A stretch of 64,000 nucleotides of DNA from Stygiobacter sp. RIFOXYC2_FULL_38_25 (GTDB lineage: Bacteria > Bacteroidota > Ignavibacteria > Ignavibacteriales > Melioribacteraceae). This document shows positions 1 to 64,000 of this stretch, piece by piece. A program made the translations under genes and the position numbers. Each line of letters begins with the position of its first letter. Within the stretch, counting starts at the first letter, position 1. The notes beneath the pieces were generated by a model that saw only the letters and a list, made by a program, of their open reading frames with translations, made no database searches and was not told the origin of the DNA. The DNA is taken from the NCBI GenBank assembly GCA_001803165.1, contig MHAZ01000006.1, forward strand, positions 249,428-313,427, given 5' to 3'.

Positions 1-2663
1 AATCATTAAAGTATAACCACGCAAGATTAGAGCAAGAAATTGCTGATCTCTCCACACAACTTGAAGATACAGAGTTTGCTATTCAGGACGGTAAGGAAGA
101 GTTAACTACTTTTACCCGTAAGATTGATGAGAAGAAGAATGAAATTGAGCAGCATGAATCACTTGTAATTGAGAAGCGTGAACAGCTTGAACAGAAAAGA
201 AACGATCTTAAAAAGATAAATGAAGATAAATTTACTCTGCTCAAAGAGATCGCTGAAAAAGAGAATATTACTTCGAGCTACAAAAAAGAACTTGATACAC
301 ACCGCGCAAATATTGAAAAGCTTAACACAAAAATTCAAAATGCTTCCAACCATATAGCGAAAACAGTTGGTTTCATTGATAATCTTGTGGTTGAGAAAGA
401 TGAAGCGCAGAAAAAACTAAACGAAGCCGGGTTGTTAATAACTCTAAGGGAGAAAGAAAAAGCAGAACTGGAAGAGCATATCAACAAACTGAAGAATGAG
501 GAAGTTGAGCAGAGAACTTTACTTGCCGGTTTGCGTGAGAAGATTAATTTCTTGCAGACTTTGATTTCCAATCTTGAAGGAATTTCAAAAGGCGCGCGCG
601 TTTTAATTGATACTGATGAATGGACAACCAAGAACAAAAGCATTTTCGCTGATATTGGAAATACACAAGAAGATTTCCGCTTTGCGCTCGAGGCAGCACT
701 AAAATCCGTGCTCAACAATCTGCTTGTTGATAGCTTAACTGATTTGGAAAGCGCGATTGATTACCTCAAGAAAAACGATTTAGGTAAAGCTTCTTTCTAT
801 CTTTTACAAACCGAAGAGTCTGTTAAAAAATCTTTTATCACTTCCCTTTCTAATTTTAGTGTTAAGAGAAAGGCGAAAAAGATTGCCAAGGCTGAAGGCT
901 TTGTTGGATGGGCTAAAGATTTTGTAGAAACTGATTCAAGCTGGAAACCTTATTTCAACCAAGTGTTGGAAAGAATTGTCATCGCAAAGGATTTACGAAA
1001 CGCGATTGAGCTAAACAAACAATACCCGGAATTTAGCTTTGCAACTCTTGAAGGAGATTTGATTCAGAGTAACGGCATAGTTGAAGCCGGTTCGCTGCCA
1101 AAGCAAGATGAAACTTTATTCGGTCGCCGCCAGCTTTTGGATAACCTTAAGAAAGAATTCCCAAAGCATGAAGGGAATTTAGAACGCCTCAAAAGTGAAA
1201 TTCAAGAAGCTGAAGTGAAGCTCGCACAAATTGATTTGAAGAATCTCTCCGACCGTGAGAAATTGATTTCAAATGATATTGCAAATATTGATAAGCAAAT
1301 TTCTCAGCTCGAGTTTGAGCGCAAGAAAGCTGACGAAGATGTAGAGAATACAGAAAAAGAAATTCAAGAGTTGGCTTCCAAGTCTCACGGACTCGATTTA
1401 CATATAGAACAAATTGTTGAAGAGCTTGACAAGCTAAATGTGCAGAAGAATTTGCTCGAAGAAAATATTTCCGGTAAAGAAACTGACTTAAAGCAATTCG
1501 AAGAAGAATTTACTGAGCAACAAACTCAGCAAAATCAGCGCAGAGTTGAGCATGAACGATTGAAAGGTCAAATCGAGAACACAAAAAATTCAATTACGCG
1601 TTCCGAACAAAATCTTGGTACAATTCAATCCGGTATTGAGAAGCGCAAAAACGATTTAAGCCGTAACGAAGAAGAAGCAACTACACTGAATGAAATCCTT
1701 GGCGAAGCGAATGACCAGCTTGCAGAAATTAATTCATCGCGTGTTGTGATGGTGAACGCTGAAAAAGAAATCAGCGAAAGTTTACGTGCTATTAAAGGGG
1801 AAGCTCAGCAATACGAAAATCAATTGAGCCAATTAAGAAATCAGCGGCAAGAAGTTTCCGATAAGATTTACGCGCTCGATTTGAAAGAGAACGAGCTCAA
1901 CTTTAAGATCACTAATTTGATTGAGCATATTAAAGAAACTTATTCGCAAGAATTAGAAATAAAAGAATTTGATGATCTACATTCGTTTAACTATGACGAA
2001 GTCAGCCAGGAAGTTCAGCGCCACAAGGAAAAAATTAAAAATTTAGGTCCGGTAAATCTTTTAGCCTATTCGGAATACGATGAAGAAAAGCAGCGTTTGG
2101 ATTTCTTGCTCAAGCAACGCACCGATTTGGTCGAATCAGAAAAAGATTTGATTAAAACGATTAACGAAATAAACGAGACAGCACAAAAGCTCTTCATGGA
2201 TACGTTCGATTCTATCCGGACAAATTTCATTACAATCTTCCAAACCTTATTTAATCCGGGCGATGAAGCAGATTTAATTCTTGAAGAGAATGTTGACCCC
2301 CTTGAAGCAAAAATTGAAATCATGGCAAAGCCGAAAGGCAAACGCCCGACAACAATTGAGTTGCTTTCCGGAGGAGAAAAAACTCTAACAGCTACAGCGT
2401 TGTTGTTTGCCATTTATCTTGTTAAGCCATCTCCTTTCTGCGTACTGGATGAGGTTGACGCGCCGCTTGATGACGCGAACGTTGACCGCTTTACAAAACT
2501 CATTAAAGAGTTTAGCGATAGAACTCAGTTCATCATAGTAACGCACAACAAACGCACAATGGAATCTGCCGAAACGATGTACGGCGTTACAATGCAAGAA
2601 GAAGGCGTTTCAAAACTTGTTGGCGTCCGCTTCGATGAAATTCCGGATTATGGGAATGGATAA
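1..2663 (+). CDS. smc: Chromosome segregation protein SMC, C-terminal part (5' end outside window)
   Basis: The reading frame is open from base 3, so the gene starts upstream and about 886 codons are visible. They begin in the first coiled-coil arm. The hinge follows (starting GARVLIDTDEW, about bases 588-830), then a long Glu/Lys/Gln-rich returning coiled coil, then the C-terminal ATPase lobe with the ABC signature LLSGGEKTLTA near 2360, Walker B CVLDEVDAPLDD near 2440 and the switch histidine in IVTHNK near 2540. SMC homodimers with kleisin partners organise and segregate the chromosome; ScpA/ScpB are not in the window. The stop overlaps the next gene. Identification is secure; only the N-terminal Walker A region is missing because of the window edge. 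Confidence 0.97.
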   Translation, partial: SLKYNHARLEQEIADLSTQLEDTEFAIQDGKEELTTFTRKIDEKKNEIEQHESLVIEKREQLEQKRNDLKKINEDKFTLLKEIAEKENITSSYKKELDTHRANIEKLNTKIQNASNHIAKTVGFIDNLVVEKDEAQKKLNEAGLLITLREKEKAELEEHINKLKNEEVEQRTLLAGLREKINFLQTLISNLEGISKGARVLIDTDEWTTKNKSIFADIGNTQEDFRFALEAALKSVLNNLLVDSLTDLESAIDYLKKNDLGKASFYLLQTEESVKKSFITSLSNFSVKRKAKKIAKAEGFVGWAKDFVETDSSWKPYFNQVLERIVIAKDLRNAIELNKQYPEFSFATLEGDLIQSNGIVEAGSLPKQDETLFGRRQLLDNLKKEFPKHEGNLERLKSEIQEAEVKLAQIDLKNLSDREKLISNDIANIDKQISQLEFERKKADEDVENTEKEIQELASKSHGLDLHIEQIVEELDKLNVQKNLLEENISGKETDLKQFEEEFTEQQTQQNQRRVEHERLKGQIENTKNSITRSEQNLGTIQSGIEKRKNDLSRNEEEATTLNEILGEANDQLAEINSSRVVMVNAEKEISESLRAIKGEAQQYENQLSQLRNQRQEVSDKIYALDLKENELNFKITNLIEHIKETYSQELEIKEFDDLHSFNYDEVSQEVQRHKEKIKNLGPVNLLAYSEYDEEKQRLDFLLKQRTDLVESEKDLIKTINEINETAQKLFMDTFDSIRTNFITIFQTLFNPGDEADLILEENVDPLEAKIEIMAKPKGKRPTTIELLSGGEKTLTATALLFAIYLVKPSPFCVLDEVDAPLDDANVDRFTKLIKEFSDRTQFIIVTHNKRTMESAETMYGVTMQEEGVSKLVGVRFDEIPDYGNG

Positions 2664-3378
2664 AAAAGTTTTCAAAGTGTTCGTTGATTTTGACGGAACG
2701 ATCACAAAAAAAGATGTTGGTGAAGAGTTGTTCATTGAATTTGGTGATAGAGAGTTTTCGAAAAGACTTATTGAAGATTGGAATAAGGATTTAGTTCCAC
2801 CTAAAGCCGGCTGGAATGCATTGTGCGAATCGGTTGAAGTTGCTGATAAAAATCTGATGAGAGACTTTCTAAGCACAATCGAAGTTGAAAAATCATTTAA
2901 GAAGTTTGTTAGTTACTGCAAAGAGAATGGATTTGAGCTAAAGATCGTCAGCGATGGATTTGATTTCTACATTCGAACAATCCTTGAAAAAGAAAATTTA
3001 GCTGAGGTTGAGTTCTCTTCCAACGTTCTAAATTTTATTGATAACAAATTGCAGCCGGTATTTCCAAATTCAGCAGAAGATTGCAAATGCAGCGCAAACT
3101 GTAAGCGCAATTATGTTCTTAAACATAGCAGCGATGATGATTACACGGTTTACATTGGCGATGGCGTTTCCGACCGTTGCCCAATTCAGTTTTGCGATTT
3201 CATCTTCGCTAAAGATTCTCTATTAAAATTCTGCGAAGTAAACCGGATTACTTATTTCCCGTACAAAGATTTTGATGACGTAACAAAACGGATTGATGAA
3301 CTCAAGAGTAAAAAGCGATTGAAGAAGAGTCACCAAGCTCTACTTAAAAGAAAAGAAGTTTATACACAGGAAGCGTAA
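2650..3378 (+). CDS. MtnX-like HAD-IB family phosphatase
   Basis: This 242-residue protein of the HAD superfamily, subfamily IB, resembles 2-hydroxy-3-keto-5-methylthiopentenyl-1-phosphate phosphatase (MtnX) of methionine salvage. The nucleophile/acid motif DFDGT is at residues 13-17, a KIVSDGFD segment lies in the middle and the Mg-binding YIGDGVSDRCP segment is about two thirds along. A Cys cluster (CKCSANC) in the cap region resembles the Cys-containing insert of MtnX relatives. Start ATG 2650 (or 2656) overlaps the smc stop; a longer frame back to 2617 would run deep inside smc. No other methionine-salvage gene is nearby, so the substrate is uncertain: a phosphatase of this subfamily is well supported, the MtnX reaction is inference. 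Confidence 0.8.
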   Translation: MGMDKKVFKVFVDFDGTITKKDVGEELFIEFGDREFSKRLIEDWNKDLVPPKAGWNALCESVEVADKNLMRDFLSTIEVEKSFKKFVSYCKENGFELKIVSDGFDFYIRTILEKENLAEVEFSSNVLNFIDNKLQPVFPNSAEDCKCSANCKRNYVLKHSSDDDYTVYIGDGVSDRCPIQFCDFIFAKDSLLKFCEVNRITYFPYKDFDDVTKRIDELKSKKRLKKSHQALLKRKEVYTQEA

Positions 3379-3959
3379 TGAATAATTTTGCGTTAAAAGT
3401 TTTCAAAAACAGAAGCTACTCACCAATTCCATTTCTAATATTGATGCTCGTTTTTCAACAAGCAACTCCGGCAAGCTTGATAGCTGGATTTGCTGTTGCT
3501 TTACTTGGCGAGTTCTTCCGCTTCTGGGGTGTTGCTTATGCCGGCAGCGAAACCAGAAGAACCGGCGAAGTTGGCGCGACATATTTAGTAGTAAGCGGCG
3601 CGTTCGCACACTTGCGTAATCCGCTTTACCTTGGCAACATGTTAATGTATCTCGGAATCGGAATAATGTCTTATTCCCTATTTCCTTACTTACAAATTAT
3701 TGCCCTGGCGTTTTTTATGTGGCAGTATTATGTAATCATAAATGAAGAAGAAGGTTTCTTGGTTCAAAAATATGGTAAGGCTTATGAAGAATACCGAGCA
3801 GCAGTTCCAAAATTAATTCCGAGTTTGAAAGCTTATCCAAATCCGGGAATTGAGCAGCCGTCTTTTAATCCAAAAGCCGGATTGAAAAGTGAAATGAGAA
3901 CATTACAGGCATTCGCGTTTATAATTTTAATTGTAATTGTTAGATACGCGTTAAGTTGA
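3378..3959 (+). CDS. Isoprenylcysteine carboxyl methyltransferase-like membrane methyltransferase
   Basis: A 193-residue integral membrane protein of the ICMT/PEMT family. Hydrophobic segments lie near residues 15-45, 85-120 and 170-192. The family signature is present in the second half: LRNPLYLGN, then an EEEGFLVQKYG segment and YEEYRAAVPKLIP, which together form the SAM-binding and active-site region. Such enzymes methylate lipids or small molecules in the membrane; the actual substrate cannot be read from sequence. The start codon overlaps the preceding stop by one base (TAATG), indicating translational coupling, and the gene leads directly into lpxB, so an envelope-lipid role is plausible but inferred. 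Confidence 0.8.
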   Translation: MNNFALKVFKNRSYSPIPFLILMLVFQQATPASLIAGFAVALLGEFFRFWGVAYAGSETRRTGEVGATYLVVSGAFAHLRNPLYLGNMLMYLGIGIMSYSLFPYLQIIALAFFMWQYYVIINEEEGFLVQKYGKAYEEYRAAVPKLIPSLKAYPNPGIEQPSFNPKAGLKSEMRTLQAFAFIILIVIVRYALS

Positions 3960-5092
3960 ACAAGAAATTGATGATAGTGGCCGGCGAAGCTTCCGGCGAT
4001 TTACATGGTGCAAGTTTGATGAAAGAATTGAGTGCGCTTGATTCTTCATTAGAGTTTTTTGGAATTGGCGGCGATAAAATGATTGCTGCCGGCATGAAAG
4101 CAAAGTATCACATAAAGCAGATGGCGTTTCTCGGATTCATCGAAGTGCTTCGTCATCTCCCGTTCATTAACAAAGTGAAACGCGATCTTCTGCAACTTGC
4201 AGAAGATGAAAAAATTGAAACGATTGTCTTGATAGACTACCCGGGTTTTAATCTAAACATTGCGGAGAATTTTCATTCACGCGGTAAGAAGCTAATCTAT
4301 TTCATTTCTCCTCAAGTATGGGCTTGGGGAAAAGGAAGAGTAGCCAAGATTAAAAGACTTGTGAAAAAGATGCTTGTGATTTTTCCGTTTGAAGAGAAAT
4401 TATACATAGAAGCCGGAGTTGATGCAGTTTACGTTGGGCATCCTTTGGTTGAGCATGCTGAAGGTTACAAATTTCTTTCTAAAGAAGAATTATTTGCAAA
4501 GTTTGATTTAGATAAACAGAAAGAAATATTACTTGTACTTCCCGGCAGTCGCAAACAAGAGATTAGAAAATTATTCGGTGAATCTATTGAAGCGGCAACC
4601 CGGCTTGCACAAGAATTTAATCTGCAAGTAGTTGTGGCTTGCGCAGAAAACATTAACGAAAACATTTTCAAGGAAGTTACTTCCATTTCCGGTTATAGAC
4701 TTGTAAAAGGATTTACTTACGATCTATTGAAACATTCAAAATTTGGAATTATCAAGAGCGGAACATCTACACTGGAAGCCGGATATTTTCAACTTCCGTT
4801 TGCTGTTGTTTACGCTACAAATACACTTACATATTTGATCGGAAGGAATCTCGCCAAGATTAAAAACATAGCTATGGCGAACATAATTCTTGGCAAAACT
4901 GTTGTTCCGGAACTTCTGCAAGCGGATGCAAACAAAGAAAAGATTTATCTGGTTTGCAAAGAATACCTGGAGAACAAAGAAAGGCTTTATCAAATGAAAC
5001 AAGCACTAAGCGAAATTAAAAGTAAGCTTGGCGCCGGCGGAGCTTCAAAACGTGCTGCTGAAATTATTTACGCGGCTCTAAATGAAGCTTAA
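3956..5092 (+). CDS. lpxB: Lipid-A-disaccharide synthase
   Basis: LpxB (378 aa, normal length) is a peripheral membrane GT19 glycosyltransferase that joins UDP-2,3-diacylglucosamine and lipid X into the lipid A disaccharide. The N-terminus VAGEASGDLHGA, the segment YFISPQVWAWG and the later LPGSRKQEI and KSGTSTLEA stretches are family hallmarks. The start is taken as TTG 3956, which overlaps the preceding TGA (TTGA); an ATG at 3971 would remove five residues but still lies before the first conserved strand. The next gene overlaps the 3' end by 11 bases. Together with lpxK downstream this shows a lipid A-containing outer membrane. Confidence 0.96.
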   Translation: MNKKLMIVAGEASGDLHGASLMKELSALDSSLEFFGIGGDKMIAAGMKAKYHIKQMAFLGFIEVLRHLPFINKVKRDLLQLAEDEKIETIVLIDYPGFNLNIAENFHSRGKKLIYFISPQVWAWGKGRVAKIKRLVKKMLVIFPFEEKLYIEAGVDAVYVGHPLVEHAEGYKFLSKEELFAKFDLDKQKEILLVLPGSRKQEIRKLFGESIEAATRLAQEFNLQVVVACAENINENIFKEVTSISGYRLVKGFTYDLLKHSKFGIIKSGTSTLEAGYFQLPFAVVYATNTLTYLIGRNLAKIKNIAMANIILGKTVVPELLQADANKEKIYLVCKEYLENKERLYQMKQALSEIKSKLGAGGASKRAAEIIYAALNEA

Positions 5093-5750
5093 CAATTATC
5101 AGAAAAATATTTTGCGGTTCATAGGAATACGAATCGCTAGCTCTTTAGTAAATGTTCTTTTAAAGACTGTTAGAATCAGAATAGATAATTCTGATGTAAT
5201 TAAAGAATTAGACAAACAGAAGAAAAACTATGTTGTTGCGTTCTGGCACGGTTCCATGATGATTGGCTGGTTCATGCAACGGAACCGAAACTTTGCTTCT
5301 CTTGTTAGCCAAAGTAAAGATGGAGACGTGCTCACCGCTATTTTGGAAAAATGGAATTATCATGTTGTTCGCGGCTCGAGCAGTAAAGGCGGACATGAAG
5401 CATTAGACATGATGATTCACCTTACTGAAGAAAATTATCATCTGGCAATTACACCGGATGGACCGACCGGACCAATTTACAAGATGAAAGCCGGTGCAGT
5501 AATCACCGCTCGCCGTTCTCAAATTCCTCTTTTGTTAGTTGGAATTGGAATGAAGAATAAATGGATTTTGAAAAGCTGGGATAAGTTTGAAATACCAAAG
5601 CCGTTTTCTAAGGCTGTTGCAATTTATTCCGAGCCGATACTAATTGATGCGATTTTAAGCAAAGAGGAAACGAATCAGAAAATTGAAGGTTGCGAGTTGA
5701 TGTTGAACAAATTACAAAAGGAAGCTTTCGATAGATGCTTGAATTCTTGA
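5082..5750 (+). CDS. DUF374 lysophospholipid acyltransferase-like protein
   Basis: This 222-residue protein of the DUF374/LPLAT family resembles the acyltransferases that add secondary acyl chains to lipid A or phospholipids. The catalytic His-containing block FWHGSMMIGW is near residue 55, the substrate-binding block TPDGPTGPIYKMK near residue 128, and a hydrophobic segment sits at the N-terminus. It lies between lpxB and lpxK and overlaps both (11 and 16 bases), which points to transfer of an acyl chain during lipid A assembly. The position and family fit that role, but acyl donor and acceptor are inferred. Confidence 0.87.
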   Translation: MKLNNYQKNILRFIGIRIASSLVNVLLKTVRIRIDNSDVIKELDKQKKNYVVAFWHGSMMIGWFMQRNRNFASLVSQSKDGDVLTAILEKWNYHVVRGSSSKGGHEALDMMIHLTEENYHLAITPDGPTGPIYKMKAGAVITARRSQIPLLLVGIGMKNKWILKSWDKFEIPKPFSKAVAIYSEPILIDAILSKEETNQKIEGCELMLNKLQKEAFDRCLNS

Positions 5751-6781
5751 GAATCATATCGTCACCACTGGCATTTGTTTACGCTGTAATCATCCGGATG
5801 AGGAATTTCCTTTTTAACAAAAAGATTTTCAGCGCTGCAAAAGTAAATGCCAAAGTAATTTCGATTGGGAATATTACAGTTGGCGGCTCCGGTAAAACTC
5901 CGGCAGTTCTAATGCTTGGCAAAATGCTGAAAGAAAATGGAAAAAAGATTGGAGTATTAAGCCGAGGTTACGGCAGAAATTCTTTTGGTTATGTTTTTGT
6001 TAGTGATGGTAATGAAATTAAAAGCAGCGTTGAAAAGTGCGGCGATGAAATTATTCTTGTCGCCGGTGAGCTAAAAATTCCAACCGCAGTTTGTGAAAAA
6101 CGCGCTAAAGGAGCTGCACAGTTACTCAAAGATGCATCTGTTGATACAATAATTTTGGACGATGCTTTTCAGCATAGATGGATTCACAGAGATTTAGATA
6201 TTGTGCTTGTAGATCAAAGGTTTTTAGATAAAGTAGATTTTGTAGAACAAAACCCTATTCCGCTTGGTATGATGCGAGAACCTTTTGAATCTCTTGATCG
6301 TGCGGATATAATCATCATCAATAGAAAGTTTTCTGAGAAAACTGAAGTGCCGGAAAAACTGAAGAGGTATTTCGCCGGTAAAGAAGTTTTTCACGGTTAT
6401 TACTCTTCGCAAGGAATTTTTGATGTAAAATCTCACAAGTCTTTTGCGATAGAAGATTTTCAAGGACAGAAAAGTTTAGTGGTTTGCGGAATTGCGAAAC
6501 CTTACTCGTTCTTAAACATACTCGAGAGAAACAAGATAGATATTACAAACAAGCTTTTGTATCCTGATCATGCAAATTACACTACAGCAGAAGTTCAAGA
6601 AATTAGAAAGATGTTTTACGATACAAACTCTCACTCGGTATTAACAACGCACAAAGATGCGGTTAAGCTAACCAACTTCCGGAAAGAGCTTGATGATATT
6701 GACATCTACTATTTGAAGATAGATTTGAAAATTGAAGAACAAGAAAAATTTAATGCGCTTGTTCTTGGTTCATTGAAATAA
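5735..6781 (+). CDS. lpxK: Tetraacyldisaccharide 4'-kinase
   Basis: LpxK (348 aa) phosphorylates the 4' position of the lipid A disaccharide at the inner membrane using ATP. An N-terminal hydrophobic helix is followed by the Walker A motif GGSGKTP at residues 50-56, LSRGYGR shortly after, and the LDDAFQHR block near residue 140; length and motif order are those of the family. The start overlaps the preceding gene by 16 bases. It is the last gene of the smc-to-lpxK run; about 158 bases then separate it from ppdK. Confidence 0.96.
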   Translation: MLEFLRIISSPLAFVYAVIIRMRNFLFNKKIFSAAKVNAKVISIGNITVGGSGKTPAVLMLGKMLKENGKKIGVLSRGYGRNSFGYVFVSDGNEIKSSVEKCGDEIILVAGELKIPTAVCEKRAKGAAQLLKDASVDTIILDDAFQHRWIHRDLDIVLVDQRFLDKVDFVEQNPIPLGMMREPFESLDRADIIIINRKFSEKTEVPEKLKRYFAGKEVFHGYYSSQGIFDVKSHKSFAIEDFQGQKSLVVCGIAKPYSFLNILERNKIDITNKLLYPDHANYTTAEVQEIRKMFYDTNSHSVLTTHKDAVKLTNFRKELDDIDIYYLKIDLKIEEQEKFNALVLGSLK

Positions 6782-6810
6782 ACTAATGTGAGATCAGTTA
6801 AACTCATCTC

Positions 6811-6847
6811 CCTTTTCCCCACAAAGAGAAAAGGCAAATTAAGTTTG
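6811..6847 (+). promoter_or_regulatory. Putative promoter of ppdK with overlapping inverted repeat
   Basis: TAAGTTTG at 6840-6847 matches the Bacteroidota -7 consensus TAnnTTTG exactly. No good TTG element stands 17-20 bases upstream; that place is taken by a 7-bp perfect inverted repeat (CCTTTTC 6811-6817, GAAAAGG 6828-6834), which could be an operator or a weak lpxK terminator. The predicted start near 6853 is just upstream of the leader ORF. Prediction from sequence only. Confidence 0.4.
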
Positions 6848-6872
6848 AGCAACTCTTAAAAGGAGCTGCAAG

Positions 6873-6935
6873 ATGAGATCAAACACTGACTCACAAAAAT
6901 TATATAAACAACTAAATACATTAACTGGAGGATAG
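6873..6935 (+). CDS. 20-codon leader ORF upstream of ppdK (putative)
   Basis: ATG 6873 is preceded at good spacing by AAGGAG (6859-6864) and encodes 20 residues, MRSNTDSQKLYKQLNTLTGG, ending at TAG 6933-6935, four bases before the ppdK ATG. Its last codons (GGA GGA TAG) are themselves the ppdK Shine-Dalgarno, so a ribosome finishing this ORF would sit on the ppdK start. This suggests a leader peptide or translational coupling. No similarity is recognised, and an ORF this short can arise by chance. Confidence 0.4.
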   Translation: MRSNTDSQKLYKQLNTLTGG

Positions 6936-6939
6936 TTAA

Positions 6940-9774
6940 ATGGCTAAAGAAACAAATAAGTACGTGTACTTTTTTGGTGGAAAGCGTGCTGAAGGACAAG
7001 CAAACATGAAAGAGCTACTCGGCGGTAAAGGTGCAAACCTTGCCGAGATGGTTAATATTGGTTTACCGGTTCCAGCCGGCTTTACAATTACAACTGAAGT
7101 ATGTACCGCATACTACAAGAACAACAAAAGATACCCAAAAGAATTAGAAGGACAGTTAAAAGCAGCTCTCGCTAAGACAGAAAAAGAAATGGGTGCAAAA
7201 TTTGGCGATCTTAAAAATCCATTACTAGTTTCTGTACGTTCCGGCGCTCGCGCTTCTATGCCTGGCATGATGGAAACAATCTTAAACGTTGGTTTGAATA
7301 ACGAAACACGCGAAGCATTGATTGCTAAAACCGGCAATCCACGTTTCGTTTACGATTCACACCGCCGCTTAATCCAAATGTACTCTGATGTAGTTATGGA
7401 AAAAGCTGCCGGCATTGAACCGGAAGAAGGAAAAGGCGTACGCCAGCAATTAGAAAAAGAACTTCATAAAATGAAAGAAGCTCGCGGCGTTCATGCTGAT
7501 ACTGATTTAACTTCTGATGACTTGAAAGAACTTATCGAAATCTACAAAGCGAAAGTTCAAGAAGTTCTTGGCAAACCTTTCCCGGAAAATCCAATGGATC
7601 AATTATGGGGTGCGGTTTCTGCTGTATTCCAAAGCTGGATGGGAAAACGCGCTTGCTCTTACAGAAGAATTGAAGGAATCCCGGATGAATGGGGTACTGC
7701 TGTAAACGTACAATCAATGGTATTTGGAAACATGGGCGATACATCTGCAACCGGTGTTGCATTTACACGTAATCCAGCAACAGGCGAAAATTATTTCTAC
7801 GGTGAATGGTTAACAAACGCACAAGGCGAAGACGTAGTTGCCGGTATCAGAACTCCAAACCCAATTAACGAAGTTGGTAAGACAGAACACACTGCTCACC
7901 TCCCTTCTTTAGAAACTGGAATGCCGAGCACATATAAAGAACTTCACAAAATTCAACGCTTGTTGGAAAATCATTACAACGATATGCTTGATATCGAATT
8001 TACAATTCAAGAAGGCAGACTTTACATGTTGCAATGCCGTGTTGGTAAGAGAAACGGACCAGCGGCTGTAAAGATGGCTCTTGATATGTTCAAGCAAAAA
8101 CTTATTACAAAAGAAGAAGCGGTAATGCGCGTTCAACCGGCTCAGCTAGATGAATTGTTACATCCAATCATCGATCCGGCAGTTGAAAAAAATACAGCAG
8201 CTTTTATAAAAGGTTTACCGGCTGGACCTGGCGGTGCGACCGGACAAGTTGTTTTCTCTGCAGCTGATGCTGTTGCATGGCGCAAAGAAGGCAAGAAAGT
8301 AATTCTTGTTCGCGAAGAAACAAATCCGGAAGATATCGAAGGAATGCGCGCAGCGGAAGCTATTCTAACAGCTCGCGGTGGTATGACTTCTCACGCTGCT
8401 CTCGTTGCTCGTGGTTGGGGCAAGTGCTGTATCGTAGGTGCTGGCGGAATAAAAATTAACTACGAAGAAAAAACATTTGAAGCTGGCGGTTCATCATTCA
8501 AAGAAGGTGATTGGTTGACATTGAACGGTTCTAAAGGAACTGTTTATGCCGGTGAACTTCCGATGAAGAAAGCTGCTGAAGATAATGCTGATTTCGTTGC
8601 ATTCATGAAACTATGTGATGATGTAAAGAAGTTGAAAGTTAGGACTAATGCTGAAACACCTGAAGATGCAATTCGCGCCCGCGCTTATGGTGCAGAAGGT
8701 ATTGGCTTGTTCAGAACAGAGCACATGTTCTACGGAAAAAATTCTGAAGAACCGCTGTTCATTCTTCGTAAGATGATCCACTCTAAATCTCAAGAAGAAA
8801 GAGTTGCTGCATTAAACGAACTCTTCCCATTTGTAATGAGAGACGTAAAAGGAACTTTGGAAGCAATGGACGGATATGCTGTAACATTCCGCACACTCGA
8901 TCCACCGCTCCATGAGTTTGTACCTACACAAGTTGAAGAAAGACAAAAACTTGCAGAGAGTTTGAATATTTCTCTTGATGAATTAAATGAACGCGCAGAT
9001 TCATTGCATGAAAACAACCCAATGATGGGACACCGTGGTGTTCGTCTTGGTATTACTTATCCGGAAATTACTGAAATGCAAGTACGTGCAATTTTCCAGG
9101 CTACCGCTGAATTATTAGCTGCTGGTAAGAAACCATATCCGGAAATCATGATTCCGGTTACTTGCCATGTGAACGAAATTAAACATCAATATGTGTTAGT
9201 AAATAAAATTCACAATGAAGTTGCGGCTCAGTTTGGTTTAAAGAAAATTCCACACTTAACCGGAACAATGATCGAAATTCCACGTGCTTGCTTAACTTCA
9301 GATAAGATTGCCGAAGTTGCTCAATTCTTCTCATTCGGAACAAACGATCTTACTCAAATGGGATTTGGTTTCTCACGCGATGATATAGGCGGATTCTTAC
9401 CGGAATATCTTGAGAAAAAGATTTTACCGGAAGACCCATTCCAATCAATTGATCAAGAAGCAATTGGCAAGTTGATGGAAATTGCAGTTCAAGGCGGACG
9501 CGCTACAAGACTAGATCTTAAAATTGGTATTTGCGGCGAACATGGCGGCGAACCTAAATCAGTAGAGTTCTGCCACAAGATTGGTTTGAACTACGTTAGT
9601 TGTTCACCATTCCGTGTACCGATTGCTCGTTTAGCTGCAGCGCAAGCAGCAGTTAAAGAAGCAAGAGCGGCAAAGAAAGTTGTAGCTAAAAAAGCGGCGC
9701 CAAAGAAAGCTTCAAAAAAAGTAGTTAAGAAAGTTGTTAAAAAAGCAGCTAAAAAAGTTGCTAAGAAAAAGTAA
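6940..9774 (+). CDS. ppdK: Pyruvate, phosphate dikinase with a lysine-rich C-terminal extension
   Basis: PPDK interconverts pyruvate + ATP + Pi and PEP + AMP + PPi in the cytoplasm. Order seen: N-terminal ATP-grasp domain (GGKGANLAEM, SMPGMMETILN), central phosphohistidine domain (GGMTSHAALVARG), and C-terminal PEP-binding TIM barrel (FRTLDPPLHEF, SFGTNDLTQM, CGEHGG). The family normally ends just after VPIARLAAAQAA, at about 875-905 residues. Here 39 more residues (906-944) follow, 18 of them Lys, in AAKK/VVKK repeats like bacterial histone H1-like tails. GGAGG lies 8 bases upstream of ATG 6940. The core enzyme is certain; the tail is odd and may give nucleic-acid or polyphosphate binding (inference). 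Confidence 0.97.
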   Translation: MAKETNKYVYFFGGKRAEGQANMKELLGGKGANLAEMVNIGLPVPAGFTITTEVCTAYYKNNKRYPKELEGQLKAALAKTEKEMGAKFGDLKNPLLVSVRSGARASMPGMMETILNVGLNNETREALIAKTGNPRFVYDSHRRLIQMYSDVVMEKAAGIEPEEGKGVRQQLEKELHKMKEARGVHADTDLTSDDLKELIEIYKAKVQEVLGKPFPENPMDQLWGAVSAVFQSWMGKRACSYRRIEGIPDEWGTAVNVQSMVFGNMGDTSATGVAFTRNPATGENYFYGEWLTNAQGEDVVAGIRTPNPINEVGKTEHTAHLPSLETGMPSTYKELHKIQRLLENHYNDMLDIEFTIQEGRLYMLQCRVGKRNGPAAVKMALDMFKQKLITKEEAVMRVQPAQLDELLHPIIDPAVEKNTAAFIKGLPAGPGGATGQVVFSAADAVAWRKEGKKVILVREETNPEDIEGMRAAEAILTARGGMTSHAALVARGWGKCCIVGAGGIKINYEEKTFEAGGSSFKEGDWLTLNGSKGTVYAGELPMKKAAEDNADFVAFMKLCDDVKKLKVRTNAETPEDAIRARAYGAEGIGLFRTEHMFYGKNSEEPLFILRKMIHSKSQEERVAALNELFPFVMRDVKGTLEAMDGYAVTFRTLDPPLHEFVPTQVEERQKLAESLNISLDELNERADSLHENNPMMGHRGVRLGITYPEITEMQVRAIFQATAELLAAGKKPYPEIMIPVTCHVNEIKHQYVLVNKIHNEVAAQFGLKKIPHLTGTMIEIPRACLTSDKIAEVAQFFSFGTNDLTQMGFGFSRDDIGGFLPEYLEKKILPEDPFQSIDQEAIGKLMEIAVQGGRATRLDLKIGICGEHGGEPKSVEFCHKIGLNYVSCSPFRVPIARLAAAQAAVKEARAAKKVVAKKAAPKKASKKVVKKVVKKAAKKVAKKK

Positions 9775-9785
9775 TACGCAGTATT

Positions 9786-9883
9786 ATCCTGAGTTCCTCC
9801 CGTTTAATACGGGAGGACGAAGGATCTCAAGTTAATTACGTGCGAGATTCTTCGTCATCCCGCTTCAGCGGGATTCCTCAGAA
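9786..9883. repeat. Dispersed palindromic repeat element
   Basis: This intergenic segment between ppdK and queA is a long imperfect inverted repeat. CTGAG and CGAAGGATCTC on the left pair with GAGAT-CTTCG and CTCAG on the right. Two inner hairpins are present: CCTCCCG/CGGGAGG (9796-9802, 9810-9816) and ATCCCGC/GCGGGAT near 9857-9874. Neither is followed by a T-run, so they are not typical terminators. A related CGAGATGACG-type sequence occurs at 63,732-63,760. Confidence 0.7.
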
Positions 9884-9901
9884 TTAATAGAGAGGAGAAT
9901 A

Positions 9902-10939
9902 ATGAAACTATCCGATTTCAAATATAATTTACCAAAAACAGCAATTGCTAAGCACCCGGCAAATCCGCGCGACAAAGCCAAAATGATGGTGATGAACCGC
10001 GCCGATCAAAGTATTGAAAGTTACAAGTTTTCCGATATTACAGATTTCGTACAAAAAGGTGATGTTGTTGTTGTGAACAAAAGCAAAGTAATGCAAGCCC
10101 GCCTTTTCGGTAAGAAAGAACGCACAAACGCAAAGATTGAAGTCTTTGTGTTGCGCGAACTGAACAAAGAAGAAAACATTTGGGATGTTATTGTTGATCC
10201 GGCAAGAAAAGTCCGTATCGGCAATAGAATCTATTTCAACGATAAACTTTGGTGCGAAGTAATTGATAACACAACATCACGCGGAAGAACTGTTCGCTTT
10301 AATGAAGATGCCGGTGATATTTTTAAGGCGATCGAAAAAATTGGGCATACTCCTCTGCCGCCATACATTAAGCGTGATGCCGTTGCTAAAGACCGGGAAG
10401 ACTATCAAACTATTTTTGCGGAGATTGATGGCTCTGTTGCTGCACCAACTGCCGGCTTACACTTTACTCCAACTCTCGTTAAGAAGTTAGAGAAAATGGG
10501 AGTTAAAACTGTTCCGGTTATTCTTCATATTGGACTCGGCACTTTCCGTCCGGTAGAAGTTGAAGACTTAACCAAACACAGAATGGATTCCGAATATTTC
10601 GAAGTTCCTTCTGAAACAGCTGAAGTGATTAACACAGCTCTCAAGAACAAGAAAAATGTTTTTGTAGTTGGAACAAGCACCTGTCGTGCATTGGAAAGCA
10701 GCGTAACGGCTGATGGATTGGCAAAGCCAAATTTCGGCTGGACAGATAAATTCATCTTCCCACCGTACGATTTTAAAGTAACTAAAAAATTGATAACCAA
10801 CTTCCACGCACCGGAATCTACCCTTCTGATGTTAGCCGGCGCATTTAGCGGTTACGATTTTCTAATGAAAGCTTACAAGAAAGCACAAAAGGATGGTTAC
10901 CGTTTCTTGAGTTACGGTGACGCAATGCTTATTCTGTGA
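9902..10939 (+). CDS. queA: S-adenosylmethionine:tRNA ribosyltransferase-isomerase
   Basis: QueA (345 aa, family length) transfers and isomerises the ribosyl moiety of SAM onto 7-aminomethyl-7-deazaguanine at tRNA position 34 to give epoxyqueuosine. It begins MKLSDFKYNLPKTAIAKHP, and contains the conserved VAAPTAGLHFT and HIGLGTFRPV blocks and, near the end, TNFHAPESTLLMLAGAF. A clear GAGGAG precedes the ATG. The next gene (ispD) begins one base after the stop, so the two are co-transcribed. No tgt or other queuosine gene is in the window. Confidence 0.97.
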   Translation: MKLSDFKYNLPKTAIAKHPANPRDKAKMMVMNRADQSIESYKFSDITDFVQKGDVVVVNKSKVMQARLFGKKERTNAKIEVFVLRELNKEENIWDVIVDPARKVRIGNRIYFNDKLWCEVIDNTTSRGRTVRFNEDAGDIFKAIEKIGHTPLPPYIKRDAVAKDREDYQTIFAEIDGSVAAPTAGLHFTPTLVKKLEKMGVKTVPVILHIGLGTFRPVEVEDLTKHRMDSEYFEVPSETAEVINTALKNKKNVFVVGTSTCRALESSVTADGLAKPNFGWTDKFIFPPYDFKVTKKLITNFHAPESTLLMLAGAFSGYDFLMKAYKKAQKDGYRFLSYGDAMLIL

Positions 10940-10940
10940 T

Positions 10941-11621
10941 ATGAAAACGTATGTTATTATTCCTTCTGGAGGTTTGGGTAAGCGGACTAACGCGCCGCTT
11001 CCCAAACAATATTTACAGTTTGCCGGCAAAGAACTTATCGCATATACTCTGCAAGTTTTCCAATCCTCAAAGCATGTTGATGAGATAGTTGTTGCCGCGC
11101 AAAGCAGTTTCTTCCCTCTTCTTGAATCTATCAAGCAAAATTTTAGTCTTACAAAATTTACTTGCCTGGTTGAAGGTGGCGAAGAGAGACAACACTCGGT
11201 GTTCAACGCGCTTAAATCTCTCAAGGCTGAAGAAGATGATATTATTATCATTCACGATGCAGTTCGTCCTTTGCTAACCAAGGAAATTTTATATGATTCA
11301 ATCCAGACTGCTAAGCAATATGGAGCTGCTGTTGTGGCGCTTAAGGCAAAAGACACATTGATTCGCGGCAACGAAACTGTTTTAGATTATGTTGACCGTT
11401 CCGAATATTATTACGCTCAAACCCCACAAGTTTTTAGGTACAAGATTATTATGGATGCTATGAAGAAAGCTAAGGCAGAGAATTTTATCGGGACAGATGA
11501 ATCTATGCTGGTTCACCGTGCCGGTTATGAAGTTAAAATTGTTAATGGTTCTTCTTTGAATTTCAAAGTAACAACCGACGAAGACATACATATATTATCG
11601 TTGATATTGAAATCTTTTTAA
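10941..11621 (+). CDS. ispD: 2-C-methyl-D-erythritol 4-phosphate cytidylyltransferase
   Basis: IspD (226 aa from ATG 10941) makes CDP-methylerythritol from CTP and MEP in the non-mevalonate isoprenoid pathway. The nucleotide-binding start VIIPSGGLGKR with PLPKQYL, the EGGEERQHSVFNAL block, HDAVRPLL, and TPQVFR match the family. A longer frame back to 10917 lies inside queA and lacks conserved residues, so the ATG one base after the queA stop is preferred. IspF is neither fused nor adjacent. Confidence 0.95.
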   Translation: MKTYVIIPSGGLGKRTNAPLPKQYLQFAGKELIAYTLQVFQSSKHVDEIVVAAQSSFFPLLESIKQNFSLTKFTCLVEGGEERQHSVFNALKSLKAEEDDIIIIHDAVRPLLTKEILYDSIQTAKQYGAAVVALKAKDTLIRGNETVLDYVDRSEYYYAQTPQVFRYKIIMDAMKKAKAENFIGTDESMLVHRAGYEVKIVNGSSLNFKVTTDEDIHILSLILKSF

Positions 11622-11634
11622 TAGCAAAATCCAA

Positions 11635-11665
11635 TTGTTTATAAAAAACCTTTTCTATAATTTTA
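11635..11665 (+). promoter_or_regulatory. Putative promoter of plsY-gpsA
   Basis: TTG (11635-11637) is followed after 18-20 bases by TATAATTTTA, which fits either a TAnnTTTG-like or a TATAAT-like element. It lies in the 68-base ispD-plsY gap, 25 bases before the plsY start. Prediction only. Confidence 0.4.
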
Positions 11666-11689
11666 GCTCAACATATAGGTAGATATACA

Positions 11690-12358
11690 ATGCTCAACCT
11701 CTTTTTCGTAATCATTCTCTCTTACTTAGTAGGTTCCATCCCGACTAGTATTTTGATTAGTAAATTAGTTCGCGGCATAGATATAAGAAACTACGGCAGC
11801 GGCAACGCCGGCGGTTCTAACGTATTTCGTGTGCTCGGCTGGAAGTGGGGAATTCTCACAATCATCCTAGATGCATTAAAAGGCGCAATTGCTGTTATTG
11901 TTGTCGCGCGTTTCTATCTAGATAGATTTCCTTTCAATAACGTAACTCCTTTTGATGATTTCACGCTTGTGCAGATTATATGCGGTGTGGCTGCTGTTAT
12001 GGGACACGTTTGGACTTTATTCGCCGGATTTAAAGGAGGCAAAGGTATTGCAACCGGTCTTGGTGTATTAATTATGATTGTAACTGTTGATATGGCTTTG
12101 GCTCTTGGTGTTTTCTTTTTAGTAGTTGGTTTATCACGTTATATCTCTTTAGGTTCGCTTGCAGCGGCTGTTGCTGTTCCACTTATCATGATTATCCGCG
12201 AAAACATTTTCGGCGTAGATATAAGAGGATACCATACAATTTTACCTTTTGCAATTCTTTTAGCGCTGTTTGTTATCTATACTCATAGAGCAAACATCGG
12301 GAGATTGCTGGAAGGCAGCGAAAGAAAGGTTTCATTTTCAAAAAAGAAATCTGCATAA
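11690..12358 (+). CDS. plsY: Acyl-phosphate:glycerol-3-phosphate acyltransferase
   Basis: PlsY (222 aa) is a polytopic inner-membrane enzyme that acylates glycerol-3-phosphate from acyl-phosphate, the first step of phospholipid synthesis. The three loop motifs are recognisable: SYLVGSIPTS near the N-terminus, GSGNAGGSNVFRVLG near residues 36-50, and GFKGGKGIATGLG near residue 113, with about five hydrophobic helices. The stop abuts the gpsA ATG (12358/12359), so acceptor supply and acylation are coupled. Confidence 0.96.
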   Translation: MLNLFFVIILSYLVGSIPTSILISKLVRGIDIRNYGSGNAGGSNVFRVLGWKWGILTIILDALKGAIAVIVVARFYLDRFPFNNVTPFDDFTLVQIICGVAAVMGHVWTLFAGFKGGKGIATGLGVLIMIVTVDMALALGVFFLVVGLSRYISLGSLAAAVAVPLIMIIRENIFGVDIRGYHTILPFAILLALFVIYTHRANIGRLLEGSERKVSFSKKKSA

Positions 12359-13360
12359 ATGAGAATCTCTGTTCTTGGAGCCGGTGGCTGGGGAACAACA
12401 TTAGCAATTCTCCTTCATTATAACGGGCACGATGTAACCCTTTGGGAATACAAGAATCATTACGCAAAAATTTTAGACCGTACCCGCGAAAACAAATTAT
12501 ACTTGCCCGGAATAAAAATTCCGGATGAATTAGTTATCACCCACTCTCTTACCGAAAGCTGCAAAAATCAACACATGATTGTAATTGCCGTTCCAACTCA
12601 ATTTATAAGAAGCGTGCTTCATGACTTGAAGAGTGCGAACTTCAAAGACACAACTTTTGTCAGCGTTTCAAAAGGGATTGAGATTGGCACTTTGATGACT
12701 GTTTCTCAAATCATCAACGATGAACTAAAAAGCATTTCTCCTTCTCAAATCGGCGTACTTTCCGGTCCGTCTCATGCCGAAGAAGTGAGCAAAAAGATTC
12801 CTACTGCTGTAGTTGCTTCATCTAAAGATGAGTTTACCGCAAAGCAAATACAATCAGCTTTTATTACCTCTTACTTCCGGGTTTATTCAACAACAGATAT
12901 TCTTGGCGTTGAATATGGCGGCGCTTTGAAAAATGTTATCGCCGTTGGCGCAGGTATAATAGATGGTGCCGGATTCGGTGATAATACAAAAGCTGCAATC
13001 ATGACTCGCGGTATTGCGGAAATTTCCCGCTTAGGAATTGCGCTGGGCACAAGAGCAGAAACTTTCTCCGGGCTTTCCGGCATGGGCGATTTGATTGTTA
13101 CTTGCATGAGCAAGCACAGCCGTAACCGTTACGTTGGCGAACAAATTGGCAAAGGTAAAAAACTAAAGGACGTTCTTAAATCCATGCAGATGGTTGCCGA
13201 AGGTGTGCAAACTTGTAAATCCGTACACGAATTATCAGTTAAGCATAAAATCCCAACTCCTATTGCTAATGCAGTTTATTCTATTCTCTTCGAAGAACGC
13301 GATCCAATCAAAGTAACGTATGAATTGATGACCCGCGATATGAAGGCTGAAAAAGAATAA
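12359..13360 (+). CDS. gpsA: Glycerol-3-phosphate dehydrogenase [NAD(P)+]
   Basis: GpsA (333 aa) reduces dihydroxyacetone phosphate to sn-glycerol-3-phosphate for phospholipid synthesis. The Rossmann motif GAGGWGTT opens the protein. GPSHAEEV, the catalytic lysine block GGALKNVIAVGAG and SGMGDLIVTC with SRNRYVGE follow in the usual order. It starts on the base after the plsY stop. Cytoplasmic, full length, no anomalies. Confidence 0.97.
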   Translation: MRISVLGAGGWGTTLAILLHYNGHDVTLWEYKNHYAKILDRTRENKLYLPGIKIPDELVITHSLTESCKNQHMIVIAVPTQFIRSVLHDLKSANFKDTTFVSVSKGIEIGTLMTVSQIINDELKSISPSQIGVLSGPSHAEEVSKKIPTAVVASSKDEFTAKQIQSAFITSYFRVYSTTDILGVEYGGALKNVIAVGAGIIDGAGFGDNTKAAIMTRGIAEISRLGIALGTRAETFSGLSGMGDLIVTCMSKHSRNRYVGEQIGKGKKLKDVLKSMQMVAEGVQTCKSVHELSVKHKIPTPIANAVYSILFEERDPIKVTYELMTRDMKAEKE

Positions 13361-13442
13361 AGTCCCATTCAGCTTCTAAACCCAAGACAACTGCCGCTTT
13401 TTTATTTATATTTCTTTCAGCGAATAACTATTTCCGTGTTTG

Positions 13443-15620
13443 ATGCAGAGTGAATTATCAAAATCGGTTCAATACTTAAAGTCAATCGGACCAAAGAGGG
13501 CGGAATCCTTTTCCAAAATTGGAATCAATACAATCCAAGATTTGCTTTATTACTTCCCTTCCAAATATTTGGACAGAACAAATATTTTATCATCAATAAG
13601 GATTGTTCAGTATGTAGTTGACGGTTACGTAGGAGAAGTTACTATTCTTGGAAAGGTTGTTGACACCGAAACACATTACTACAACAAGAAACAGATATTC
13701 AAAGTAAGGATGAAAGATGCTACCGGTTTCTTTGAATGTGTCTGGTTTCAAGGAGCCAAGTTCTTTAAGGATTTATTCCACGAAGGAGACTACTTCGCTG
13801 TTTCAGCAAAGCCGGTAATAACAAAATATGGTCATCTCCAATTCGCTCATCCCGATTTTGACAGACTTGTGGAAGCCGAATCAAAAGAATTTTTGAACAC
13901 CGGGAAAATTATTCCCTTCTACCGCTTGCCTAAACAGTTAAAAGAAACAAACATCGGCGACTTTAGCCTCCGCAGAATAATTTCATCAGCCGTAGAATTA
14001 TACTCGGGCAAAATTGAAGAGACTCTTCCCAAAAATATTTTGAATGAACATGCGCTATCCGGCTTGAATGATACAATCCACTCTCTTCACTCCCCAAATA
14101 ATTTTGATGAACTGAGCAAAGCCCGGCACAGAATGAAGTTTGAGGAGATTTTCTACTTTGAATGTATGGTTGCACTAAGAAAGAAGTTGTTTGCTACAAA
14201 ATCAGTTGGTCTTTCATTCAAAACAAAATCCGCTCCATTGAAACAATTCTTAAGCTCCTTGCCATTTGAATTGACGGCATCACAGTTAAAAGTTCTTTCG
14301 GAAATCCGAAAGGATCTAGAAAGCAGTTCTCCAATGAACCGATTACTGCAAGGAGATGTTGGTAGCGGCAAAACGATAGTTGCCCTCATCAGCATCATTA
14401 TAGCTGTTACTAACGGATACCAATGCGCATTCATGGCACCGACCGAAATTTTAGCCGACCAGCATTTCAAAAGAATTTCTAAAATGCTAGAACCACTCGG
14501 ATTCAAAACAGAAATTCTAATTGGCGGGCAAAAGAAATCCGAACGAGATGTAATTCTCGCGAACATTGCCTCAGGCAAAATAAATTTAGTTATTGGAACT
14601 CATGCACTCATAGAAGAGAATGTCAAGTTCAAATCCCTTGGCATGGTTGTAATTGACGAGCAACACCGTTTTGGTGTGTTACAGCGTTCACAATTATCTA
14701 AGAAAGGAACCATTCCAAATGTTTTGGTTATGACTGCAACTCCAATCCCAAGAACTCTCTCAATGACTTTATATGGCGACCTTGATGTCTCAACAATTGA
14801 TGAAATGCCCAAAAACAGAAAACCTATAAAGACAATTTTGCGCGGAGAGAATAAACTGCCGGCAATTTTTGATTTCGTTAAAAAGAAAGCTTCTGAAGGT
14901 TACCAATCGTTCATTGTTTATCCGCTTGTAGAAGAATCTGAAAAGCTGGAACTGAAAGCAGCTGTTAAACATTTTGAAGAACTTCAGAATGAACACCTCA
15001 AAGAACTTCGCGTTGCACTAATCCACGGTAGGATGAAGTGGCAGGAAAAAGAAAACATAATGAATGAATTTGCCGCCGGAAAGTTTGATGTATTGGTTTC
15101 GACCACTGTAATTGAGGTCGGAATTGACATACCTAACGCAAATATAATCATCATTAACGATGCCCACCGCTTCGGATTATCTCAATTGCATCAGTTGCGT
15201 GGAAGAGTCGGCAGAGGCAACCAGCAAGCGTATTGTATTCTTGTTACAAAAGATGAATGGGCTGCAAGGTCAAGCCAGTTTAATTTTACCGAAGAGTTTT
15301 TTTCACCGGCACAGATTGAGAAAAATAAAGCGTCAATAAGATTAAATGCTATGGTGAAAACCAATAACGGATTCGAACTTTCTGAAATTGATTTCAAGTT
15401 ACGCGGACCGGGAAATATTTTCGGAACAGAACAGAGCGGCTTGCCAGAATTCAAACACATCAATATCGTTGAAGACGTGCAACTGATTCAACAAGCAAAA
15501 GATTGCGCGTTCGGAATCATCAACAGCGATCCGGATTTGATCCGCGAAAATAATCTCGTTGTAAAAAATACTTTGAAAGAAAAATATTCTTCCAAAGTTC
15601 TCCTCTCACACATCGCGTAA
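13443..15620 (+). CDS. recG: ATP-dependent DNA helicase RecG
   Basis: RecG (about 725 aa) remodels stalled forks and branched DNA. The N-terminal wedge/OB-fold region (about residues 1-250) is followed by a superfamily 2 helicase: Walker A GDVGSGKT, Walker B variant VIDEQHRFGV, MTATPIPRTL, and motif VI QLRGRVGRG, with a C-terminal domain containing LRGPGNIFGTEQSG. ATG 13443 is chosen over the TTG immediately before it. It is transcribed alone or with gpsA, 80 bases upstream. Confidence 0.96.
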   Translation: MQSELSKSVQYLKSIGPKRAESFSKIGINTIQDLLYYFPSKYLDRTNILSSIRIVQYVVDGYVGEVTILGKVVDTETHYYNKKQIFKVRMKDATGFFECVWFQGAKFFKDLFHEGDYFAVSAKPVITKYGHLQFAHPDFDRLVEAESKEFLNTGKIIPFYRLPKQLKETNIGDFSLRRIISSAVELYSGKIEETLPKNILNEHALSGLNDTIHSLHSPNNFDELSKARHRMKFEEIFYFECMVALRKKLFATKSVGLSFKTKSAPLKQFLSSLPFELTASQLKVLSEIRKDLESSSPMNRLLQGDVGSGKTIVALISIIIAVTNGYQCAFMAPTEILADQHFKRISKMLEPLGFKTEILIGGQKKSERDVILANIASGKINLVIGTHALIEENVKFKSLGMVVIDEQHRFGVLQRSQLSKKGTIPNVLVMTATPIPRTLSMTLYGDLDVSTIDEMPKNRKPIKTILRGENKLPAIFDFVKKKASEGYQSFIVYPLVEESEKLELKAAVKHFEELQNEHLKELRVALIHGRMKWQEKENIMNEFAAGKFDVLVSTTVIEVGIDIPNANIIIINDAHRFGLSQLHQLRGRVGRGNQQAYCILVTKDEWAARSSQFNFTEEFFSPAQIEKNKASIRLNAMVKTNNGFELSEIDFKLRGPGNIFGTEQSGLPEFKHINIVEDVQLIQQAKDCAFGIINSDPDLIRENNLVVKNTLKEKYSSKVLLSHIA

Positions 15621-15687
15621 ATTTTTCTTTGCATCTACAAACATCATTCCAAAAAATTTTAAAAAATATTTTTGTGACAACAAAATG

Positions 15688-15717
15688 TTGCGAATTTTTT
15701 TATATGTGTTATATTTC
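15688..15717 (+). promoter_or_regulatory. Putative promoter of the ATP-grasp/KamA cassette
   Basis: TTG 15688-15690, a 19-base spacer and TATATTTC 15710-15717 closely resemble the Bacteroidota consensus. The predicted start is near 15724, followed by AAGGAAG (15734-15740). The promoter lies inside the longest reading frame of the first cassette gene, which argues that its ATG at 15685 is not the real start. Confidence 0.45.
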
Positions 15718-15744
15718 GTGCAGAAAATTTTGAAAGGAAGTGTT

Positions 15745-16821
15745 ATTAGTTCTTCTTCGCTAAATAAAAAATTAAAAGTAGCCCTCACATATAATGTTAA
15801 GCCGGAAGAAAACATTACCGGTGAACGAACACCTCTCTCTTCTAACTCAACTTCACTAAAAAATTTCAACGACACTTACGCAGAATGGGATTCGATTGAT
15901 ACGGTCAACGCAATTAGAGACGCACTTCTACTGAAACATGATGTAACTATGATTGAAGCAAACGAAAACGCATTTGAAAAATTTCGCTCGCTGAAACCGG
16001 AAATTGTTTTTAACGTTGCCGAGTGCGCTCATGGTTCAAGTCGTGAAGCACAAATACCGGCAATGCTTGATATGTTACGAATTCCATATTCCGGTTCCGA
16101 TCCTCTTACGCTTACTACTTGTTTAGATAAAGCAAGAACAAAAGAAGTTCTCACTTACCACAACATTCCAACTTCCAGATTTTTACTGGTTGAGACCTTG
16201 GCTGATCTTGCAAATTTCGACTTAACATTTCCGGTTATCATGAAACCGGTTGCTGAAGGCTCGAGCAAAGGAATTTTTGATACTTCATTTGTAAAAAACT
16301 TTGATGAACTCAAAACCCGGATAACTGAATTATTCGCTGAGTACAATCAGCCGTTTCTTGTTGAGGAATTTTTACCCGGACGCGAGTTTACCGTTGCTAT
16401 GATTGGGAATAACGGAGATACACAAATTCTGCCGATAATAGAATTAAATCTGCACGAGCTCCCATCTCATCTTGCACCAATTTACTCTTACGAGGCAAAA
16501 TGGGTCGTTGACACAAAAGATAACCCTCTAAATATTTTTTCTTGCCCGGCAAAGATTAGTGAAGAGTTAGCTTTCAAGATTTCCGAAGTTGCTATGAGAA
16601 CTTTCAAAGTTCTTAGATGTAAAGATTGGAGCCGCATTGATATTCGTTTAGATGCCGGCGGTGAACCGAATGTAATTGAAATTAATCCTCTTCCAGGAGT
16701 TCTTCCCGATCCCGAGGATAATTCTTGTTTCCCTAAAGCGGCAAGAACTGCCGGACTCTCTTACTCAGACATGATAAACAAAGTTTTGGAATCAGCAGCC
16801 AAAAGGCACAACCTGATATGA
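15745..16821 (+). CDS. D-alanine--D-alanine ligase-like ATP-grasp protein 1
   Basis: An ATP-grasp ligase of the Ddl type, about 358 residues from position 15745. Visible: start of the first Rossmann-like domain (KLKVALTYN), VFNVAECAHGSSREAQIPAMLD, ATP-lid segment EGSSKGIFD, LVEEFLPGREFTVAM, and the Mg-binding end RIDIRLDAGG then VIEINPLPG. The frame extends back to ATG 15685, but a promoter-like sequence lies there. A SD-like GGAAG stands just before an in-frame ATT at 15745, which would place the start close to the family N-terminus; TTG 15730 is the alternative. It overlaps the next ATP-grasp gene (ATGA). Such enzymes join amino acids through an acyl-phosphate; whether the substrate is D-Ala is unknown. 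Confidence 0.85.
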   Translation: MSSSSLNKKLKVALTYNVKPEENITGERTPLSSNSTSLKNFNDTYAEWDSIDTVNAIRDALLLKHDVTMIEANENAFEKFRSLKPEIVFNVAECAHGSSREAQIPAMLDMLRIPYSGSDPLTLTTCLDKARTKEVLTYHNIPTSRFLLVETLADLANFDLTFPVIMKPVAEGSSKGIFDTSFVKNFDELKTRITELFAEYNQPFLVEEFLPGREFTVAMIGNNGDTQILPIIELNLHELPSHLAPIYSYEAKWVVDTKDNPLNIFSCPAKISEELAFKISEVAMRTFKVLRCKDWSRIDIRLDAGGEPNVIEINPLPGVLPDPEDNSCFPKAARTAGLSYSDMINKVLESAAKRHNLI

Positions 16822-17876
16822 TGCTTGATCACAAAATATTGATTTGCTTCAATGAGCCGACACGTTACTACGATAATTATCTTGGTAAGGACACAGATGA
16901 CCATAACGAAGACAATGATTTATCCGAGCGTGAATTCTTAAAACAGATTGAATCAATAAGAAAACTCTTAAAAAGGAAATACGCTTTTGTTGAAACTCTG
17001 GCAATCAATAGAAACGTTAGAGACGCAATTAAAAAGATTACAGCTATCTCTCCCGATGTAATTTTTAATTTCGTTGAATCCATCGAAGGCAATTCCGATT
17101 ACGAAAGTTACATTGCCGGGGTTTTTGATCTTCTGGGATTTCAATACACCGGGAATAGCGCAATGACGCTTGGTAACTGTTTGCAGAAATCTAAAACCAA
17201 GCAGATACTTCAAGCACACGGTGTTAGAACCCCCGCACATTTTCTTGCAGAAGTTGGGCAAGTTCCTTCCAAGAATAAATTTAGACTGAACTTTCCGGTA
17301 ATTCTTAAACTCGCGAGAGAAGACGCAAGCATTGGCATTTCCGAATTCTCGGTAGTGAACAACTACGAAGACTTAAGAGCCCGGCTTAATTATCTGTTCA
17401 CTTCCTTTTCTCAAGAAGTTATTATAGAAGAATATATAGACGGACGCGAATTGAATATTGCAATTCTCGGAGATCAAGTTCTGCCGATTTCCGAAATTAC
17501 ATTTGATACTTTGCCGGATGGACTTCCCAAAATAGTTACATACGAAGCCAAGTGGTCTGCCGATAGTGTTTACTTTAAGAGTACAATTCCCAAATGCCCG
17601 GCAAAATTAGAACCGCGTTTGGAAGAGAAAGTTAAAAAGATGGCTATCGAAGCTTACGACGCTTTAGATTGCCGTGATTACGTTCGTGTTGATATACGTT
17701 TGAACAGCAAGCATGTACCGTATGTTATTGAAGTTAATCCCAATCCGGATATTTCTCCTGACACTGGTTTTGTACGCAGCGCCGCAGCAGCCGGAATTGG
17801 TTACGAAGAACTTTTATATAGAATTTCATCCTTCGCCTTAATGAGAAACAGTTATGATACGCAAGCTGCTAGCTGA
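16818..17876 (+). CDS. D-alanine--D-alanine ligase-like ATP-grasp protein 2
   Basis: A second, diverged ATP-grasp ligase (352 aa), paralogous to the gene just upstream and overlapping it by four bases (ATG 16818; ATG 16821 is also possible). Parallels: VIFNFVESIEGNSDYES, LLGFQYTGNSAMTL, ILKLAREDASIGIS in place of the usual GSS lid, IIEEYIDGRELNIAIL, and RVDIRLNS then VIEVNPNPDISPD at the Mg site. Metal ligands look intact, so it is probably active. Two tandem copies beside an acetyltransferase and an aminomutase suggest two successive ligations in a small peptide-like product rather than cell-wall D-Ala-D-Ala synthesis (inference). Confidence 0.86.
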   Translation: MMLDHKILICFNEPTRYYDNYLGKDTDDHNEDNDLSEREFLKQIESIRKLLKRKYAFVETLAINRNVRDAIKKITAISPDVIFNFVESIEGNSDYESYIAGVFDLLGFQYTGNSAMTLGNCLQKSKTKQILQAHGVRTPAHFLAEVGQVPSKNKFRLNFPVILKLAREDASIGISEFSVVNNYEDLRARLNYLFTSFSQEVIIEEYIDGRELNIAILGDQVLPISEITFDTLPDGLPKIVTYEAKWSADSVYFKSTIPKCPAKLEPRLEEKVKKMAIEAYDALDCRDYVRVDIRLNSKHVPYVIEVNPNPDISPDTGFVRSAAAAGIGYEELLYRISSFALMRNSYDTQAAS

Positions 17877-18327
17877 AGATAGACAACAATTAGTTGATAT
17901 TATTGACGGGACTAATAATTTTAATCCCGAAGAGAAAAGCGTTGCTGTTGAATTGATAGACGAGGCAATTGAAAAACCCAATCATGAGTATTATAATTTG
18001 TATGTTTTTGAGAACGAAGGAAAAATTTTAGGTTATCACTGTGTTGGAAAGCGCGCGCTTACCGACGGAGTGTTCGATTTGTACTGGATAGTTGTTGGAC
18101 CCAACGCTCAAAATCTCGGCGTAGGTAAAAAACTATTGGAACATTCGGAAAATTTTGCAAAGGAAAATAATGGAAGATGGATCTTAGCCGAAACCTCTTC
18201 CAAAGATAGTTACACTGCCACGAGAAATTTTTATTTAAGAAATAATTACTCGATAGTCTCCCAGATAAAAGATTTTTATTCGGTCGGTGATAATCTGATC
18301 GTGTTCGGTAAGTACTTAAGAACTTAA
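17854..18327 (+). CDS. GNAT family N-acetyltransferase
   Basis: A 157-residue single-domain GNAT. It starts with IRKLLAEDRQQL, has the acetyl-CoA pyrophosphate loop VGPNAQNLGVGKKLL near residues 88-102, and ends with an NFYLRNNYSIV strand as in N-acetyltransferases acting on small molecules. The start lies 23 bases inside the preceding ATP-grasp gene. Next to a lysine 2,3-aminomutase it could play the part of AblB, which acetylates beta-lysine in the N-epsilon-acetyl-beta-lysine osmolyte pathway, but it is shorter than typical AblB and the two ligases do not belong to that pathway. Substrate unknown. Confidence 0.88.
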   Translation: MIRKLLAEDRQQLVDIIDGTNNFNPEEKSVAVELIDEAIEKPNHEYYNLYVFENEGKILGYHCVGKRALTDGVFDLYWIVVGPNAQNLGVGKKLLEHSENFAKENNGRWILAETSSKDSYTATRNFYLRNNYSIVSQIKDFYSVGDNLIVFGKYLRT

Positions 18328-18356
18328 AGGGCAATTAAACATAAAGGGCAACTATC

Positions 18357-19577
18357 ATGGAACTCTGGCAGCAAATGATAAGAGACAGCGTTCACTCTGT
18401 CGATCAACTTGTTGAAAAGTTCGGGATTGACAAAACTGTAGCTGAAAATCTGGATGAATTCTTCCAGGCAAGAATCAATCCTTACTATTTATCACTAATC
18501 CGTTATCCGGGCGATCCTATTTGGAAGCAATGTGTACCGGATAGAGCTGAGTTAGACGATATAGAAGGATTCGAAGACCCGCTTCAAGAAGATGCGATGA
18601 GTCCGGTTCCAAACATTACTCACCGTTACCCAGACCGCGCGTTGTTTCTAACAACAAGCCAATGCGGTATGTACTGCCGTTTTTGCACGCGCAAAAGAAA
18701 AGTAGGTAACGCTGATAAAATCTCAATGAAAGAACTTGAGTCGGCTTTCAAGTATCTTGAAAAACATACCGAAATACGGGACGTTGTTATGTCCGGCGGC
18801 GATCCTCTTATGTTAACCGACACAATGCTGGAAAAAATCCTAAAGCGCCTCAGACAAATTCCTCATCTCGAAATTATCCGTATTGGTTCTAAGATGCCTT
18901 GTGTGCTTCCACACCGCATTACACCAAAACTTGTTGAGATGATTAAGAAGTATCACCCGATATATGTTAACACGCATTTCAATCACCCTTGGGAAATCAC
19001 TCCTGAGAGCTCCAAAGCTTGTGAGATGCTCGCTAATGCGGGAATTCCGGTAAGCAACCAAGCTGTGCTTATGAAGGGCGTTAACGATGATGCCGACGTA
19101 ATGAAAGACCTCTTTACAAAACTGCTCAAGATTAGAGTCCGTCCTTACTATTTATATATGGCTGATGAAACACGCGGCGCAAATCATTTCAGAACTTCGC
19201 TTGATAAAGGTCTGGAGATTATGTTTAAGCTGCGCGGACATACAAGCGGATTGGCAGTTCCTCATTTTGTAATTGATGCACCCGGCGGCGGCGGAAAGAT
19301 TCCGGTTCTTCCTCAGTACATTCTACACCGAGATGAAGACCGAGTAGTTATGCGTAATTACAAAAATGAAGTCTATGTTTACCGTGAAGCTCATCTCGAT
19401 CAGAAAGCGGCGAATAATATTCCGGTAGAACTGGTTACTAAGAAAAACGGAAGCAATGGAAACGGTAACGGAAATGGCAATGGCAATGGTTCTAACGGAA
19501 ACGGAGCCTCCAAGAAACCGAAAAATTACAAAGAGAATATTGATGTGCCGGAATTATTTCCGATGAGTAAGAATTAG
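18357..19577 (+). CDS. kamA: Lysine 2,3-aminomutase (KamA family radical SAM)
   Basis: A PLP-dependent radical SAM enzyme converting L-lysine to beta-lysine. The [4Fe-4S] cysteines are C103, C107 and C110 (CGMYCRFC) and the PLP lysine is K314 in DAPGGGGKIP. By comparison with the clostridial enzyme, the carboxylate-binding Arg corresponds to R112 and the two aspartates that hold the lysine side-chain amine correspond to D270 and D307. All are present, so lysine is the likely substrate. Length is 406 aa; EpmB is shorter and there is no efp/epmA here. A Gly/Asn repeat (residues about 364-383) precedes the last conserved-looking segment. Last gene of the cassette, 29 bases after the GNAT gene. 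Confidence 0.93.
   Translation: MELWQQMIRDSVHSVDQLVEKFGIDKTVAENLDEFFQARINPYYLSLIRYPGDPIWKQCVPDRAELDDIEGFEDPLQEDAMSPVPNITHRYPDRALFLTTSQCGMYCRFCTRKRKVGNADKISMKELESAFKYLEKHTEIRDVVMSGGDPLMLTDTMLEKILKRLRQIPHLEIIRIGSKMPCVLPHRITPKLVEMIKKYHPIYVNTHFNHPWEITPESSKACEMLANAGIPVSNQAVLMKGVNDDADVMKDLFTKLLKIRVRPYYLYMADETRGANHFRTSLDKGLEIMFKLRGHTSGLAVPHFVIDAPGGGGKIPVLPQYILHRDEDRVVMRNYKNEVYVYREAHLDQKAANNIPVELVTKKNGSNGNGNGNGNGNGSNGNGASKKPKNYKENIDVPELFPMSKN
19446..19505 (+). repeat. In-frame hexanucleotide-type repeat encoding Asn-Gly
   Basis: Degenerate GGNAAY units encode an (N-G)n stretch with two Ser near the KamA C-terminus. Loss or gain of a unit keeps the frame, so slippage would change linker length, not expression. 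Confidence 0.8.
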
Positions 19578-19609
19578 TATTTAGATATTAGTATTGAGTA
19601 GTTAGATAA

Positions 19610-19640
19610 AATCCCGGCATATTCTGCCGGGATTTTTTTT
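19610..19640 (+). terminator. Rho-independent terminator of the ATP-grasp/KamA cassette
   Basis: A 9-10 bp G+C-rich stem (ATCCCGGCA / TGCCGGGAT) with a 5-base loop is followed by eight T. It lies 33 bases after the kamA stop and closes the transcription unit. Confidence 0.93.
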
Positions 19641-19770
19641 GCACATTTCCATTTGTCGTGAACGGATTAACTTGTTCGACGGTTTATGGCGGACACCACT
19701 CCCAAAAATCATCCAACTTCATAATTACCTCAAAACCGTTATAGCAACAAGTATAGACGTTCTCTGTTCC

Positions 19771-19930
19771 GTTCCTAAAGGAACTTTGATTTATCTGGTT
19801 TCTTCACTTAGAGATATTTTATCCCTACGGGATTTTTAGCTCCGTTAGGAGCGATATATCTATAGGATAATGAACACATATTTGTTAAGTCCCATAGGGA
19901 CGGAATAGAACAATACACCAATTCGGTGTA
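19771..19930. repeat. Cluster of five short palindromes (dispersed repeat)
   Basis: Perfect or near-perfect palindromes GTTCCTAAAGGAAC (19771-19784), ATCCCTACGGGAT (19821-19833), GCTCCGTTAGGAGC (19839-19852), GTCCCATAGGGAC (19889-19901) and TACACC/GGTGTA (19914-19930) follow one another within 160 bases. The layout resembles intergenic repeats seen in Bacteroidota genomes. No T-runs follow them, so they are not terminators. Confidence 0.7.
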
Positions 19931-20037
19931 ATTTATTGCTTATTAAATCCATGATCATGTTTATATTTTTCTGTCCTAGTATTCCCTATCTAGATTTTAA
20001 GGTAATTATTAAAACAGATAAGTGAAAATTTTCCCTC

Positions 20038-20064
20038 TTGCAGTTAAAATGTAAAATAGTTTAG
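20038..20064 (+). promoter_or_regulatory. Putative promoter of the accessory gene pair
   Basis: TTG 20038-20040, 16 bases, TAGTTTAG 20057-20064 (seven of eight matches to TAnnTTTG counting free positions), about 40 bases before the ATG at 20106. Spacing is slightly short. Confidence 0.3.
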
Positions 20065-20105
20065 TTGAAGTAGAAATAAATAAAAATATAGTTGGGGGGT
20101 ACTGA

Positions 20106-20663
20106 ATGAGATGTCTAATGAAACTGAATATAGTAATGCTTTCTTTGTTTTTGCTACCCATCAAAGTTAATTGCCAGAATAAGATTAACAGTCAAGAGTA
20201 TATTTCTAAAGATTCAACTATAAATAGAGACTTATATGCGTCAATCAATACGGGTTTATTTGAATGGTTTGGAATTGGAATCGGTTACCAATTAAGTAAG
20301 GAATTTGCAATAGAATTAAAACATGCTAGTACTTGGTTGTCTGGTCATGGAGGTAATTATATTATTCCGCCATATGGTAGCGGTGTCGGGGCAGAAATTA
20401 AATACTTTTCTGGAAACGGAGTATTTAACAATATTTCCTTTTCTTTTACCTATTTAAATACTGTGCCGTATAAATATGAAGAAATAAAAGAACATGGTAA
20501 GAGTTTTGAATTATCTATTGGTTATGACAACCTAGAACAAAGTGAGAAAGGTAAGTTGTATCTTTTTTGGTCAATCGGAATTGGGATAGGAACAACAACA
20601 GCATATAAAGAAATATTAATCATGCCCACTATCAAAATTGGGCTAACAAAAAATTTATTTTAA
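20106..20663 (+). CDS. Hypothetical secreted, probably outer-membrane protein
   Basis: Not recognised. It encodes 185 residues (or 181 from ATG 20118) with a Sec signal peptide (KLNIVMLSLFLLPIKVNC) and then alternating polar/hydrophobic beta segments rich in Gly and aromatics (FEWFGIGIGYQL, FSFTYLNT), consistent with a small beta-barrel reaching the outer membrane. A G-rich run precedes the start. The base composition is more A+T-rich than neighbouring housekeeping genes, and the gene sits in the accessory patch beside a second signal-peptide protein. Confidence 0.6.
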   Translation: MRCLMKLNIVMLSLFLLPIKVNCQNKINSQEYISKDSTINRDLYASINTGLFEWFGIGIGYQLSKEFAIELKHASTWLSGHGGNYIIPPYGSGVGAEIKYFSGNGVFNNISFSFTYLNTVPYKYEEIKEHGKSFELSIGYDNLEQSEKGKLYLFWSIGIGIGTTTAYKEILIMPTIKIGLTKNLF

Positions 20664-20672
20664 GGAGAGATA

Positions 20673-20795
20673 ATGAAGCGACCTATTATTCTATTTTCTA
20701 CTATTTCCAAACGAAATTTTTGCCACACAATACCCATTTCACACGAAAAGCGGTTACATTTAGTTTCTGGGATAATCGCCACGGAATTAGGATGA
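20673..20795 (+). CDS. Small ORF coupled to the next gene (putative)
   Basis: ATG 20673 has a strong SD (AAGGAG, 20662-20667) and encodes 40 residues beginning MKRPIILFSTISKRNF. Its TGA overlaps the ATG of the following gene (ATGA at 20792-20795). The arrangement suggests translational coupling: the downstream gene has no good SD of its own. The peptide has no recognised motif and could be a degraded reading frame. Confidence 0.4.
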   Translation: MKRPIILFSTISKRNFCHTIPISHEKRLHLVSGIIATELG

Positions 20796-21286
20796 AGAAG
20801 GTATTAGTATTACTAATTATAACTTCTGTATGTTTTGCACAGGATATTGATTCTGTTGCATTAAAAACTTTCAGTACAAGTGCATTTGAGCTAAAGGGTG
20901 GGGTCGAGGTTTATCGTTCCTACCCAATCGGAGGGATTGGATACAAAATATATTTATCGAAGTATTTAGATTTAGTGCCGGAATTGGACGTTATCGGCAT
21001 TCCAATTATCAATGCTTTTTTTCAATACAAGGTACCGTTATCAAAAAAAATGTTAGCCTGTGCTACAGCAGGAGCAGGAATACTGCCTCTCGGTTATACA
21101 TCATTCACAGCGAGCATTTTTGGCATTGGTAGTCGTATTCAAATTTCAACAAAAATTAACTTAGTGGTTGAATTAAAGAGCTACTTCTTCGCTGGAAAGA
21201 TACTTGATGTTGGACCTAAAGAATTCAGAGAAAAAAGAATTAAAGAATACCCGCCATTAGCTTTAACTGTGGGAATTGTTTTATAA
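20792..21286 (+). CDS. Hypothetical secreted barrel-like protein
   Basis: Not recognised. From ATG 20792, 164 residues with a clear signal peptide (MKKVLVLLIITSVCFAQ) followed by Gly- and aromatic-rich beta segments, ending in a strand (ALTVGIVL) whose hydrophobic end is common in small outer-membrane barrels. A longer frame back to 20720 would bury the signal peptide, so 20792 is preferred. It is the last + strand gene of the window; its stop is 19 bases from the stop of the convergent reductase gene. Confidence 0.6.
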   Translation: MKKVLVLLIITSVCFAQDIDSVALKTFSTSAFELKGGVEVYRSYPIGGIGYKIYLSKYLDLVPELDVIGIPIINAFFQYKVPLSKKMLACATAGAGILPLGYTSFTASIFGIGSRIQISTKINLVVELKSYFFAGKILDVGPKEFREKRIKEYPPLALTVGIVL

Positions 21287-21305
21287 ACAAGTAAACTAAC
21301 AATCT

Positions 21306-21965
21306 TCATGAAGCAACTTGAGGTATATCTCTGTTCTCCAGAACTCTGTTTTTATAACCAAACTTAACCACATTAATCATCGCCATTCCGAGATCATCCA
21401 TAGTGCAGACATATTTTGGTAATAATACTTTTAAGATTGGGTAAATTATTCCAATAACCATGGAGGCTTTATATGCTCTCTTCTGGTTTTTAGATGGCTT
21501 GATAAATCCAGGTCTGAATAAATAAACAGCTTTAAAGGGAAGTTTAGCCAAATCGTTTTCAGTTTTACCTTTAACACGCGCCCACATCAATTTACCACTT
21601 TCGGAACTATCAGTTCCTTGCCCAGAGACATAGCAGAAAGTCATTTCGGAATTTAATTTGGAAAGGGCCTCTGCAGCGCTCATTGTTAAATCGTAAGTAA
21701 CACGTGTGTAATCGGTTTCATTCATTCCAATGGAAGAAACACCAAGGCAAAAGAAACACGCATTGTAGCCGGTTAGTTGTTCTTCAATCGCTTGGAAATT
21801 ATAAAAATCGTTATGAATAATTTCTTTTAACTTGCTGTGAGTAATGCCGCAAGCTCTTCTGCCCACAACAAGAACACTTTCAACATCCGGATGATTTAGC
21901 GCTTGTAACAGAACCCCCTCACCAACCATTCCGGTTACGCCAAAAATTATCGCTTTTATTTTCAC
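21306..21965 (-). CDS. NAD(P)-binding Rossmann-fold reductase (atypical SDR, TIP30-like)
   Basis: A 219-residue atypical short-chain dehydrogenase. The nucleotide-binding motif GVTGMVGEG is at residues 9-17, followed by VVGRR and, later, FCYVSGQGTDSS and KGKTENDL, which takes the place of the usual YxxxK, then YLFRPGFIKP. The arrangement matches NAD(P)-dependent epimerase-like proteins of the TIP30/YbjT type. Substrate unknown. It stands alone, convergent with the accessory genes, and a palindromic repeat lies upstream of its start. Confidence 0.8.
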   Translation of the reverse strand: MKIKAIIFGVTGMVGEGVLLQALNHPDVESVLVVGRRACGITHSKLKEIIHNDFYNFQAIEEQLTGYNACFFCLGVSSIGMNETDYTRVTYDLTMSAAEALSKLNSEMTFCYVSGQGTDSSESGKLMWARVKGKTENDLAKLPFKAVYLFRPGFIKPSKNQKRAYKASMVIGIIYPILKVLLPKYVCTMDDLGMAMINVVKFGYKNRVLENRDIPQVAS

Positions 21966-21993
21966 TTTGCTTTTTCCTTAAAGCTAATCAGTT

Positions 21994-22087
21994 TGGGCTA
22001 AAGCCAGTATTGTAGGAGAACTTGTGCTAACCCCACGCTTAAGCGTGGGGTTAAAGACCAATGAATGGAGTATGGACTTTAGTCCCA
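21994..22087. repeat. Palindromic repeat element with 26-bp perfect palindrome
   Basis: The core at 22028-22053 (TAACCCCACGCTT and its reverse complement) is a 26-bp perfect palindrome. It is flanked by small palindromes GGCTAAAGCC (21996-22005) and GGACTTTAGTCC (22074-22085). No T-run follows on either strand. It lies between two - strand genes and looks like a mobile intergenic repeat. Confidence 0.75.
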
Positions 22088-22107
22088 AATGTTGAAAAAT
22101 ACTTTAC

Positions 22108-22614
22108 TCACTTTGTAACAATTTCTAAAATGTTTTCTTCCAGCTTCCCTTTTGGCATCTCAATTATTCGCCCAAGTTCAACATTGTTTCTGCTAAAGAT
22201 AAATGTAGGCACAAACTTGATATCGAGCTTATCTACTTCACCTTCTTCACATTGCTTGTTTCTATCAACACAGACCAGCTCAAAATTTTTATAATCGTAT
22301 CCGGCTGTATCCATGATCTTATAAAACCGCGGTACTTCCCGCTTGCTATCACCACACCAGGAAGCCATCACTATTTTGATTTTATAGTTAGGCGCCAAAG
22401 ATTTAATCATGGCTACAACAGTTGAATCGGGAGCGTAGTTATCATACTCAGCGCTAAACCACCACGAATAGTTAGTATCTGCAAATGCGGTGCGGTCGCA
22501 TATTCCAATCAACATTTGCTTTCCGGATTTTTCATCCAGCATCATTTTATTGTGCTGCTGAGCATACGAAGATATTCCAACAATAAGAATTAAAATGAGG
22601 ATTAGTTTTTTCAT
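22108..22614 (-). CDS. Thioredoxin-fold periplasmic protein with WCGDS motif
   Basis: This 168-residue protein has a signal peptide (residues 1-18, ending SSYAQ), then a thioredoxin-like domain with the active-site region MASWCGDSKREVPRF and a cis-Pro segment FVPTFIF. The site is C-x-x-S instead of C-x-x-C, so it has a single active-site thiol; another Cys is at NKQC downstream. It may be a thioredoxin-family protein acting on bound thiols or a redox-inactive relative. It starts 8 bases after the nadK stop. Confidence 0.8.
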   Translation of the reverse strand: MKKLILILILIVGISSYAQQHNKMMLDEKSGKQMLIGICDRTAFADTNYSWWFSAEYDNYAPDSTVVAMIKSLAPNYKIKIVMASWCGDSKREVPRFYKIMDTAGYDYKNFELVCVDRNKQCEEGEVDKLDIKFVPTFIFSRNNVELGRIIEMPKGKLEENILEIVTK

Positions 22615-22622
22615 AACAACCT

Positions 22623-23507
22623 CTAAGAGTTGTTTGGTTGGCGGATATCGAGACCCCAGAAAAGTTTTTTGCGAAGAGTCTCGAAGTAATTGTTCTTTTT
22701 TGAGTGAACAAGTTTTACCGGCTTATCACTTTTTACAATACAGATTGTTGCCGGCGGCTTGATAAAATTTACACGCTGCCCGTCGCTGCTAACTTGGATA
22801 GTATCGTACTGAGAATTAACCTTGATTGTAATTTTTTGCTTATCGGATATTACGAGCGGGCGCATGGTTAGCGTGTGAGGCGCAATCGGGCTGAGCGTAA
22901 TTACATCTGCTTGAGGATTTACGATTGGTCCACCGGTAGAAAGAGAGTAGCCGGTTGATCCGGTCGGTGTTGCAATGATAATTCCGTCTGCGGAAAATGT
23001 TGTAACATATTCATCATCAACGAACACTGTTAGCTCAATCATTTTCGACCAAGAACCTTTGTCAATCACCAAATCGTTAATGGCATAGAGCGATTCCGAT
23101 ATTCCCGCACTGGTTCCGATAAGAGCGACTCTTTCTTCAACAATATAGTTGCTCGTCTTAACATCATTCATAAATTCGCTAAAGCTTTCTATATCAAACT
23201 CCGCGAGGAAGCCCAACTTGCCAAAGTTTACACCTAGAATTGGCGTTCCGCTTCCTCTCACACTATAAGCTGTGTTTAACATGGTACCATCGCCGCCAAT
23301 TGAAACAACCATATCGCTGATACTACTGAGTTTTTCCAAGGTAACAATTTTGCTGTTATCAAATTTTTTTAGCAGATCGGCACTTGTGTTAAGAATCGAA
23401 TCGCTGAGTACGTAATCCAGCCCGTTATTTATTATTTCAGAAACAATCCGTTCAATAATCTCATTTACTTCGGACTTAGTAATATTTGGAATGATTCCAA
23501 TTATCAT
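22623..23507 (-). CDS. nadK: NAD kinase
   Basis: NadK (294 aa) phosphorylates NAD to NADP in the cytoplasm. The GGDGTML motif with the catalytic Asp and the TPTGSTGYSLS nucleotide-binding block are present, along with GVNFGKLGFLAEF. The start codon overlaps the stop of the upstream glycosyltransferase gene (ATGA), so it belongs to the same transcript. Confidence 0.96.
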   Translation of the reverse strand: MIIGIIPNITKSEVNEIIERIVSEIINNGLDYVLSDSILNTSADLLKKFDNSKIVTLEKLSSISDMVVSIGGDGTMLNTAYSVRGSGTPILGVNFGKLGFLAEFDIESFSEFMNDVKTSNYIVEERVALIGTSAGISESLYAINDLVIDKGSWSKMIELTVFVDDEYVTTFSADGIIIATPTGSTGYSLSTGGPIVNPQADVITLSPIAPHTLTMRPLVISDKQKITIKVNSQYDTIQVSSDGQRVNFIKPPATICIVKSDKPVKLVHSKKNNYFETLRKKLFWGLDIRQPNNS

Positions 23508-24259
23508 TTTCTTTTATTGATCTCCCAAAGTTTGCAATACTTAGCAAAAACATAAACGGACGAAAAGACCGCGAGAACAAAGCCGTGTAATCCGTCTAGA
23601 AAGCCTCTACGGAAAATATACATTTTAAGGAATATAAATAATGGACGAAGAAGAATATCACTGATAGAAGCCGTGCGGTTTCTTGAAGCGAGTTCCTTGG
23701 CTGCCAATGAAGTATAAGAATTAAATTTAGTGAAGTAATGTTCAATGCTGGGATCGGTATAGTGATTAAGATCGTGTCTCAGATTTCCAATTTCACCTTC
23801 AACAACTAATCCTTCATGAACTTGCTTATCATCAAACTGAACAAATTTCTTATTAAAAAACCTTTTGATTCTCGCCGGATACCAGCCGCTATACCTAATC
23901 CATTTGCCAAGAAAGAAAGCCCGGCGTGCAACATCATAACAATGATAATCCGGTTCCCCCTCTTTGAATTGTGTTAGCTCTTGCGCTAACTCTTTTGTTA
24001 ATTCTTCATCGGCATCAATCCAAAAAACCCAATCATATTTTGTTTTGGAAACCGCATAGCTCTTAGTTTTAGCGTAACCTTGCCATGCAAACAACTCGCA
24101 ATTCACATTAGGATATTTTGCCGCAACTTCAAGCGATCTATCCGTAGTGCTCGAATCAACAATAACTACAACATCTTCAAAAACGTTAGCCATGCTTTGG
24201 AGGCAAACTTCCAAATTTTTCTCTTCGTTCTTAGCAATAACTATGGCAGATAGTTTCAT
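23504..24259 (-). CDS. Glycosyltransferase family 2 (WaaE/KdtX-like)
   Basis: A 251-residue GT-A glycosyltransferase. It starts MKLSAIVIAKNEEKNL, has the DxD-type motif WIDADEEL near residue 92, and RRAFFLGKWIRYSGWYPARIKRFF, characteristic of LPS core beta-1,4-glucosyltransferase-like proteins. A C-terminal hydrophobic segment may bind the membrane. ATG 24259 is preferred to TTG 24262. It follows the O-antigen ligase-like gene by four bases and precedes nadK, so a role in LPS or other surface glycan is likely; sugar specificity is unknown. Confidence 0.88.
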   Translation of the reverse strand: MKLSAIVIAKNEEKNLEVCLQSMANVFEDVVVIVDSSTTDRSLEVAAKYPNVNCELFAWQGYAKTKSYAVSKTKYDWVFWIDADEELTKELAQELTQFKEGEPDYHCYDVARRAFFLGKWIRYSGWYPARIKRFFNKKFVQFDDKQVHEGLVVEGEIGNLRHDLNHYTDPSIEHYFTKFNSYTSLAAKELASRNRTASISDILLRPLFIFLKMYIFRRGFLDGLHGFVLAVFSSVYVFAKYCKLWEINKRK

Positions 24260-24263
24260 CAAC

Positions 24264-26327
24264 TCACGCCTCTACCTTTTCGGCATTGTTCTTATAATTC
24301 AAGTAAAACGCTAAATTCAATCCAACAGTAAACCAGACCATTGTTATGATCTCTTGATCTCCAAAATTGTATTCTCCTAAACCGGATGCCAAAAAACCAA
24401 TGAAGGCAGCAATAGCACCAATTGCAAATGAAGAGGCAACAGGTTCGTTTTTTAGCGTACGGTATATTTTCCAATGCATGAGTAGAATACCAACCATTAG
24501 GAACATGACGGCAGAAAAACCAACAACACCAAGCGTTACAAGCCATTGCATAAAATTGTTGTGCAAATGTCCAAAATTCTCTTTCAAATAACTGTCTTTG
24601 TATTTCCGGTACAGATTTCCAAGATCAATATCGCCAACGCCAAGTATTGGATAATCACTAAAGATTTTTAAGCCGACACGCCAAATGTTTAAGCGCTCAA
24701 AATTTGTTTCATGATTTGGATCGAAGATAGAGAGAATCCGGTTTCTCTTAAATGAGCTAACAAGAATTTGCTCGCCTTTTACATCAAAATCAGTGCAAGG
24801 ATAGCCAAGATTTATCAATTCATTGAAAGAAAATCCGCCTTTGGCTTCCTGCGTTCCAACGAAAATTTTTCCATCAATCGTCAAAGCATAGGTAGTGGAA
24901 TCAACAAACTTCATCCTCGTGATTCCCACTATCGGCAGACGCTTGAGTTCAGAAACTTTCTCGTTCTCAATTTTATACTGAATAAGACTGTTATCGTTCT
25001 GGAACAAAAGGATATTATGAGCAAACCACAAGTACTTAATCGAAGTATCAAACCGAATTGAATCAATCATTTTTGCCGGTGAGCCATTTTCTACAGTAAA
25101 TATTTTCACCGATCCTTCATTCTCGAAATACTGCGCTACATATTTTTCATTCGCATCAACAGTAGCTATTCCACCGGCTTCGGAAAAGTTAAGCTTCATT
25201 TCAATTTTTGCCGGATCGGAATAAATTGTAAGTCCACTGTCTTTATCAGCTACGTAAAGTTTTTCTTGCGTAATTGCAAAATCACGTGTAGTTCCGGGTG
25301 ATATGAAGTTTTTGGCAATCTTAAACCTGCCTGTCGGCTCTTTTTCTACCACAAAAAATCTTGAATCAAGCGAATAAGCGAGATAGTAATTTTCCTTCCA
25401 GAAGGTAATTCTTGTGATAGGTGCTTCGGTAGGTATTGTTTGCAATAACTTCCGGCCTTTATAAGCTGCAATACCTTTTTCGTAATCCGCGATTAACAAT
25501 GTATCGGCACCAATTAGTACTACAGAGTATGCTCGTCCATTTGTAGTAACATTTTCAACTATTGATTTATCTTTAGCCGAGACAATTTGGACTTTGCTTT
25601 CATTGGATTTGGAAAATATCAAAAACAAAAGCGCTGCAATTCCCGGCAGTATAATCCACCATTTCTTTTTAAGAAGTAGAACAACAAACAATCCGGCAAA
25701 GAGTCCCAGCCATGCAGCACGTGTATAGCTTGCTATAACTGCGGCAAAAGATAATCCGAAAGCAAAAAAATAAAACAGCTTAACTTTCCAAGTGGATTTT
25801 TCATTTAGGAAAAAAGCGAAAAAGAATATTGCCGTAAAACTCATTAATCCGCCGGCAGTCATTACATATTGGAATGGCGAAGGACCTTTTAACTCCAGCT
25901 GATATAGTTGGGTAAAGTAATGTTTGAGTGAAAAGAATAGATACACTAGAAGTGTAGCTAATGAAACACCAAGATAAAATTTCAAAAGAGTCTTTGCCTT
26001 TTCGCCTGTGTTGGCGGCAAAAACAATTAGGTAAACAATAGGAAGTAACAGTAAGTGCTTTGTTAATATTACAAATGCGTTTCCCTTTTCAACCGAAAAA
26101 AATGCAGAGAGAAGTGCCGCAGAAAAATAAACTAAGAACGCTTTTTCTAAACCGGTTTTCTTGAATGGGTTTTCTTTGCTTAAGTAGAAGCGGTATCCGG
26201 TAAGCAAATAAGCACCAAAGAACCCAAGTTGGCAAAGGAATATTGAATTGTTGAGTGTAGAGACAAATAGAATTAAAAATCCGAAGATTATTCTATCGAG
26301 CTTTTCTATGCTTAGAATTGATTTCAA
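24264..26327 (-). CDS. O-antigen ligase/polymerase-like membrane protein with inserted propeller-like domain
   Basis: A 687-residue Wzy_C/WaaL-type protein. About ten N-terminal TM helices (residues 10-238) include YTRAAWLG (R203), and the large periplasmic loop ends with NIWRVGLKIFSDYPILGVG (R550) and GHLHNNFMQWLV (H589), the residues expected in the lipid-linked glycan transfer site; TM helices follow to the end. Between them, residues about 262-538 form a soluble, beta-rich insertion with repeated units resembling a propeller (for example LLIADYEKGIAAYKG, LYVADKDSGLTIYSD). Usual family length is 400-450, so the insertion accounts for the excess. TTG start, two bases after the msbA-like stop. 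Confidence 0.82.
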   Translation of the reverse strand: MKSILSIEKLDRIIFGFLILFVSTLNNSIFLCQLGFFGAYLLTGYRFYLSKENPFKKTGLEKAFLVYFSAALLSAFFSVEKGNAFVILTKHLLLLPIVYLIVFAANTGEKAKTLLKFYLGVSLATLLVYLFFSLKHYFTQLYQLELKGPSPFQYVMTAGGLMSFTAIFFFAFFLNEKSTWKVKLFYFFAFGLSFAAVIASYTRAAWLGLFAGLFVVLLLKKKWWIILPGIAALLFLIFSKSNESKVQIVSAKDKSIVENVTTNGRAYSVVLIGADTLLIADYEKGIAAYKGRKLLQTIPTEAPITRITFWKENYYLAYSLDSRFFVVEKEPTGRFKIAKNFISPGTTRDFAITQEKLYVADKDSGLTIYSDPAKIEMKLNFSEAGGIATVDANEKYVAQYFENEGSVKIFTVENGSPAKMIDSIRFDTSIKYLWFAHNILLFQNDNSLIQYKIENEKVSELKRLPIVGITRMKFVDSTTYALTIDGKIFVGTQEAKGGFSFNELINLGYPCTDFDVKGEQILVSSFKRNRILSIFDPNHETNFERLNIWRVGLKIFSDYPILGVGDIDLGNLYRKYKDSYLKENFGHLHNNFMQWLVTLGVVGFSAVMFLMVGILLMHWKIYRTLKNEPVASSFAIGAIAAFIGFLASGLGEYNFGDQEIITMVWFTVGLNLAFYLNYKNNAEKVEA

Positions 26328-26329
26328 AT

Positions 26330-28183
26330 CTATTGATCCCGGAATTGAAGTTCGTAAAGTTTTCTGTAAATACCCGATTCTTGCGCAAGCAAATCATCAT
26401 GCTTTCCGTCTTGAACAATTTTACCTTTATCCAAAACTATAATCCTGTCGGCGTTTCGTATTGTGCTCAACCTATGAGCAATTACAAATGTTGTTCTTTC
26501 AGCCATCAAACGTTCGATAGCTTCTTGCACTAAGACTTCGGATTCATTATCCAGCGCAGAAGTTGCTTCATCTAAAATCATAATTGGCGGATTCTTTAGA
26601 AGAGCACGCGCAATGCTTAAACGCTGGCGCTGTCCACCGGAAAGCTTTGTTCCCTTCTCACCAATTATTGTATCATAACCATTCGGTAACTCAAGAACAA
26701 AGTTATGAGCATTTGCCGCCTTGGCTGCTGCAATAATTTTTTCCTCGCTGCATTTCTCAATACCGTAAGAGATATTGCTGCGTACAGTTTCATTGAACAA
26801 AATTGTTTCTTGTGTAACAATTCCCATTAGTTTGCGTATATCTTCAATTCTAACTTCTTTCAGATCGGTGCCATCTAAAATGATCCTCCCGCTTGTAGGA
26901 TCATAAAAGCGCGGTATCAAATCCACCATAGTGGTTTTGCCGGCGCCGCTGCTTCCAACAATTGCCAATACCTTTCCTTTTTCAACTGTAATATTGAGTG
27001 ATTCCAAAATCAATTCATCGGAATCATCATAATGGAACGAAACATTTTCGAATTCTATTTGGTGTTCAAAATCATTTTTTGCAACCGGAGTTTCAACATT
27101 TTTAATTCGCGGCTCAGTATCAAGAATTTCAAAAACGCGCTCGGCAGCAGCGCTCGATTCTTGGATGCGGTTATTTACACTGCTTAATTCTTTAATCGGC
27201 GGCATCATTTGAAAAATGGCAAGCAAGAAAGTTATAAACTCACTTGCGTTAAGTGTTTTCTCCACAAGAACAAGCTGACCGCCGAAGTAAATCATCACAC
27301 AACCAACAACTACACTTAGTACTTCTGTTATATGAGGCGCGGCGTTTCTAATTCTGTTAATTTTCAAAATTGTCTTGAAGAAACTAAAAGTCTGAGCGGA
27401 AAACTTCTTATTCTCATAATCTTCCATACCGAACGCTTTAACAATCTTTACACCCGTGATTGTCTCATGCAGAGTGGTTGTAATTTCACTCATCTTGCCT
27501 TGTAAGATTGAAGTCTGCTTTCTTAGCTTCAAACCAATCCAGCCAATAATCCCAGCGGATAACGGTAATACCAATAAAGAAAAGAGTGTCAAACGCCAAC
27601 TAATAGTCAGTGCGATCAATAGAAAGACTAATATTGAAAATGGCTCACGAACCATATTTAAGAAAACAGCGGAAACACTTGTCTGTACTGCATAAACATC
27701 ATTAGTTACCCGCGAAATTAAATTGCCGGTTTTTTCATTTTTAAAGTAGCTCATCGGCAGTTTATGCAGATGAAAATATGCTTCATTACGCAAATCCCGT
27801 ATCATTCCTTGTTCAACAAACGCGAGATAATAAGATTGTAAGTAGCCAAAGATATTTTTCAAGGAGAATGCGATAAAAAGAAGTAAACAAATTTTAAAGA
27901 TAATTTGGTTCTGTGTGCCGGAAAAAACAATTTCTTTAAATGTAGTAGTGATTGTTTCTTCTAAGTTGTCTACCACGCTCAATGCTGGGGCTTTTATTGT
28001 TTTTTGAATCACTCGCTCTGTAGGAACTGTCTGACTTTGTCCAAAGAGCGTGTCGAGCAATGGAATTGTTAATGTAACCGAAGCGCCGTTTAAAACAGCA
28101 TAAAGAATTGTAAAAACAATAGAAGCTGCCAGATGTTTTCTAAATGGTTTTATGTAAGAAAGTACTCTTAAATATGTTTTCAT
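26330..28183 (-). CDS. msbA: MsbA-like ABC transporter (fused permease and ATPase)
   Basis: A 617-residue half-transporter: six TM helices (about residues 20-340) with a long periplasmic loop after TM1, then an ATPase with Walker A GSSGAGKTT, signature LSGGQRQRLSIARAL, Walker B IMILDEATSALD and switch His in IAHRLST. MsbA flips lipid A-core across the inner membrane. The lipid A genes in this window and the adjacent O-antigen ligase-like gene support that role; other exporters of the same family cannot be excluded. Confidence 0.88.
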   Translation of the reverse strand: MKTYLRVLSYIKPFRKHLAASIVFTILYAVLNGASVTLTIPLLDTLFGQSQTVPTERVIQKTIKAPALSVVDNLEETITTTFKEIVFSGTQNQIIFKICLLLFIAFSLKNIFGYLQSYYLAFVEQGMIRDLRNEAYFHLHKLPMSYFKNEKTGNLISRVTNDVYAVQTSVSAVFLNMVREPFSILVFLLIALTISWRLTLFSLLVLPLSAGIIGWIGLKLRKQTSILQGKMSEITTTLHETITGVKIVKAFGMEDYENKKFSAQTFSFFKTILKINRIRNAAPHITEVLSVVVGCVMIYFGGQLVLVEKTLNASEFITFLLAIFQMMPPIKELSSVNNRIQESSAAAERVFEILDTEPRIKNVETPVAKNDFEHQIEFENVSFHYDDSDELILESLNITVEKGKVLAIVGSSGAGKTTMVDLIPRFYDPTSGRIILDGTDLKEVRIEDIRKLMGIVTQETILFNETVRSNISYGIEKCSEEKIIAAAKAANAHNFVLELPNGYDTIIGEKGTKLSGGQRQRLSIARALLKNPPIMILDEATSALDNESEVLVQEAIERLMAERTTFVIAHRLSTIRNADRIIVLDKGKIVQDGKHDDLLAQESGIYRKLYELQFRDQ

Positions 28184-28190
28184 TAAACTC

Positions 28191-29426
28191 TCAGTCTGAT
28201 AAACTATTTAGTACACATCCGCCCGGCATATCTATAGAATCATAGTGGGACTGGTTTGTAAGATCAACAATAGTAATATGGCTTGCGCCGTTCAAGTGTT
28301 CATCAAAAAATAACAACTTTCCCCTAACTAATAAATTCTGGAAGCCGGTTCCTTCAAGAATTCTGATGACCTTTTTTGCCGCAGTATCATAAATGATTAT
28401 CTGCTGCCTTATTAAAGTATCTGCTTTCTTACCTTTTACTAATAAGGTCTTTGTTTGAATAAAAATATAGCGTGAATCCAAAGACCAGCGAATGTCTTCC
28501 ACTTCACCAGATGAGGAAGTGAATAGAATTTCCGATCTGTCCGGAAAGTTTTTTAGATAGAAATATTGGCGGTTGTTATTATGAACTGCTCTGATTTGAT
28601 ATTGACCATTTGGCGAAAGCAGTTCCGGTTTACGCTTCGGCTTAATTGGAAACCCTTGAAGCAAAAGATCAAACGAACGCTCGGTTAAGCTTCCCTTTTT
28701 GCCATATGAATCCCACGATGCAATTCTTTGATAAATAATGCGCGAGTTGTTGGAATCCGGAAACGTTACATTCACACGAAATGTATCCGGCTGATCCCAA
28801 TAAGTGTAAACTTGATTTACGTTACCAATTTGCATCAGCTCTTCAGTTTCATCTTCGTTACGATGCAAAATAACAACCGCAGCATTTTGAATGGCAGAAA
28901 CGTTTCCATGATTAACCATGCTTTCCGCAGTAATGATAAATACTGATTCTGCATTATGTGCAATATTTAACGACAAAACTCTTCGGTTGCTTCGGCTCCA
29001 CAAAATTTCTGTTGATTTGGTTTTTAAGTTGTAGTTAAACACAGCAGGCTTGCCAAGATAGTATGCAATGAAAGGAACATTGGCAAATTCATCTAAAACA
29101 CGTTGACCATTTCTGTTAATTTCGTAATCCTTAACGAGTGTTTTTTTAAACAGATCAAAACCTTTTTCACCGGCGGAATAAGCGCTGGGATATTTTCCAT
29201 AGAATAGCTTGTAGTGTTCCTTTCCTACCGATTCAAGCCTCAAATGAGCACGCACAGAATCGTTCAGCGTCATCTTGAATTTCAATGCTTGCTCGTAAGT
29301 CTTGAACTTACCTAACGAAATTGAGTAAGGATTAATTTTATCTTTTTGTAGTTCAGCTACACCAAAATTGCAAGCGGATTGCAAAAGCAGTATCAGAAAG
29401 AAAAATAATTTGAGTGCTCTATTCAT
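28191..29426 (-). CDS. Lipoprotein with SPOR-like and propeller-like regions
   Basis: This 411-residue protein starts at ATG 29426 with a lipoprotein signal peptide and lipobox LQSAC. Residues about 33-105 (YSISLGKFKTYEQALKF ... YKLFYGKYPSA) look like a SPOR peptidoglycan-binding fold. The remainder is built of beta segments typical of a TolB-like propeller (SPNGQYQIRAV, DIRWSLDSRYIFIQ). A longer frame to 29492 runs into xerD and hides the signal peptide. It would sit in the outer or inner membrane facing the periplasm. Its gene lies 10 bases after xerD and 7 before the msbA-like gene. Function unknown; SPOR assignment is tentative. Confidence 0.7.
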   Translation of the reverse strand: MNRALKLFFFLILLLQSACNFGVAELQKDKINPYSISLGKFKTYEQALKFKMTLNDSVRAHLRLESVGKEHYKLFYGKYPSAYSAGEKGFDLFKKTLVKDYEINRNGQRVLDEFANVPFIAYYLGKPAVFNYNLKTKSTEILWSRSNRRVLSLNIAHNAESVFIITAESMVNHGNVSAIQNAAVVILHRNEDETEELMQIGNVNQVYTYWDQPDTFRVNVTFPDSNNSRIIYQRIASWDSYGKKGSLTERSFDLLLQGFPIKPKRKPELLSPNGQYQIRAVHNNNRQYFYLKNFPDRSEILFTSSSGEVEDIRWSLDSRYIFIQTKTLLVKGKKADTLIRQQIIIYDTAAKKVIRILEGTGFQNLLVRGKLLFFDEHLNGASHITIVDLTNQSHYDSIDMPGGCVLNSLSD

Positions 29427-29436
29427 TATTAAAGTG

Positions 29437-30327
29437 TCATCCTCTTGGGTGATGATCTTTATGGATTTGTTTGATATACTGCCGGTCAACATGAGTGTAA
29501 ATCTGCGTTGTAGAAATATCCGAATGCCCTAACATTTCTTGTACAGCTCGTAGATCAGCACCTCCTTCAAGCAAATGAGTAGCAAAAGAATGGCGGAATA
29601 AGTGAGGATGTATTTCTTTTTGCAACCCGGCTTCTTTCCCATAATGCTCGACCAACTTCCAAATTGACGTACGGCTAATTTTCGTCCCCCGATTATTTAG
29701 GAAGATGTAGCCCTGGCTTTTTTCTTTCTTTTCAAACAACGGACGAGCTTTTAGTAAATATTCCCTTATCCATTTTATTGCGCTGCCTCCCATGGGAACA
29801 ATCCTTTCTTTGGAACCCTTGCCGAATACTCGAACGACTTCTTCGTCAAAATAGAGATCGTTTATTTTTAGATTTATAAGTTCGCTAACACGCAACCCGG
29901 ATGAATAAAACATTTCAAGAATCGCTTTATCTCGCAAGCCGGATTTATCTTCTGTACTTGGCGCGTTTAGTATTTTTTCTATTTCTTCGACCGAAAGTAC
30001 GGATGGAAGCTTACGTGATAGTTTAACTCTTCCCAAAGTTGTTGTAGGATTCTTTTCAATAAACTTGTTTTCTTCAAGAAACTGAAAAAACTTCTTGAAT
30101 GAAGTCATATACCGGGCAGTGGTTGCGCTTGAACAATCATTTTTTCTAAGCGTTTCAAAAAACTCTGCTAAAGTCCGGCTTTTAATTTGGTTCCAGTCGC
30201 TTATTTTATTTTCCATGCAATATTCAAGAAGCTGCTTTAAATCGCTTTGATAAGATTTTGCGGTATTATCAGAGAGGTTTTTTTCATAGCGCAAAATGGA
30301 AATAAATTCTTTAACGAACTGTTCCAT
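29437..30327 (-). CDS. xerD: Tyrosine recombinase XerD
   Basis: XerD (296 aa) resolves chromosome dimers at dif with XerC and FtsK (ftsK is in this window). The N-terminal SAM-like core-binding domain covers residues 1-90. The catalytic set is complete: R146, K170, H242, R245, H268 and Y277. About 20 residues follow the tyrosine, as in XerC/D. No second Xer gene is visible, so it could instead be a XerH/XerA-type single enzyme. Confidence 0.93.
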   Translation of the reverse strand: MEQFVKEFISILRYEKNLSDNTAKSYQSDLKQLLEYCMENKISDWNQIKSRTLAEFFETLRKNDCSSATTARYMTSFKKFFQFLEENKFIEKNPTTTLGRVKLSRKLPSVLSVEEIEKILNAPSTEDKSGLRDKAILEMFYSSGLRVSELINLKINDLYFDEEVVRVFGKGSKERIVPMGGSAIKWIREYLLKARPLFEKKEKSQGYIFLNNRGTKISRTSIWKLVEHYGKEAGLQKEIHPHLFRHSFATHLLEGGADLRAVQEMLGHSDISTTQIYTHVDRQYIKQIHKDHHPRG

Positions 30328-30333
30328 CTAATG

Positions 30334-32517
30334 CTATTCTTCCGGCTTTGATTCAAGTTCTTCTTGATTAGGGTAGCGGATACGGCGGTGGTGATGCCCC
30401 ATCAAAATACTTAAGAATGATTCTTTGATTTTTTTAATATCACTAAAAGTTAACGGTGCATTATCGAGCTGGCCATCTTCAATTCGAGAATTGATTAAGT
30501 TGTTAATCACATTTTCTATTATTTGCGGATCGGCACCGGATAGCGAACGTACTGTTGATTCACATGCGTCTGCAAGCATTACAATTGCTGTTTCCTTTGT
30601 ATTTGGCTTGGGTCCCGGATATCGGAATTCTTCAACATCAACATTATCATCGCCGTACAATGCTTTTGCTTTCTCATAAAAATAGCTAATCACCATTGTA
30701 CCATGGTGCATTGGTATAAAATCAATTATTTCTTTTGGAAGTCCATTTTTCTCAGCCAGCTCAATCCCCTTTTGCACATGTTCACGAATTAATTCTTTAC
30801 TTCTCTCAGGTGCAAGGTTTTCATGAATGTTATGTGAATCAATTTGATTCTCTACAAAGCTTTCCGGGTCAAATGTTTTTCCAATGTCATGATAATAAGC
30901 GCCTACTTTTGCAAGTACTGCGTTGGCACCTACAGCTTCTGCTGTTGTTTCAGCTAGTGTACCCATCGAAACTGAATGACTAAAAGTTCCCGGGGCGTTT
31001 TTAGCCAACTCTTTTAGCAACGGGCGATTCAAATCGGTTAGCTCTAAGAAGGTTAAATCCGTAGTAAGATTGAAAAGTTTTTCAACAAAAATAATTAGCC
31101 CGTAAGTTAGAACAGGACTAATCAAAGCGTTGAATGCAGCGAATGAAAAACCGGCTAACATCTCATAAACAGAATCGAAACGTTCTAAACCAAATGCAAG
31201 AATGCTAAGAAAGTAACCAAGCAGTATATAAAGAAATGAACGGTAAATTTGCGTCCGGTTTTTAATATCGCGGACAGTATATGCCGCCAAGCCTCCGGCA
31301 ACAATATTTGTTACTGCAAAAACATAATCATTCCCTCTGAGCGCGCCTACTATAATTGAAATAACAACTGTAGTATAGAAGCCAATCCTTGAATCAAAAA
31401 TTATTGTTAGAAGCATTGAAGCTACGGGTACAAGAATCAGATATTCAATCGGTGAGGAAACGTTTATGTTGTAAACAAGATAAGTTAGAAAGCTGATAAA
31501 CAATGCGACTATGGAAATCAATCCGATAGTTAGATTATCGCCAAATATTTTGGGGCGGAAAAGATGAATGTAAATCATCAAAGGAAGCATTACTAAAAAG
31601 ATGTGAAGAAACTTACCTATGTTCTGGAGGAATCGGCTCCAGAAATTTCTTTCTTCACCTTTGGCAATCCGGTAGGAATCAATTTTTAGTTTTGTCTCTT
31701 CCGAAATCCTATCGTGCTTAGCAACAATCCTTTCATTTTCGTTAACAATACCAATGTTACGAGTAACTTTATCTTTCGCACTTTTAACAGCTTCTTCGGT
31801 AAGCTTTTGATTAAAAACTATATTAGGTTTTGCAAAGTGGTGTATGTACTCTTCAATTACTTCCACCAAGTTGGAATTACTGCCAACCAAAGATTTCGCT
31901 TTGAAAGATATGTACTCGTTTAGTTTATCTTGCTCAACAAAAATGTCTTTTGGATAAACATGCTCATATTTACCATTGCGCAAAGCAATCGTATCCGAGT
32001 TGATGCTGGCACCGGATGCACTTAGTAGTCCTACATTAAAAATTTCATTCAGAGTTGATTGACAACTGTGAAGTAGTTCATTCAAAGTTACTCTTTTACC
32101 AAAGACATTTGTTTGCGGCGTTTTAAGATCTTGCAGTTTCACTAAAGCATCTTTACTTAGGACCGAGTTCTCAGAGATAGAATTTGTTTTGTTAAAAAGC
32201 TTAACTAATAAGGAGCTATAGTTAGCCATAGAATCGAGCATCTGTTTCTGCGAAGCTATATCGCGCTCGAAAATCGGCATTACCTTTTTAAGAGCCAGAT
32301 TTTTTTCAGCCTCATATATTTTGGGATCTTTTAGGATTTCGAAAGTTGTGGAGGCAATTAAATCGTCATGTATCCAAATTGAACCAACTGTAATCTCAGA
32401 TTCAAGCGATTCACCTTTGGGAAACATTAACACAATAAGGAATATTGTAAGCAGCACTACAAGAATTTTTATTCTCTTACTTGTTCTAAGCTTCGATTTA
32501 AATTCCGGCGTGATCAT
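30334..32517 (-). CDS. 7TM-HD family phosphodiesterase (PgpH-like)
   Basis: A 727-residue membrane protein: an N-terminal TM, a large extracytoplasmic 7TMR-HDED domain (about residues 50-285), seven TM helices (about 300-480) and a C-terminal cytoplasmic HD domain with HSVSMGTLAE, YYHDIGK, IREHVQKG, MHHGT and MLADACE. PgpH in Firmicutes degrades cyclic di-AMP with this architecture, so control of c-di-AMP or another cyclic nucleotide is likely. The start is one base from the HAD gene's stop. Confidence 0.88.
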   Translation of the reverse strand: MITPEFKSKLRTSKRIKILVVLLTIFLIVLMFPKGESLESEITVGSIWIHDDLIASTTFEILKDPKIYEAEKNLALKKVMPIFERDIASQKQMLDSMANYSSLLVKLFNKTNSISENSVLSKDALVKLQDLKTPQTNVFGKRVTLNELLHSCQSTLNEIFNVGLLSASGASINSDTIALRNGKYEHVYPKDIFVEQDKLNEYISFKAKSLVGSNSNLVEVIEEYIHHFAKPNIVFNQKLTEEAVKSAKDKVTRNIGIVNENERIVAKHDRISEETKLKIDSYRIAKGEERNFWSRFLQNIGKFLHIFLVMLPLMIYIHLFRPKIFGDNLTIGLISIVALFISFLTYLVYNINVSSPIEYLILVPVASMLLTIIFDSRIGFYTTVVISIIVGALRGNDYVFAVTNIVAGGLAAYTVRDIKNRTQIYRSFLYILLGYFLSILAFGLERFDSVYEMLAGFSFAAFNALISPVLTYGLIIFVEKLFNLTTDLTFLELTDLNRPLLKELAKNAPGTFSHSVSMGTLAETTAEAVGANAVLAKVGAYYHDIGKTFDPESFVENQIDSHNIHENLAPERSKELIREHVQKGIELAEKNGLPKEIIDFIPMHHGTMVISYFYEKAKALYGDDNVDVEEFRYPGPKPNTKETAIVMLADACESTVRSLSGADPQIIENVINNLINSRIEDGQLDNAPLTFSDIKKIKESFLSILMGHHHRRIRYPNQEELESKPEE

Positions 32518-32518
32518 T

Positions 32519-33364
32519 CTATTTCTTTGCTTGCAATAACATCTTCAAGAATTCAGCGGTACCATCCTCATTATTATTCTTCTTCAAGACCAGGTCTGCC
32601 ATTCTTTTCAATTCCGGTACGGCATTTTCCATTGCAATTTTAAGTGAATCATTCTCGAATAAAGATTTGTCATTGTACCAATCCCCAACAACAGCAGTTT
32701 CTTTCATTTTAATTTTGAGATGACTTAGCAGTCGTTTCAAGCCATCTCCTTTACTGCTGCCCATCTTTCTAATTTCAACGTAATAGGTTCCGCCTTGAGA
32801 TTGAGATTTATAAAACGCTGTCCTAACGCCAAAAGTATAAGGGAAAGACATCTTACTTGAAACATGCTTCACATTATCTTTGTAATCGCTGACCATTATT
32901 ACTTCCAAAGTTCCATCAAGATAATTATCATAAGAAAAAACCTGCTGATACTTTGCCCCAAATTTATCCATTAATTGCGGAAACAAAGCATTTTCTTCTG
33001 TGTAGTAAATTGCTTTATCATGGCACAACGCTACCTGAGTTAAATACTTATCAGCAAGTTTAAGTGCACGCTGAACATATTTCTTAGGAAGGTGAGATTC
33101 AAAAATGCTTTTATCGCCGGGATAACGCTGGATGAGTGTTCCATCAAGTGTGATGAGGGGAATCTTAATAGCAAGTTCGTCTGCGTGATTTGTAACTGCG
33201 CTTAACAGTCTTCCGGTTGCGATGGAAAACTGAACACCGAGAGAAGATAATTCTTTAATTAAATTTTTTGTTTCCTCGCCTATTTGATTTTGATCATTAA
33301 CCAAAGTTCCATCAAGATCAAAAACAACCAGTTTAATTCTCTTTAGAATATCTTTATCAATCAT
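32519..33364 (-). CDS. Cof-type HAD-IIB hydrolase
   Basis: A 281-residue HAD-IIB phosphatase with motif I VVFDLDGTLVND, motif II SIATGR, a C2B cap, motif III KGDGLKRLL and motif IV VVGDWYNDKSLFE. Members dephosphorylate sugar phosphates, FMN or PLP; the substrate is not predictable. The conserved Asn/Asp of motif IV is WYND, a small change from the common GDNxND that keeps one acidic residue. It lies between the STAS gene (67 bases upstream) and the PgpH-like gene. Confidence 0.9.
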   Translation of the reverse strand: MIDKDILKRIKLVVFDLDGTLVNDQNQIGEETKNLIKELSSLGVQFSIATGRLLSAVTNHADELAIKIPLITLDGTLIQRYPGDKSIFESHLPKKYVQRALKLADKYLTQVALCHDKAIYYTEENALFPQLMDKFGAKYQQVFSYDNYLDGTLEVIMVSDYKDNVKHVSSKMSFPYTFGVRTAFYKSQSQGGTYYVEIRKMGSSKGDGLKRLLSHLKIKMKETAVVGDWYNDKSLFENDSLKIAMENAVPELKRMADLVLKKNNNEDGTAEFLKMLLQAKK

Positions 33365-33431
33365 TCAAGATTTCGCGCTGAAATATTTTCGAAATGGTGC
33401 GTGGTTCCCAAAATATATAGAAGAAGCACAA

Positions 33432-33791
33432 TTAAATTGATTCTAAATCTTTAATCGCTTCATTAACAGTGTTACAAATAGTAAGAACACGGTCTAATTG
33501 AGAAATTTCGATTAGTGTCTTCACATTTTTAGTTGGTGAAGCCAGGCGGATATGCCCTTCATTGGATTGGAGAATTCTGAAGGCAAGCAGAATTGAGCTT
33601 AATCCCGAGCTATCGCAATAATCAACTTCCGAGAGATCAATAATAAGTTTGCGTACATCTTCGGTGTGAAGCAGGATTGTAAACTCGCCTTTCACAAAAC
33701 CTGCAATAGATGCATCAAATCTTTTCTCGCTCAACTTAAAAATGGCTATATCGCCAATTTTCTTTAGCTCGTAATTAAAATTTTCGCCCAT
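33432..33791 (-). CDS. STAS-domain anti-sigma factor antagonist
   Basis: A 119-residue single STAS domain of the SpoIIAA/RsbV type. The phosphorylatable region is DYCDSSGLSSILL (D60, S61, S62). Partner-switching systems use such proteins to release sigma factors or other outputs when the serine is dephosphorylated. No anti-sigma kinase (RsbW) or PP2C phosphatase gene lies in the window, so the partner is unknown. It has its own promoter-like sequence. Confidence 0.9.
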   Translation of the reverse strand: MGENFNYELKKIGDIAIFKLSEKRFDASIAGFVKGEFTILLHTEDVRKLIIDLSEVDYCDSSGLSSILLAFRILQSNEGHIRLASPTKNVKTLIEISQLDRVLTICNTVNEAIKDLESI

Positions 33792-33814
33792 ATTCTTTCT
33801 ATCTTTTATTTATA

Positions 33815-33845
33815 CAAATTTACAAATAAAGCCTATTAATCCCAA
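33815..33845 (-). promoter_or_regulatory. Putative promoter of the STAS gene
   Basis: On the - strand, TTG (33845-33843), 20 bases and TAAATTTG (33822-33815), an exact TAnnTTTG match. The expected transcript start is about 17 bases before the ATG. Confidence 0.4.
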
Positions 33846-33854
33846 TGTAAACAA

Positions 33855-34384
33855 TCAAAACATGCTTAGATGTTCCAAAAACTTCGAATAAGCCGCCGCC
33901 GGCTCGCTTTGCTTGCTTTCATAAAGCAGATTATAATATTCGTTTGAGCGGTTCTTATGGAAGCCTACCCTCATTCCGGATTGAACAGCATTTGCAATAC
34001 AGCTAGAAAATGTGTCTTCCTGACGGTTTAAATCTATTACAGCATCAAATCTTTTTGCTGTTAAACGCGTAATAAGCTTTTTATCCGGCAGAAAAAACCA
34101 GCTTATCTGCGCGGGATGATATGATAACAGTTTAAAATCTTGGTTCGATCCAATAGCCTCGTGTTTAAGTTCGGAAATAAGTAATGTAATTTCTTTTTTA
34201 TGAATTTGTAGATATCTAGCAACCTCCAGTGAAGCTGAGAAATCAGCTTCGAGACTTGGTAAAATAACCAAAATATTTTTCGCAGCGCTGATCGCCGTCT
34301 TAAAAACAATCGGTTCATCACTCTTACGGAGATATTTTCTTCTAATTAGAAAATGAGCGTATTTGCGTCTGAGTTCTTCGAACA

Positions 34385-34385
<1 letters not shown>
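33855..34385 (-). CDS. Hypothetical protein resembling one domain of a GT9 heptosyltransferase
   Basis: 176 residues; the family is not recognised with certainty. It contains a Rossmann-like half: NILVILPSLEADFSASLEVARYLQ, then FDAVIDLNRQEDTFSSCIANAVQSGMRVGF, which matches the N-terminal domain pattern of GT9 heptosyltransferases. The C-terminal nucleotide-sugar domain is absent, so it is either a truncated relative or a single-domain family. The start overlaps the ligA stop by one base (TAATG), indicating coupled translation and a conserved, non-decayed gene. Confidence 0.6.
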
Positions 34386-37316
<2,931 letters not shown>

Positions 37317-37326
37317 ATATATTCAT

Positions 37327-38706
37327 CTAATTATTTCTTACAAGTTTTGCGGCAAAAGCTCCGTCTATTCCATGAACATGAGGAAGTGTAGCAACACAGC
37401 CATTTTCATCAACCACTGCCTTTGGTAACAACTCTCCGGCATTTACAAGTGCAAAATTCGGATTCTCTGAAAGAAACTTCTTAATGAGCTCAAAATTTTC
37501 TTCCGGTTCGATTGTACACGTGCTGTAAACAATAAAGCCGTTTTGTTTAACTAAAGAAGCACCTTTCTTCAATAGTTCATATTGAATATTAACTATTTTT
37601 CGAATGTCTCCCAAGTCTCTTTTCCATTTCAAATCCGGTTTTTTTGTAAGTGTTCCCAGACCGCTGCATGGCGCGTCAATCAGAACTCTATCGAACCCCT
37701 CTTCATCCTCAAAGTCAGCAGCATCAGTTACTTTTGTAACAACATTAGTTACTTTCAAGCGGGTTAGATTTTTTTCTAGAATCTTCAACCGGCTTTCAAA
37801 TTTATCAATAGCAACAATTTCGCCGGTATTTTTCATTTCATCAGCTATAAAACCGGTCTTGCCTCCTGGTGCTGCACAGAGGTCTAAGACTCTCATTCCT
37901 GGAGAAATATTTAACAATTTGATTGGAAAGCCTGTGCTTTCATCTTGTATTGAAAAATACCCTTTAGCAAAATATTCCCAATCAGTAATGTTAGTAAGCG
38001 AATTCATCCTGATAAATTCTTTCAGAAATTTTCCTTCTGAAAATTTTAATTCTACAGAATTAAGAAGGGATTTCATTTCGGTTGGGTTTGTTACAAGATT
38101 ATTTACTCGAATAGTAAGATTGGGCTTATTATTATTTGCAATCAGAAGCTTTTCAGTTTCTTCTCTACCAAATCTTGCAAGCCAACGTTTAACAAGCCAG
38201 GTTGGATGAGAAAAATATGCGCTCAAATAATTATTTATATCTTCGTCCGGATTTGGATACCTAATATTTTCTTTGTTACGAATAATGTTACGAAGAACTG
38301 CGTTCGTTAAATCGGCGGCAGCCTGTCCTTGTAACTTTTTAACAAACTCAACTGCTTCATTTACAGCTGCGTAATCCGGAACCTTATCTAGAAACAAGAT
38401 TTGGTATAAAGCAACGCGCAAGGCGTTTTTTATATTAGGAATAGCTTTCGAAAATTGTCCCTTATAGAAACCGGTGAGGATCCAATCAATTCTTCCTTCC
38501 CAGCGAGTTACTCCATGTACAATTTCAAAAAGTAGAGCCTTATCAGCGCCAACAAGATTAGAGTTTTTTATTTCGATTTCGAGAAGTTTATCTAGGTAAG
38601 CATCAGTCCGGTCAACCCGGTTAAGAATTTTCACAGCCAAACCTCTTACCCCTTGATAGAGATTTAGACCGGTGTTTTCGTTTGTTTCTTCCATATTAAT
38701 CAACAT
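37327..38706 (-). CDS. rsmB: 16S rRNA (cytosine-967-C5)-methyltransferase
   Basis: RsmB/Sun (459 aa, or 455 from ATG 38694). An N-terminal NusB-like RNA-binding domain (residues 15-150) precedes a Rossmann methyltransferase with SAM loop DLCAAPGGKTG and the two cysteines of m5C enzymes in DAPCSGLGTL and YSTCTIEPEEN. It modifies 16S rRNA C967. The rodZ-like gene starts 10 bases after it. Confidence 0.95.
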   Translation of the reverse strand: MLINMEETNENTGLNLYQGVRGLAVKILNRVDRTDAYLDKLLEIEIKNSNLVGADKALLFEIVHGVTRWEGRIDWILTGFYKGQFSKAIPNIKNALRVALYQILFLDKVPDYAAVNEAVEFVKKLQGQAAADLTNAVLRNIIRNKENIRYPNPDEDINNYLSAYFSHPTWLVKRWLARFGREETEKLLIANNNKPNLTIRVNNLVTNPTEMKSLLNSVELKFSEGKFLKEFIRMNSLTNITDWEYFAKGYFSIQDESTGFPIKLLNISPGMRVLDLCAAPGGKTGFIADEMKNTGEIVAIDKFESRLKILEKNLTRLKVTNVVTKVTDAADFEDEEGFDRVLIDAPCSGLGTLTKKPDLKWKRDLGDIRKIVNIQYELLKKGASLVKQNGFIVYSTCTIEPEENFELIKKFLSENPNFALVNAGELLPKAVVDENGCVATLPHVHGIDGAFAAKLVRNN

Positions 38707-38735
38707 TTAAAAGGTGCGTTATTGATCTGCTATTT

Positions 38736-38764
38736 AAAAAGCAAAAGGGCTGTAAAACAGCCCT
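38736..38764 (-). terminator. Rho-independent terminator of rpmE
   Basis: On the - strand, AGGGCTG and CAGCCCT (38764-38746) form a 7-bp stem with a 5-base loop, followed by TTTGC and TTTTT. It begins about 20 bases after the rpmE stop and separates it from rsmB. Confidence 0.85.
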
Positions 38765-38785
38765 GCTCTACGTACAAAAAGAGAA

Positions 38786-38995
38786 CTAAGCTTGTTGCTT
38801 CACGCCATATTTTTTCTTGAATCTTTCTACACGACCGGTAGAATCTAACATTTTCTGTTTACCGGTGAAAAAAGGATGACAAGCTGAACAAATTTCAAGT
38901 TTGATGCTACTTACGGTTGAACGGGTAACAAATGTATTGCCGCATACACACGAAACTTCACATTGCTTATAATTGGGATGAATTCCTGCTTTCAT
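38786..38995 (-). CDS. rpmE: 50S ribosomal protein bL31
   Basis: This 69-residue bL31 starts [12 protein letters not shown] and has the HPFFTGKQ signature. C16, C18, C36 and C39 make it the zinc-binding (C+) form; zinc-free paralogues replace it under zinc limitation in some bacteria. It is a monocistronic unit with its own terminator and a weak promoter-like GATATTTG element upstream. Confidence 0.97.
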
Positions 38996-39069
38996 TGTAA
39001 TACCACTTCCTTAAAATTTTGAGCTGAAATTTACTTATGCTGTGCCAAATATCCAAATCCATTACCTTC

Positions 39070-39097
39070 AAAAAGCCTTTATTTTCCGGCTTTTTTT
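39070..39097 (-). terminator. Terminator of the ECF sigma unit
   Basis: On the - strand, AAAAAAGCC and GGCTTTTT pair around a 10-base loop that contains the stop codon of the putative anti-sigma gene, and the right arm is T-rich. A+T-rich stem with a three-base G+C core. Confidence 0.65.
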
Positions 39098-39747
39098 AAG
39101 GAATCTGCCTTCGCCTGGGCCTTTTTCAGCGAATCTAGCTCACTTCTAAACTTCTCAATGGTTTTCTTGTCAGTTTTCTTTTCTACTAAAAAACCATCCA
39201 CAATGGGCTGATCACCGCTATTAACGATATTGCCTCTTAGAGCAGGATTTTGATTTGAATTTGCGCCTGAAATATAGTCATCAACAGCAACAGACCTACG
39301 CTGGTTAAACTGAGCAGGAGATTTGACCGCCGACGGATTCTGTGCAATATTTTGATTCGACTGAGAAACAGCTTCACGTTTTGGCGTGGAAGATTTCTTT
39401 TCTTCCTTACTAAAAAGCGATTCAAAATTTTTATTGGCTGTATTGCCTGCTATTGATTGTGAGTCTGCAGCTTTAGACTGGTTAGCAATTTGAGTTGGGA
39501 TATCATTTTTCTGTGGATAAAAAATAAAAAACAATAGAACTGTAGCCAATACTGCCGCAGAAGGGGCCAGAAACTTTAGCAGATTAAACTTCGGTCTTTC
39601 TTCTTCAACTTGACCAAAATTTTTATTTTCAATTCGGGTCATCAAATTGAATTCGAAATTATCCGGAGCTTCTATTTTAGGAAGCTTTTTAAGGTCGGAT
39701 AGGAGATTTGAAAATTTTTGTTCTTCTCTATTGTAAAGTTCGTTCAT
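39079..39747 (-). CDS. Hypothetical single-pass membrane protein, putative anti-sigma factor
   Basis: 222 residues: a cytoplasmic N-terminal part (1-55), one TM helix (about 57-77) and a low-complexity Ser/Gln/Asn/Lys-rich extracytoplasmic tail. No family is recognised and no ZAS zinc motif (HxxxCxxC) is present. The gene starts 3 bases after the ECF sigma gene, the usual place of a membrane anti-sigma factor, and the topology fits. The assignment is inferred from context. Confidence 0.6.
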   Translation of the reverse strand: MNELYNREEQKFSNLLSDLKKLPKIEAPDNFEFNLMTRIENKNFGQVEEERPKFNLLKFLAPSAAVLATVLLFFIFYPQKNDIPTQIANQSKAADSQSIAGNTANKNFESLFSKEEKKSSTPKREAVSQSNQNIAQNPSAVKSPAQFNQRRSVAVDDYISGANSNQNPALRGNIVNSGDQPIVDGFLVEKKTDKKTIEKFRSELDSLKKAQAKADSLKKAGK

Positions 39748-39750
39748 AAG

Positions 39751-40335
39751 CTACTCTTTATAAATGTTCTTAAGTAGTTTTTGTAATTGTATTCTCCCCC
39801 TATTAATCCTTGATTTAACAGTTCCAATTGCCAGCCCAGTAATTTCAGAAATTTCCTCATATGATAAATCTTGTATATCTCTTAAGATTACGACTTCCCG
39901 GTAAACGGGTTTAACTTTGAGTAATGCTTTCTGAATAATTTCGTTTTTAATCTCGCTATCAGCAGCTCTATCCGGAGCCATAAACATTTTGTCTTCGATC
40001 TGCGGAGATTTTTCATCATCGGAATTATCAATTGAAAATATTACTCTTCTTTTTCTTCGCTTGAGTTCATTCTTTGCCAGATTGGCCGCAATGGTATAAA
40101 TCCAAGTCGAAAATTTTGCGAAAGAACGATATGAATCTTTGTTAAGGTAAAATTTAATCATCGTTTCTTGAACAACATCGGTACAAACGTCTCTATCGCC
40201 AACAAACCTATAAACAAAATTCATAAGCGGATCTTTGTACCGCTTAACCAATATTTCATAGGCTTCTAGAGTATTACTGTCTTGATACTCTTTAATTAGT
40301 ACTTCATCTGTCAAATCGGATAAACGCTTTACCAA
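39751..40335 (-). CDS. ECF-family RNA polymerase sigma factor
   Basis: 194 residues with region 2 (YEILVKRYKDPLMNFVYR, DVVQETMIKFYLN, FSTWIYTIAANLAKNELKRRKRR) and region 4 (LSYEEISEITGLAIGTVKSRINRGRIQL), typical of RpoE-like group IV sigma factors. The start is TTG 40335, with no ATG before residue 55. It forms a unit with the downstream TM protein and has an inverted-repeat/GAAACTT promoter-like sequence upstream, suggesting autoregulation. The inducing stress is unknown. Confidence 0.93.
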   Translation of the reverse strand: MVKRLSDLTDEVLIKEYQDSNTLEAYEILVKRYKDPLMNFVYRFVGDRDVCTDVVQETMIKFYLNKDSYRSFAKFSTWIYTIAANLAKNELKRRKRRVIFSIDNSDDEKSPQIEDKMFMAPDRAADSEIKNEIIQKALLKVKPVYREVVILRDIQDLSYEEISEITGLAIGTVKSRINRGRIQLQKLLKNIYKE

Positions 40336-40339
40336 TGGC

Positions 40340-40372
40340 GGTTTTACCTATAAGTGGTTGAAAAAGTTTCAA
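40340..40372 (-). promoter_or_regulatory. Putative autoregulated ECF promoter with inverted repeat
   Basis: On the - strand GAAACTT (40370-40364) resembles ECF -35 elements; about 16 bases on is ATAGGTAA. TTGAAA-AAG-TTTCAA (40358-40372) is a 15-base inverted repeat over the -35 region. The predicted start is within a few bases of the TTG codon. Confidence 0.4.
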
Positions 40373-40417
40373 TTTCGTGAACAATTTTACCCATATAATG
40401 ATTTAATTGCAACGCAA

Positions 40418-41455
40418 TCAATTTTGCAGCGGCGAGGTTGCCACTTCGCCTAATAATTCAGAAATCAGCATTTGAAGCACGGTTTTATGATCCATCCCAG
40501 ACGATTTAACAGCCAAGTCCGCATTTAATAAAGCTCTGGATGCATTGTGTAAACGGGTATCGGACATAAAAAAAGTAGCTTTTTTACAGTTTATGTAATA
40601 ATAATAACTTACTCCGGCAAGGCGCGCGCCTTCGTTTTCGCTAATTCTCTGGCGGGTTAAATCCAAAATCTGAGCTACAGTCATAATGAATTTAGCCACC
40701 ATATTTATTACAAAAACTATTTCCACACCGGAATCGAGCAGATTGAATCCAACTTCAAGCGATTTTGATTTATCACCTTTGCCAATCGAGCCAATGAAAT
40801 CAAAAATGGAATATTCTTTTGTTGGCGACGAAAGCTTTACCAGTTCTTCAACCGTAAGCTTTTTGCCGGAATTGGAATAATCTATAAACTTTTGAATCTG
40901 CATTTCGAGAAGCGATTTATTTTCACCGACCACTTCAATAACAGCTCTAGCATGATCTTCCGGTATATCTAAATTTTTCTTTTTAGCCAAACGAACGAAC
41001 CAATCGGCAAGCTCACTCCCGGTGATTGGCTTTGCTTCAAATAAATATTTTCTTTCAATTAAAAGATTGTATGGCTCTTTGGCAGCATCAGATACGCTGC
41101 CGTTTTGGGTAATTACTAAAACAGTAAAGCTTGCCGGATCTTTTACATATCCACTCAAACTTTTTTTATCAGTAAGCTTTTCAAAATTCTTTATTTCAAT
41201 TAATCTCTTTTCTCCGCCAAAAGGAAACGAAAGTGCCTGATCTAAAACTTGATTTAGCTCGAATGATTTGTCTCCGGAAAAGACATCGCGATCAAAACCA
41301 GAGCCCAGCAAAGGAGAAACAACTTTTTCAATCGCATCAACTGCTTGTTCAATTGTGTAACTATCCTCACCGCACAAAAAGTAAATTGGCAGAAGGGTTT
41401 CTTTTGTCAAGTACTTGCTTAATTGATTAATCTGCGGTAGAGATTGTTTTGCCAT
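40418..41455 (-). CDS. holA: DNA polymerase III delta subunit
   Basis: HolA (345 aa) is the wrench subunit of the clamp loader that opens the beta clamp. The start (LPIYFLCGEDSYTIEQAVDAI) and the FPFGGEKRLIEIKNFEKL and LLEMQIQKFIDY blocks match the family, with no Walker motif, as expected. It is the last gene of the fsa-to-holA run; the sigma factor unit follows after 82 bases. Confidence 0.92.
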   Translation of the reverse strand: MAKQSLPQINQLSKYLTKETLLPIYFLCGEDSYTIEQAVDAIEKVVSPLLGSGFDRDVFSGDKSFELNQVLDQALSFPFGGEKRLIEIKNFEKLTDKKSLSGYVKDPASFTVLVITQNGSVSDAAKEPYNLLIERKYLFEAKPITGSELADWFVRLAKKKNLDIPEDHARAVIEVVGENKSLLEMQIQKFIDYSNSGKKLTVEELVKLSSPTKEYSIFDFIGSIGKGDKSKSLEVGFNLLDSGVEIVFVINMVAKFIMTVAQILDLTRQRISENEGARLAGVSYYYYINCKKATFFMSDTRLHNASRALLNADLAVKSSGMDHKTVLQMLISELLGEVATSPLQN

Positions 41456-41461
41456 AAACTT

Positions 41462-42088
41462 TTATCGGGTTCTTTTTTCAATTGAAATACTGTTAATAAC
41501 TATTGGTTTAATTGGCTTTTCTAGTCTGTCTGTCTCTACTATTCCAATTTTATCAACTACATCCATTCCATCAATTACTTTTCCGAACAAAGTGTGTTTA
41601 CCATCGAGCCAGGGTGTGGCAATAGTTGTTATGAAAAACTGACTTGTGTTTGTATGCGGTCCACGGTTAGCCATGGAAACAGTTCCGGGAGAATTATGTT
41701 TGAGTTCGGTTGTGCATTCATCTTCGAACTCACTGCCAAAATAACTTCTACCGCCCGAGCCACTCGCGGTTGGATCGCCAGTTTGAATCATAAAATTTTT
41801 AACAACGCGATGGAAAGTAAGTTTGTTATAATATCCTTGAAGTGAAAGCCCGATGAAATTTGTTACCGCTTTTGGCGCTTCGTTCGGATAAAGCTCAAAC
41901 TCAATCTTTCCTTTATTAGTATTGATAGCGGCTACGAGCTGCTCTCTATCTTTTAATTTGATCACTTCTTCAATCTTCTTTCCGTTTTTGATTTCATTCT
42001 CAACATTAACGGAAGTGTACTGCTTCCCGCACGAAACAATAACTCCTACCAAGATTACTAAAGAAAGAAGTCTATAGATGTTCATCAT
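41462..42088 (-). CDS. Cyclophilin-type peptidyl-prolyl isomerase, lipoprotein
   Basis: 208 residues: a signal peptide with lipobox IVSC at about residue 20, a short linker, then a cyclophilin domain with FHRVVKNFMIQTGDPTASGSGG, MANRGPHTNTSQFFI and LFGKVIDGMDVV. It probably assists folding of envelope proteins as a membrane-anchored periplasmic enzyme. It lies 6 bases after uppP and 6 before holA. Confidence 0.92.
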   Translation of the reverse strand: MMNIYRLLSLVILVGVIVSCGKQYTSVNVENEIKNGKKIEEVIKLKDREQLVAAINTNKGKIEFELYPNEAPKAVTNFIGLSLQGYYNKLTFHRVVKNFMIQTGDPTASGSGGRSYFGSEFEDECTTELKHNSPGTVSMANRGPHTNTSQFFITTIATPWLDGKHTLFGKVIDGMDVVDKIGIVETDRLEKPIKPIVINSISIEKRTR

Positions 42089-42093
42089 AATTC

Positions 42094-42942
42094 CTATTTG
42101 TTTAGAATACCGGCTGCTAAGAAAACAATAATTGCTACACCGACAATAATTCTATAAACAATAAACACGAACATAGATTTTGTTTTCAGATACTTTAACA
42201 AAAACTCAATTGAGAGATAGCCCACAACTCCGGAAACAATTGTAGCAATTATTAAATCTACAAAGCCGGTTTTATCTATGTACTTTGTTGCTTGATAAAA
42301 CTGAAGCAATCCACTTGCTGCAACCGCCGGGATGCTCATTAAAAATGAAAACCGTGCGGCAGTCTCTCTGTTAAAACCCAAAAATAAACCGGCGGTAATA
42401 GTTGTACCGGAACGCGACGAGCCCGGTATTAACGCAAATGCTTGGGCAACTCCAATAATGAGTGCATCACGCCAGTTTAAATCGTCGTTCTTACGGTTAA
42501 GCTTAGCAAACTTTTCTGCAATAGCTAAAATTATTGCAAGTACAATCAAACTTGCAGCAATCACGTAAAGGTTTTTTGTAAAAATTCCTTCAATGATGTC
42601 TTTGAAAACAAGACCAATTACAACAACAGGTAAAGTTGCGATGACTAAATACCATCCCATTTTTGAGTGCAGTGTTTGCTGGCTAAACTTAACGTGGTTA
42701 AACCAGTTATCTTTCAAAAAATCGCGGATGATAGAAATAATATCGCGCCAAAAATATACGAACACGGCAAGCAAAGTACCAAGTTGAATGACTGCAATGA
42801 ATGATGTCCACTGTTGCGGATTCTGATCTGAAATCAGATTCATTAGCTTTCCAGCAACAGTTAAATGACCTGTACTGCTAATCGGAAGAAACTCTGTTGA
42901 ACCCTGGATAATCCCCAAAACAATTGCTTCAATAAAATTCAA
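42094..42942 (-). CDS. uppP: Undecaprenyl-diphosphatase
   Basis: UppP/BacA (282 aa) recycles undecaprenyl pyrophosphate to the monophosphate carrier of cell-wall and O-antigen precursors. It has about eight TM helices and the two active-site motifs QGSTEFLPISSTGHL near residue 15 and IPGSSRSGTTITAGL near residue 172. It may confer bacitracin tolerance, as the family does. Its gene follows a barrel-like protein by 9 bases. Confidence 0.97.
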   Translation of the reverse strand: MNFIEAIVLGIIQGSTEFLPISSTGHLTVAGKLMNLISDQNPQQWTSFIAVIQLGTLLAVFVYFWRDIISIIRDFLKDNWFNHVKFSQQTLHSKMGWYLVIATLPVVVIGLVFKDIIEGIFTKNLYVIAASLIVLAIILAIAEKFAKLNRKNDDLNWRDALIIGVAQAFALIPGSSRSGTTITAGLFLGFNRETAARFSFLMSIPAVAASGLLQFYQATKYIDKTGFVDLIIATIVSGVVGYLSIEFLLKYLKTKSMFVFIVYRIIVGVAIIVFLAAGILNK

Positions 42943-42951
42943 TATATACTC

Positions 42952-43584
42952 CTAAAAAGTAAATGTTATGCCCAAATAAATACCAAATGAAATTGAATTA
43001 AGATTGAGTTTATCCCCGGTTGAATTATTTACAATTTTTTGTGAACCGTTTGTAACATCTCCTGTTGAATCATATCGAAGGTTACCGCCGATGAGAGCAT
43101 AAAAGTGATTTGCTAACATTGTGTTCCCTTCGGCTTTGAATACTAACCCAAAACCGCTAGCAGAATATTTTGTTTCAGTAATAATTCTTTCGTTTAGCGA
43201 AACGGAACGATAACCAACTCCGCCACCAAGCTTAAATTGATAGCCGACACCGGGAATTATATAGTAAGCCATTAATGACGGGCGGTGAAGGCTGTAGGAA
43301 ATTTCGTAGGTACTTCCATTTCCATTGTAGGAATCAATCTGCAAATTGTATTCTACACCTAATGCAAAATTTTTAGAAAGCTTATAATCCGCCTCTGCTC
43401 CAAAAGCAACTGCACTCTTGAAGGAAGATATTTGATTACCGGCACTGCTGAAATTTATATTAATATAATCTCTGAATGTAGGCATAGATTTGAAATCCAA
43501 GCCCATAGATGCGCTTACATCCCACTGAGCAAACAGACTTGAAGAAGTAACTAATGTTAAAATAACTAAGGTGTATTTTCTCAT
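42952..43584 (-). CDS. Hypothetical outer-membrane beta-barrel protein
   Basis: This 210-residue protein has a signal peptide (MRKYTLVILTLVTSSSLFAQ) followed by alternating amphipathic strands (FALGVEYNLQIDSYNG, YQFKLGGGVGYRSVSL, YALIGGNLRYDS) and a final strand ending LGITFTF, with a terminal Phe as recognised by BAM. It is probably an eight-stranded OmpW/OmpX-like barrel; function unknown. The start overlaps the preceding gene's stop by 4 bases. Confidence 0.75.
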   Translation of the reverse strand: MRKYTLVILTLVTSSSLFAQWDVSASMGLDFKSMPTFRDYININFSSAGNQISSFKSAVAFGAEADYKLSKNFALGVEYNLQIDSYNGNGSTYEISYSLHRPSLMAYYIIPGVGYQFKLGGGVGYRSVSLNERIITETKYSASGFGLVFKAEGNTMLANHFYALIGGNLRYDSTGDVTNGSQKIVNNSTGDKLNLNSISFGIYLGITFTF

Positions 43585-44651
43585 TTAGAATCCGGATTTG
43601 ATTTTAGAACTGAAAGGAATGTTTCCTTTGGCAAGCCTTGCTTTGCTCTTTGCCAGTTGAGGTAAAAAATAATTAAAAATGTTGATGCGATAAAAGCTAC
43701 ATAACCAACAAAATGAGTAAGTATTGCATATGCAGCACTTGAATCTGAATCAAAACCGTATGCTTTGGTTAAGACAAAGATTGCAATGGCATGATATGAC
43801 CCGGTGCCTCCAGGAGTTGGTATAAAATTTCCGAATGAGCTTAAAGTCATTACAACCCAAGCAGAAGCAAAATTTATTTCATTTGAGTTGTGCATATCCA
43901 GCATAAAAAACCCGACGTAAGTATTGAGAGCGTACAAAAGCATTATGACTAAAGACCAAATGATAATTCCAGTTATGTGTCCTAAACTTTTTATACTGGA
44001 AAAGCCTTCTATAAGGGTTTCAAACAGAGTTCTCAACTTATCAGAGAGCTTCAAACTAATCTTTGCAGAAAGAGAAACAAGTATTGCAGTAAATTTATTT
44101 TGGAAACGGACTAGCAAAAGGACAAAAAGCACAGCAATAAAAATCAAACTGAACCCGGTTACAAGGAGCGTTTTAAGCCAGGGGATTTCTCCGTACAAGT
44201 TACCGGAATAGATAGATGCGCTAACTAATGATGCAAACGCAAAGAAAGTCACATCAATAATTCGTTCCACTACAATTGTTCCAAGCACGGTAGTTCTGGA
44301 AATATTTTCCCATCTGCCTAAAAACAGCGCGCGGTAAACTTCGCCGAGACGAGGAATTACGCAACTAACTCCGTAGCTAACCATCACAGAACCGAATAGA
44401 TGATTTTTTGAAATGTTCGGTTTAACCGAATCGAGCATGTACTGCCAGCGCAATGCACGTGCGTAGTGTGAAGCAAAAAAGACTATTAGATATAAAAGTA
44501 CAGCTAAGAAAGAGGTTTCGCTTATGATAGAAAAGGAGCGGCTTAAATCCACTTTTTGAAATGCTATAAAAAGGAAAAGCAACGAAATTGCTATCGTTGC
44601 CAAAACTCCCAAAACTTTCGCCGTACCTTTATTTGATTTAACGGAGGTCAA
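43581..44651 (-). CDS. UPF0104/MprF-like flippase-type membrane protein
   Basis: A 356-residue protein of the lysylphosphatidylglycerol synthase TM-region family, with about eight TM helices and the signatures YARALRWQYML, SYGVSCVIPRLGEVYRALFLGR and FIPTPGGTGSYHAIAI. The soluble aminoacyltransferase domain of MprF is absent, so a role in moving lipids or lipid-linked sugars is more likely (inference). It overlaps lolA by 14 bases and the barrel gene by 4. Confidence 0.87.
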   Translation of the reverse strand: MTSVKSNKGTAKVLGVLATIAISLLFLFIAFQKVDLSRSFSIISETSFLAVLLYLIVFFASHYARALRWQYMLDSVKPNISKNHLFGSVMVSYGVSCVIPRLGEVYRALFLGRWENISRTTVLGTIVVERIIDVTFFAFASLVSASIYSGNLYGEIPWLKTLLVTGFSLIFIAVLFVLLLVRFQNKFTAILVSLSAKISLKLSDKLRTLFETLIEGFSSIKSLGHITGIIIWSLVIMLLYALNTYVGFFMLDMHNSNEINFASAWVVMTLSSFGNFIPTPGGTGSYHAIAIFVLTKAYGFDSDSSAAYAILTHFVGYVAFIASTFLIIFYLNWQRAKQGLPKETFLSVLKSNPDSK

Positions 44652-45258
44652 TAACTTTCGTCCCCTTGGGAGCGTTAAAAGTAAAAATTTGATCGGCTAA
44701 ATCCTGGTTAACTTTAATATCGCTAAACGTGAAGGAATACTGCATATCGCCAATGTCAACCAGTTCCATTTTGGAAATGAGATTATCAACGCTCTTCCAA
44801 ATTTTAACAAGTTTGAACTGTAAATCGTTATCCTTTGGAGTAAGTTCGAGAACGTAATCATTCGCGGCACCGGAAGATTCTTTTACCATCTTAGCTTTAC
44901 ATAACGGCGGATAGTCAAAAATAAATTTTTCGAGCGAGAACGAGGTTGGATCATCACTTAAATAACTAACAACAACACGATTAAATTTTTTGTCGTAATT
45001 CCAGATTGTCTCGCCGTTAGAAACAATCATTTGGTTTTTCAATTCAACAACAAACTTATTCTTTCTCTTGTAAGTAAACTTTCCGGTTGCTTTGCCTTGC
45101 TCGTTGCCGGATGTGTTAAAAAAACTTTGTGTAAAACCCGCAGTAAAATTTCCAATCGAATTAAACTTGCTCTGAATTTTCTTTATTGTTTCGTTGGCAG
45201 ATTGTGCATTTATCAAAACAACAGAAAGAAAAAATATGGCTGCTACTCTGGCTTTCAT
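44638..45258 (-). CDS. lolA: Outer-membrane lipoprotein carrier protein
   Basis: LolA (206 aa) carries lipoproteins across the periplasm. It has a signal peptide (1-18), the FNSIGNFTAGFTQSF opening, GKFTYKRKNKFVVEL, WNYDKKFNRVVV and the C-terminal SDIKVNQDLADQIFTF, all as in the family. It overlaps ftsK by 4 bases. LolCDE and LolB are not in the window; the msbA gene elsewhere is a separate system. Confidence 0.92.
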   Translation of the reverse strand: MKARVAAIFFLSVVLINAQSANETIKKIQSKFNSIGNFTAGFTQSFFNTSGNEQGKATGKFTYKRKNKFVVELKNQMIVSNGETIWNYDKKFNRVVVSYLSDDPTSFSLEKFIFDYPPLCKAKMVKESSGAANDYVLELTPKDNDLQFKLVKIWKSVDNLISKMELVDIGDMQYSFTFSDIKVNQDLADQIFTFNAPKGTKVIDLR

Positions 45259-47735
45259 ATTGATCTCAAAATAGTTTCAAGTTGTTCTTCACTTTCTACA
45301 ATCACTTCACGCGCTTTACTTCCTTCAGACGGACCAACAATTCCCGCTTGTTCAAGCTGATCAACAATACGAGCTGCACGAGAATATCCAAGCTTTAATC
45401 TTCTCTGTAGTAAAGATACAGAACCTTGCTGGTGACGAACAACTGTTCTTGCAGCTTCTTCAAACATAGGATCCAAGTCTGCTAAGAAATTGCCCATAGC
45501 TTCTTTCTTCTTTTCATAAAGTGAAGGCAAGAAGTAACGCTTGGAATAACCTTTCTGAACGTAAATGAAATTTGTAATCTTTTCAACTTCTTCAGTAGAG
45601 ATAAACGCATTCTGAATGCGAATCGGTTTCGGCATTCCGGCAGGCAAGAATAGCATATCGCCGGCACCTAATAATTGCTCGGCGCCGTTCATATCTAAAA
45701 TTGTTCTCGAATCAATTTTGGAAGCAACTTGATAAGCAGCCCTTGCGTTAAAATTTGCTTTAATTACACCGGTAATTACATTTACGGATGGACGCTGCGT
45801 CGCCAGTATTAAATGAATTCCAACTGCACGAGCCAACTGTGCTAAACGGGCAATCGGTTCTTCCACTTCTTTCCCGGAAGTAATCATCAAATCAGCCAAC
45901 TCATCAATCACCACCACAATGTAAGGCATCTTGTGATGCTGCATCTCTTCTGTATCTTTCAATCGAGTTTTAGGATTTGCCATCTTCGCGTTGTAATCAA
46001 CAATATTTCTAACGCCGGCTTTTGCAAGTTTATCGTAGCGTTTCTCCATTTCATATTCAACAGCCTTAAGAACAAGTAAAGCATATTGCGGATTGGTAAT
46101 GATTTCTTCTTCTAAATCCGGGGAGATAGCTAAGAAATGTTTGTTAAGTTTTTTGTAGAAAGAGAGCTCAATCTTTTTCGGATCAACAATAACAAACTTA
46201 ACATCGGATGGATGCTTTGCATAGATTAAACTGCATAGCACCATATTTATACCAACGCTTTTTCCGGAACCGGTTGCACCGGCAATAAGCATGTGAGGCA
46301 TTTTTGCAAGGTCGGTTATATAAACGTCGCCGGAAATAGTTTTGCCGAACGCCAACGGTAGTTCTGCTTTAGAATCTTTTATTTTGGATAGAACGGAACT
46401 CGCGCGAACCATAATAGCTTTTGCGTTTGGAATTTCTACACCAATTGCGCTCTTACCCGGAATTGGCGCAATGATACGAATTCCACGGGCTGCAAGCGCA
46501 AGAGCTATATCGTGTTCAAGCGAAACTATTCTGCTGATTTTTACTCCGGGAGCCGGAACAATTTCATACAATGTTACTACCGGTCCGGGCGTAACGGTAA
46601 TATCTTCAATCTGAATATCGAAAAGAGCTAACTTTTCTTTTAGGAGTTCGGCATTGCGTTTCAATTCACTTTCGGCAACTACAACTTCTTCTCCTTCCGG
46701 TTGAGAAAGCAAATCTAATTTTGGCGGAGTATAGTCAATTACTTCTTCCCATTGATTTGGAAGTGTAGCTTCAGTTGTTTTATCAATTGTAGGTTCGGAG
46801 CCATCATCTTTTGGCTGTGCTTTTTTCAGTTCAATTTTTTTCTTTGTAGCTTCAACCGGTTTATCAAGCTCTGCATCAACAACTTTTTCCGGTTGATCTT
46901 TCTTCACAATAGTAATCTTTGTTTCCGGTTCAACCGGTACTGCTGCCGCTGCCAACTCATCGTCGGTTTTCCCTTTGAACAACTTTTTCAGCTTTCCTTC
47001 TTCACGCAGATTCTTAATCTTATCTAAATTTTCATCGGCTTTAGGAGCTATTGTTTCTTCTTTCTCTTCACTTTCTTCATCATCTTTCAACAAGCGTTTC
47101 AAAAATTCCAGTATAGAACCAAACTTAAAATCGAATGCTACTATTAAGGTGATTAAGATTGCTGTTGAGAGAACAATTATGCTTCCCAATCCGCCGAGTA
47201 ATCTTCCGATTACTGTTCCAAGGAAGAGACCAATTTTGCCGGATAGCTCATACACATCTGTGAACAAAGCAATTTCCGGTGTGGATTGAAGCATTCCAAA
47301 GAATGTTGTTATCAGCAGAGAAATAATGATCAAGAAATTGGATAAGTATAGAGGAACTTTATAAGCTTTTTCTTTCTTTAGAATTGTGTAACCCCAAATA
47401 AACATAATAACCGGAAAGACCAGAGAGAAGTAGCCAATTGTGGAGCGAATGAAAAAGTGAGATATGTAAGAACCAAAAATTCCGAGCCAGTTGTGGGTTG
47501 TAGCGGCTTTCTCTTTCAGTTCTGCGTTATCGCCAAAAACACCAAACTGATCGGAAAACTTGTAAGAAAAATATGATTCATCAAAGCGGGAATAAGAAAG
47601 GATGCTCAGAAATATCAGCAGCGCAAAAACAATTAAGAAAATCCCGAGAATTTTTGTTTTCTTCTCGGGAGAGAATACAAAAAAATTTTCTCCGATTGCC
47701 GGAGCCGGTTCTTTTTGTTTAACTTTTTTCGCCAT
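45255..47735 (-). CDS. ftsK: DNA translocase FtsK
   Basis: FtsK (826 aa): four N-terminal TM helices (about residues 28-185), an acidic and Lys-rich linker (about 215-345), an alpha/beta motor with Walker A MLIAGATGSGKSVG and Walker B VVVIDELADLM, and a C-terminal winged-helix gamma domain (SLLQRRLKLGYSRAARIVDQLE) that reads KOPS-like sites and activates Xer recombination. It works at the septum with XerD, found in this window. It overlaps comB by 17 bases. Confidence 0.97.
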   Translation of the reverse strand: MAKKVKQKEPAPAIGENFFVFSPEKKTKILGIFLIVFALLIFLSILSYSRFDESYFSYKFSDQFGVFGDNAELKEKAATTHNWLGIFGSYISHFFIRSTIGYFSLVFPVIMFIWGYTILKKEKAYKVPLYLSNFLIIISLLITTFFGMLQSTPEIALFTDVYELSGKIGLFLGTVIGRLLGGLGSIIVLSTAILITLIVAFDFKFGSILEFLKRLLKDDEESEEKEETIAPKADENLDKIKNLREEGKLKKLFKGKTDDELAAAAVPVEPETKITIVKKDQPEKVVDAELDKPVEATKKKIELKKAQPKDDGSEPTIDKTTEATLPNQWEEVIDYTPPKLDLLSQPEGEEVVVAESELKRNAELLKEKLALFDIQIEDITVTPGPVVTLYEIVPAPGVKISRIVSLEHDIALALAARGIRIIAPIPGKSAIGVEIPNAKAIMVRASSVLSKIKDSKAELPLAFGKTISGDVYITDLAKMPHMLIAGATGSGKSVGINMVLCSLIYAKHPSDVKFVIVDPKKIELSFYKKLNKHFLAISPDLEEEIITNPQYALLVLKAVEYEMEKRYDKLAKAGVRNIVDYNAKMANPKTRLKDTEEMQHHKMPYIVVVIDELADLMITSGKEVEEPIARLAQLARAVGIHLILATQRPSVNVITGVIKANFNARAAYQVASKIDSRTILDMNGAEQLLGAGDMLFLPAGMPKPIRIQNAFISTEEVEKITNFIYVQKGYSKRYFLPSLYEKKKEAMGNFLADLDPMFEEAARTVVRHQQGSVSLLQRRLKLGYSRAARIVDQLEQAGIVGPSEGSKAREVIVESEEQLETILRSI

Positions 47736-48492
47736 CTTTAGAAGCTATAGTTTCAGAATGAATTCCCGGTACATCAAGTTTTTTAAGCGCGCCGGAAATA
47801 AAGTAAGGAATTATATTGGTAATACCATACTCCGAACAAACTTTTAGGTCTGCGCTAAAACCATTTTCAATCAACAATTTCCCATGCTCTGTTTCTTTCA
47901 TCATCTTCAGCAGATTCTTCCCGAGGGTTTTTAATAGAATCATGGCAGCCCTGCCCGCATCGCCAATTTCTGCATCTTCTTTTAAGAAGAGAATTTCCGA
48001 AACAAGTTTTCCGGCACAGACAGTATCTTCTAGATTGAAATTACCGTTTGAACCGGCGCAGAGAATTTCCACATCTTTATTCAATTCTACCAAATGCTTT
48101 GCTACTGCCGGCAGGTTATGGAAACACGCAACAAATAAGTTTTCCGAGAACTTTGCTTTTACTACCGCTTTAGAACCATTGGTGGTGTAATGTATAATTG
48201 ATTTACCATTAACAACTTCATGGGAAAACTCAAGCGGAGAATTGCCGAGTACAAAACCTTCAATCTTTTTTGTATTTCTTTCCCCGCATAAAAGTGTTTG
48301 ACCGCTAAAGGCATTTCCGGAAACCTTCATTGCAAAATCTACAGTGCTAACCGGAATTACCTCTTTTGCCCCATTTGCTAATGCTGTAACAATCACAGTT
48401 GAAGCGCGAAGTATATCTATTACAACAGTTGTTTTACCGGTAAAGTAAAGTTCATCTAAATGCTGGTTGGAGTAATGGACATTAATTTTCAT
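47719..48492 (-). CDS. comB: 2-phosphosulfolactate phosphatase
   Basis: ComB-family protein (257 aa), opening with the acidic HVYSN-like block and VVIDILRASTVIVTALANGA, then LCGERNTKKIEGFVLGNSPLEF and LCAGSNGNFNLEDTVCAG. In methanogens ComB removes phosphate from phosphosulfolactate during coenzyme M synthesis; many bacteria have a homologue whose substrate is unsettled. comA and comC are not seen here. It sits between gcvT and ftsK, overlapping ftsK, so it may serve an unknown function. Confidence 0.88.
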   Translation of the reverse strand: MKINVHYSNQHLDELYFTGKTTVVIDILRASTVIVTALANGAKEVIPVSTVDFAMKVSGNAFSGQTLLCGERNTKKIEGFVLGNSPLEFSHEVVNGKSIIHYTTNGSKAVVKAKFSENLFVACFHNLPAVAKHLVELNKDVEILCAGSNGNFNLEDTVCAGKLVSEILFLKEDAEIGDAGRAAMILLKTLGKNLLKMMKETEHGKLLIENGFSADLKVCSEYGITNIIPYFISGALKKLDVPGIHSETIASKDGEKS

Positions 48493-48494
48493 TA

Positions 48495-49577
48495 TTATTT
48501 CTTAACAAATGGAAGTTTAGTTATTTGAGCTGCAACTTCTTTTCCTCTGATAAAGAAATTGATTTTGTTGCCCTCTTTGGCAAACTCAGCATCAACGTAG
48601 CCAAGCGCAATTGCCTTATCCAATGTTGGGCTTACGGTTCCGCTGGTAATATGACCGACTTTCTTGCCATCAACAGTTAAATCATATCCGTGGCGCGGAA
48701 AAGTTCTTTCTTCGGAAATAAGTGCAACTAATTTTCTTTTTTGTCCTTCTTCTTTGGTTTTGACCAAAACATCTTTACCAATGAAGGAAGGTTTTTTAAG
48801 CTTTGTTATCCAGCCTAGTCCGGCTTCAATAGGATTTGTAGTTTGGTCAATATCGTTTCCGTACAAGCAGAATCCCATTTCCAAACGGAGTGAATCTCTT
48901 GCACCTAAACCAACCGGCTGAATTCCTAAATCTTTTCCGGCTTCAAAAACTGCATTCCAAACTTTCTCTGCAGCTGCTTCATCACCTTTAAAGTACAACT
49001 CGTAACCAAGTTCGCCGGTATATCCTGTGCGTGATAAAATCATATCTACACCGGCAACAGTTGCCTTGAAGAAATGATAGTATTCCAAATCAAGCAGCTT
49101 ATTACAAATCTTTTGAATTGTAGCTTTAGAATTTGGTCCCTGAACTGCAAGCAAAGAATATTCGTCGCTTTCATTAACCAGTTCTACACCAAAAGAATTG
49201 TTTTTCTTCATCCACTCAAAATCTTTTGCAAGATTTGAAGCGTTTACTACCAACATAAATTCTTTTTCGCTAACACGGTAAACAAGCAAATCATCAACAA
49301 TACCGCCATCTTCGTAGCACATTGCAGAATATTGAACTCGTCCATCAGTTAAAATTGAAGCATCATTTACTGTAACTGAATTAACAAAATCTAAAGCTTT
49401 TTCGCCACGTACAAATACTTCTCCCATGTGAGAAACATCGAATACACCGACTGTCGTTCTAACAACTTTGTGTTCGGCAATAATAGATGAATACTGAATA
49501 GGCATCTTGTAACCGGCAAATTCAACAATCTTTGCACCAAGTTTTTCATGGATTGAATAAAAAGTAGTCTTTTTCAT
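48495..49577 (-). CDS. gcvT: Glycine cleavage system aminomethyltransferase (T protein)
   Basis: GcvT (360 aa from ATG 49577) moves the methylene group from aminomethyl-H-protein to tetrahydrofolate and releases ammonia. Visible: FAGYKMPIQYSSI, VGVFDVSHMGEV with the folate-site Asp, SRTGYTGELGYEL, GARDSLRLEMGFCLYGND and GYVTSGTVSPTL-like HITSGTVSPTL. A frame to 49604 starts inside fsa and is rejected. gcvP and gcvH are elsewhere. Confidence 0.96.
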   Translation of the reverse strand: MKKTTFYSIHEKLGAKIVEFAGYKMPIQYSSIIAEHKVVRTTVGVFDVSHMGEVFVRGEKALDFVNSVTVNDASILTDGRVQYSAMCYEDGGIVDDLLVYRVSEKEFMLVVNASNLAKDFEWMKKNNSFGVELVNESDEYSLLAVQGPNSKATIQKICNKLLDLEYYHFFKATVAGVDMILSRTGYTGELGYELYFKGDEAAAEKVWNAVFEAGKDLGIQPVGLGARDSLRLEMGFCLYGNDIDQTTNPIEAGLGWITKLKKPSFIGKDVLVKTKEEGQKRKLVALISEERTFPRHGYDLTVDGKKVGHITSGTVSPTLDKAIALGYVDAEFAKEGNKINFFIRGKEVAAQITKLPFVKK

Positions 49578-49582
49578 AGCTC

Positions 49583-50227
49583 TTATTGGTTTAGTTTTTT
49601 CCAATCGCTCAAGAATTTATCGAGACCGATATCTGTGAGCGGATGTTTAAATAATTTATCTATTACATCAAAAGGCATTGTGCAAACGTGAGCACCCATC
49701 ATAGCAGCTTCAACAACATGAAGCGGATGACGGACGCTTGCAACAAGCACTTCCGTATTGTATCCATAATTTTTATAAATAGTAACTATCTGGCGGATAA
49801 GTTCCATGCCGTTAGTGCTTATGTCGTCTAATCTGCCAACAAAAGGACTGATATATGTTGCGCCGGCTTTTGCAGCCAGCAAAGCCTGTGTTGGAGAGAA
49901 ACACAGTGTAACATTGGTTTTAATTCCCTTGATGTTCAAAGTTTTTACTGCTTTAATTCCCTCTCTGATAAGCGGAACTTTAATAACAATGTTTTTGTGG
50001 ATTTTTGAAAGTTCGTATGCTTCTTTGAGTATTCCCTCATAATCAGTCGAAACAACTTCTGCGCTTATTGGACCATCAACAATGGCAATTATTTCGTTGA
50101 GGAGTTCTAGAAAGTTCTTTCCCTCTTTGGCAACTAAAGATGGGTTGGTAGTTACACCATCTAAAAGTCCCATTGCTGCGGCTTCTTTAATCTGATCAAT
50201 ATTTGCAGTGTCTATAAAAAATTTCAT
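49583..50227 (-). CDS. fsa: Transaldolase / fructose-6-phosphate aldolase family
   Basis: A 214-residue short transaldolase (MipB/TalC type), a TIM barrel beginning [13 protein letters not shown], with [13 protein letters not shown] and the Schiff-base lysine in [11 protein letters not shown]. Later blocks SPFVGRLDD and [11 protein letters not shown] match. Some members are F6P aldolases, others transaldolases; sequence alone does not decide. It is the first gene of the run to holA; gcvT starts 6 bases on. Confidence 0.93.
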
Positions 50228-50261
50228 TTCAAGTTTCTCTCATTGTTAATAGAAAATTAAG

Positions 50262-50281
50262 AAAAATTGCTTACAATTTTT
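50262..50281 (-). terminator. Weak A+T-rich hairpin after rng
   Basis: AAAAATTG and CAATTTTT form an 8-bp stem with a 4-base loop, followed on the - strand by CTTAATTTT. It lies 23-43 bases after the rng stop and before fsa. The low G+C content makes it only a possible terminator. Confidence 0.3.
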
Positions 50282-50304
50282 CCGGGTTAACTTGCATAGT
50301 ACTT

Positions 50305-51918
50305 TTACGCAACCTCGTCGGTGATTTCTTCGCCCGATTTTGTAGAAATAAAATGAAACTTGGACGGACTCACTCTTTCTTCTTCCACTAATTTAATTCT
50401 AACAAAGTATTTTAACTGCAATCTGTTTAGTGTAGAAATAAATCCCACCTTAAGTTTTTCGCCGAGCGATGGGTGTACACGAAGCGTAAGCGATTTAACT
50501 TTCCCTTGTATTCGGTAGCGTTTTATCCAGCGTTCAATTTCATGAATCAAGTTTGATTTCTTTGTAAGAAGTCCGGTGCCGAAACAGTAAGGACAAACTT
50601 CATTCATTGATTGAATAATATTTTCGCGAACACGCTCGCGCGTTATTTGCATTAAACCAAATTCTGTCATCGGAAGCAAAGCCGTCTTGGCTCTATCTTT
50701 CTTAAACTCCTTCTTCAATTCATCATAAATCTTCTTGCGGTTCTTTTCATCTTCTAAGTCAATAAAATCAACTACTATCAATCCGCCGATATCCCGCAAG
50801 CGTAATTGTCTTGCAATCTCGCGCGAAGCTTCCAAATCAGTCTTCAGCGAATTCAGTTCTTGTTCTTTCTTTGCAGCATAACGACCGCTGTTAACATCTA
50901 TTACAACCATTGCTTCGGTATGATCAATAACAATATGTCCGCCGGCCGGTAACGGAACCTTACGTCCCATCAAGGATTTAATTTGTTCGTCAATGCGGAA
51001 TGTTTCAAAAATAGGCGCGTCTTCTTTGTACAATTCTATTCTATCAAGAAGTGCAGGCTGAATGAACTGCAAATAATTTCTAATTTCCTTCCAAAGTTTC
51101 TTTGAATCAACAAAAACTTTAGAAACATCCGGTGTGAATAAATCCCGGATAACTGAAATTGTTGTGCTCAGATCTTTGTAAAGCAAAGCCGGCGGTTCTT
51201 CTTTCTTAGCTTCGTTTTGAATGTCTTGCCAAATTTTCACCAAGTATTTCAAATCACCGCTTAACGATTCATCGCTCTGGTCTTTTGCTGCAGTGCGGAT
51301 AATTAAGCCGCAATCTTTAGGTAATATTCCACGGGCAATTCTTCTTAATCTTTTGCGTTCGCGGAAATCAACAATCTTTTTGGAAACACCAATCTTGTTG
51401 TCCAAAGGAAGCAGAACACAAAATCTACCCGGAATAGAAATGGATGAAGTAACACGAACACCTTTATCTTTTACCGGTTCTTTGATAATCTGAATGAGAA
51501 TATCTTCCCCTTTGTGAAGACGGGTAGTTGGTCTATCACGCTGTTCTATTTCTTTAGCCTGAACAGGCTTGGCAAGTTCCAATGTTGAATTTGGAGAAGG
51601 TTCCTCTTTTACTTCTTTCTGTTCTGCCGGAGGGGCTATTTCTTCTTCATCATCCTCATCGTCATCAAAAATTCCTTGCAAAGCTTCCGTACGTTCACCA
51701 ATATCAGAGAAGTGAAGGAACGCATCGTGTTTCATACCGATATCTATAAATGCTGCGCGGATTCCCGGCAATACTCTGGCAACTCTGCCGTAGTAAACAT
51801 CGCCAACCATCCTCTGTTTTTCCGGATGGTCAACAAAAAAATCAACCAAATTTCCATCTTCCGTAATCGCAACGCGGTTCTGCGAAGTGGAAGAGTTTAT
51901 AATTATTTCTTTATTCAT
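50305..51918 (-). CDS. rng: Ribonuclease E/G family protein
   Basis: A 537-residue RNase E/G catalytic protein that cleaves single-stranded RNA for rRNA and mRNA processing. An S1 domain (residues about 35-150) is interrupted by an acidic/Lys insert (about 83-135). The DNase I-like site has VIDVNSGRY and DFIDLED aspartates, and CPYCFGTG is the zinc-link pair that joins subunits. The long RNase E C-terminal scaffold is missing, so RNase G is the better match. It is the last gene of the rimP operon. Confidence 0.95.
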   Translation of the reverse strand: MNKEIIINSSTSQNRVAITEDGNLVDFFVDHPEKQRMVGDVYYGRVARVLPGIRAAFIDIGMKHDAFLHFSDIGERTEALQGIFDDDEDDEEEIAPPAEQKEVKEEPSPNSTLELAKPVQAKEIEQRDRPTTRLHKGEDILIQIIKEPVKDKGVRVTSSISIPGRFCVLLPLDNKIGVSKKIVDFRERKRLRRIARGILPKDCGLIIRTAAKDQSDESLSGDLKYLVKIWQDIQNEAKKEEPPALLYKDLSTTISVIRDLFTPDVSKVFVDSKKLWKEIRNYLQFIQPALLDRIELYKEDAPIFETFRIDEQIKSLMGRKVPLPAGGHIVIDHTEAMVVIDVNSGRYAAKKEQELNSLKTDLEASREIARQLRLRDIGGLIVVDFIDLEDEKNRKKIYDELKKEFKKDRAKTALLPMTEFGLMQITRERVRENIIQSMNEVCPYCFGTGLLTKKSNLIHEIERWIKRYRIQGKVKSLTLRVHPSLGEKLKVGFISTLNRLQLKYFVRIKLVEEERVSPSKFHFISTKSGEEITDEVA

Positions 51919-51937
51919 TGTAAAACCTTATGCGTTC

Positions 51938-53005
51938 TTATCCTTGAATCTGAGTTTTATCTTCAGTCAGCCAGAAAAGAACTTTTTTCTTAAACTTATT
52001 TATTACATCTACTTTATCACTTTCGCCATACTCGCCGCTTGTAATTTTAGCGGTGTGATCGTTAATTAATTGACGAAGCGAATCAAAATTTCTTAAACCG
52101 AAAACTTTCTCTAAAAGAAAATTTATGCCAGGATAATCTTTCAAATACCAAACGGTTTGTTTCTTTGCTCTATCAAGAGCAACAACTTCACCGAATTCAG
52201 ACTCAATACTATTTATATGTTTTAACAGTACTTCTTTAACAACATTAATTTCCGTTATTCCCGGATCTTCACCCGTTTCAACAAGTTTATTGTAACGGGA
52301 AAATATAAAAGGATTTCCAAGTGCGCCGCGGGCAACCATTACAGAATCACATCCGGTTTCATCTTTCATTTTTTTAACATCTTGGGGGAAAAAGATTGAG
52401 CCGTTTCCCACAACCGGAATTTTCACCAACTCTTTAACTTTTCCAATCCAGCTCCACTCAGGTTCAGTTTCATACTTATCATTGCGTGCGCGTCCGTGAA
52501 CAAAAACCAAAGAACCTCCGCTGTCTTCAACAGCTTTGGCTGTTTCAAAAATGTTTATATGACTTCTATCTTTTCCCAATCTCAGTTTTACCGAAATTGG
52601 AACATCGCCGGCATTATCCGCCATTTTGCGAATTATCTTGCCGATCATTTTGGGATCATCAAGAAGTGCAGAGCCCATATTGTTTGTTGTAACTTTATCA
52701 ACCGGGCAGCCGCAATTAAGATCAATTAAATCAGGCTTAAGCCGGGATATTTCTTTTGCCGCTTCTCCGAGTATTGACGGATCGTTACCAAGAACTTGAA
52801 CGCCAATTGGTTTTTCGTTCCGGTTGAAGGAAAGAATTCGGAGAGATTCAAAATTGTTTTTAATTACGCCTTCGGCGCTAACCATCTGGGTAAATGTAAT
52901 ACCGGCGCCTTGTTCTTTGCATATTCTTCTGAAAGACGAATCGGTAACCTCCGCCATTGGGGCGAGAAAAAGTTTATGTCCAATATCAAGGCTACCGATT
53001 TTCAT
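51938..53005 (-). CDS. dusB: tRNA-dihydrouridine synthase (DusB family)
   Basis: Dus enzyme (355 aa from ATG 53005; TTG 53008 is the alternative) reduces uridines in tRNA with FMN and NAD(P)H. The TIM-barrel marks are LAPMAEVTDSSFRR, DLNCGCPVDKVTTNNMGSALL, VHGRARNDKYE, IPVVGNGSIFF and MVARGALGNPFIF. A helical C-terminal domain follows. It lies 33 bases after pnp and precedes rng by 19 bases. Confidence 0.95.
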   Translation of the reverse strand: MKIGSLDIGHKLFLAPMAEVTDSSFRRICKEQGAGITFTQMVSAEGVIKNNFESLRILSFNRNEKPIGVQVLGNDPSILGEAAKEISRLKPDLIDLNCGCPVDKVTTNNMGSALLDDPKMIGKIIRKMADNAGDVPISVKLRLGKDRSHINIFETAKAVEDSGGSLVFVHGRARNDKYETEPEWSWIGKVKELVKIPVVGNGSIFFPQDVKKMKDETGCDSVMVARGALGNPFIFSRYNKLVETGEDPGITEINVVKEVLLKHINSIESEFGEVVALDRAKKQTVWYLKDYPGINFLLEKVFGLRNFDSLRQLINDHTAKITSGEYGESDKVDVINKFKKKVLFWLTEDKTQIQG

Positions 53006-53038
53006 CAATCATTCTGCTCTATAAAAAATGCCGAGTTG

Positions 53039-55156
53039 TTACTCAGCATTCTCTGTATTGTTTTCTTCTTTAACTTCTTCTTTTTCTTTCAACAAGACTT
53101 TTCTGGATAAAGCGTACTTGCCGTTTTCTATGCTTAACAATTTAACACGAACCATTTCACCTTCCGCAAGAATATCGCTAACCTTAGCAATCTTCTTAGT
53201 ATCTACTTGAGAAATGTGTAACAATCCTTGAATGCCAGGCATAAATTCTACAAACGCGCCAAAGTCTTTTATGCTGATAACTTTTGCATTGTAAGCCTTT
53301 CCAATTTCCGGTTCAGACATCATTAACTTGATGTACTCTTTTGCTTCTTTAGCAAGTTTAGAATCTTGACCGGCAATATTTACGGTTCCATCTTCTTCAA
53401 CACTGATTTCTACGCTGAAGTCTTTTTGGATTCTTTGGATAACTTTTCCGCCAGGTCCAATAAGAGCGCCAATTTTATCAACCGGTATCTTAGTTGAAAG
53501 AATACTTGGAGCGTAAGTTGAGATGCTTTCTCTTGCTGTAGAAATCGCTTCGTTCATAATGCCAAGAATGTGGAATCTACCTTCTTTAGCTTGAGCAAGA
53601 GCGGTTTCCATAATCTCGTAAGAGATTCCTTGAATCTTGATATCCATTTGCAAACCGGTTATACCGTTAGTACTACCGGCAACTTTGAAATCCATATCAC
53701 CGAGGTGATCTTCGTTTCCAAGAATATCGGAAAGGATTGCAAACTTATCGCCTTCTTTAATCAAGCCCATTGCAATACCGGCAATAGCACATTTAACCGG
53801 AACGCCGCCATCCATCATCGCTAATGAACCGGCGCAAACTGTTGCCATTGATGAAGAACCGTTCGATTCAAGAATGTCTGAATTGATGCGAACTGTGTAT
53901 GGGAATTTTTCTTCAGGAGGAAGAATATTTTTCAAAGAACGTTCTGCCAAGTTTCCGTGACCAACTTCTCTTCTGCCAACACCGGAGAATCTTCCGGTTT
54001 CACCAACACTGAACGGCGGAAAGTTATAATGAAGTAAAAATCTCTTCTTATACTCGTCCTGTAATCCATCAATGATTTGTTCATCTTGTTTTGTGCCAAG
54101 AGTTAATGTTGTTAAGCTCTGTGTTTCGCCACGTGTAAATAAAGCTGTTCCGTGAACACGCGGAAGCAAACCAAGTTCGCAAGTAATTGGGCGAATTTGT
54201 TTTGTGTTTCTTCCATCTAAACGCATCCCTTCTTCAAGAATACGTTTGCGCATAAGGTCTTTTTCCATATCGTGAAGGATTTGACCAATAACTTTTTCTT
54301 GTCCCGGATATTTTTCAGCTAAAGCCGCAAGAACTTCATCACCTAAATCGTGGTTAGCTTTAGATCTTTCTTCTTTAGCGAGAACAGAAGAAACAATCGC
54401 TTTGAATTTATCGTGAGCAAGTGTGTTTACATCTGCTACAAGATTTTCATCCAAAGTTTTGGCAACAACTTCCATTTTAGGTTTGCCGCAAGCTTCGCGT
54501 AATTCTTTCTGCACTTCAACAATCTTCTTAATTTCTTGATGAGCAAATTTGAGCGCGCTCAGAAGATCGCTTTCGCTAACTTCTTTAGACTCACCTTCAA
54601 CCATCATGATAGAAGTTTCGGTACCGGCAACAACTAATTCGATATCGCTTTCTTCAACTTCTTGAAATGTAGGATTGATAATGAATTCGCCGTTCACTCT
54701 GCCAACACGAACTTCGCCGATTGGTTCGAGGAACGGAATATCCGAAACCGCTAATGCCGCAGATGCAGCGCAAGCAGCAATTACATCCGGATCATTTTCG
54801 CCATCGAATGAATATACAAACGCAGCTACTTGAGTATCATTTCTATAATTATCATCAAACAATGGACGGATAGGACGGTCAATCAAACGAGCGCTTAACA
54901 CTTCGCGGTCGCTTGGTTTACCTTCACGCTTAAAAAATCCGCCGGGGATTTTTCCAGCTGCAAATGCTTTCTCTCTATACTCAACACTGAGCGGAAAGAA
55001 ATCAATATCTTCCTTGAGGCCACCGGCAACCGCAGTTACAAGAACCATCGTATCACCGTAACGAGCCATAATTGCACCGTTAGCTTGTTTAGCTAATTTG
55101 CCCGTTTCAAAGATCAGCTTATGCTTGCCAATCTGTATTTCTTTGGTTACTACCAT
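53039..55156 (-). CDS. pnp: Polyribonucleotide nucleotidyltransferase (PNPase)
   Basis: PNPase (705 aa) degrades RNA 3' to 5' by phosphorolysis. Two RNase PH domains (residues about 5-230 and 310-545, with FFKREGKPSDREVLSARLIDRPIRPLF and a GxxR-like SSSMATVCAGSLAMMDGGV catalytic block), then KH (IGALIGPGGKVIQRIQ) and S1 (AKVISIKDFGAFVEF). rpsO stands directly upstream, the order seen in many bacteria. Confidence 0.98.
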   Translation of the reverse strand: MVVTKEIQIGKHKLIFETGKLAKQANGAIMARYGDTMVLVTAVAGGLKEDIDFFPLSVEYREKAFAAGKIPGGFFKREGKPSDREVLSARLIDRPIRPLFDDNYRNDTQVAAFVYSFDGENDPDVIAACAASAALAVSDIPFLEPIGEVRVGRVNGEFIINPTFQEVEESDIELVVAGTETSIMMVEGESKEVSESDLLSALKFAHQEIKKIVEVQKELREACGKPKMEVVAKTLDENLVADVNTLAHDKFKAIVSSVLAKEERSKANHDLGDEVLAALAEKYPGQEKVIGQILHDMEKDLMRKRILEEGMRLDGRNTKQIRPITCELGLLPRVHGTALFTRGETQSLTTLTLGTKQDEQIIDGLQDEYKKRFLLHYNFPPFSVGETGRFSGVGRREVGHGNLAERSLKNILPPEEKFPYTVRINSDILESNGSSSMATVCAGSLAMMDGGVPVKCAIAGIAMGLIKEGDKFAILSDILGNEDHLGDMDFKVAGSTNGITGLQMDIKIQGISYEIMETALAQAKEGRFHILGIMNEAISTARESISTYAPSILSTKIPVDKIGALIGPGGKVIQRIQKDFSVEISVEEDGTVNIAGQDSKLAKEAKEYIKLMMSEPEIGKAYNAKVISIKDFGAFVEFMPGIQGLLHISQVDTKKIAKVSDILAEGEMVRVKLLSIENGKYALSRKVLLKEKEEVKEENNTENAE

Positions 55157-55166
55157 TTAATGCCTC

Positions 55167-55436
55167 TTACTTTCTAATGTTCAATTCTTTAATTATCGCG
55201 CGGTATCTTTCAATATTTTTTTCTGCCAAATAGGTTAATAATCTTTTTCTTTTACCAACCATCTGCAGCAAGCCGCGGCGTGATGCATGGTCTTTTTTGT
55301 TTGCTTCAAAATGACCTGTAAGCTGGTTAATTCTTGCTGTTAATAGAGCTACTTGAACTTCAGCTTTTCCGCTGTCTTTTTCGTTGTCACCAAATTTTTT
55401 GATGATATCAAGTTTCTCTTGTAATGATAACGACAT
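55167..55436 (-). CDS. rpsO: 30S ribosomal protein uS15
   Basis: uS15 (89 aa) binds the central domain of 16S rRNA early in 30S assembly. It contains GSPEVQ-like [29 protein letters not shown] and [17 protein letters not shown], full length. A strong SD (AAGGAG) lies 9 bases before the ATG, and a hairpin lies in the leader. Confidence 0.98.
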
Positions 55437-55466
55437 TGTACTACTCCTTTATTTTATTTTACGATG

Positions 55467-55490
55467 CAATTCCAGCGTTAACCGGAATTG
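55467..55490 (-). other. Hairpin in the rpsO leader
   Basis: On the - strand, CAATTCC and GGAATTG (7 bp) pair around a 10-base loop, 31-54 bases before the rpsO ATG. It has no T-run behind it. It may be an RNA processing or S15-binding site, as uS15 represses its own mRNA in several bacteria; nothing here proves that. Confidence 0.45.
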
Positions 55491-55499
55491 ATTAGTTGA

Positions 55500-56438
55500 T
55501 TATATTTTCTTTGAAGAAGCGATTTTCTCTGCCTCTTTTTTATCTGTTTCAATCTGATGAATAAGCGCGTCTTTTGAATCAAATTTCTTTTCATCACGAA
55601 GACGCTTTACAAACTCCACTTTAATTTTCTCTCCGTAAATATCACGGTTGAATTCAAGTATGTTGGCTTCGGCAACTATTTCTTGTTTGTTCTCAAAAGT
55701 CGGACGGTAGCCAATGTTCATCACTCCGTAATAACTTTGGCTTCCGAGCGAACAGCGAACAACATAAACACCATTCTTAGGAATAGATTTCTTCGGATCA
55801 TCCACTTGAACATTTGCTGTAGGAAAGCCAAGTGTTCTTCCACGTTGAGCGCCCTTAACAACTATTCCGCAAATTGAATACAATCTGCCTAAGAACAAAT
55901 TTGCTTTATCAAGTTCACCGGCAATCAAAAAGTTACGAACCTTTGTACTGCTAATTGTTTCTCCGTCTAAACATTCGGCAGAAACAGCAGTCACGCCAAA
56001 CCCAAATTGCTCGCCAATTTCTCTCAGTTTGTTTTCATCACCCAAACGGTCCCTGCCGAACTTATGATCATGCCCGATAACCATGTGTGATGCATTCAGC
56101 TTTTCAACAACAAATTTTCTAATGAACTCTTCCGAAGTCTGCTGAGAAAACTCTCTGGTAAAATGAATCACCATTAAATTTTCTATTCCGGCTTCTTCAA
56201 CAATCCACTTCTTCTCTTCAAGCGAAGTTAAAATTCCAACTTCTGAGTTCTGAGCAAGAACCGATCTTGGATGAGGATCGAAAGTAACAACGAAACTTGC
56301 GGCATCTGTTTCTGCGGATACTTTTTTAACCGTCTCCAAAATCTTAAAATGTCCTCGGTGTAATCCGTCAAATGAGCCAACGGTTACAACGGCTTTCTTT
56401 ATTTTCTCTATTTCAGATCTATCTGAATAAACTTTCAT
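55500..56438 (-). CDS. ribF: Bifunctional riboflavin kinase / FAD synthetase
   Basis: RibF (312 aa) phosphorylates riboflavin to FMN and adenylates FMN to FAD. The N-terminal nucleotidyltransferase has VGSFDGLHRGHFKIL and VIGHDHKFG; the C-terminal kinase has GRTLGFPTANV and NGVYVV. The start overlaps the truB stop (ATGA). Confidence 0.96.
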   Translation of the reverse strand: MKVYSDRSEIEKIKKAVVTVGSFDGLHRGHFKILETVKKVSAETDAASFVVTFDPHPRSVLAQNSEVGILTSLEEKKWIVEEAGIENLMVIHFTREFSQQTSEEFIRKFVVEKLNASHMVIGHDHKFGRDRLGDENKLREIGEQFGFGVTAVSAECLDGETISSTKVRNFLIAGELDKANLFLGRLYSICGIVVKGAQRGRTLGFPTANVQVDDPKKSIPKNGVYVVRCSLGSQSYYGVMNIGYRPTFENKQEIVAEANILEFNRDIYGEKIKVEFVKRLRDEKKFDSKDALIHQIETDKKEAEKIASSKKI

Positions 56439-57148
56439 GCAACTGCAATCGGGATAATTGTGTAATGTTCTCTAAACTCATCAATCGTTAACGCATCTTC
56501 AACATTATACTCGCCAACTTTAGTTCTTCTTAACTCTCTTAAATAAGCACCACATCCAAGTTTCTTTCCAAAATCATGCGCAATCACTCTAATATAAGTC
56601 CCCTTAGAACAAGTAATTTCAAAATGAACGTTCGGCAAATCAATTTTTGTTATCTCAAACTTTGTGATAAAGATTTTCTTCGGCTCGCGTTCTATTTCAA
56701 TACCTTTTCTCGCCATGTGATAAAGCGCTTTGCCATCTTTCTTAATGGCGGAAAACATTGGCGGAGTCTGCAACTGTTCTCCCAAGAAATCACTTTTTAC
56801 TTTGTTAATCATCTCCTCGGTAATTCCTTCGTAACCATTTTCGGAATCATAGAATGTTTCCAAATCATAAGAAGGAGTTGTCTTGCCGAGAGAAATAACT
56901 CCGGCATAAGTTTTTTCAACAGTAAGAAGCTGTGTAATTTCTTTGGTTTTTCTTCCGGTGCAGATAAGCACAAGTCCGGTTGCCATTGGGTCTAACGTTC
57001 CGGCATGACCAACTTTTTTTACGCCGGTAGCCTTTCTTACTTTGTACACAATATCAAAGGACGATTTTTTTAACTGCTTATCAATCAGTACTATTTCGCC
57101 GCTTTCAAATTGCGGCTCATAATCATTCGTCGTTTTTCTGGTTATCAT
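56435..57148 (-). CDS. truB: tRNA pseudouridine-55 synthase
   Basis: TruB (237 aa) makes pseudouridine 55 in the T loop of tRNA. The catalytic Asp lies in GHAGTLDPMATGLV; KTYAGVISLGKTTPSYD, GEQLQTPPMFSAIKKDGKALY and CSKGTYIRVIAHD follow. The C-terminal PUA domain is reduced. It overlaps rbfA by 26 bases. Confidence 0.96.
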   Translation of the reverse strand: MITRKTTNDYEPQFESGEIVLIDKQLKKSSFDIVYKVRKATGVKKVGHAGTLDPMATGLVLICTGRKTKEITQLLTVEKTYAGVISLGKTTPSYDLETFYDSENGYEGITEEMINKVKSDFLGEQLQTPPMFSAIKKDGKALYHMARKGIEIEREPKKIFITKFEITKIDLPNVHFEITCSKGTYIRVIAHDFGKKLGCGAYLRELRRTKVGEYNVEDALTIDEFREHYTIIPIAVA

Positions 57149-57485
57149 TTTCGTGTATCTTCTTAAACAAATCTTCCATCTTCTCTACATAATCAATTGT
57201 ATCATCAATGAAAAAAACAAGTTCGGGAACGAATCGCAGCGTCATCTTATGTGCTAATTCACTTCGGATCATTCCTTTCATTTCATTCATGATTTCCAAA
57301 AACTCATCGCGCAATTCTTTCTCATAAACAGAGAGATAAATTTTTGCTTGTTTCAAATCCGGACTAACTTTTACGTTAGTAACGGTTATCAATCTAAATC
57401 TTGTATCTTGAATTTTCTGCAACAAGATCAAGCTTATTTCATCTTTAATCTGGTTAGAAACTTTTTGTAATCTAAACGATGCCAT
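57123..57485 (-). CDS. rbfA: 30S ribosome-binding factor A
   Basis: RbfA (120 aa), a KH-like fold protein for late 30S maturation and cold adaptation. It has RLQKVSNQIKDEISLILLQ at the start, VTNVKVSPDLKQAKIYLSVY, and LRFVPELVFFIDDTIDY, with an acidic/Asn tail. The start overlaps the infB stop by one base (TAATG). Confidence 0.95.
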   Translation of the reverse strand: MASFRLQKVSNQIKDEISLILLQKIQDTRFRLITVTNVKVSPDLKQAKIYLSVYEKELRDEFLEIMNEMKGMIRSELAHKMTLRFVPELVFFIDDTIDYVEKMEDLFKKIHENDNQKNDE

Positions 57486-60175
57486 TAATCTAATTTCTTC
57501 TTTGTCTCGATAAGTTTATAAGTTTCGATGACGTCACCAACTTTTATATCGTTAAAGTTGTTGATGCCGATACCACACTCAAATCCACGTTCAACTTCCT
57601 TCACGTCATCTTTGAAACGCTTAAGTGACGAGAAGTCGCCCTCGTAAATCGCAATTCCATCTCTGAATAAGCGCAGCTTATGTTTGCGGTCAACTTTACC
57701 ATCAGTGACATAACAGCCGGCAATCGTTCCAACTTTTGGTACTTTGAAGATGTCGCGAACTTCAATAGTAGCAACATTTTCTTCACTTACGACCGGTGAG
57801 AGCATTCCTTCGAGAGCGGATTTCACTTCGGCGATAGCATCGTAAATAATGTTGTAAAGACGGATATCAACTTTTTCTGCTTCAGCAAGCTTGCGTGCGT
57901 TAACATTCGGGCGTACGTGGAAACCAATAATGATAGCCTTGGAAGCAGTAGCAAGAAGTACATCGCCTTCGCTAATTGCGCCTACACCTTTATGAATTAC
58001 ATTCACAGAAACTTCTGCGTTAGAAAGTTTCATCAACGAATCAGAAAGTGCTTCGATGGAACCATCCACGTCGCCTTTTACGATGATTGGCAATTCTTTA
58101 AATCCGCCTTGAGAAATTTGGCTTGCAATTTCATCAAGAGTAATATGATGAACCTGGCGGTGATCTTGTTCGCGTTTCAATTGCATACGTTTGATGCTTG
58201 TCTCGCGAGCTTCACGTTCAGATTCAACGATTGCAAAAACATCACCGGCTTGCGGTGCAGCTTCAAAACCAAGCACAAGAACCGGAGTAGAAGGACCGGC
58301 TACAAAAACTTTTTTACCACGCTCATCAAACATTGCGCGTACACGTCCGTGAGTAACACCCGCAATAAACGGATCGCCGATTTTCAACGTTCCTTTTTGA
58401 ACGAGAACAGTTGCAGTAACACCTCTTCCCTTATCAAGCTGAGATTCTATTATTGTTCCTCTTGCAAAACGGTCCGGGTTTGCTTTAAGATCGAGCAACT
58501 CGGCTTCAAGAATAATTTTTTCCAAGAGCACGTCAATATTCTTTCCGAGTTTTGCGGAAACTTCCACACACTGATATTTGCCGCCCCATTCTTCAACTAA
58601 AATATTTTTTTCAGCAAGCTGCTGTTTAATTCTTTCGATGTTTGAGTTTGGCTTATCAACCTTATTGATAGCAACAATGATTGGAACGTTTGCTGCTTGT
58701 GCGTGATTGATAGCTTCAACAGTTTGCGGCATTACTGCGTCATCTGCGGCAACAATTAGAACAACTATATCTGTTACCTTTGCACCGCGCGCGCGCATAG
58801 CTGTAAAAGCTTCGTGACCGGGTGTATCTAAGAATGCGATTTCTTTTCCATCATCCAAAGCAACTTTGTAAGCGCCAATGTGCTGTGTAATTCCGCCGGC
58901 TTCTCCGGCAACTACGTTTGCTCTTCTTATAAAATCCAACAAAGAAGTTTTGCCATGATCTACGTGACCCATGATTGTAACAACAGGAGGACGGAATTTA
59001 AGAGTTTCTTCAGCATCCGGAACGTCAGCATCAATTTCATTCTGATATTCTTGTTGAAGCTCAATATCAAATCCAAAGTCATCTGCAATCAAAGTTATTG
59101 TTTCAACGTCCAATCTCTGGTTGATAGACACCATCAATCCAAGGGAAATACATTTTGAAATAACATCGCTCACCGGAACTTTCATCAAATTGGCAAGTTC
59201 GTTCACAGCGATAAATTCAGTAACCTTTATTGTTTTCTGTTCAAGAATTTTTTCTTCTAAAATTCTTTCTTGCTCTTCAGCTTTTTCTTTACGTTTTTTC
59301 TTTCTGGCTAATGCACGGTCGCCGAGAGCTGAATCATCCATGCTAAGCATGGTTTTACGGATAGCTGCCTCAACCTCTTGTTTATCAACTTCAAAACGTT
59401 TTAGCTTTTTCTTTTTCTTTGCCGGAACCGGTTCTTCTTTACCTTCTTCGCCAGGCTTACCGGTTTTCTTTTTCGCCTTAAGAACTTTTTTCTTTTTCTT
59501 ATCAGCTTCAGACTCTGTTGCCGGTGCAGCGCCTGTTGTAGGAGCGGCTTTCTGCTGAGGTGCGGAAGGTTTTGCCGGCTGTGCTTCTCTGGATGTTTCT
59601 TTTGGTCTTTCTTCCAGTTTTGGTTTTCTCTTGTTGAGCTCAATTTTGCCAACAATAGTTAAACCTTTTTTCTGTGTTTCTAATCTCTTTTCGGTTTCTG
59701 TCTTAAATATTTTCGGACCATCATCAGTTATAACTTCTTGTTCTGCTCCGGATTCTTCAGACACTTCTTCAGTTTCTTCTTGGGATTCAACAACTTCTTC
59801 TTCAACTACACCCTCAACCGGTTCTTCTGTTGCAACAGCTTCCACAACTTCTTGAACTGCTGGAGCTTCTTCAACTACATGTGCTTCCGTCGCCGGTGTA
59901 GCTTCATGTTTTGCCTCAGCTTTCGGTTCCGGCTCTGTATGATCGCCACGTTTTTTCTGGAACTCTTCAATTTTTTTGTAATGTTTTTCTGCTTTTTCTA
60001 TATCCTTCTTAAAAAACATTTTGATATCGTTCATCATCTCGTCGGTTATTAAAGTCATGTGATTCTTGACTTCAAAACCTTTTTTCTGCAAGAACTCCAT
60101 CAAGCTTTCCGTTGAAAGGTTGAATTCTGAAGCGAGTTTGTAAAGCCTAATTTTTGGTGCTTTTGGTTCCGACAT
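57485..60175 (-). CDS. infB: Translation initiation factor IF-2
   Basis: IF-2 (896 aa) brings fMet-tRNA to the 30S subunit. The N-terminal IF2_N domain ([20 protein letters not shown]) is followed by a low-complexity Glu/Ala/Lys linker (residues about 75-300), a second IF2_N-like region, the GTPase ([23 protein letters not shown]), and domains II-IV ending in [18 protein letters not shown]. It is flanked by nusA (27 bases upstream) and rbfA. Confidence 0.98.
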
Positions 60176-60201
60176 TAGAAAATCCCAAGTTTAAATTTTT
60201 G

Positions 60202-61452
60202 TTAGTCTTCTTCTTCTTCAAATTGATTTTCGAGAATCTCAATAATCTCTTTTGCTTTTGCTTCGTCAATTCCTTCAATCTCTTTCAACTTATCAAGTCC
60301 GGCTTTTAGAACTTCAACCGCAGTTTCAAAGTTGTTATTGATTAACAAATCAACAATATCGCTGCCAAGTTCTTCGCGGAGTTCCGGCAACTCAACATCT
60401 TCATCATATTCTTCAAGTGGTTTTTCAACACGGATAACTTCAATGTCGTATCCCGTTAGTTTCATAGCAAGACGAATGTTTACACCGTTACGTCCAACAA
60501 TCAAAGATACTTGATCGCTATCGGCAGTAACCGTGCATTTCTTTTCGTCTTCATCAATTTCTATCTGTTTCAATTTAGCCGGCGCAATACATCTTTGTAT
60601 GAATACAACCGGATCTTCAGAATAACTGATTACGTCAATGTTTTCGTTGTTCAATTCGCGGACTATTGCGTGAATGCGAACTCCTTTCATTCCAACGCAG
60701 GCGCCCACAGCATCAATTCTTGTATCGTTGGATTCAACAGCAACCTTAGCTCTTTCGCCGGGTTCGCGTGCAATCCCTTTAATTTCAATTACACCATCAT
60801 AGATTTCCGGAATTTCAATTTCGAACAATCTGCGCAAGAATAAATTATCTGCGCGGGAAATTATGATAAGCGGACCATTCTGAGTTTTCTTAACGTCTTT
60901 GATTACCGCACGCACTGTATCGCCTTTGCGGTATTTTTCGCGTGGAATCTGCTCGATGCGCGGAAGGAGTAATTCATTTTTGTTATGATTAACAAGAACA
61001 TCATTACGGCGTACCTGGTAAATATCGCCGACTACAATTTCGCCTATCATCTCACCATATTCACCGTAAATAAGGTCTTTTTCAATTTCTCTAATTTTTT
61101 GATTTAAGCTTTGGCGGGCTAAGTTGATTAATCTTCTTCCAAAGTCTTTCAGTTGAAGTTTTTCAACATAATCTTCGCCGACTTCAAGCCCGTCATCATT
61201 TCCTTTTTCGTTTACTTCTTCTATGCTAATCTGTGTTGCCGGATCGGTAACCTCATCAACAATAGAACGCTCAAGGAATATTTCGATGTCGCCTTTATCC
61301 ATATTAACAACAACATCGTACTTGGCTTCAAGTCCGTATTTCTTTTTAACCATTAATCCGAAAATCTCTTCGATGATTCCGGCGAGAACGTCCTTATCAA
61401 GACTTTTCTCGCGCACCATCTGCGAAAAGGATTCTACTATCTCGGTGTTCAT
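60202..61452 (-). CDS. nusA: Transcription termination/antitermination protein NusA
   Basis: NusA (416 aa) binds RNA polymerase and modulates pausing, termination and antitermination. The N-terminal RNAP-binding domain (1-130) is followed by S1 (GEIVVGDIYQVRRNDVLV), two KH domains (GACVGMKGVRIHAIVREL; IVGRNGVNIRLAMKLTG) and one acidic helix-hairpin-helix-like C-terminal repeat. It lacks the second AR repeat of E. coli NusA. It lies 11 bases after rimP. Confidence 0.97.
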   Translation of the reverse strand: MNTEIVESFSQMVREKSLDKDVLAGIIEEIFGLMVKKKYGLEAKYDVVVNMDKGDIEIFLERSIVDEVTDPATQISIEEVNEKGNDDGLEVGEDYVEKLQLKDFGRRLINLARQSLNQKIREIEKDLIYGEYGEMIGEIVVGDIYQVRRNDVLVNHNKNELLLPRIEQIPREKYRKGDTVRAVIKDVKKTQNGPLIIISRADNLFLRRLFEIEIPEIYDGVIEIKGIAREPGERAKVAVESNDTRIDAVGACVGMKGVRIHAIVRELNNENIDVISYSEDPVVFIQRCIAPAKLKQIEIDEDEKKCTVTADSDQVSLIVGRNGVNIRLAMKLTGYDIEVIRVEKPLEEYDEDVELPELREELGSDIVDLLINNNFETAVEVLKAGLDKLKEIEGIDEAKAKEIIEILENQFEEEED

Positions 61453-61463
61453 TTATTCTCCTA

Positions 61464-61910
61464 TCAGAAACTAATTAAAACTTTTGCTTGGGTGATATTT
61501 TTAAACTCTATTTTGGTTTCTCCGCCTTTTTCCGCAAAGAATAGGTTTTCACCTTCAATGCGAAGAAGTTTAGCGGTTAATTTTTTCTCTTCGTTGTCTT
61601 CTTTATGCAGTACTTCAAACTTCCGGTTAATATGTTTTTGATACTGAACCAAAAATTTGAGAGGTCTTTCCGTACCTGGAGATGAAACATCCAAACGGAA
61701 GTTTTCTTCTAAAAGCTTTTCAGCTTCAATTGCTTCATTAACTGCCCGGCTAACAATTACGCAATCGTCGGTGGTAATTCCTTTCTCGTTATCTATATAT
61801 AGCTCAAGAACTTTGAGATGGTGATCTCCACGGATGTTGAGTTCGATTAGTAGGTAACCGAGGGAAGAAACAATTTCTTCGAATTTTTGCGCTAAATGCA
61901 TCTTTTCCAT
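61464..61910 (-). CDS. rimP: Ribosome maturation factor RimP
   Basis: RimP (148 aa) assists 30S assembly. It shows the IELNIRGDHHLKVLELYIDNEKGITTDDCVIVSRAVN core and LDVSSPGTERPLK, both family marks, and a C-terminal Sm-like half. Start ATG 61910; ATG 61901 is in frame too. It heads the translation/RNA operon and is preceded, after only five bases, by the T-tract of a hairpin. Confidence 0.95.
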   Translation of the reverse strand: MEKMHLAQKFEEIVSSLGYLLIELNIRGDHHLKVLELYIDNEKGITTDDCVIVSRAVNEAIEAEKLLEENFRLDVSSPGTERPLKFLVQYQKHINRKFEVLHKEDNEEKKLTAKLLRIEGENLFFAEKGGETKIEFKNITQAKVLISF

Positions 61911-61915
61911 AGTCT

Positions 61916-61944
61916 ATAAATAAAAATCGCCCTCTGCGGGGCGA
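61916..61944 (-). terminator. Terminator-like hairpin directly upstream of rimP
   Basis: On the - strand, TCGCCC and GGGCGA (61944-61927) form a 6-bp G+C stem with a 6-base loop, then TTTTTATTTAT, ending five bases before the rimP ATG. It could end the proC transcript, but any rimP promoter must lie upstream of it or overlap it, so it may act as a leader attenuator. Confidence 0.7.
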
Positions 61945-61955
61945 AATTGGACGCG

Positions 61956-61986
61956 TAAAAGTAGAAAGAAAAGCCTGAATAAGCAA
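61956..61986 (-). promoter_or_regulatory. Possible promoter of the rimP operon
   Basis: On the - strand, TTG (61986-61984), 20 bases and TACTTTTA (61963-61956). A start near 61949 would place the hairpin at the very 5' end of the mRNA. Weak match. Confidence 0.25.
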
Positions 61987-61996
61987 ACGGGGTGGC

Positions 61997-62070
61997 AATT
62001 GAGAATTTGGAATGAAGAATTGAGAATCGTTTGGATTTACTTTGTCATTCTCAATCCAAATTCCCAAATC
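61997..62070. repeat. A+T-rich inverted repeat between proC and rimP
   Basis: The left arm (61997-62028, GAGAATTTGGAATG then AATTGAGAATCG) and right arm (62046-62070, CATTCTCAATCCAAATTC then CCAAATCG) are imperfect reverse complements. The look is that of a dispersed intergenic repeat; it is not coding. Confidence 0.55.
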
Positions 62071-62078
62071 GTAATTCT

Positions 62079-62909
62079 TTATTCTTCGCTCTCCGAGTAA
62101 AGGTGTTTAGCTTTTTCTGCGGAAGTAACTAATCCTTTGATCATGGAAGAACTAAAGCCGGCGTGTTCCATCTGGTTTAATCCGGAAATTGTAATTCCCA
62201 TTGGTGTAGTAACTTTATCAACTTCACCTTCCGGATGAGCGCCATTTTCAACGATTAACGAAGCTGCGCCTTTTGCGGTTTGTGCTGCCATATACAAAGC
62301 ATCCTCTGCGTGGAATCCAATTTCAACTCCACCTTGAGAAGCCGCGCGGATTGCTCTTAAAAAGAATGCAATGCCGGAAGCGCACAAGGCTGTAGCAGGA
62401 ACCATCAATTCTTCATGTATAACTACAGTCTTGCCAAGCTGATCGAAAATAACTTTTGCGGTTTCCAGCGCGTGATGATCCGCGTCGTTAGCGCTAATGC
62501 AGGTCATTGATTCTTGAATTGCGATTGCGGTATTTGGCATTACACGAATCACCGGACAATTTTTGCTTAGTTTACTTTTTATTTGTTTGATTGAAGCGCC
62601 GGTAACTACGGAAAGTACAATATGCTTTCCTTCTACCAAAACGTTATCAATCTCTTCCAAAAGTCCATTCAACTGTTGCGGCGTAACGCAAATAATAATA
62701 ATCTCAGATTTCTTTACCGCTTCCAGATTATCCGAAGAAGTATTAAATCCTCTACCGGCAAACTTGTTAAGCAATTCATCCGATTTGCGCGTTAAAAACA
62801 ATTGAGACGGTTTATAAATTTCCCCCTTTACTAATCCGTTTGCTATTGCGGAACCTATGTTGCCGCATCCAAGTATTGCTATTTTCTTTTTAGTCATCGT
62901 AGTCACCAT
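62079..62909 (-). CDS. proC: Pyrroline-5-carboxylate reductase
   Basis: ProC (276 aa) reduces pyrroline-5-carboxylate to proline with NAD(P)H. It has IAILGCGNIGSAIANGLV, VIRVMPNTAIAIQESMTCI, VPATALCASGIAFF and TTPMGITISGLNQME in place of the common SPGGTT block. ATG 62909 overlaps the upstream stop (TAATG); a second ATG is at 62897. proA/B are not here. Confidence 0.95.
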   Translation of the reverse strand: MVTTMTKKKIAILGCGNIGSAIANGLVKGEIYKPSQLFLTRKSDELLNKFAGRGFNTSSDNLEAVKKSEIIIICVTPQQLNGLLEEIDNVLVEGKHIVLSVVTGASIKQIKSKLSKNCPVIRVMPNTAIAIQESMTCISANDADHHALETAKVIFDQLGKTVVIHEELMVPATALCASGIAFFLRAIRAASQGGVEIGFHAEDALYMAAQTAKGAASLIVENGAHPEGEVDKVTTPMGITISGLNQMEHAGFSSSMIKGLVTSAEKAKHLYSESEE

Positions 62910-63640
62910 TAATTAATTTCGAAAGAGGCAGATACAACCGCAGTAATTTCTTTTTCGATAGCAGTTACATCGTTCGTTCCATAATCGGAAACCATTGTAG
63001 AATTTCTCGGAGTAATCTGGATGACTCCCATGCGGGCGTTGCGGAGCGGACCGAGACTTCTTCCGGTTGATTCAGCAATCTTTTCGGCTCTATCCATTGC
63101 GTTCTTTGCCGCTTCGGCTTGAATCGAGATTTTCAAATCATCAAGCTTAGTGTAAAGATACTCCGGCATATCGGTAGCAATATCAAGTCCTTTTTCTACA
63201 AGCGAGCTGAGCGAAACAGAAAGCTCTTTAATCTTCTGCACATCATTGGATTTTGCTTCGAAGCGCTGGCTGTAAACGTAATACAAAACGTTCGAAGTCT
63301 GCACACCGCTTGCGTTTACTTCATAAACCGGATAGCCGTTAATTCCAAAAACTTCTATTTGATCTTTTGCAAAGCCTTTGCTTTCCAAAAACTTTAGAAC
63401 GGAAGGAAGCTGATTTTGAACAATTTGGTAAGCTGTTTTTCTATCGGTGCTGGTTGCTTGCAATGTTCCGCGCTGAATTCCTAAATCGGAAACGATTGAT
63501 TTTTTAGCCGAGCCGGTTACGGTAATTGTTTGGTCGGCATTCTTTGTTGATTTCCACACGAGAGAGAAAATCAGCACAGCAATAATTAACGAGCCGCCTA
63601 AAATTCCGGCAATTGTAAATAATGTATTCTTGTTTTCCAT
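62909..63640 (-). CDS. SIMPL-domain (DUF541) periplasmic protein
   Basis: 243 residues: an N-terminal signal anchor (residues about 8-28) and a SIMPL domain (ITVTGSAKKSIVSDLGIQRGTLQA, DLKISIQAEAAKNAMDRAEKIAESTG, ITPRNSTMVSDYG). The family is periplasmic or surface-associated, of poorly defined function. It is coupled to proC by a one-base overlap and lies 16 bases after the T9SS cargo gene. Confidence 0.87.
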   Translation of the reverse strand: MENKNTLFTIAGILGGSLIIAVLIFSLVWKSTKNADQTITVTGSAKKSIVSDLGIQRGTLQATSTDRKTAYQIVQNQLPSVLKFLESKGFAKDQIEVFGINGYPVYEVNASGVQTSNVLYYVYSQRFEAKSNDVQKIKELSVSLSSLVEKGLDIATDMPEYLYTKLDDLKISIQAEAAKNAMDRAEKIAESTGRSLGPLRNARMGVIQITPRNSTMVSDYGTNDVTAIEKEITAVVSASFEIN

Positions 63641-63656
63641 AAAGCCCTCTTAGAAA

Positions 63657-64000
63657 TTATTTGAGCAGAACCATTTTCTTGGTGCTAATATACTCTCCCG
63701 CTTGCAGAATGTAAAAATAAACACCGGAGGACATCTTTCGACTTCGCTCGAGATGACGTGAATTGAATGTAGCCACATATTTACCCGGTTGTTTGATCTC
63801 ATCAACTAAAGTCGTTACCTCTCTACCCAAAACATCGTAAACTTTTAGAGTAACATGAACAGAAGTCCCTCCTTTGGAGGGATTTAGGGAGGCTGAAATT
63901 GTATAGCTAATCGTTGTTTCCGGATTAAACGGATTTGGATAGTTCTGCTCCAAAGAGAAATGAGTTGGCAGTTCAGTTCCACTTTCTATATCTGTAGTTT
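63657..64000 (-). CDS. T9SS type A sorting-domain protein, C-terminal fragment (5' end outside window)
   Basis: The frame is open to the window edge; about 114 codons are visible. It begins in ELPTHFSLEQNYPNPFNPETTISY, the T9SS type A C-terminal domain, and ends GEYISTKKMVLLK. Proteins with this tail cross the outer membrane through the type IX system, and the tail is then removed. The domain contains two extra blocks, SLNPSKGGTS and HLERSRKMSS, that match repeat DNA (listed separately). The N-terminal cargo part is not visible, so the function is unknown. Confidence 0.9.
   Translation of the reverse strand, partial: TTDIESGTELPTHFSLEQNYPNPFNPETTISYTISASLNPSKGGTSVHVTLKVYDVLGREVTTLVDEIKQPGKYVATFNSRHLERSRKMSSGVYFYILQAGEYISTKKMVLLK
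63732..63760. repeat. Repeat-derived insertion in T9SS domain (1)
   Basis: CATCTTTCGACTTCGCTCGA then GATGACGTG is typical of dispersed 'CTTCGCTCGAGATGACG' intergenic repeats, but here it lies in frame and encodes HLERSRKM in a loop of the sorting domain. A relative lies in the 9786-9883 element (CGAGATTCTTCG). Confidence 0.7.
63863..63893. repeat. Repeat-derived insertion in T9SS domain (2)
   Basis: The + strand bases read AAGTCCCTCC TTTGGAGGGATTTAGGGAGG, with an inner palindrome CCCTCC-TTT-GGAGGG. It encodes SLNPSKGGTS in frame, in a loop between two strands of the domain. Confidence 0.7.

Follow-up and report, generated by a model that had tools for sequence, protein, structure and literature searches.

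β-Lysine is known as an osmolyte precursor, in the modification of EF-P, and as a part of antibiotics. AblA (KamA) and AblB (a GNAT) produce the osmolyte N-epsilon-acetyl-β-lysine. A 2009 review by Iyer and colleagues is said to describe clusters of ATP-grasp amidoligases with GNATs and peptidases. The cassette described here, located in a 64,000-nucleotide stretch of DNA from Stygiobacter sp. RIFOXYC2_FULL_38_25 (the window), resembles those clusters in theme, combining ATP-grasp ligases with a GNAT. It is like the AblA/AblB pair in that a lysine 2,3-aminomutase adjoins a GNAT, and like the EpmB/EpmA system in having a KamA-family enzyme as the β-lysine source. A further comparison is offered by homospermidine gene clusters, which comprise arginine decarboxylase, SpeB, and SpeY, with a SpeD homologue as the decarboxylase, in the sections consulted of PMC10407285; ligases are not mentioned in those sections. 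No homospermidine-type cluster adjoins the cassette in the window. Literature searches, with most subscription journals outside their coverage, found no paper joining the cassette genes among the matches listed.

Organization of the Cassette

The features of the region are as follows.

13440..15620, + strand: recG, the commonest upstream neighbour, for which pathway membership is not proposed
15680..15720, + strand: promoter-like stretch, TTGCGA ... TATATTTCG, 5' of the probable AG1 start
15685..16821, + strand: AG1, an ATP-grasp ligase of the Ddl fold; its start is uncertain and conservation is lacking over the first ~29 residues
16818..17876, + strand: AG2, another ATP-grasp ligase of this fold, whose substrate pocket is altered
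17854..18327, + strand: small N-acetyltransferase of the GNAT type, closest to 2r7h among solved structures
18357..19577, + strand: KamA-family lysine 2,3-aminomutase; LAM_C region shortened, tail Gly/Asn/Ser-rich
19608..19640, + strand: intrinsic terminator, hairpin and T run, from a folding calculation

ORF calling placed AG1, AG2, GNAT, and KamA in this order on the + strand. In the profile search, AG1 and AG2 each matched PF07478, the GNAT matched PF13508, and KamA matched the radical SAM and LAM_C families. AG1 and AG2 overlap by 4 bases, AG2 and GNAT by 23 bases, and a 29-base gap separates GNAT from KamA, the same spacings as in a preliminary description of this DNA. The strong terminator that it had placed at the end of the unit was borne out, as the segment 19600-19645 folds at -21.2 kcal/mol (z -6.68) and none of 200 shuffles was equally stable. 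A terminator pattern scan did not have this hairpin among its sites, probably because the stem occupies part of the T run. The cassette is real: four codirectional genes closed by a strong hairpin terminator.

The promoter claimed to precede the genes stood only in part. When the promoter-like stretch was compared across the window and four related loci, TTGC and GTTATATTTC were invariant. However, a promoter pattern scan of the region gave matches at chance level (17 vs 15.7 ± 3.9 expected), and the promoter-like hexamers (15688-15715) fall within the ORF opening at ATG 15685. Residues 1-29 of AG1 are absent from the family consensus in the alignment; the true AG1 start is therefore uncertain and probably lies downstream of 15685.

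Conservation and Co-Occurrence

Among the best 80 related named contigs, all four genes occurred in the same order in 75 of 80 loci, and a contig end cuts four of the five remaining ones. The arrangement is therefore more than chance, and the joint conservation in relatives on which the preliminary description had staked its reading was found. The 4-base AG1/AG2 overlap recurred in 47 of the 70 loci with cleanly called ORFs, and recG was codirectional and no more than 1.2 kb away in 60 of the 70 loci with enough upstream DNA. Many lineages of a single bacterial class retain the four genes as a group; the distribution is patchy (AG1 is absent from 14 of 36 sampled genomes of its own class). Among the carriers is Stygiobacter electus 09-Me, which its record title marks as a strain rather than a MAG.

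Counted as raw genomes, with shared descent ignored, KamA (E 1e-60) was present in 26/27 AG1-positive vs 25/121 other genomes of the window's own phylum, in 21/22 AG1-positive vs 0/14 AG1-negative genomes of its own class, and in 68/72 ligase-positive vs 46/126 other genomes of a second phylum. In five split-type genomes, all included in the 27 AG1-positive ones, AG1 and KamA lie apart, and both ligases plus the GNAT may not be required in every case. These distributions bear on the idea that the genes are co-transcribed and the ligases make a dipeptide that has nothing to do with the KamA product. AG2 paralogues do stand alone in other genomes, and in the second phylum KamA is missing at E 1e-60 from 4/72 ligase-positive genomes, but the strong KamA co-occurrence and a linkage repeated in several gene orders make such a dipeptide quite unlikely.

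The Aminomutase and the GNAT

The preliminary description had recognized the Fe-S cysteines C103, C107, and C110, the PLP lysine K314, and the lysine-binding residues R112, D270, and D307 in KamA. Alignment to 2a5h, by which the positions were mapped, agrees, and all seven residues are invariant in 26 aligned sequences including the window KamA. The CCCRDDK pattern was present in 141 of 145 aligned KamA rows (window included; some genes present twice). Of the four exceptions, one is E. coli EpmB, one is a fragment, and two are same-phylum rows in which Gln replaces the first Asp. The score on TIGR00238 (309.7 bits, cut-off 199.2), together with the CxxxCxxC motif and the PLP Lys, assigns the protein to the KamA radical SAM family. 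The Arg and two Asp of 2a5h, which we take to be its lysine-binding residues, are present in the window enzyme, as expected for action on lysine. From these residues, we strongly infer that KamA converts L-lysine to β-lysine. PADLOC, searched for defence systems, gave only weak radical SAM matches for KamA, and a defence role was rejected.

The GNAT belongs to its family by PF13508 (43.5 bits, cut-off 27). Its closest solved relative by profile is PDB 2r7h (E 1.9e-37), named by its depositors as a putative D-alanine N-acetyltransferase of the GNAT family. In three regions read of eight with plasmid relatives of the GNAT, no annotated ligase adjoined it.

The cassette may alternatively serve osmoprotection, with N-acetyl-β-lysine or an acetylated β-lysine dipeptide accumulated under salt stress. 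The adjacency of KamA and GNAT is AblAB-like, and AblB is absent from 27/27 AG1-positive genomes (E 1e-40), so the cassette could replace AblB. This absence is, however, not significant (0/27 AG1-positive vs 11/121 other genomes, p 0.22). Moreover, KamA falls under the AblA cut-off (TIGR03820, 458.6 vs 525.4 bits) and the GNAT has no match to the AblB model TIGR03827, whereas the AblAB pair of a control genome from the same family (G018) passes both, with 768.6 bits for AblA and 338.3 bits for AblB (cut-off 205.1). The earlier comparison with the KamA/AblB pair thus found no support as family membership. An osmolyte would also leave the two additional ligases superfluous, and several carriers are groundwater, mine, or fen MAGs according to their record titles, though the sites of others are hard to judge. 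We consider an osmolyte role rather unlikely.

In a second alternative, the ligases would place β-lysine on a protein, in the manner of EF-P β-lysylation or RimK. EpmB is related to KamA, and in most of the split-type loci read, KamA is near a ybeY-like and AG1 near an rsmB-like ORF (both named by reading). Against this, the window KamA misses the EpmB cut-off (246.1 vs 369.3 bits), EpmA exceeded the genX cut-off in 0/10 genomes vs 2/14 controls, and no conserved target protein adjoins the genes. EF-P β-lysylation itself was rejected on these scores, and protein modification in general appears highly improbable.

The ATP-Grasp Ligases

Both ligases share the Ddl fold: the best 50 Foldseek matches listed for each model were all Ddl-type ligases. 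The equivalents of K97, K144, E187, R255, D257, E270, and N272 (ATP/Mg/oxyanion) are kept, which together with the fold places AG1 and AG2 among the ATP-grasp ligases, as DdlA and DdlB are. They differ from these enzymes in the substrate pocket, where Ddl Tyr216 is replaced by Trp in both, Val152 by Lys in AG1, and Ser150 by Ala and Gly276 by Asp in AG2; AG1 keeps the equivalents of Ser281 and Lys215. As judged from sequence, AG1 and AG2 retain the acyl-phosphate machinery of Ddl in pockets that are non-Ddl.

Membership in cell-wall Ddl was rejected for both proteins. Scores fell below the Ddl cut-off (best model 185.5 for AG1 and 156.1 for AG2 vs 243 bits), and the NCBIfam models compared, the best 25 of 44 for AG1 and the best 25 of 43 for AG2, were all under cut-off. 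In the tree, E. coli DdlB and the separate Ddl of this genome formed a Ddl clade (100/100) with AG1 and AG2 outside; the grouping within cell-wall Ddl that would have spoken against the preliminary description was not seen.

The ligases might still attach β-lysine or a dipeptide to a peptidoglycan precursor or another part of the envelope, as the Ddl fold and the Ser281 and Lys215 equivalents of AG1 would allow. Downstream on the opposite strand, the commonest ORFs (named by reading) were NAD-kinase-like (31/75 loci), thioredoxin-like (28/75), and glycosyltransferase-like (17/75), the last favouring such a role. Besides recG, however, no codirectional neighbour is widely conserved, the largest downstream codirectional cluster covering 5/75 loci, and the genome has its own Ddl. 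An envelope function is accordingly very unlikely.

Proposed Pathway

We favour, with a probability of roughly 0.55, a small-molecule pathway to an acetylated, cationic β-lysine amide. KamA would make β-lysine from L-lysine, AG1 and AG2 would form two successive ATP-driven amide bonds, at least one with β-lysine, and the GNAT would acetylate a single amine, either on the substrate or on the product; the product and the order of steps are inferred. A ligated, acetylated β-lysine derivative, as first proposed, is still the best reading after the conservation and non-Ddl tests, with the AblAB family membership removed. If true, the pathway would represent a widespread, unrecognised use of β-lysine in one class and a second phylum, and could connect β-amino acids to polyamine metabolism. 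Its genes are few and easily tested.

For the other half of the amide, the leading though tentative candidate is an amine of the polyamine or diamino-acid type. A more specific and doubtful proposal is that the ligase pair is a β-lysyl-polyamine synthetase conserved in at least two phyla, producing an acetylatable β-lysine amide with putrescine or homospermidine. That amide would be a cationic metabolite of a new class, with the ligase genes located beside KamA in some genomes and beside homospermidine genes in others. Partner enzymes for acetylation, deacetylation, and β-aminopeptidase cleavage could tune or recycle the product.

Ligase Relatives in Other Genomes

The link to polyamine genes was seen solely in other genomes, beyond the reach of the window and hence of the preliminary four-gene reading. 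In the second phylum, 21 of 36 loci read had the ligases beside KamA, and in another 12 the ligase pair lay 3' of polyamine genes (arginine decarboxylase in 12, agmatinase in 9, and a deoxyhypusine-synthase homologue in 7), with KamA elsewhere in the genome in 12/12. The genes preceding the ligases at these 12 loci are of the same type as in the homospermidine clusters, with a different decarboxylase, PvlArgDC, vs the SpeD homologue given in the sections consulted of PMC10407285. The window-type AG1 pocket was found in 11/12 polyamine-linked AG1s; in 22/24 other second-phylum AG1 rows, most of them KamA-linked, the pocket differs from that of the window. The polyamine-linked AG1s form one clade in the tree, so the linkage is a single event and may be a chance adjacency. 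In the window's own phylum, a pyruvoyl arginine decarboxylase was present in 26/27 AG1-positive genomes and also in 49/121 others. It was distant from the cassette in 5/5 loci read, in four beside a tyrS-like ORF (named by reading).

AG1 relatives also occur on plasmids (19 records), with KamA present in one of four records read. The cluster on that plasmid combines an ATP-grasp gene and KamA with diaminobutyrate and diaminopropionate genes, and its ligase pocket differs from that of the window; given this and the 22 divergent second-phylum rows, the products may differ. S58, HDAC-like, and C26 hydrolases adjoin or are fused to cassette relatives and could act on acetyl-amine or β-peptide bonds. 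The cassette DNA itself had no plasmid match, and a mobile element was rejected. One IMG/VR contig encodes a 37 percent relative.

Organization and conservation of the cassette

The four genes lie in the same direction, with exactly the overlaps and spacing of the preliminary description: AG1 and AG2 overlap by 4 bases and AG2 and GNAT by 23, and a gap of 29 bases separates GNAT from KamA. The genome containing the window measures 4.4 Mb.

Cassette genes by ORF call (window positions)
15685-16821, + strand, AG1, Ddl-like ATP-grasp ligase
16818-17876, + strand, AG2, Ddl-like ATP-grasp ligase
17854-18327, + strand, GNAT, N-acetyltransferase
18357-19577, + strand, KamA, lysine 2,3-aminomutase family

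The strong terminator ascribed to the unit was recovered on folding as a hairpin with a T run 3' of KamA (-21.2 kcal/mol, z -6.68). The promoter-like sequence stood only in part: TTGC plus GTTATATTTC at 15688-15717 does not vary between the window and four related loci, but promoter-like sites in the cassette region were not commoner than chance in a pattern scan, and the stretch falls within the called AG1 ORF. Since AG1 residues 1-29 are also absent from the family consensus, the true AG1 start is probably downstream of 15685.

AG1 was detected at E 1e-95 or better in 31 of the 39 genomes of the relative set. Of the 30 other AG1-positive genomes, 27 were sampled, giving 28 loci; 27 of these loci keep the AG1-AG2-GNAT-KamA order, and the remaining one stops within AG2. 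All four genes, which had been proposed to form one unit, stand in order in 75 of the 80 best named-contig loci, a set overlapping with the 39 genomes. Four of the five exceptions are truncated by a contig end, and the fifth (locus L187) has the ligases only. By their titles, the best-matching named records belong to Ignavibacteria, Stygiobacter and Melioribacter, and Kryptonia ranks lower. In 60 of the 70 loci whose upstream DNA was long enough, recG lies immediately before the cassette, which speaks for ancient, vertical inheritance. The pathway is old and stable wherever present, though AG1 occurs in 22 and is missing from 14 of the 36 genomes of the window's own class in the phylum sample.

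The ligases and the acetyltransferase

AlphaFold predicted a Ddl (D-alanine-D-alanine ligase) fold for AG1 and AG2 (pLDDT 86.9 and 90.6), in agreement with Foldseek, and both keep the residues that we take, from DdlB work, to serve ATP, Mg and oxyanion roles. Their substrate pockets, in contrast, differ from that of Ddl. In AG1, Tyr216 is replaced by Trp and Val152 by Lys, with Ser150, Lys215 and Ser281 kept; in AG2, Ser150 is replaced by Ala, Tyr216 by Trp and Gly276 by Asp, and Ser281 is not fixed. Compared with bona fide cell-wall Ddl in a tree, both ligases fell outside the Ddl clade (100/100), which comprises E. coli DdlB and the window genome's own Ddl. AG1 forms its own clade (98/99), and AG2 is interspersed with lone AG2 paralogues, several forks being weak. 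GNAT is small, and its nearest solved relative is 2r7h, a 'putative D-alanine N-acetyltransferase'.

Locus L034, in the window's genome, has a third, lone AG2-like ligase, and the gene divergent from it matches peptidase C39 weakly; by reading, L099 has a similar pair.

9778-10839 of L034, - strand, AG2-like ligase
10870-11757 of L034, + strand, gene with weak C39 match

KamA and the proposed pathway

KamA residues 4-345 align to clostridial lysine 2,3-aminomutase 2a5h. The Fe-S cysteines, PLP lysine and three lysine-binding positions, reported as kept in the window, proved invariant in 26 sequences, and CCCRDDK occurs in 141 of 145 aligned rows, some genes standing twice among them. In two loci of the same phylum, L092 and L100 (by our guess from Rhodothermia), Gln replaces the first lysine-binding Asp, so this position does vary within the family. 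A related ligase accompanies KamA in both (L100 6241-8498, L092 6424-9577); the L100 KamA scores best with arginine 2,3-aminomutase, under the cut-off of that family. In the window's KamA, a Gly/Asn/Ser-rich low-complexity run (about 19450-19510) replaces most of the LAM_C domain.

Two known uses of beta-lysine were considered, and by these family tests the cassette belongs to neither. As AblA of the N-epsilon-acetyl-beta-lysine pair, the cassette KamA scored 458.6 (cut-off 525.4), and GNAT was without any AblB match. In contrast, the AblAB of G018, a cassette-free genome of the same family, passed both tests (KamA 768.6; GNAT 338.3 vs 205.1), with a sodium:solute symporter gene between its KamA and GNAT. 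AblB was found in 0 of 27 AG1-positive genomes vs 11 of 121 others, which is not significant (p 0.22). For EF-P beta-lysylation, EpmA was over the cut-off in 0 of 10 genomes.

In its observed gene content, order, conservation, residues and predicted fold, the cassette is a genuine, conserved combination of known enzyme types. The combination is apparently undescribed, in the sense that none of the papers listed by our literature searches describes it. We infer the substrates, step order, product and role of the pathway: most likely, KamA would convert L-lysine to beta-lysine, AG1 and AG2 would carry out two amide-forming steps by acyl-phosphate activation, and GNAT would provide an acetylation step.

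Co-occurrence of AG1 and KamA

Among 148 genomes of the window's own phylum (thresholds E 1e-95 for AG1 and 1e-60 for KamA), AG1 was present in 27. KamA accompanied it in 26 of these vs 25 of the 121 others, counts that are raw as to shared descent; the sole exception, G006, has a sequence ending within the cassette. The 121 include five genomes with only weaker AG1 matches, four of them with KamA. Within the own class, the counts, equally raw, were 21 of 22 AG1-positive vs 0 of 14 AG1-negative genomes. AG1 and KamA lie in separate places in five of the 27. In the second phylum, that of L187 (Deltaproteobacteria by record title, elsewhere labelled Myxococcota; 198 genomes, AG1-type threshold 1e-45), 72 genomes had an AG1-type match, and KamA occurred in 68 of these vs 46 of 126 others, again raw as to shared descent.

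Linkage to polyamine genes

By Pfam, L187 carries a deoxyhypusine-synthase homologue, an arginase-family (agmatinase-type) gene and a pyruvoyl arginine decarboxylase, followed directly by the ligase pair. We read 36 second-phylum loci, picked by score and by hand and covering 35 of the 72 genomes with an AG1-type match: 21 contain KamA, 12 polyamine genes and three neither. Orders with KamA include AG1-AG2-GNAT-KamA (L226), KamA-AG1-AG2-GNAT, and KamA-AG2 with a separate AG1 at a distance of about 4-5 kb. All 12 polyamine-type loci have arginine decarboxylase, although L224 shows just a 51-bit fragment of it where the contig stops; nine have the agmatinase-type gene and seven the deoxyhypusine-synthase homologue (including L225; L227 weakly). 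Several of the contigs end in this region. GNAT is present in five of the loci, and KamA lies elsewhere in each of the 12 genomes. In genomes with polyamine-linked ligases (L256, L259, L261, L262, L265), a small ORF, MerR-regulator-like by reading, often precedes KamA. PMC10407285 gives SpeY, a deoxyhypusine-synthase homologue, as the maker of homospermidine and records gene clusters in which SpeB and SpeY stand with a decarboxylase.

Within the own phylum, the pocket of the window's AG1 is the most frequent type (28 of 37). It recurs in 11 of 12 polyamine-type AG1s vs 2 of 24 other second-phylum AG1-type rows, so the cassette and polyamine-type enzymes probably catalyse the same reaction. The polyamine-type AG1s group in a single clade (99/94), indicating that the move next to polyamine genes happened once. 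In the own phylum, 26 of 27 AG1-positive genomes have arginine decarboxylase, as do 49 of the 121 others; for the own class, the figures are 21 of 22 AG1-positive vs 2 of 14 AG1-negative genomes. The decarboxylase lies away from the cassette in all five own-phylum loci read. The single-event clade, the spread of the decarboxylase beyond AG1 carriers and its separate location count against over-reading the polyamine link.

Other partner genes in relatives

In G018, an ATP-grasp/S58 peptidase fusion, whose ligase has an unsure tree position, precedes a histone-deacetylase (HDAC)-type gene (L037 7906-11063). Beta-aminopeptidases are found among S58 enzymes, and acetylpolyamine amidohydrolases among the HDAC-like ones. 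A GNAT/HDAC fusion lies between the ligases and a GNAT in L039, a fused HDAC and GNAT gene adjoins AG1-AG2-KamA in L228, and L269 has a C26 peptidase with an amidohydrolase.

Plasmid pTHIMO01 of Thioflavicoccus mobilis carries in a row a Dab (diaminobutyrate) transaminase, SbnA, an ornithine-cyclodeaminase-type gene and an ATP-grasp ligase, adjoined on the opposite strand by KamA (L276 3557-9038). This group looks like a small natural-product cluster; its KamA keeps CCCRDDK, and its ligase pocket is unlike that of AG1. AG1-like genes on large rhizobial plasmids, including pNGR234a, are annotated merely as ATP-grasp domain proteins:

L274 6863-7873, and plasmid matches H9-H18 and H20-H22, rhizobial AG1-like genes

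An AG1 relative (37 percent; L190) is encoded on one IMG/VR contig.
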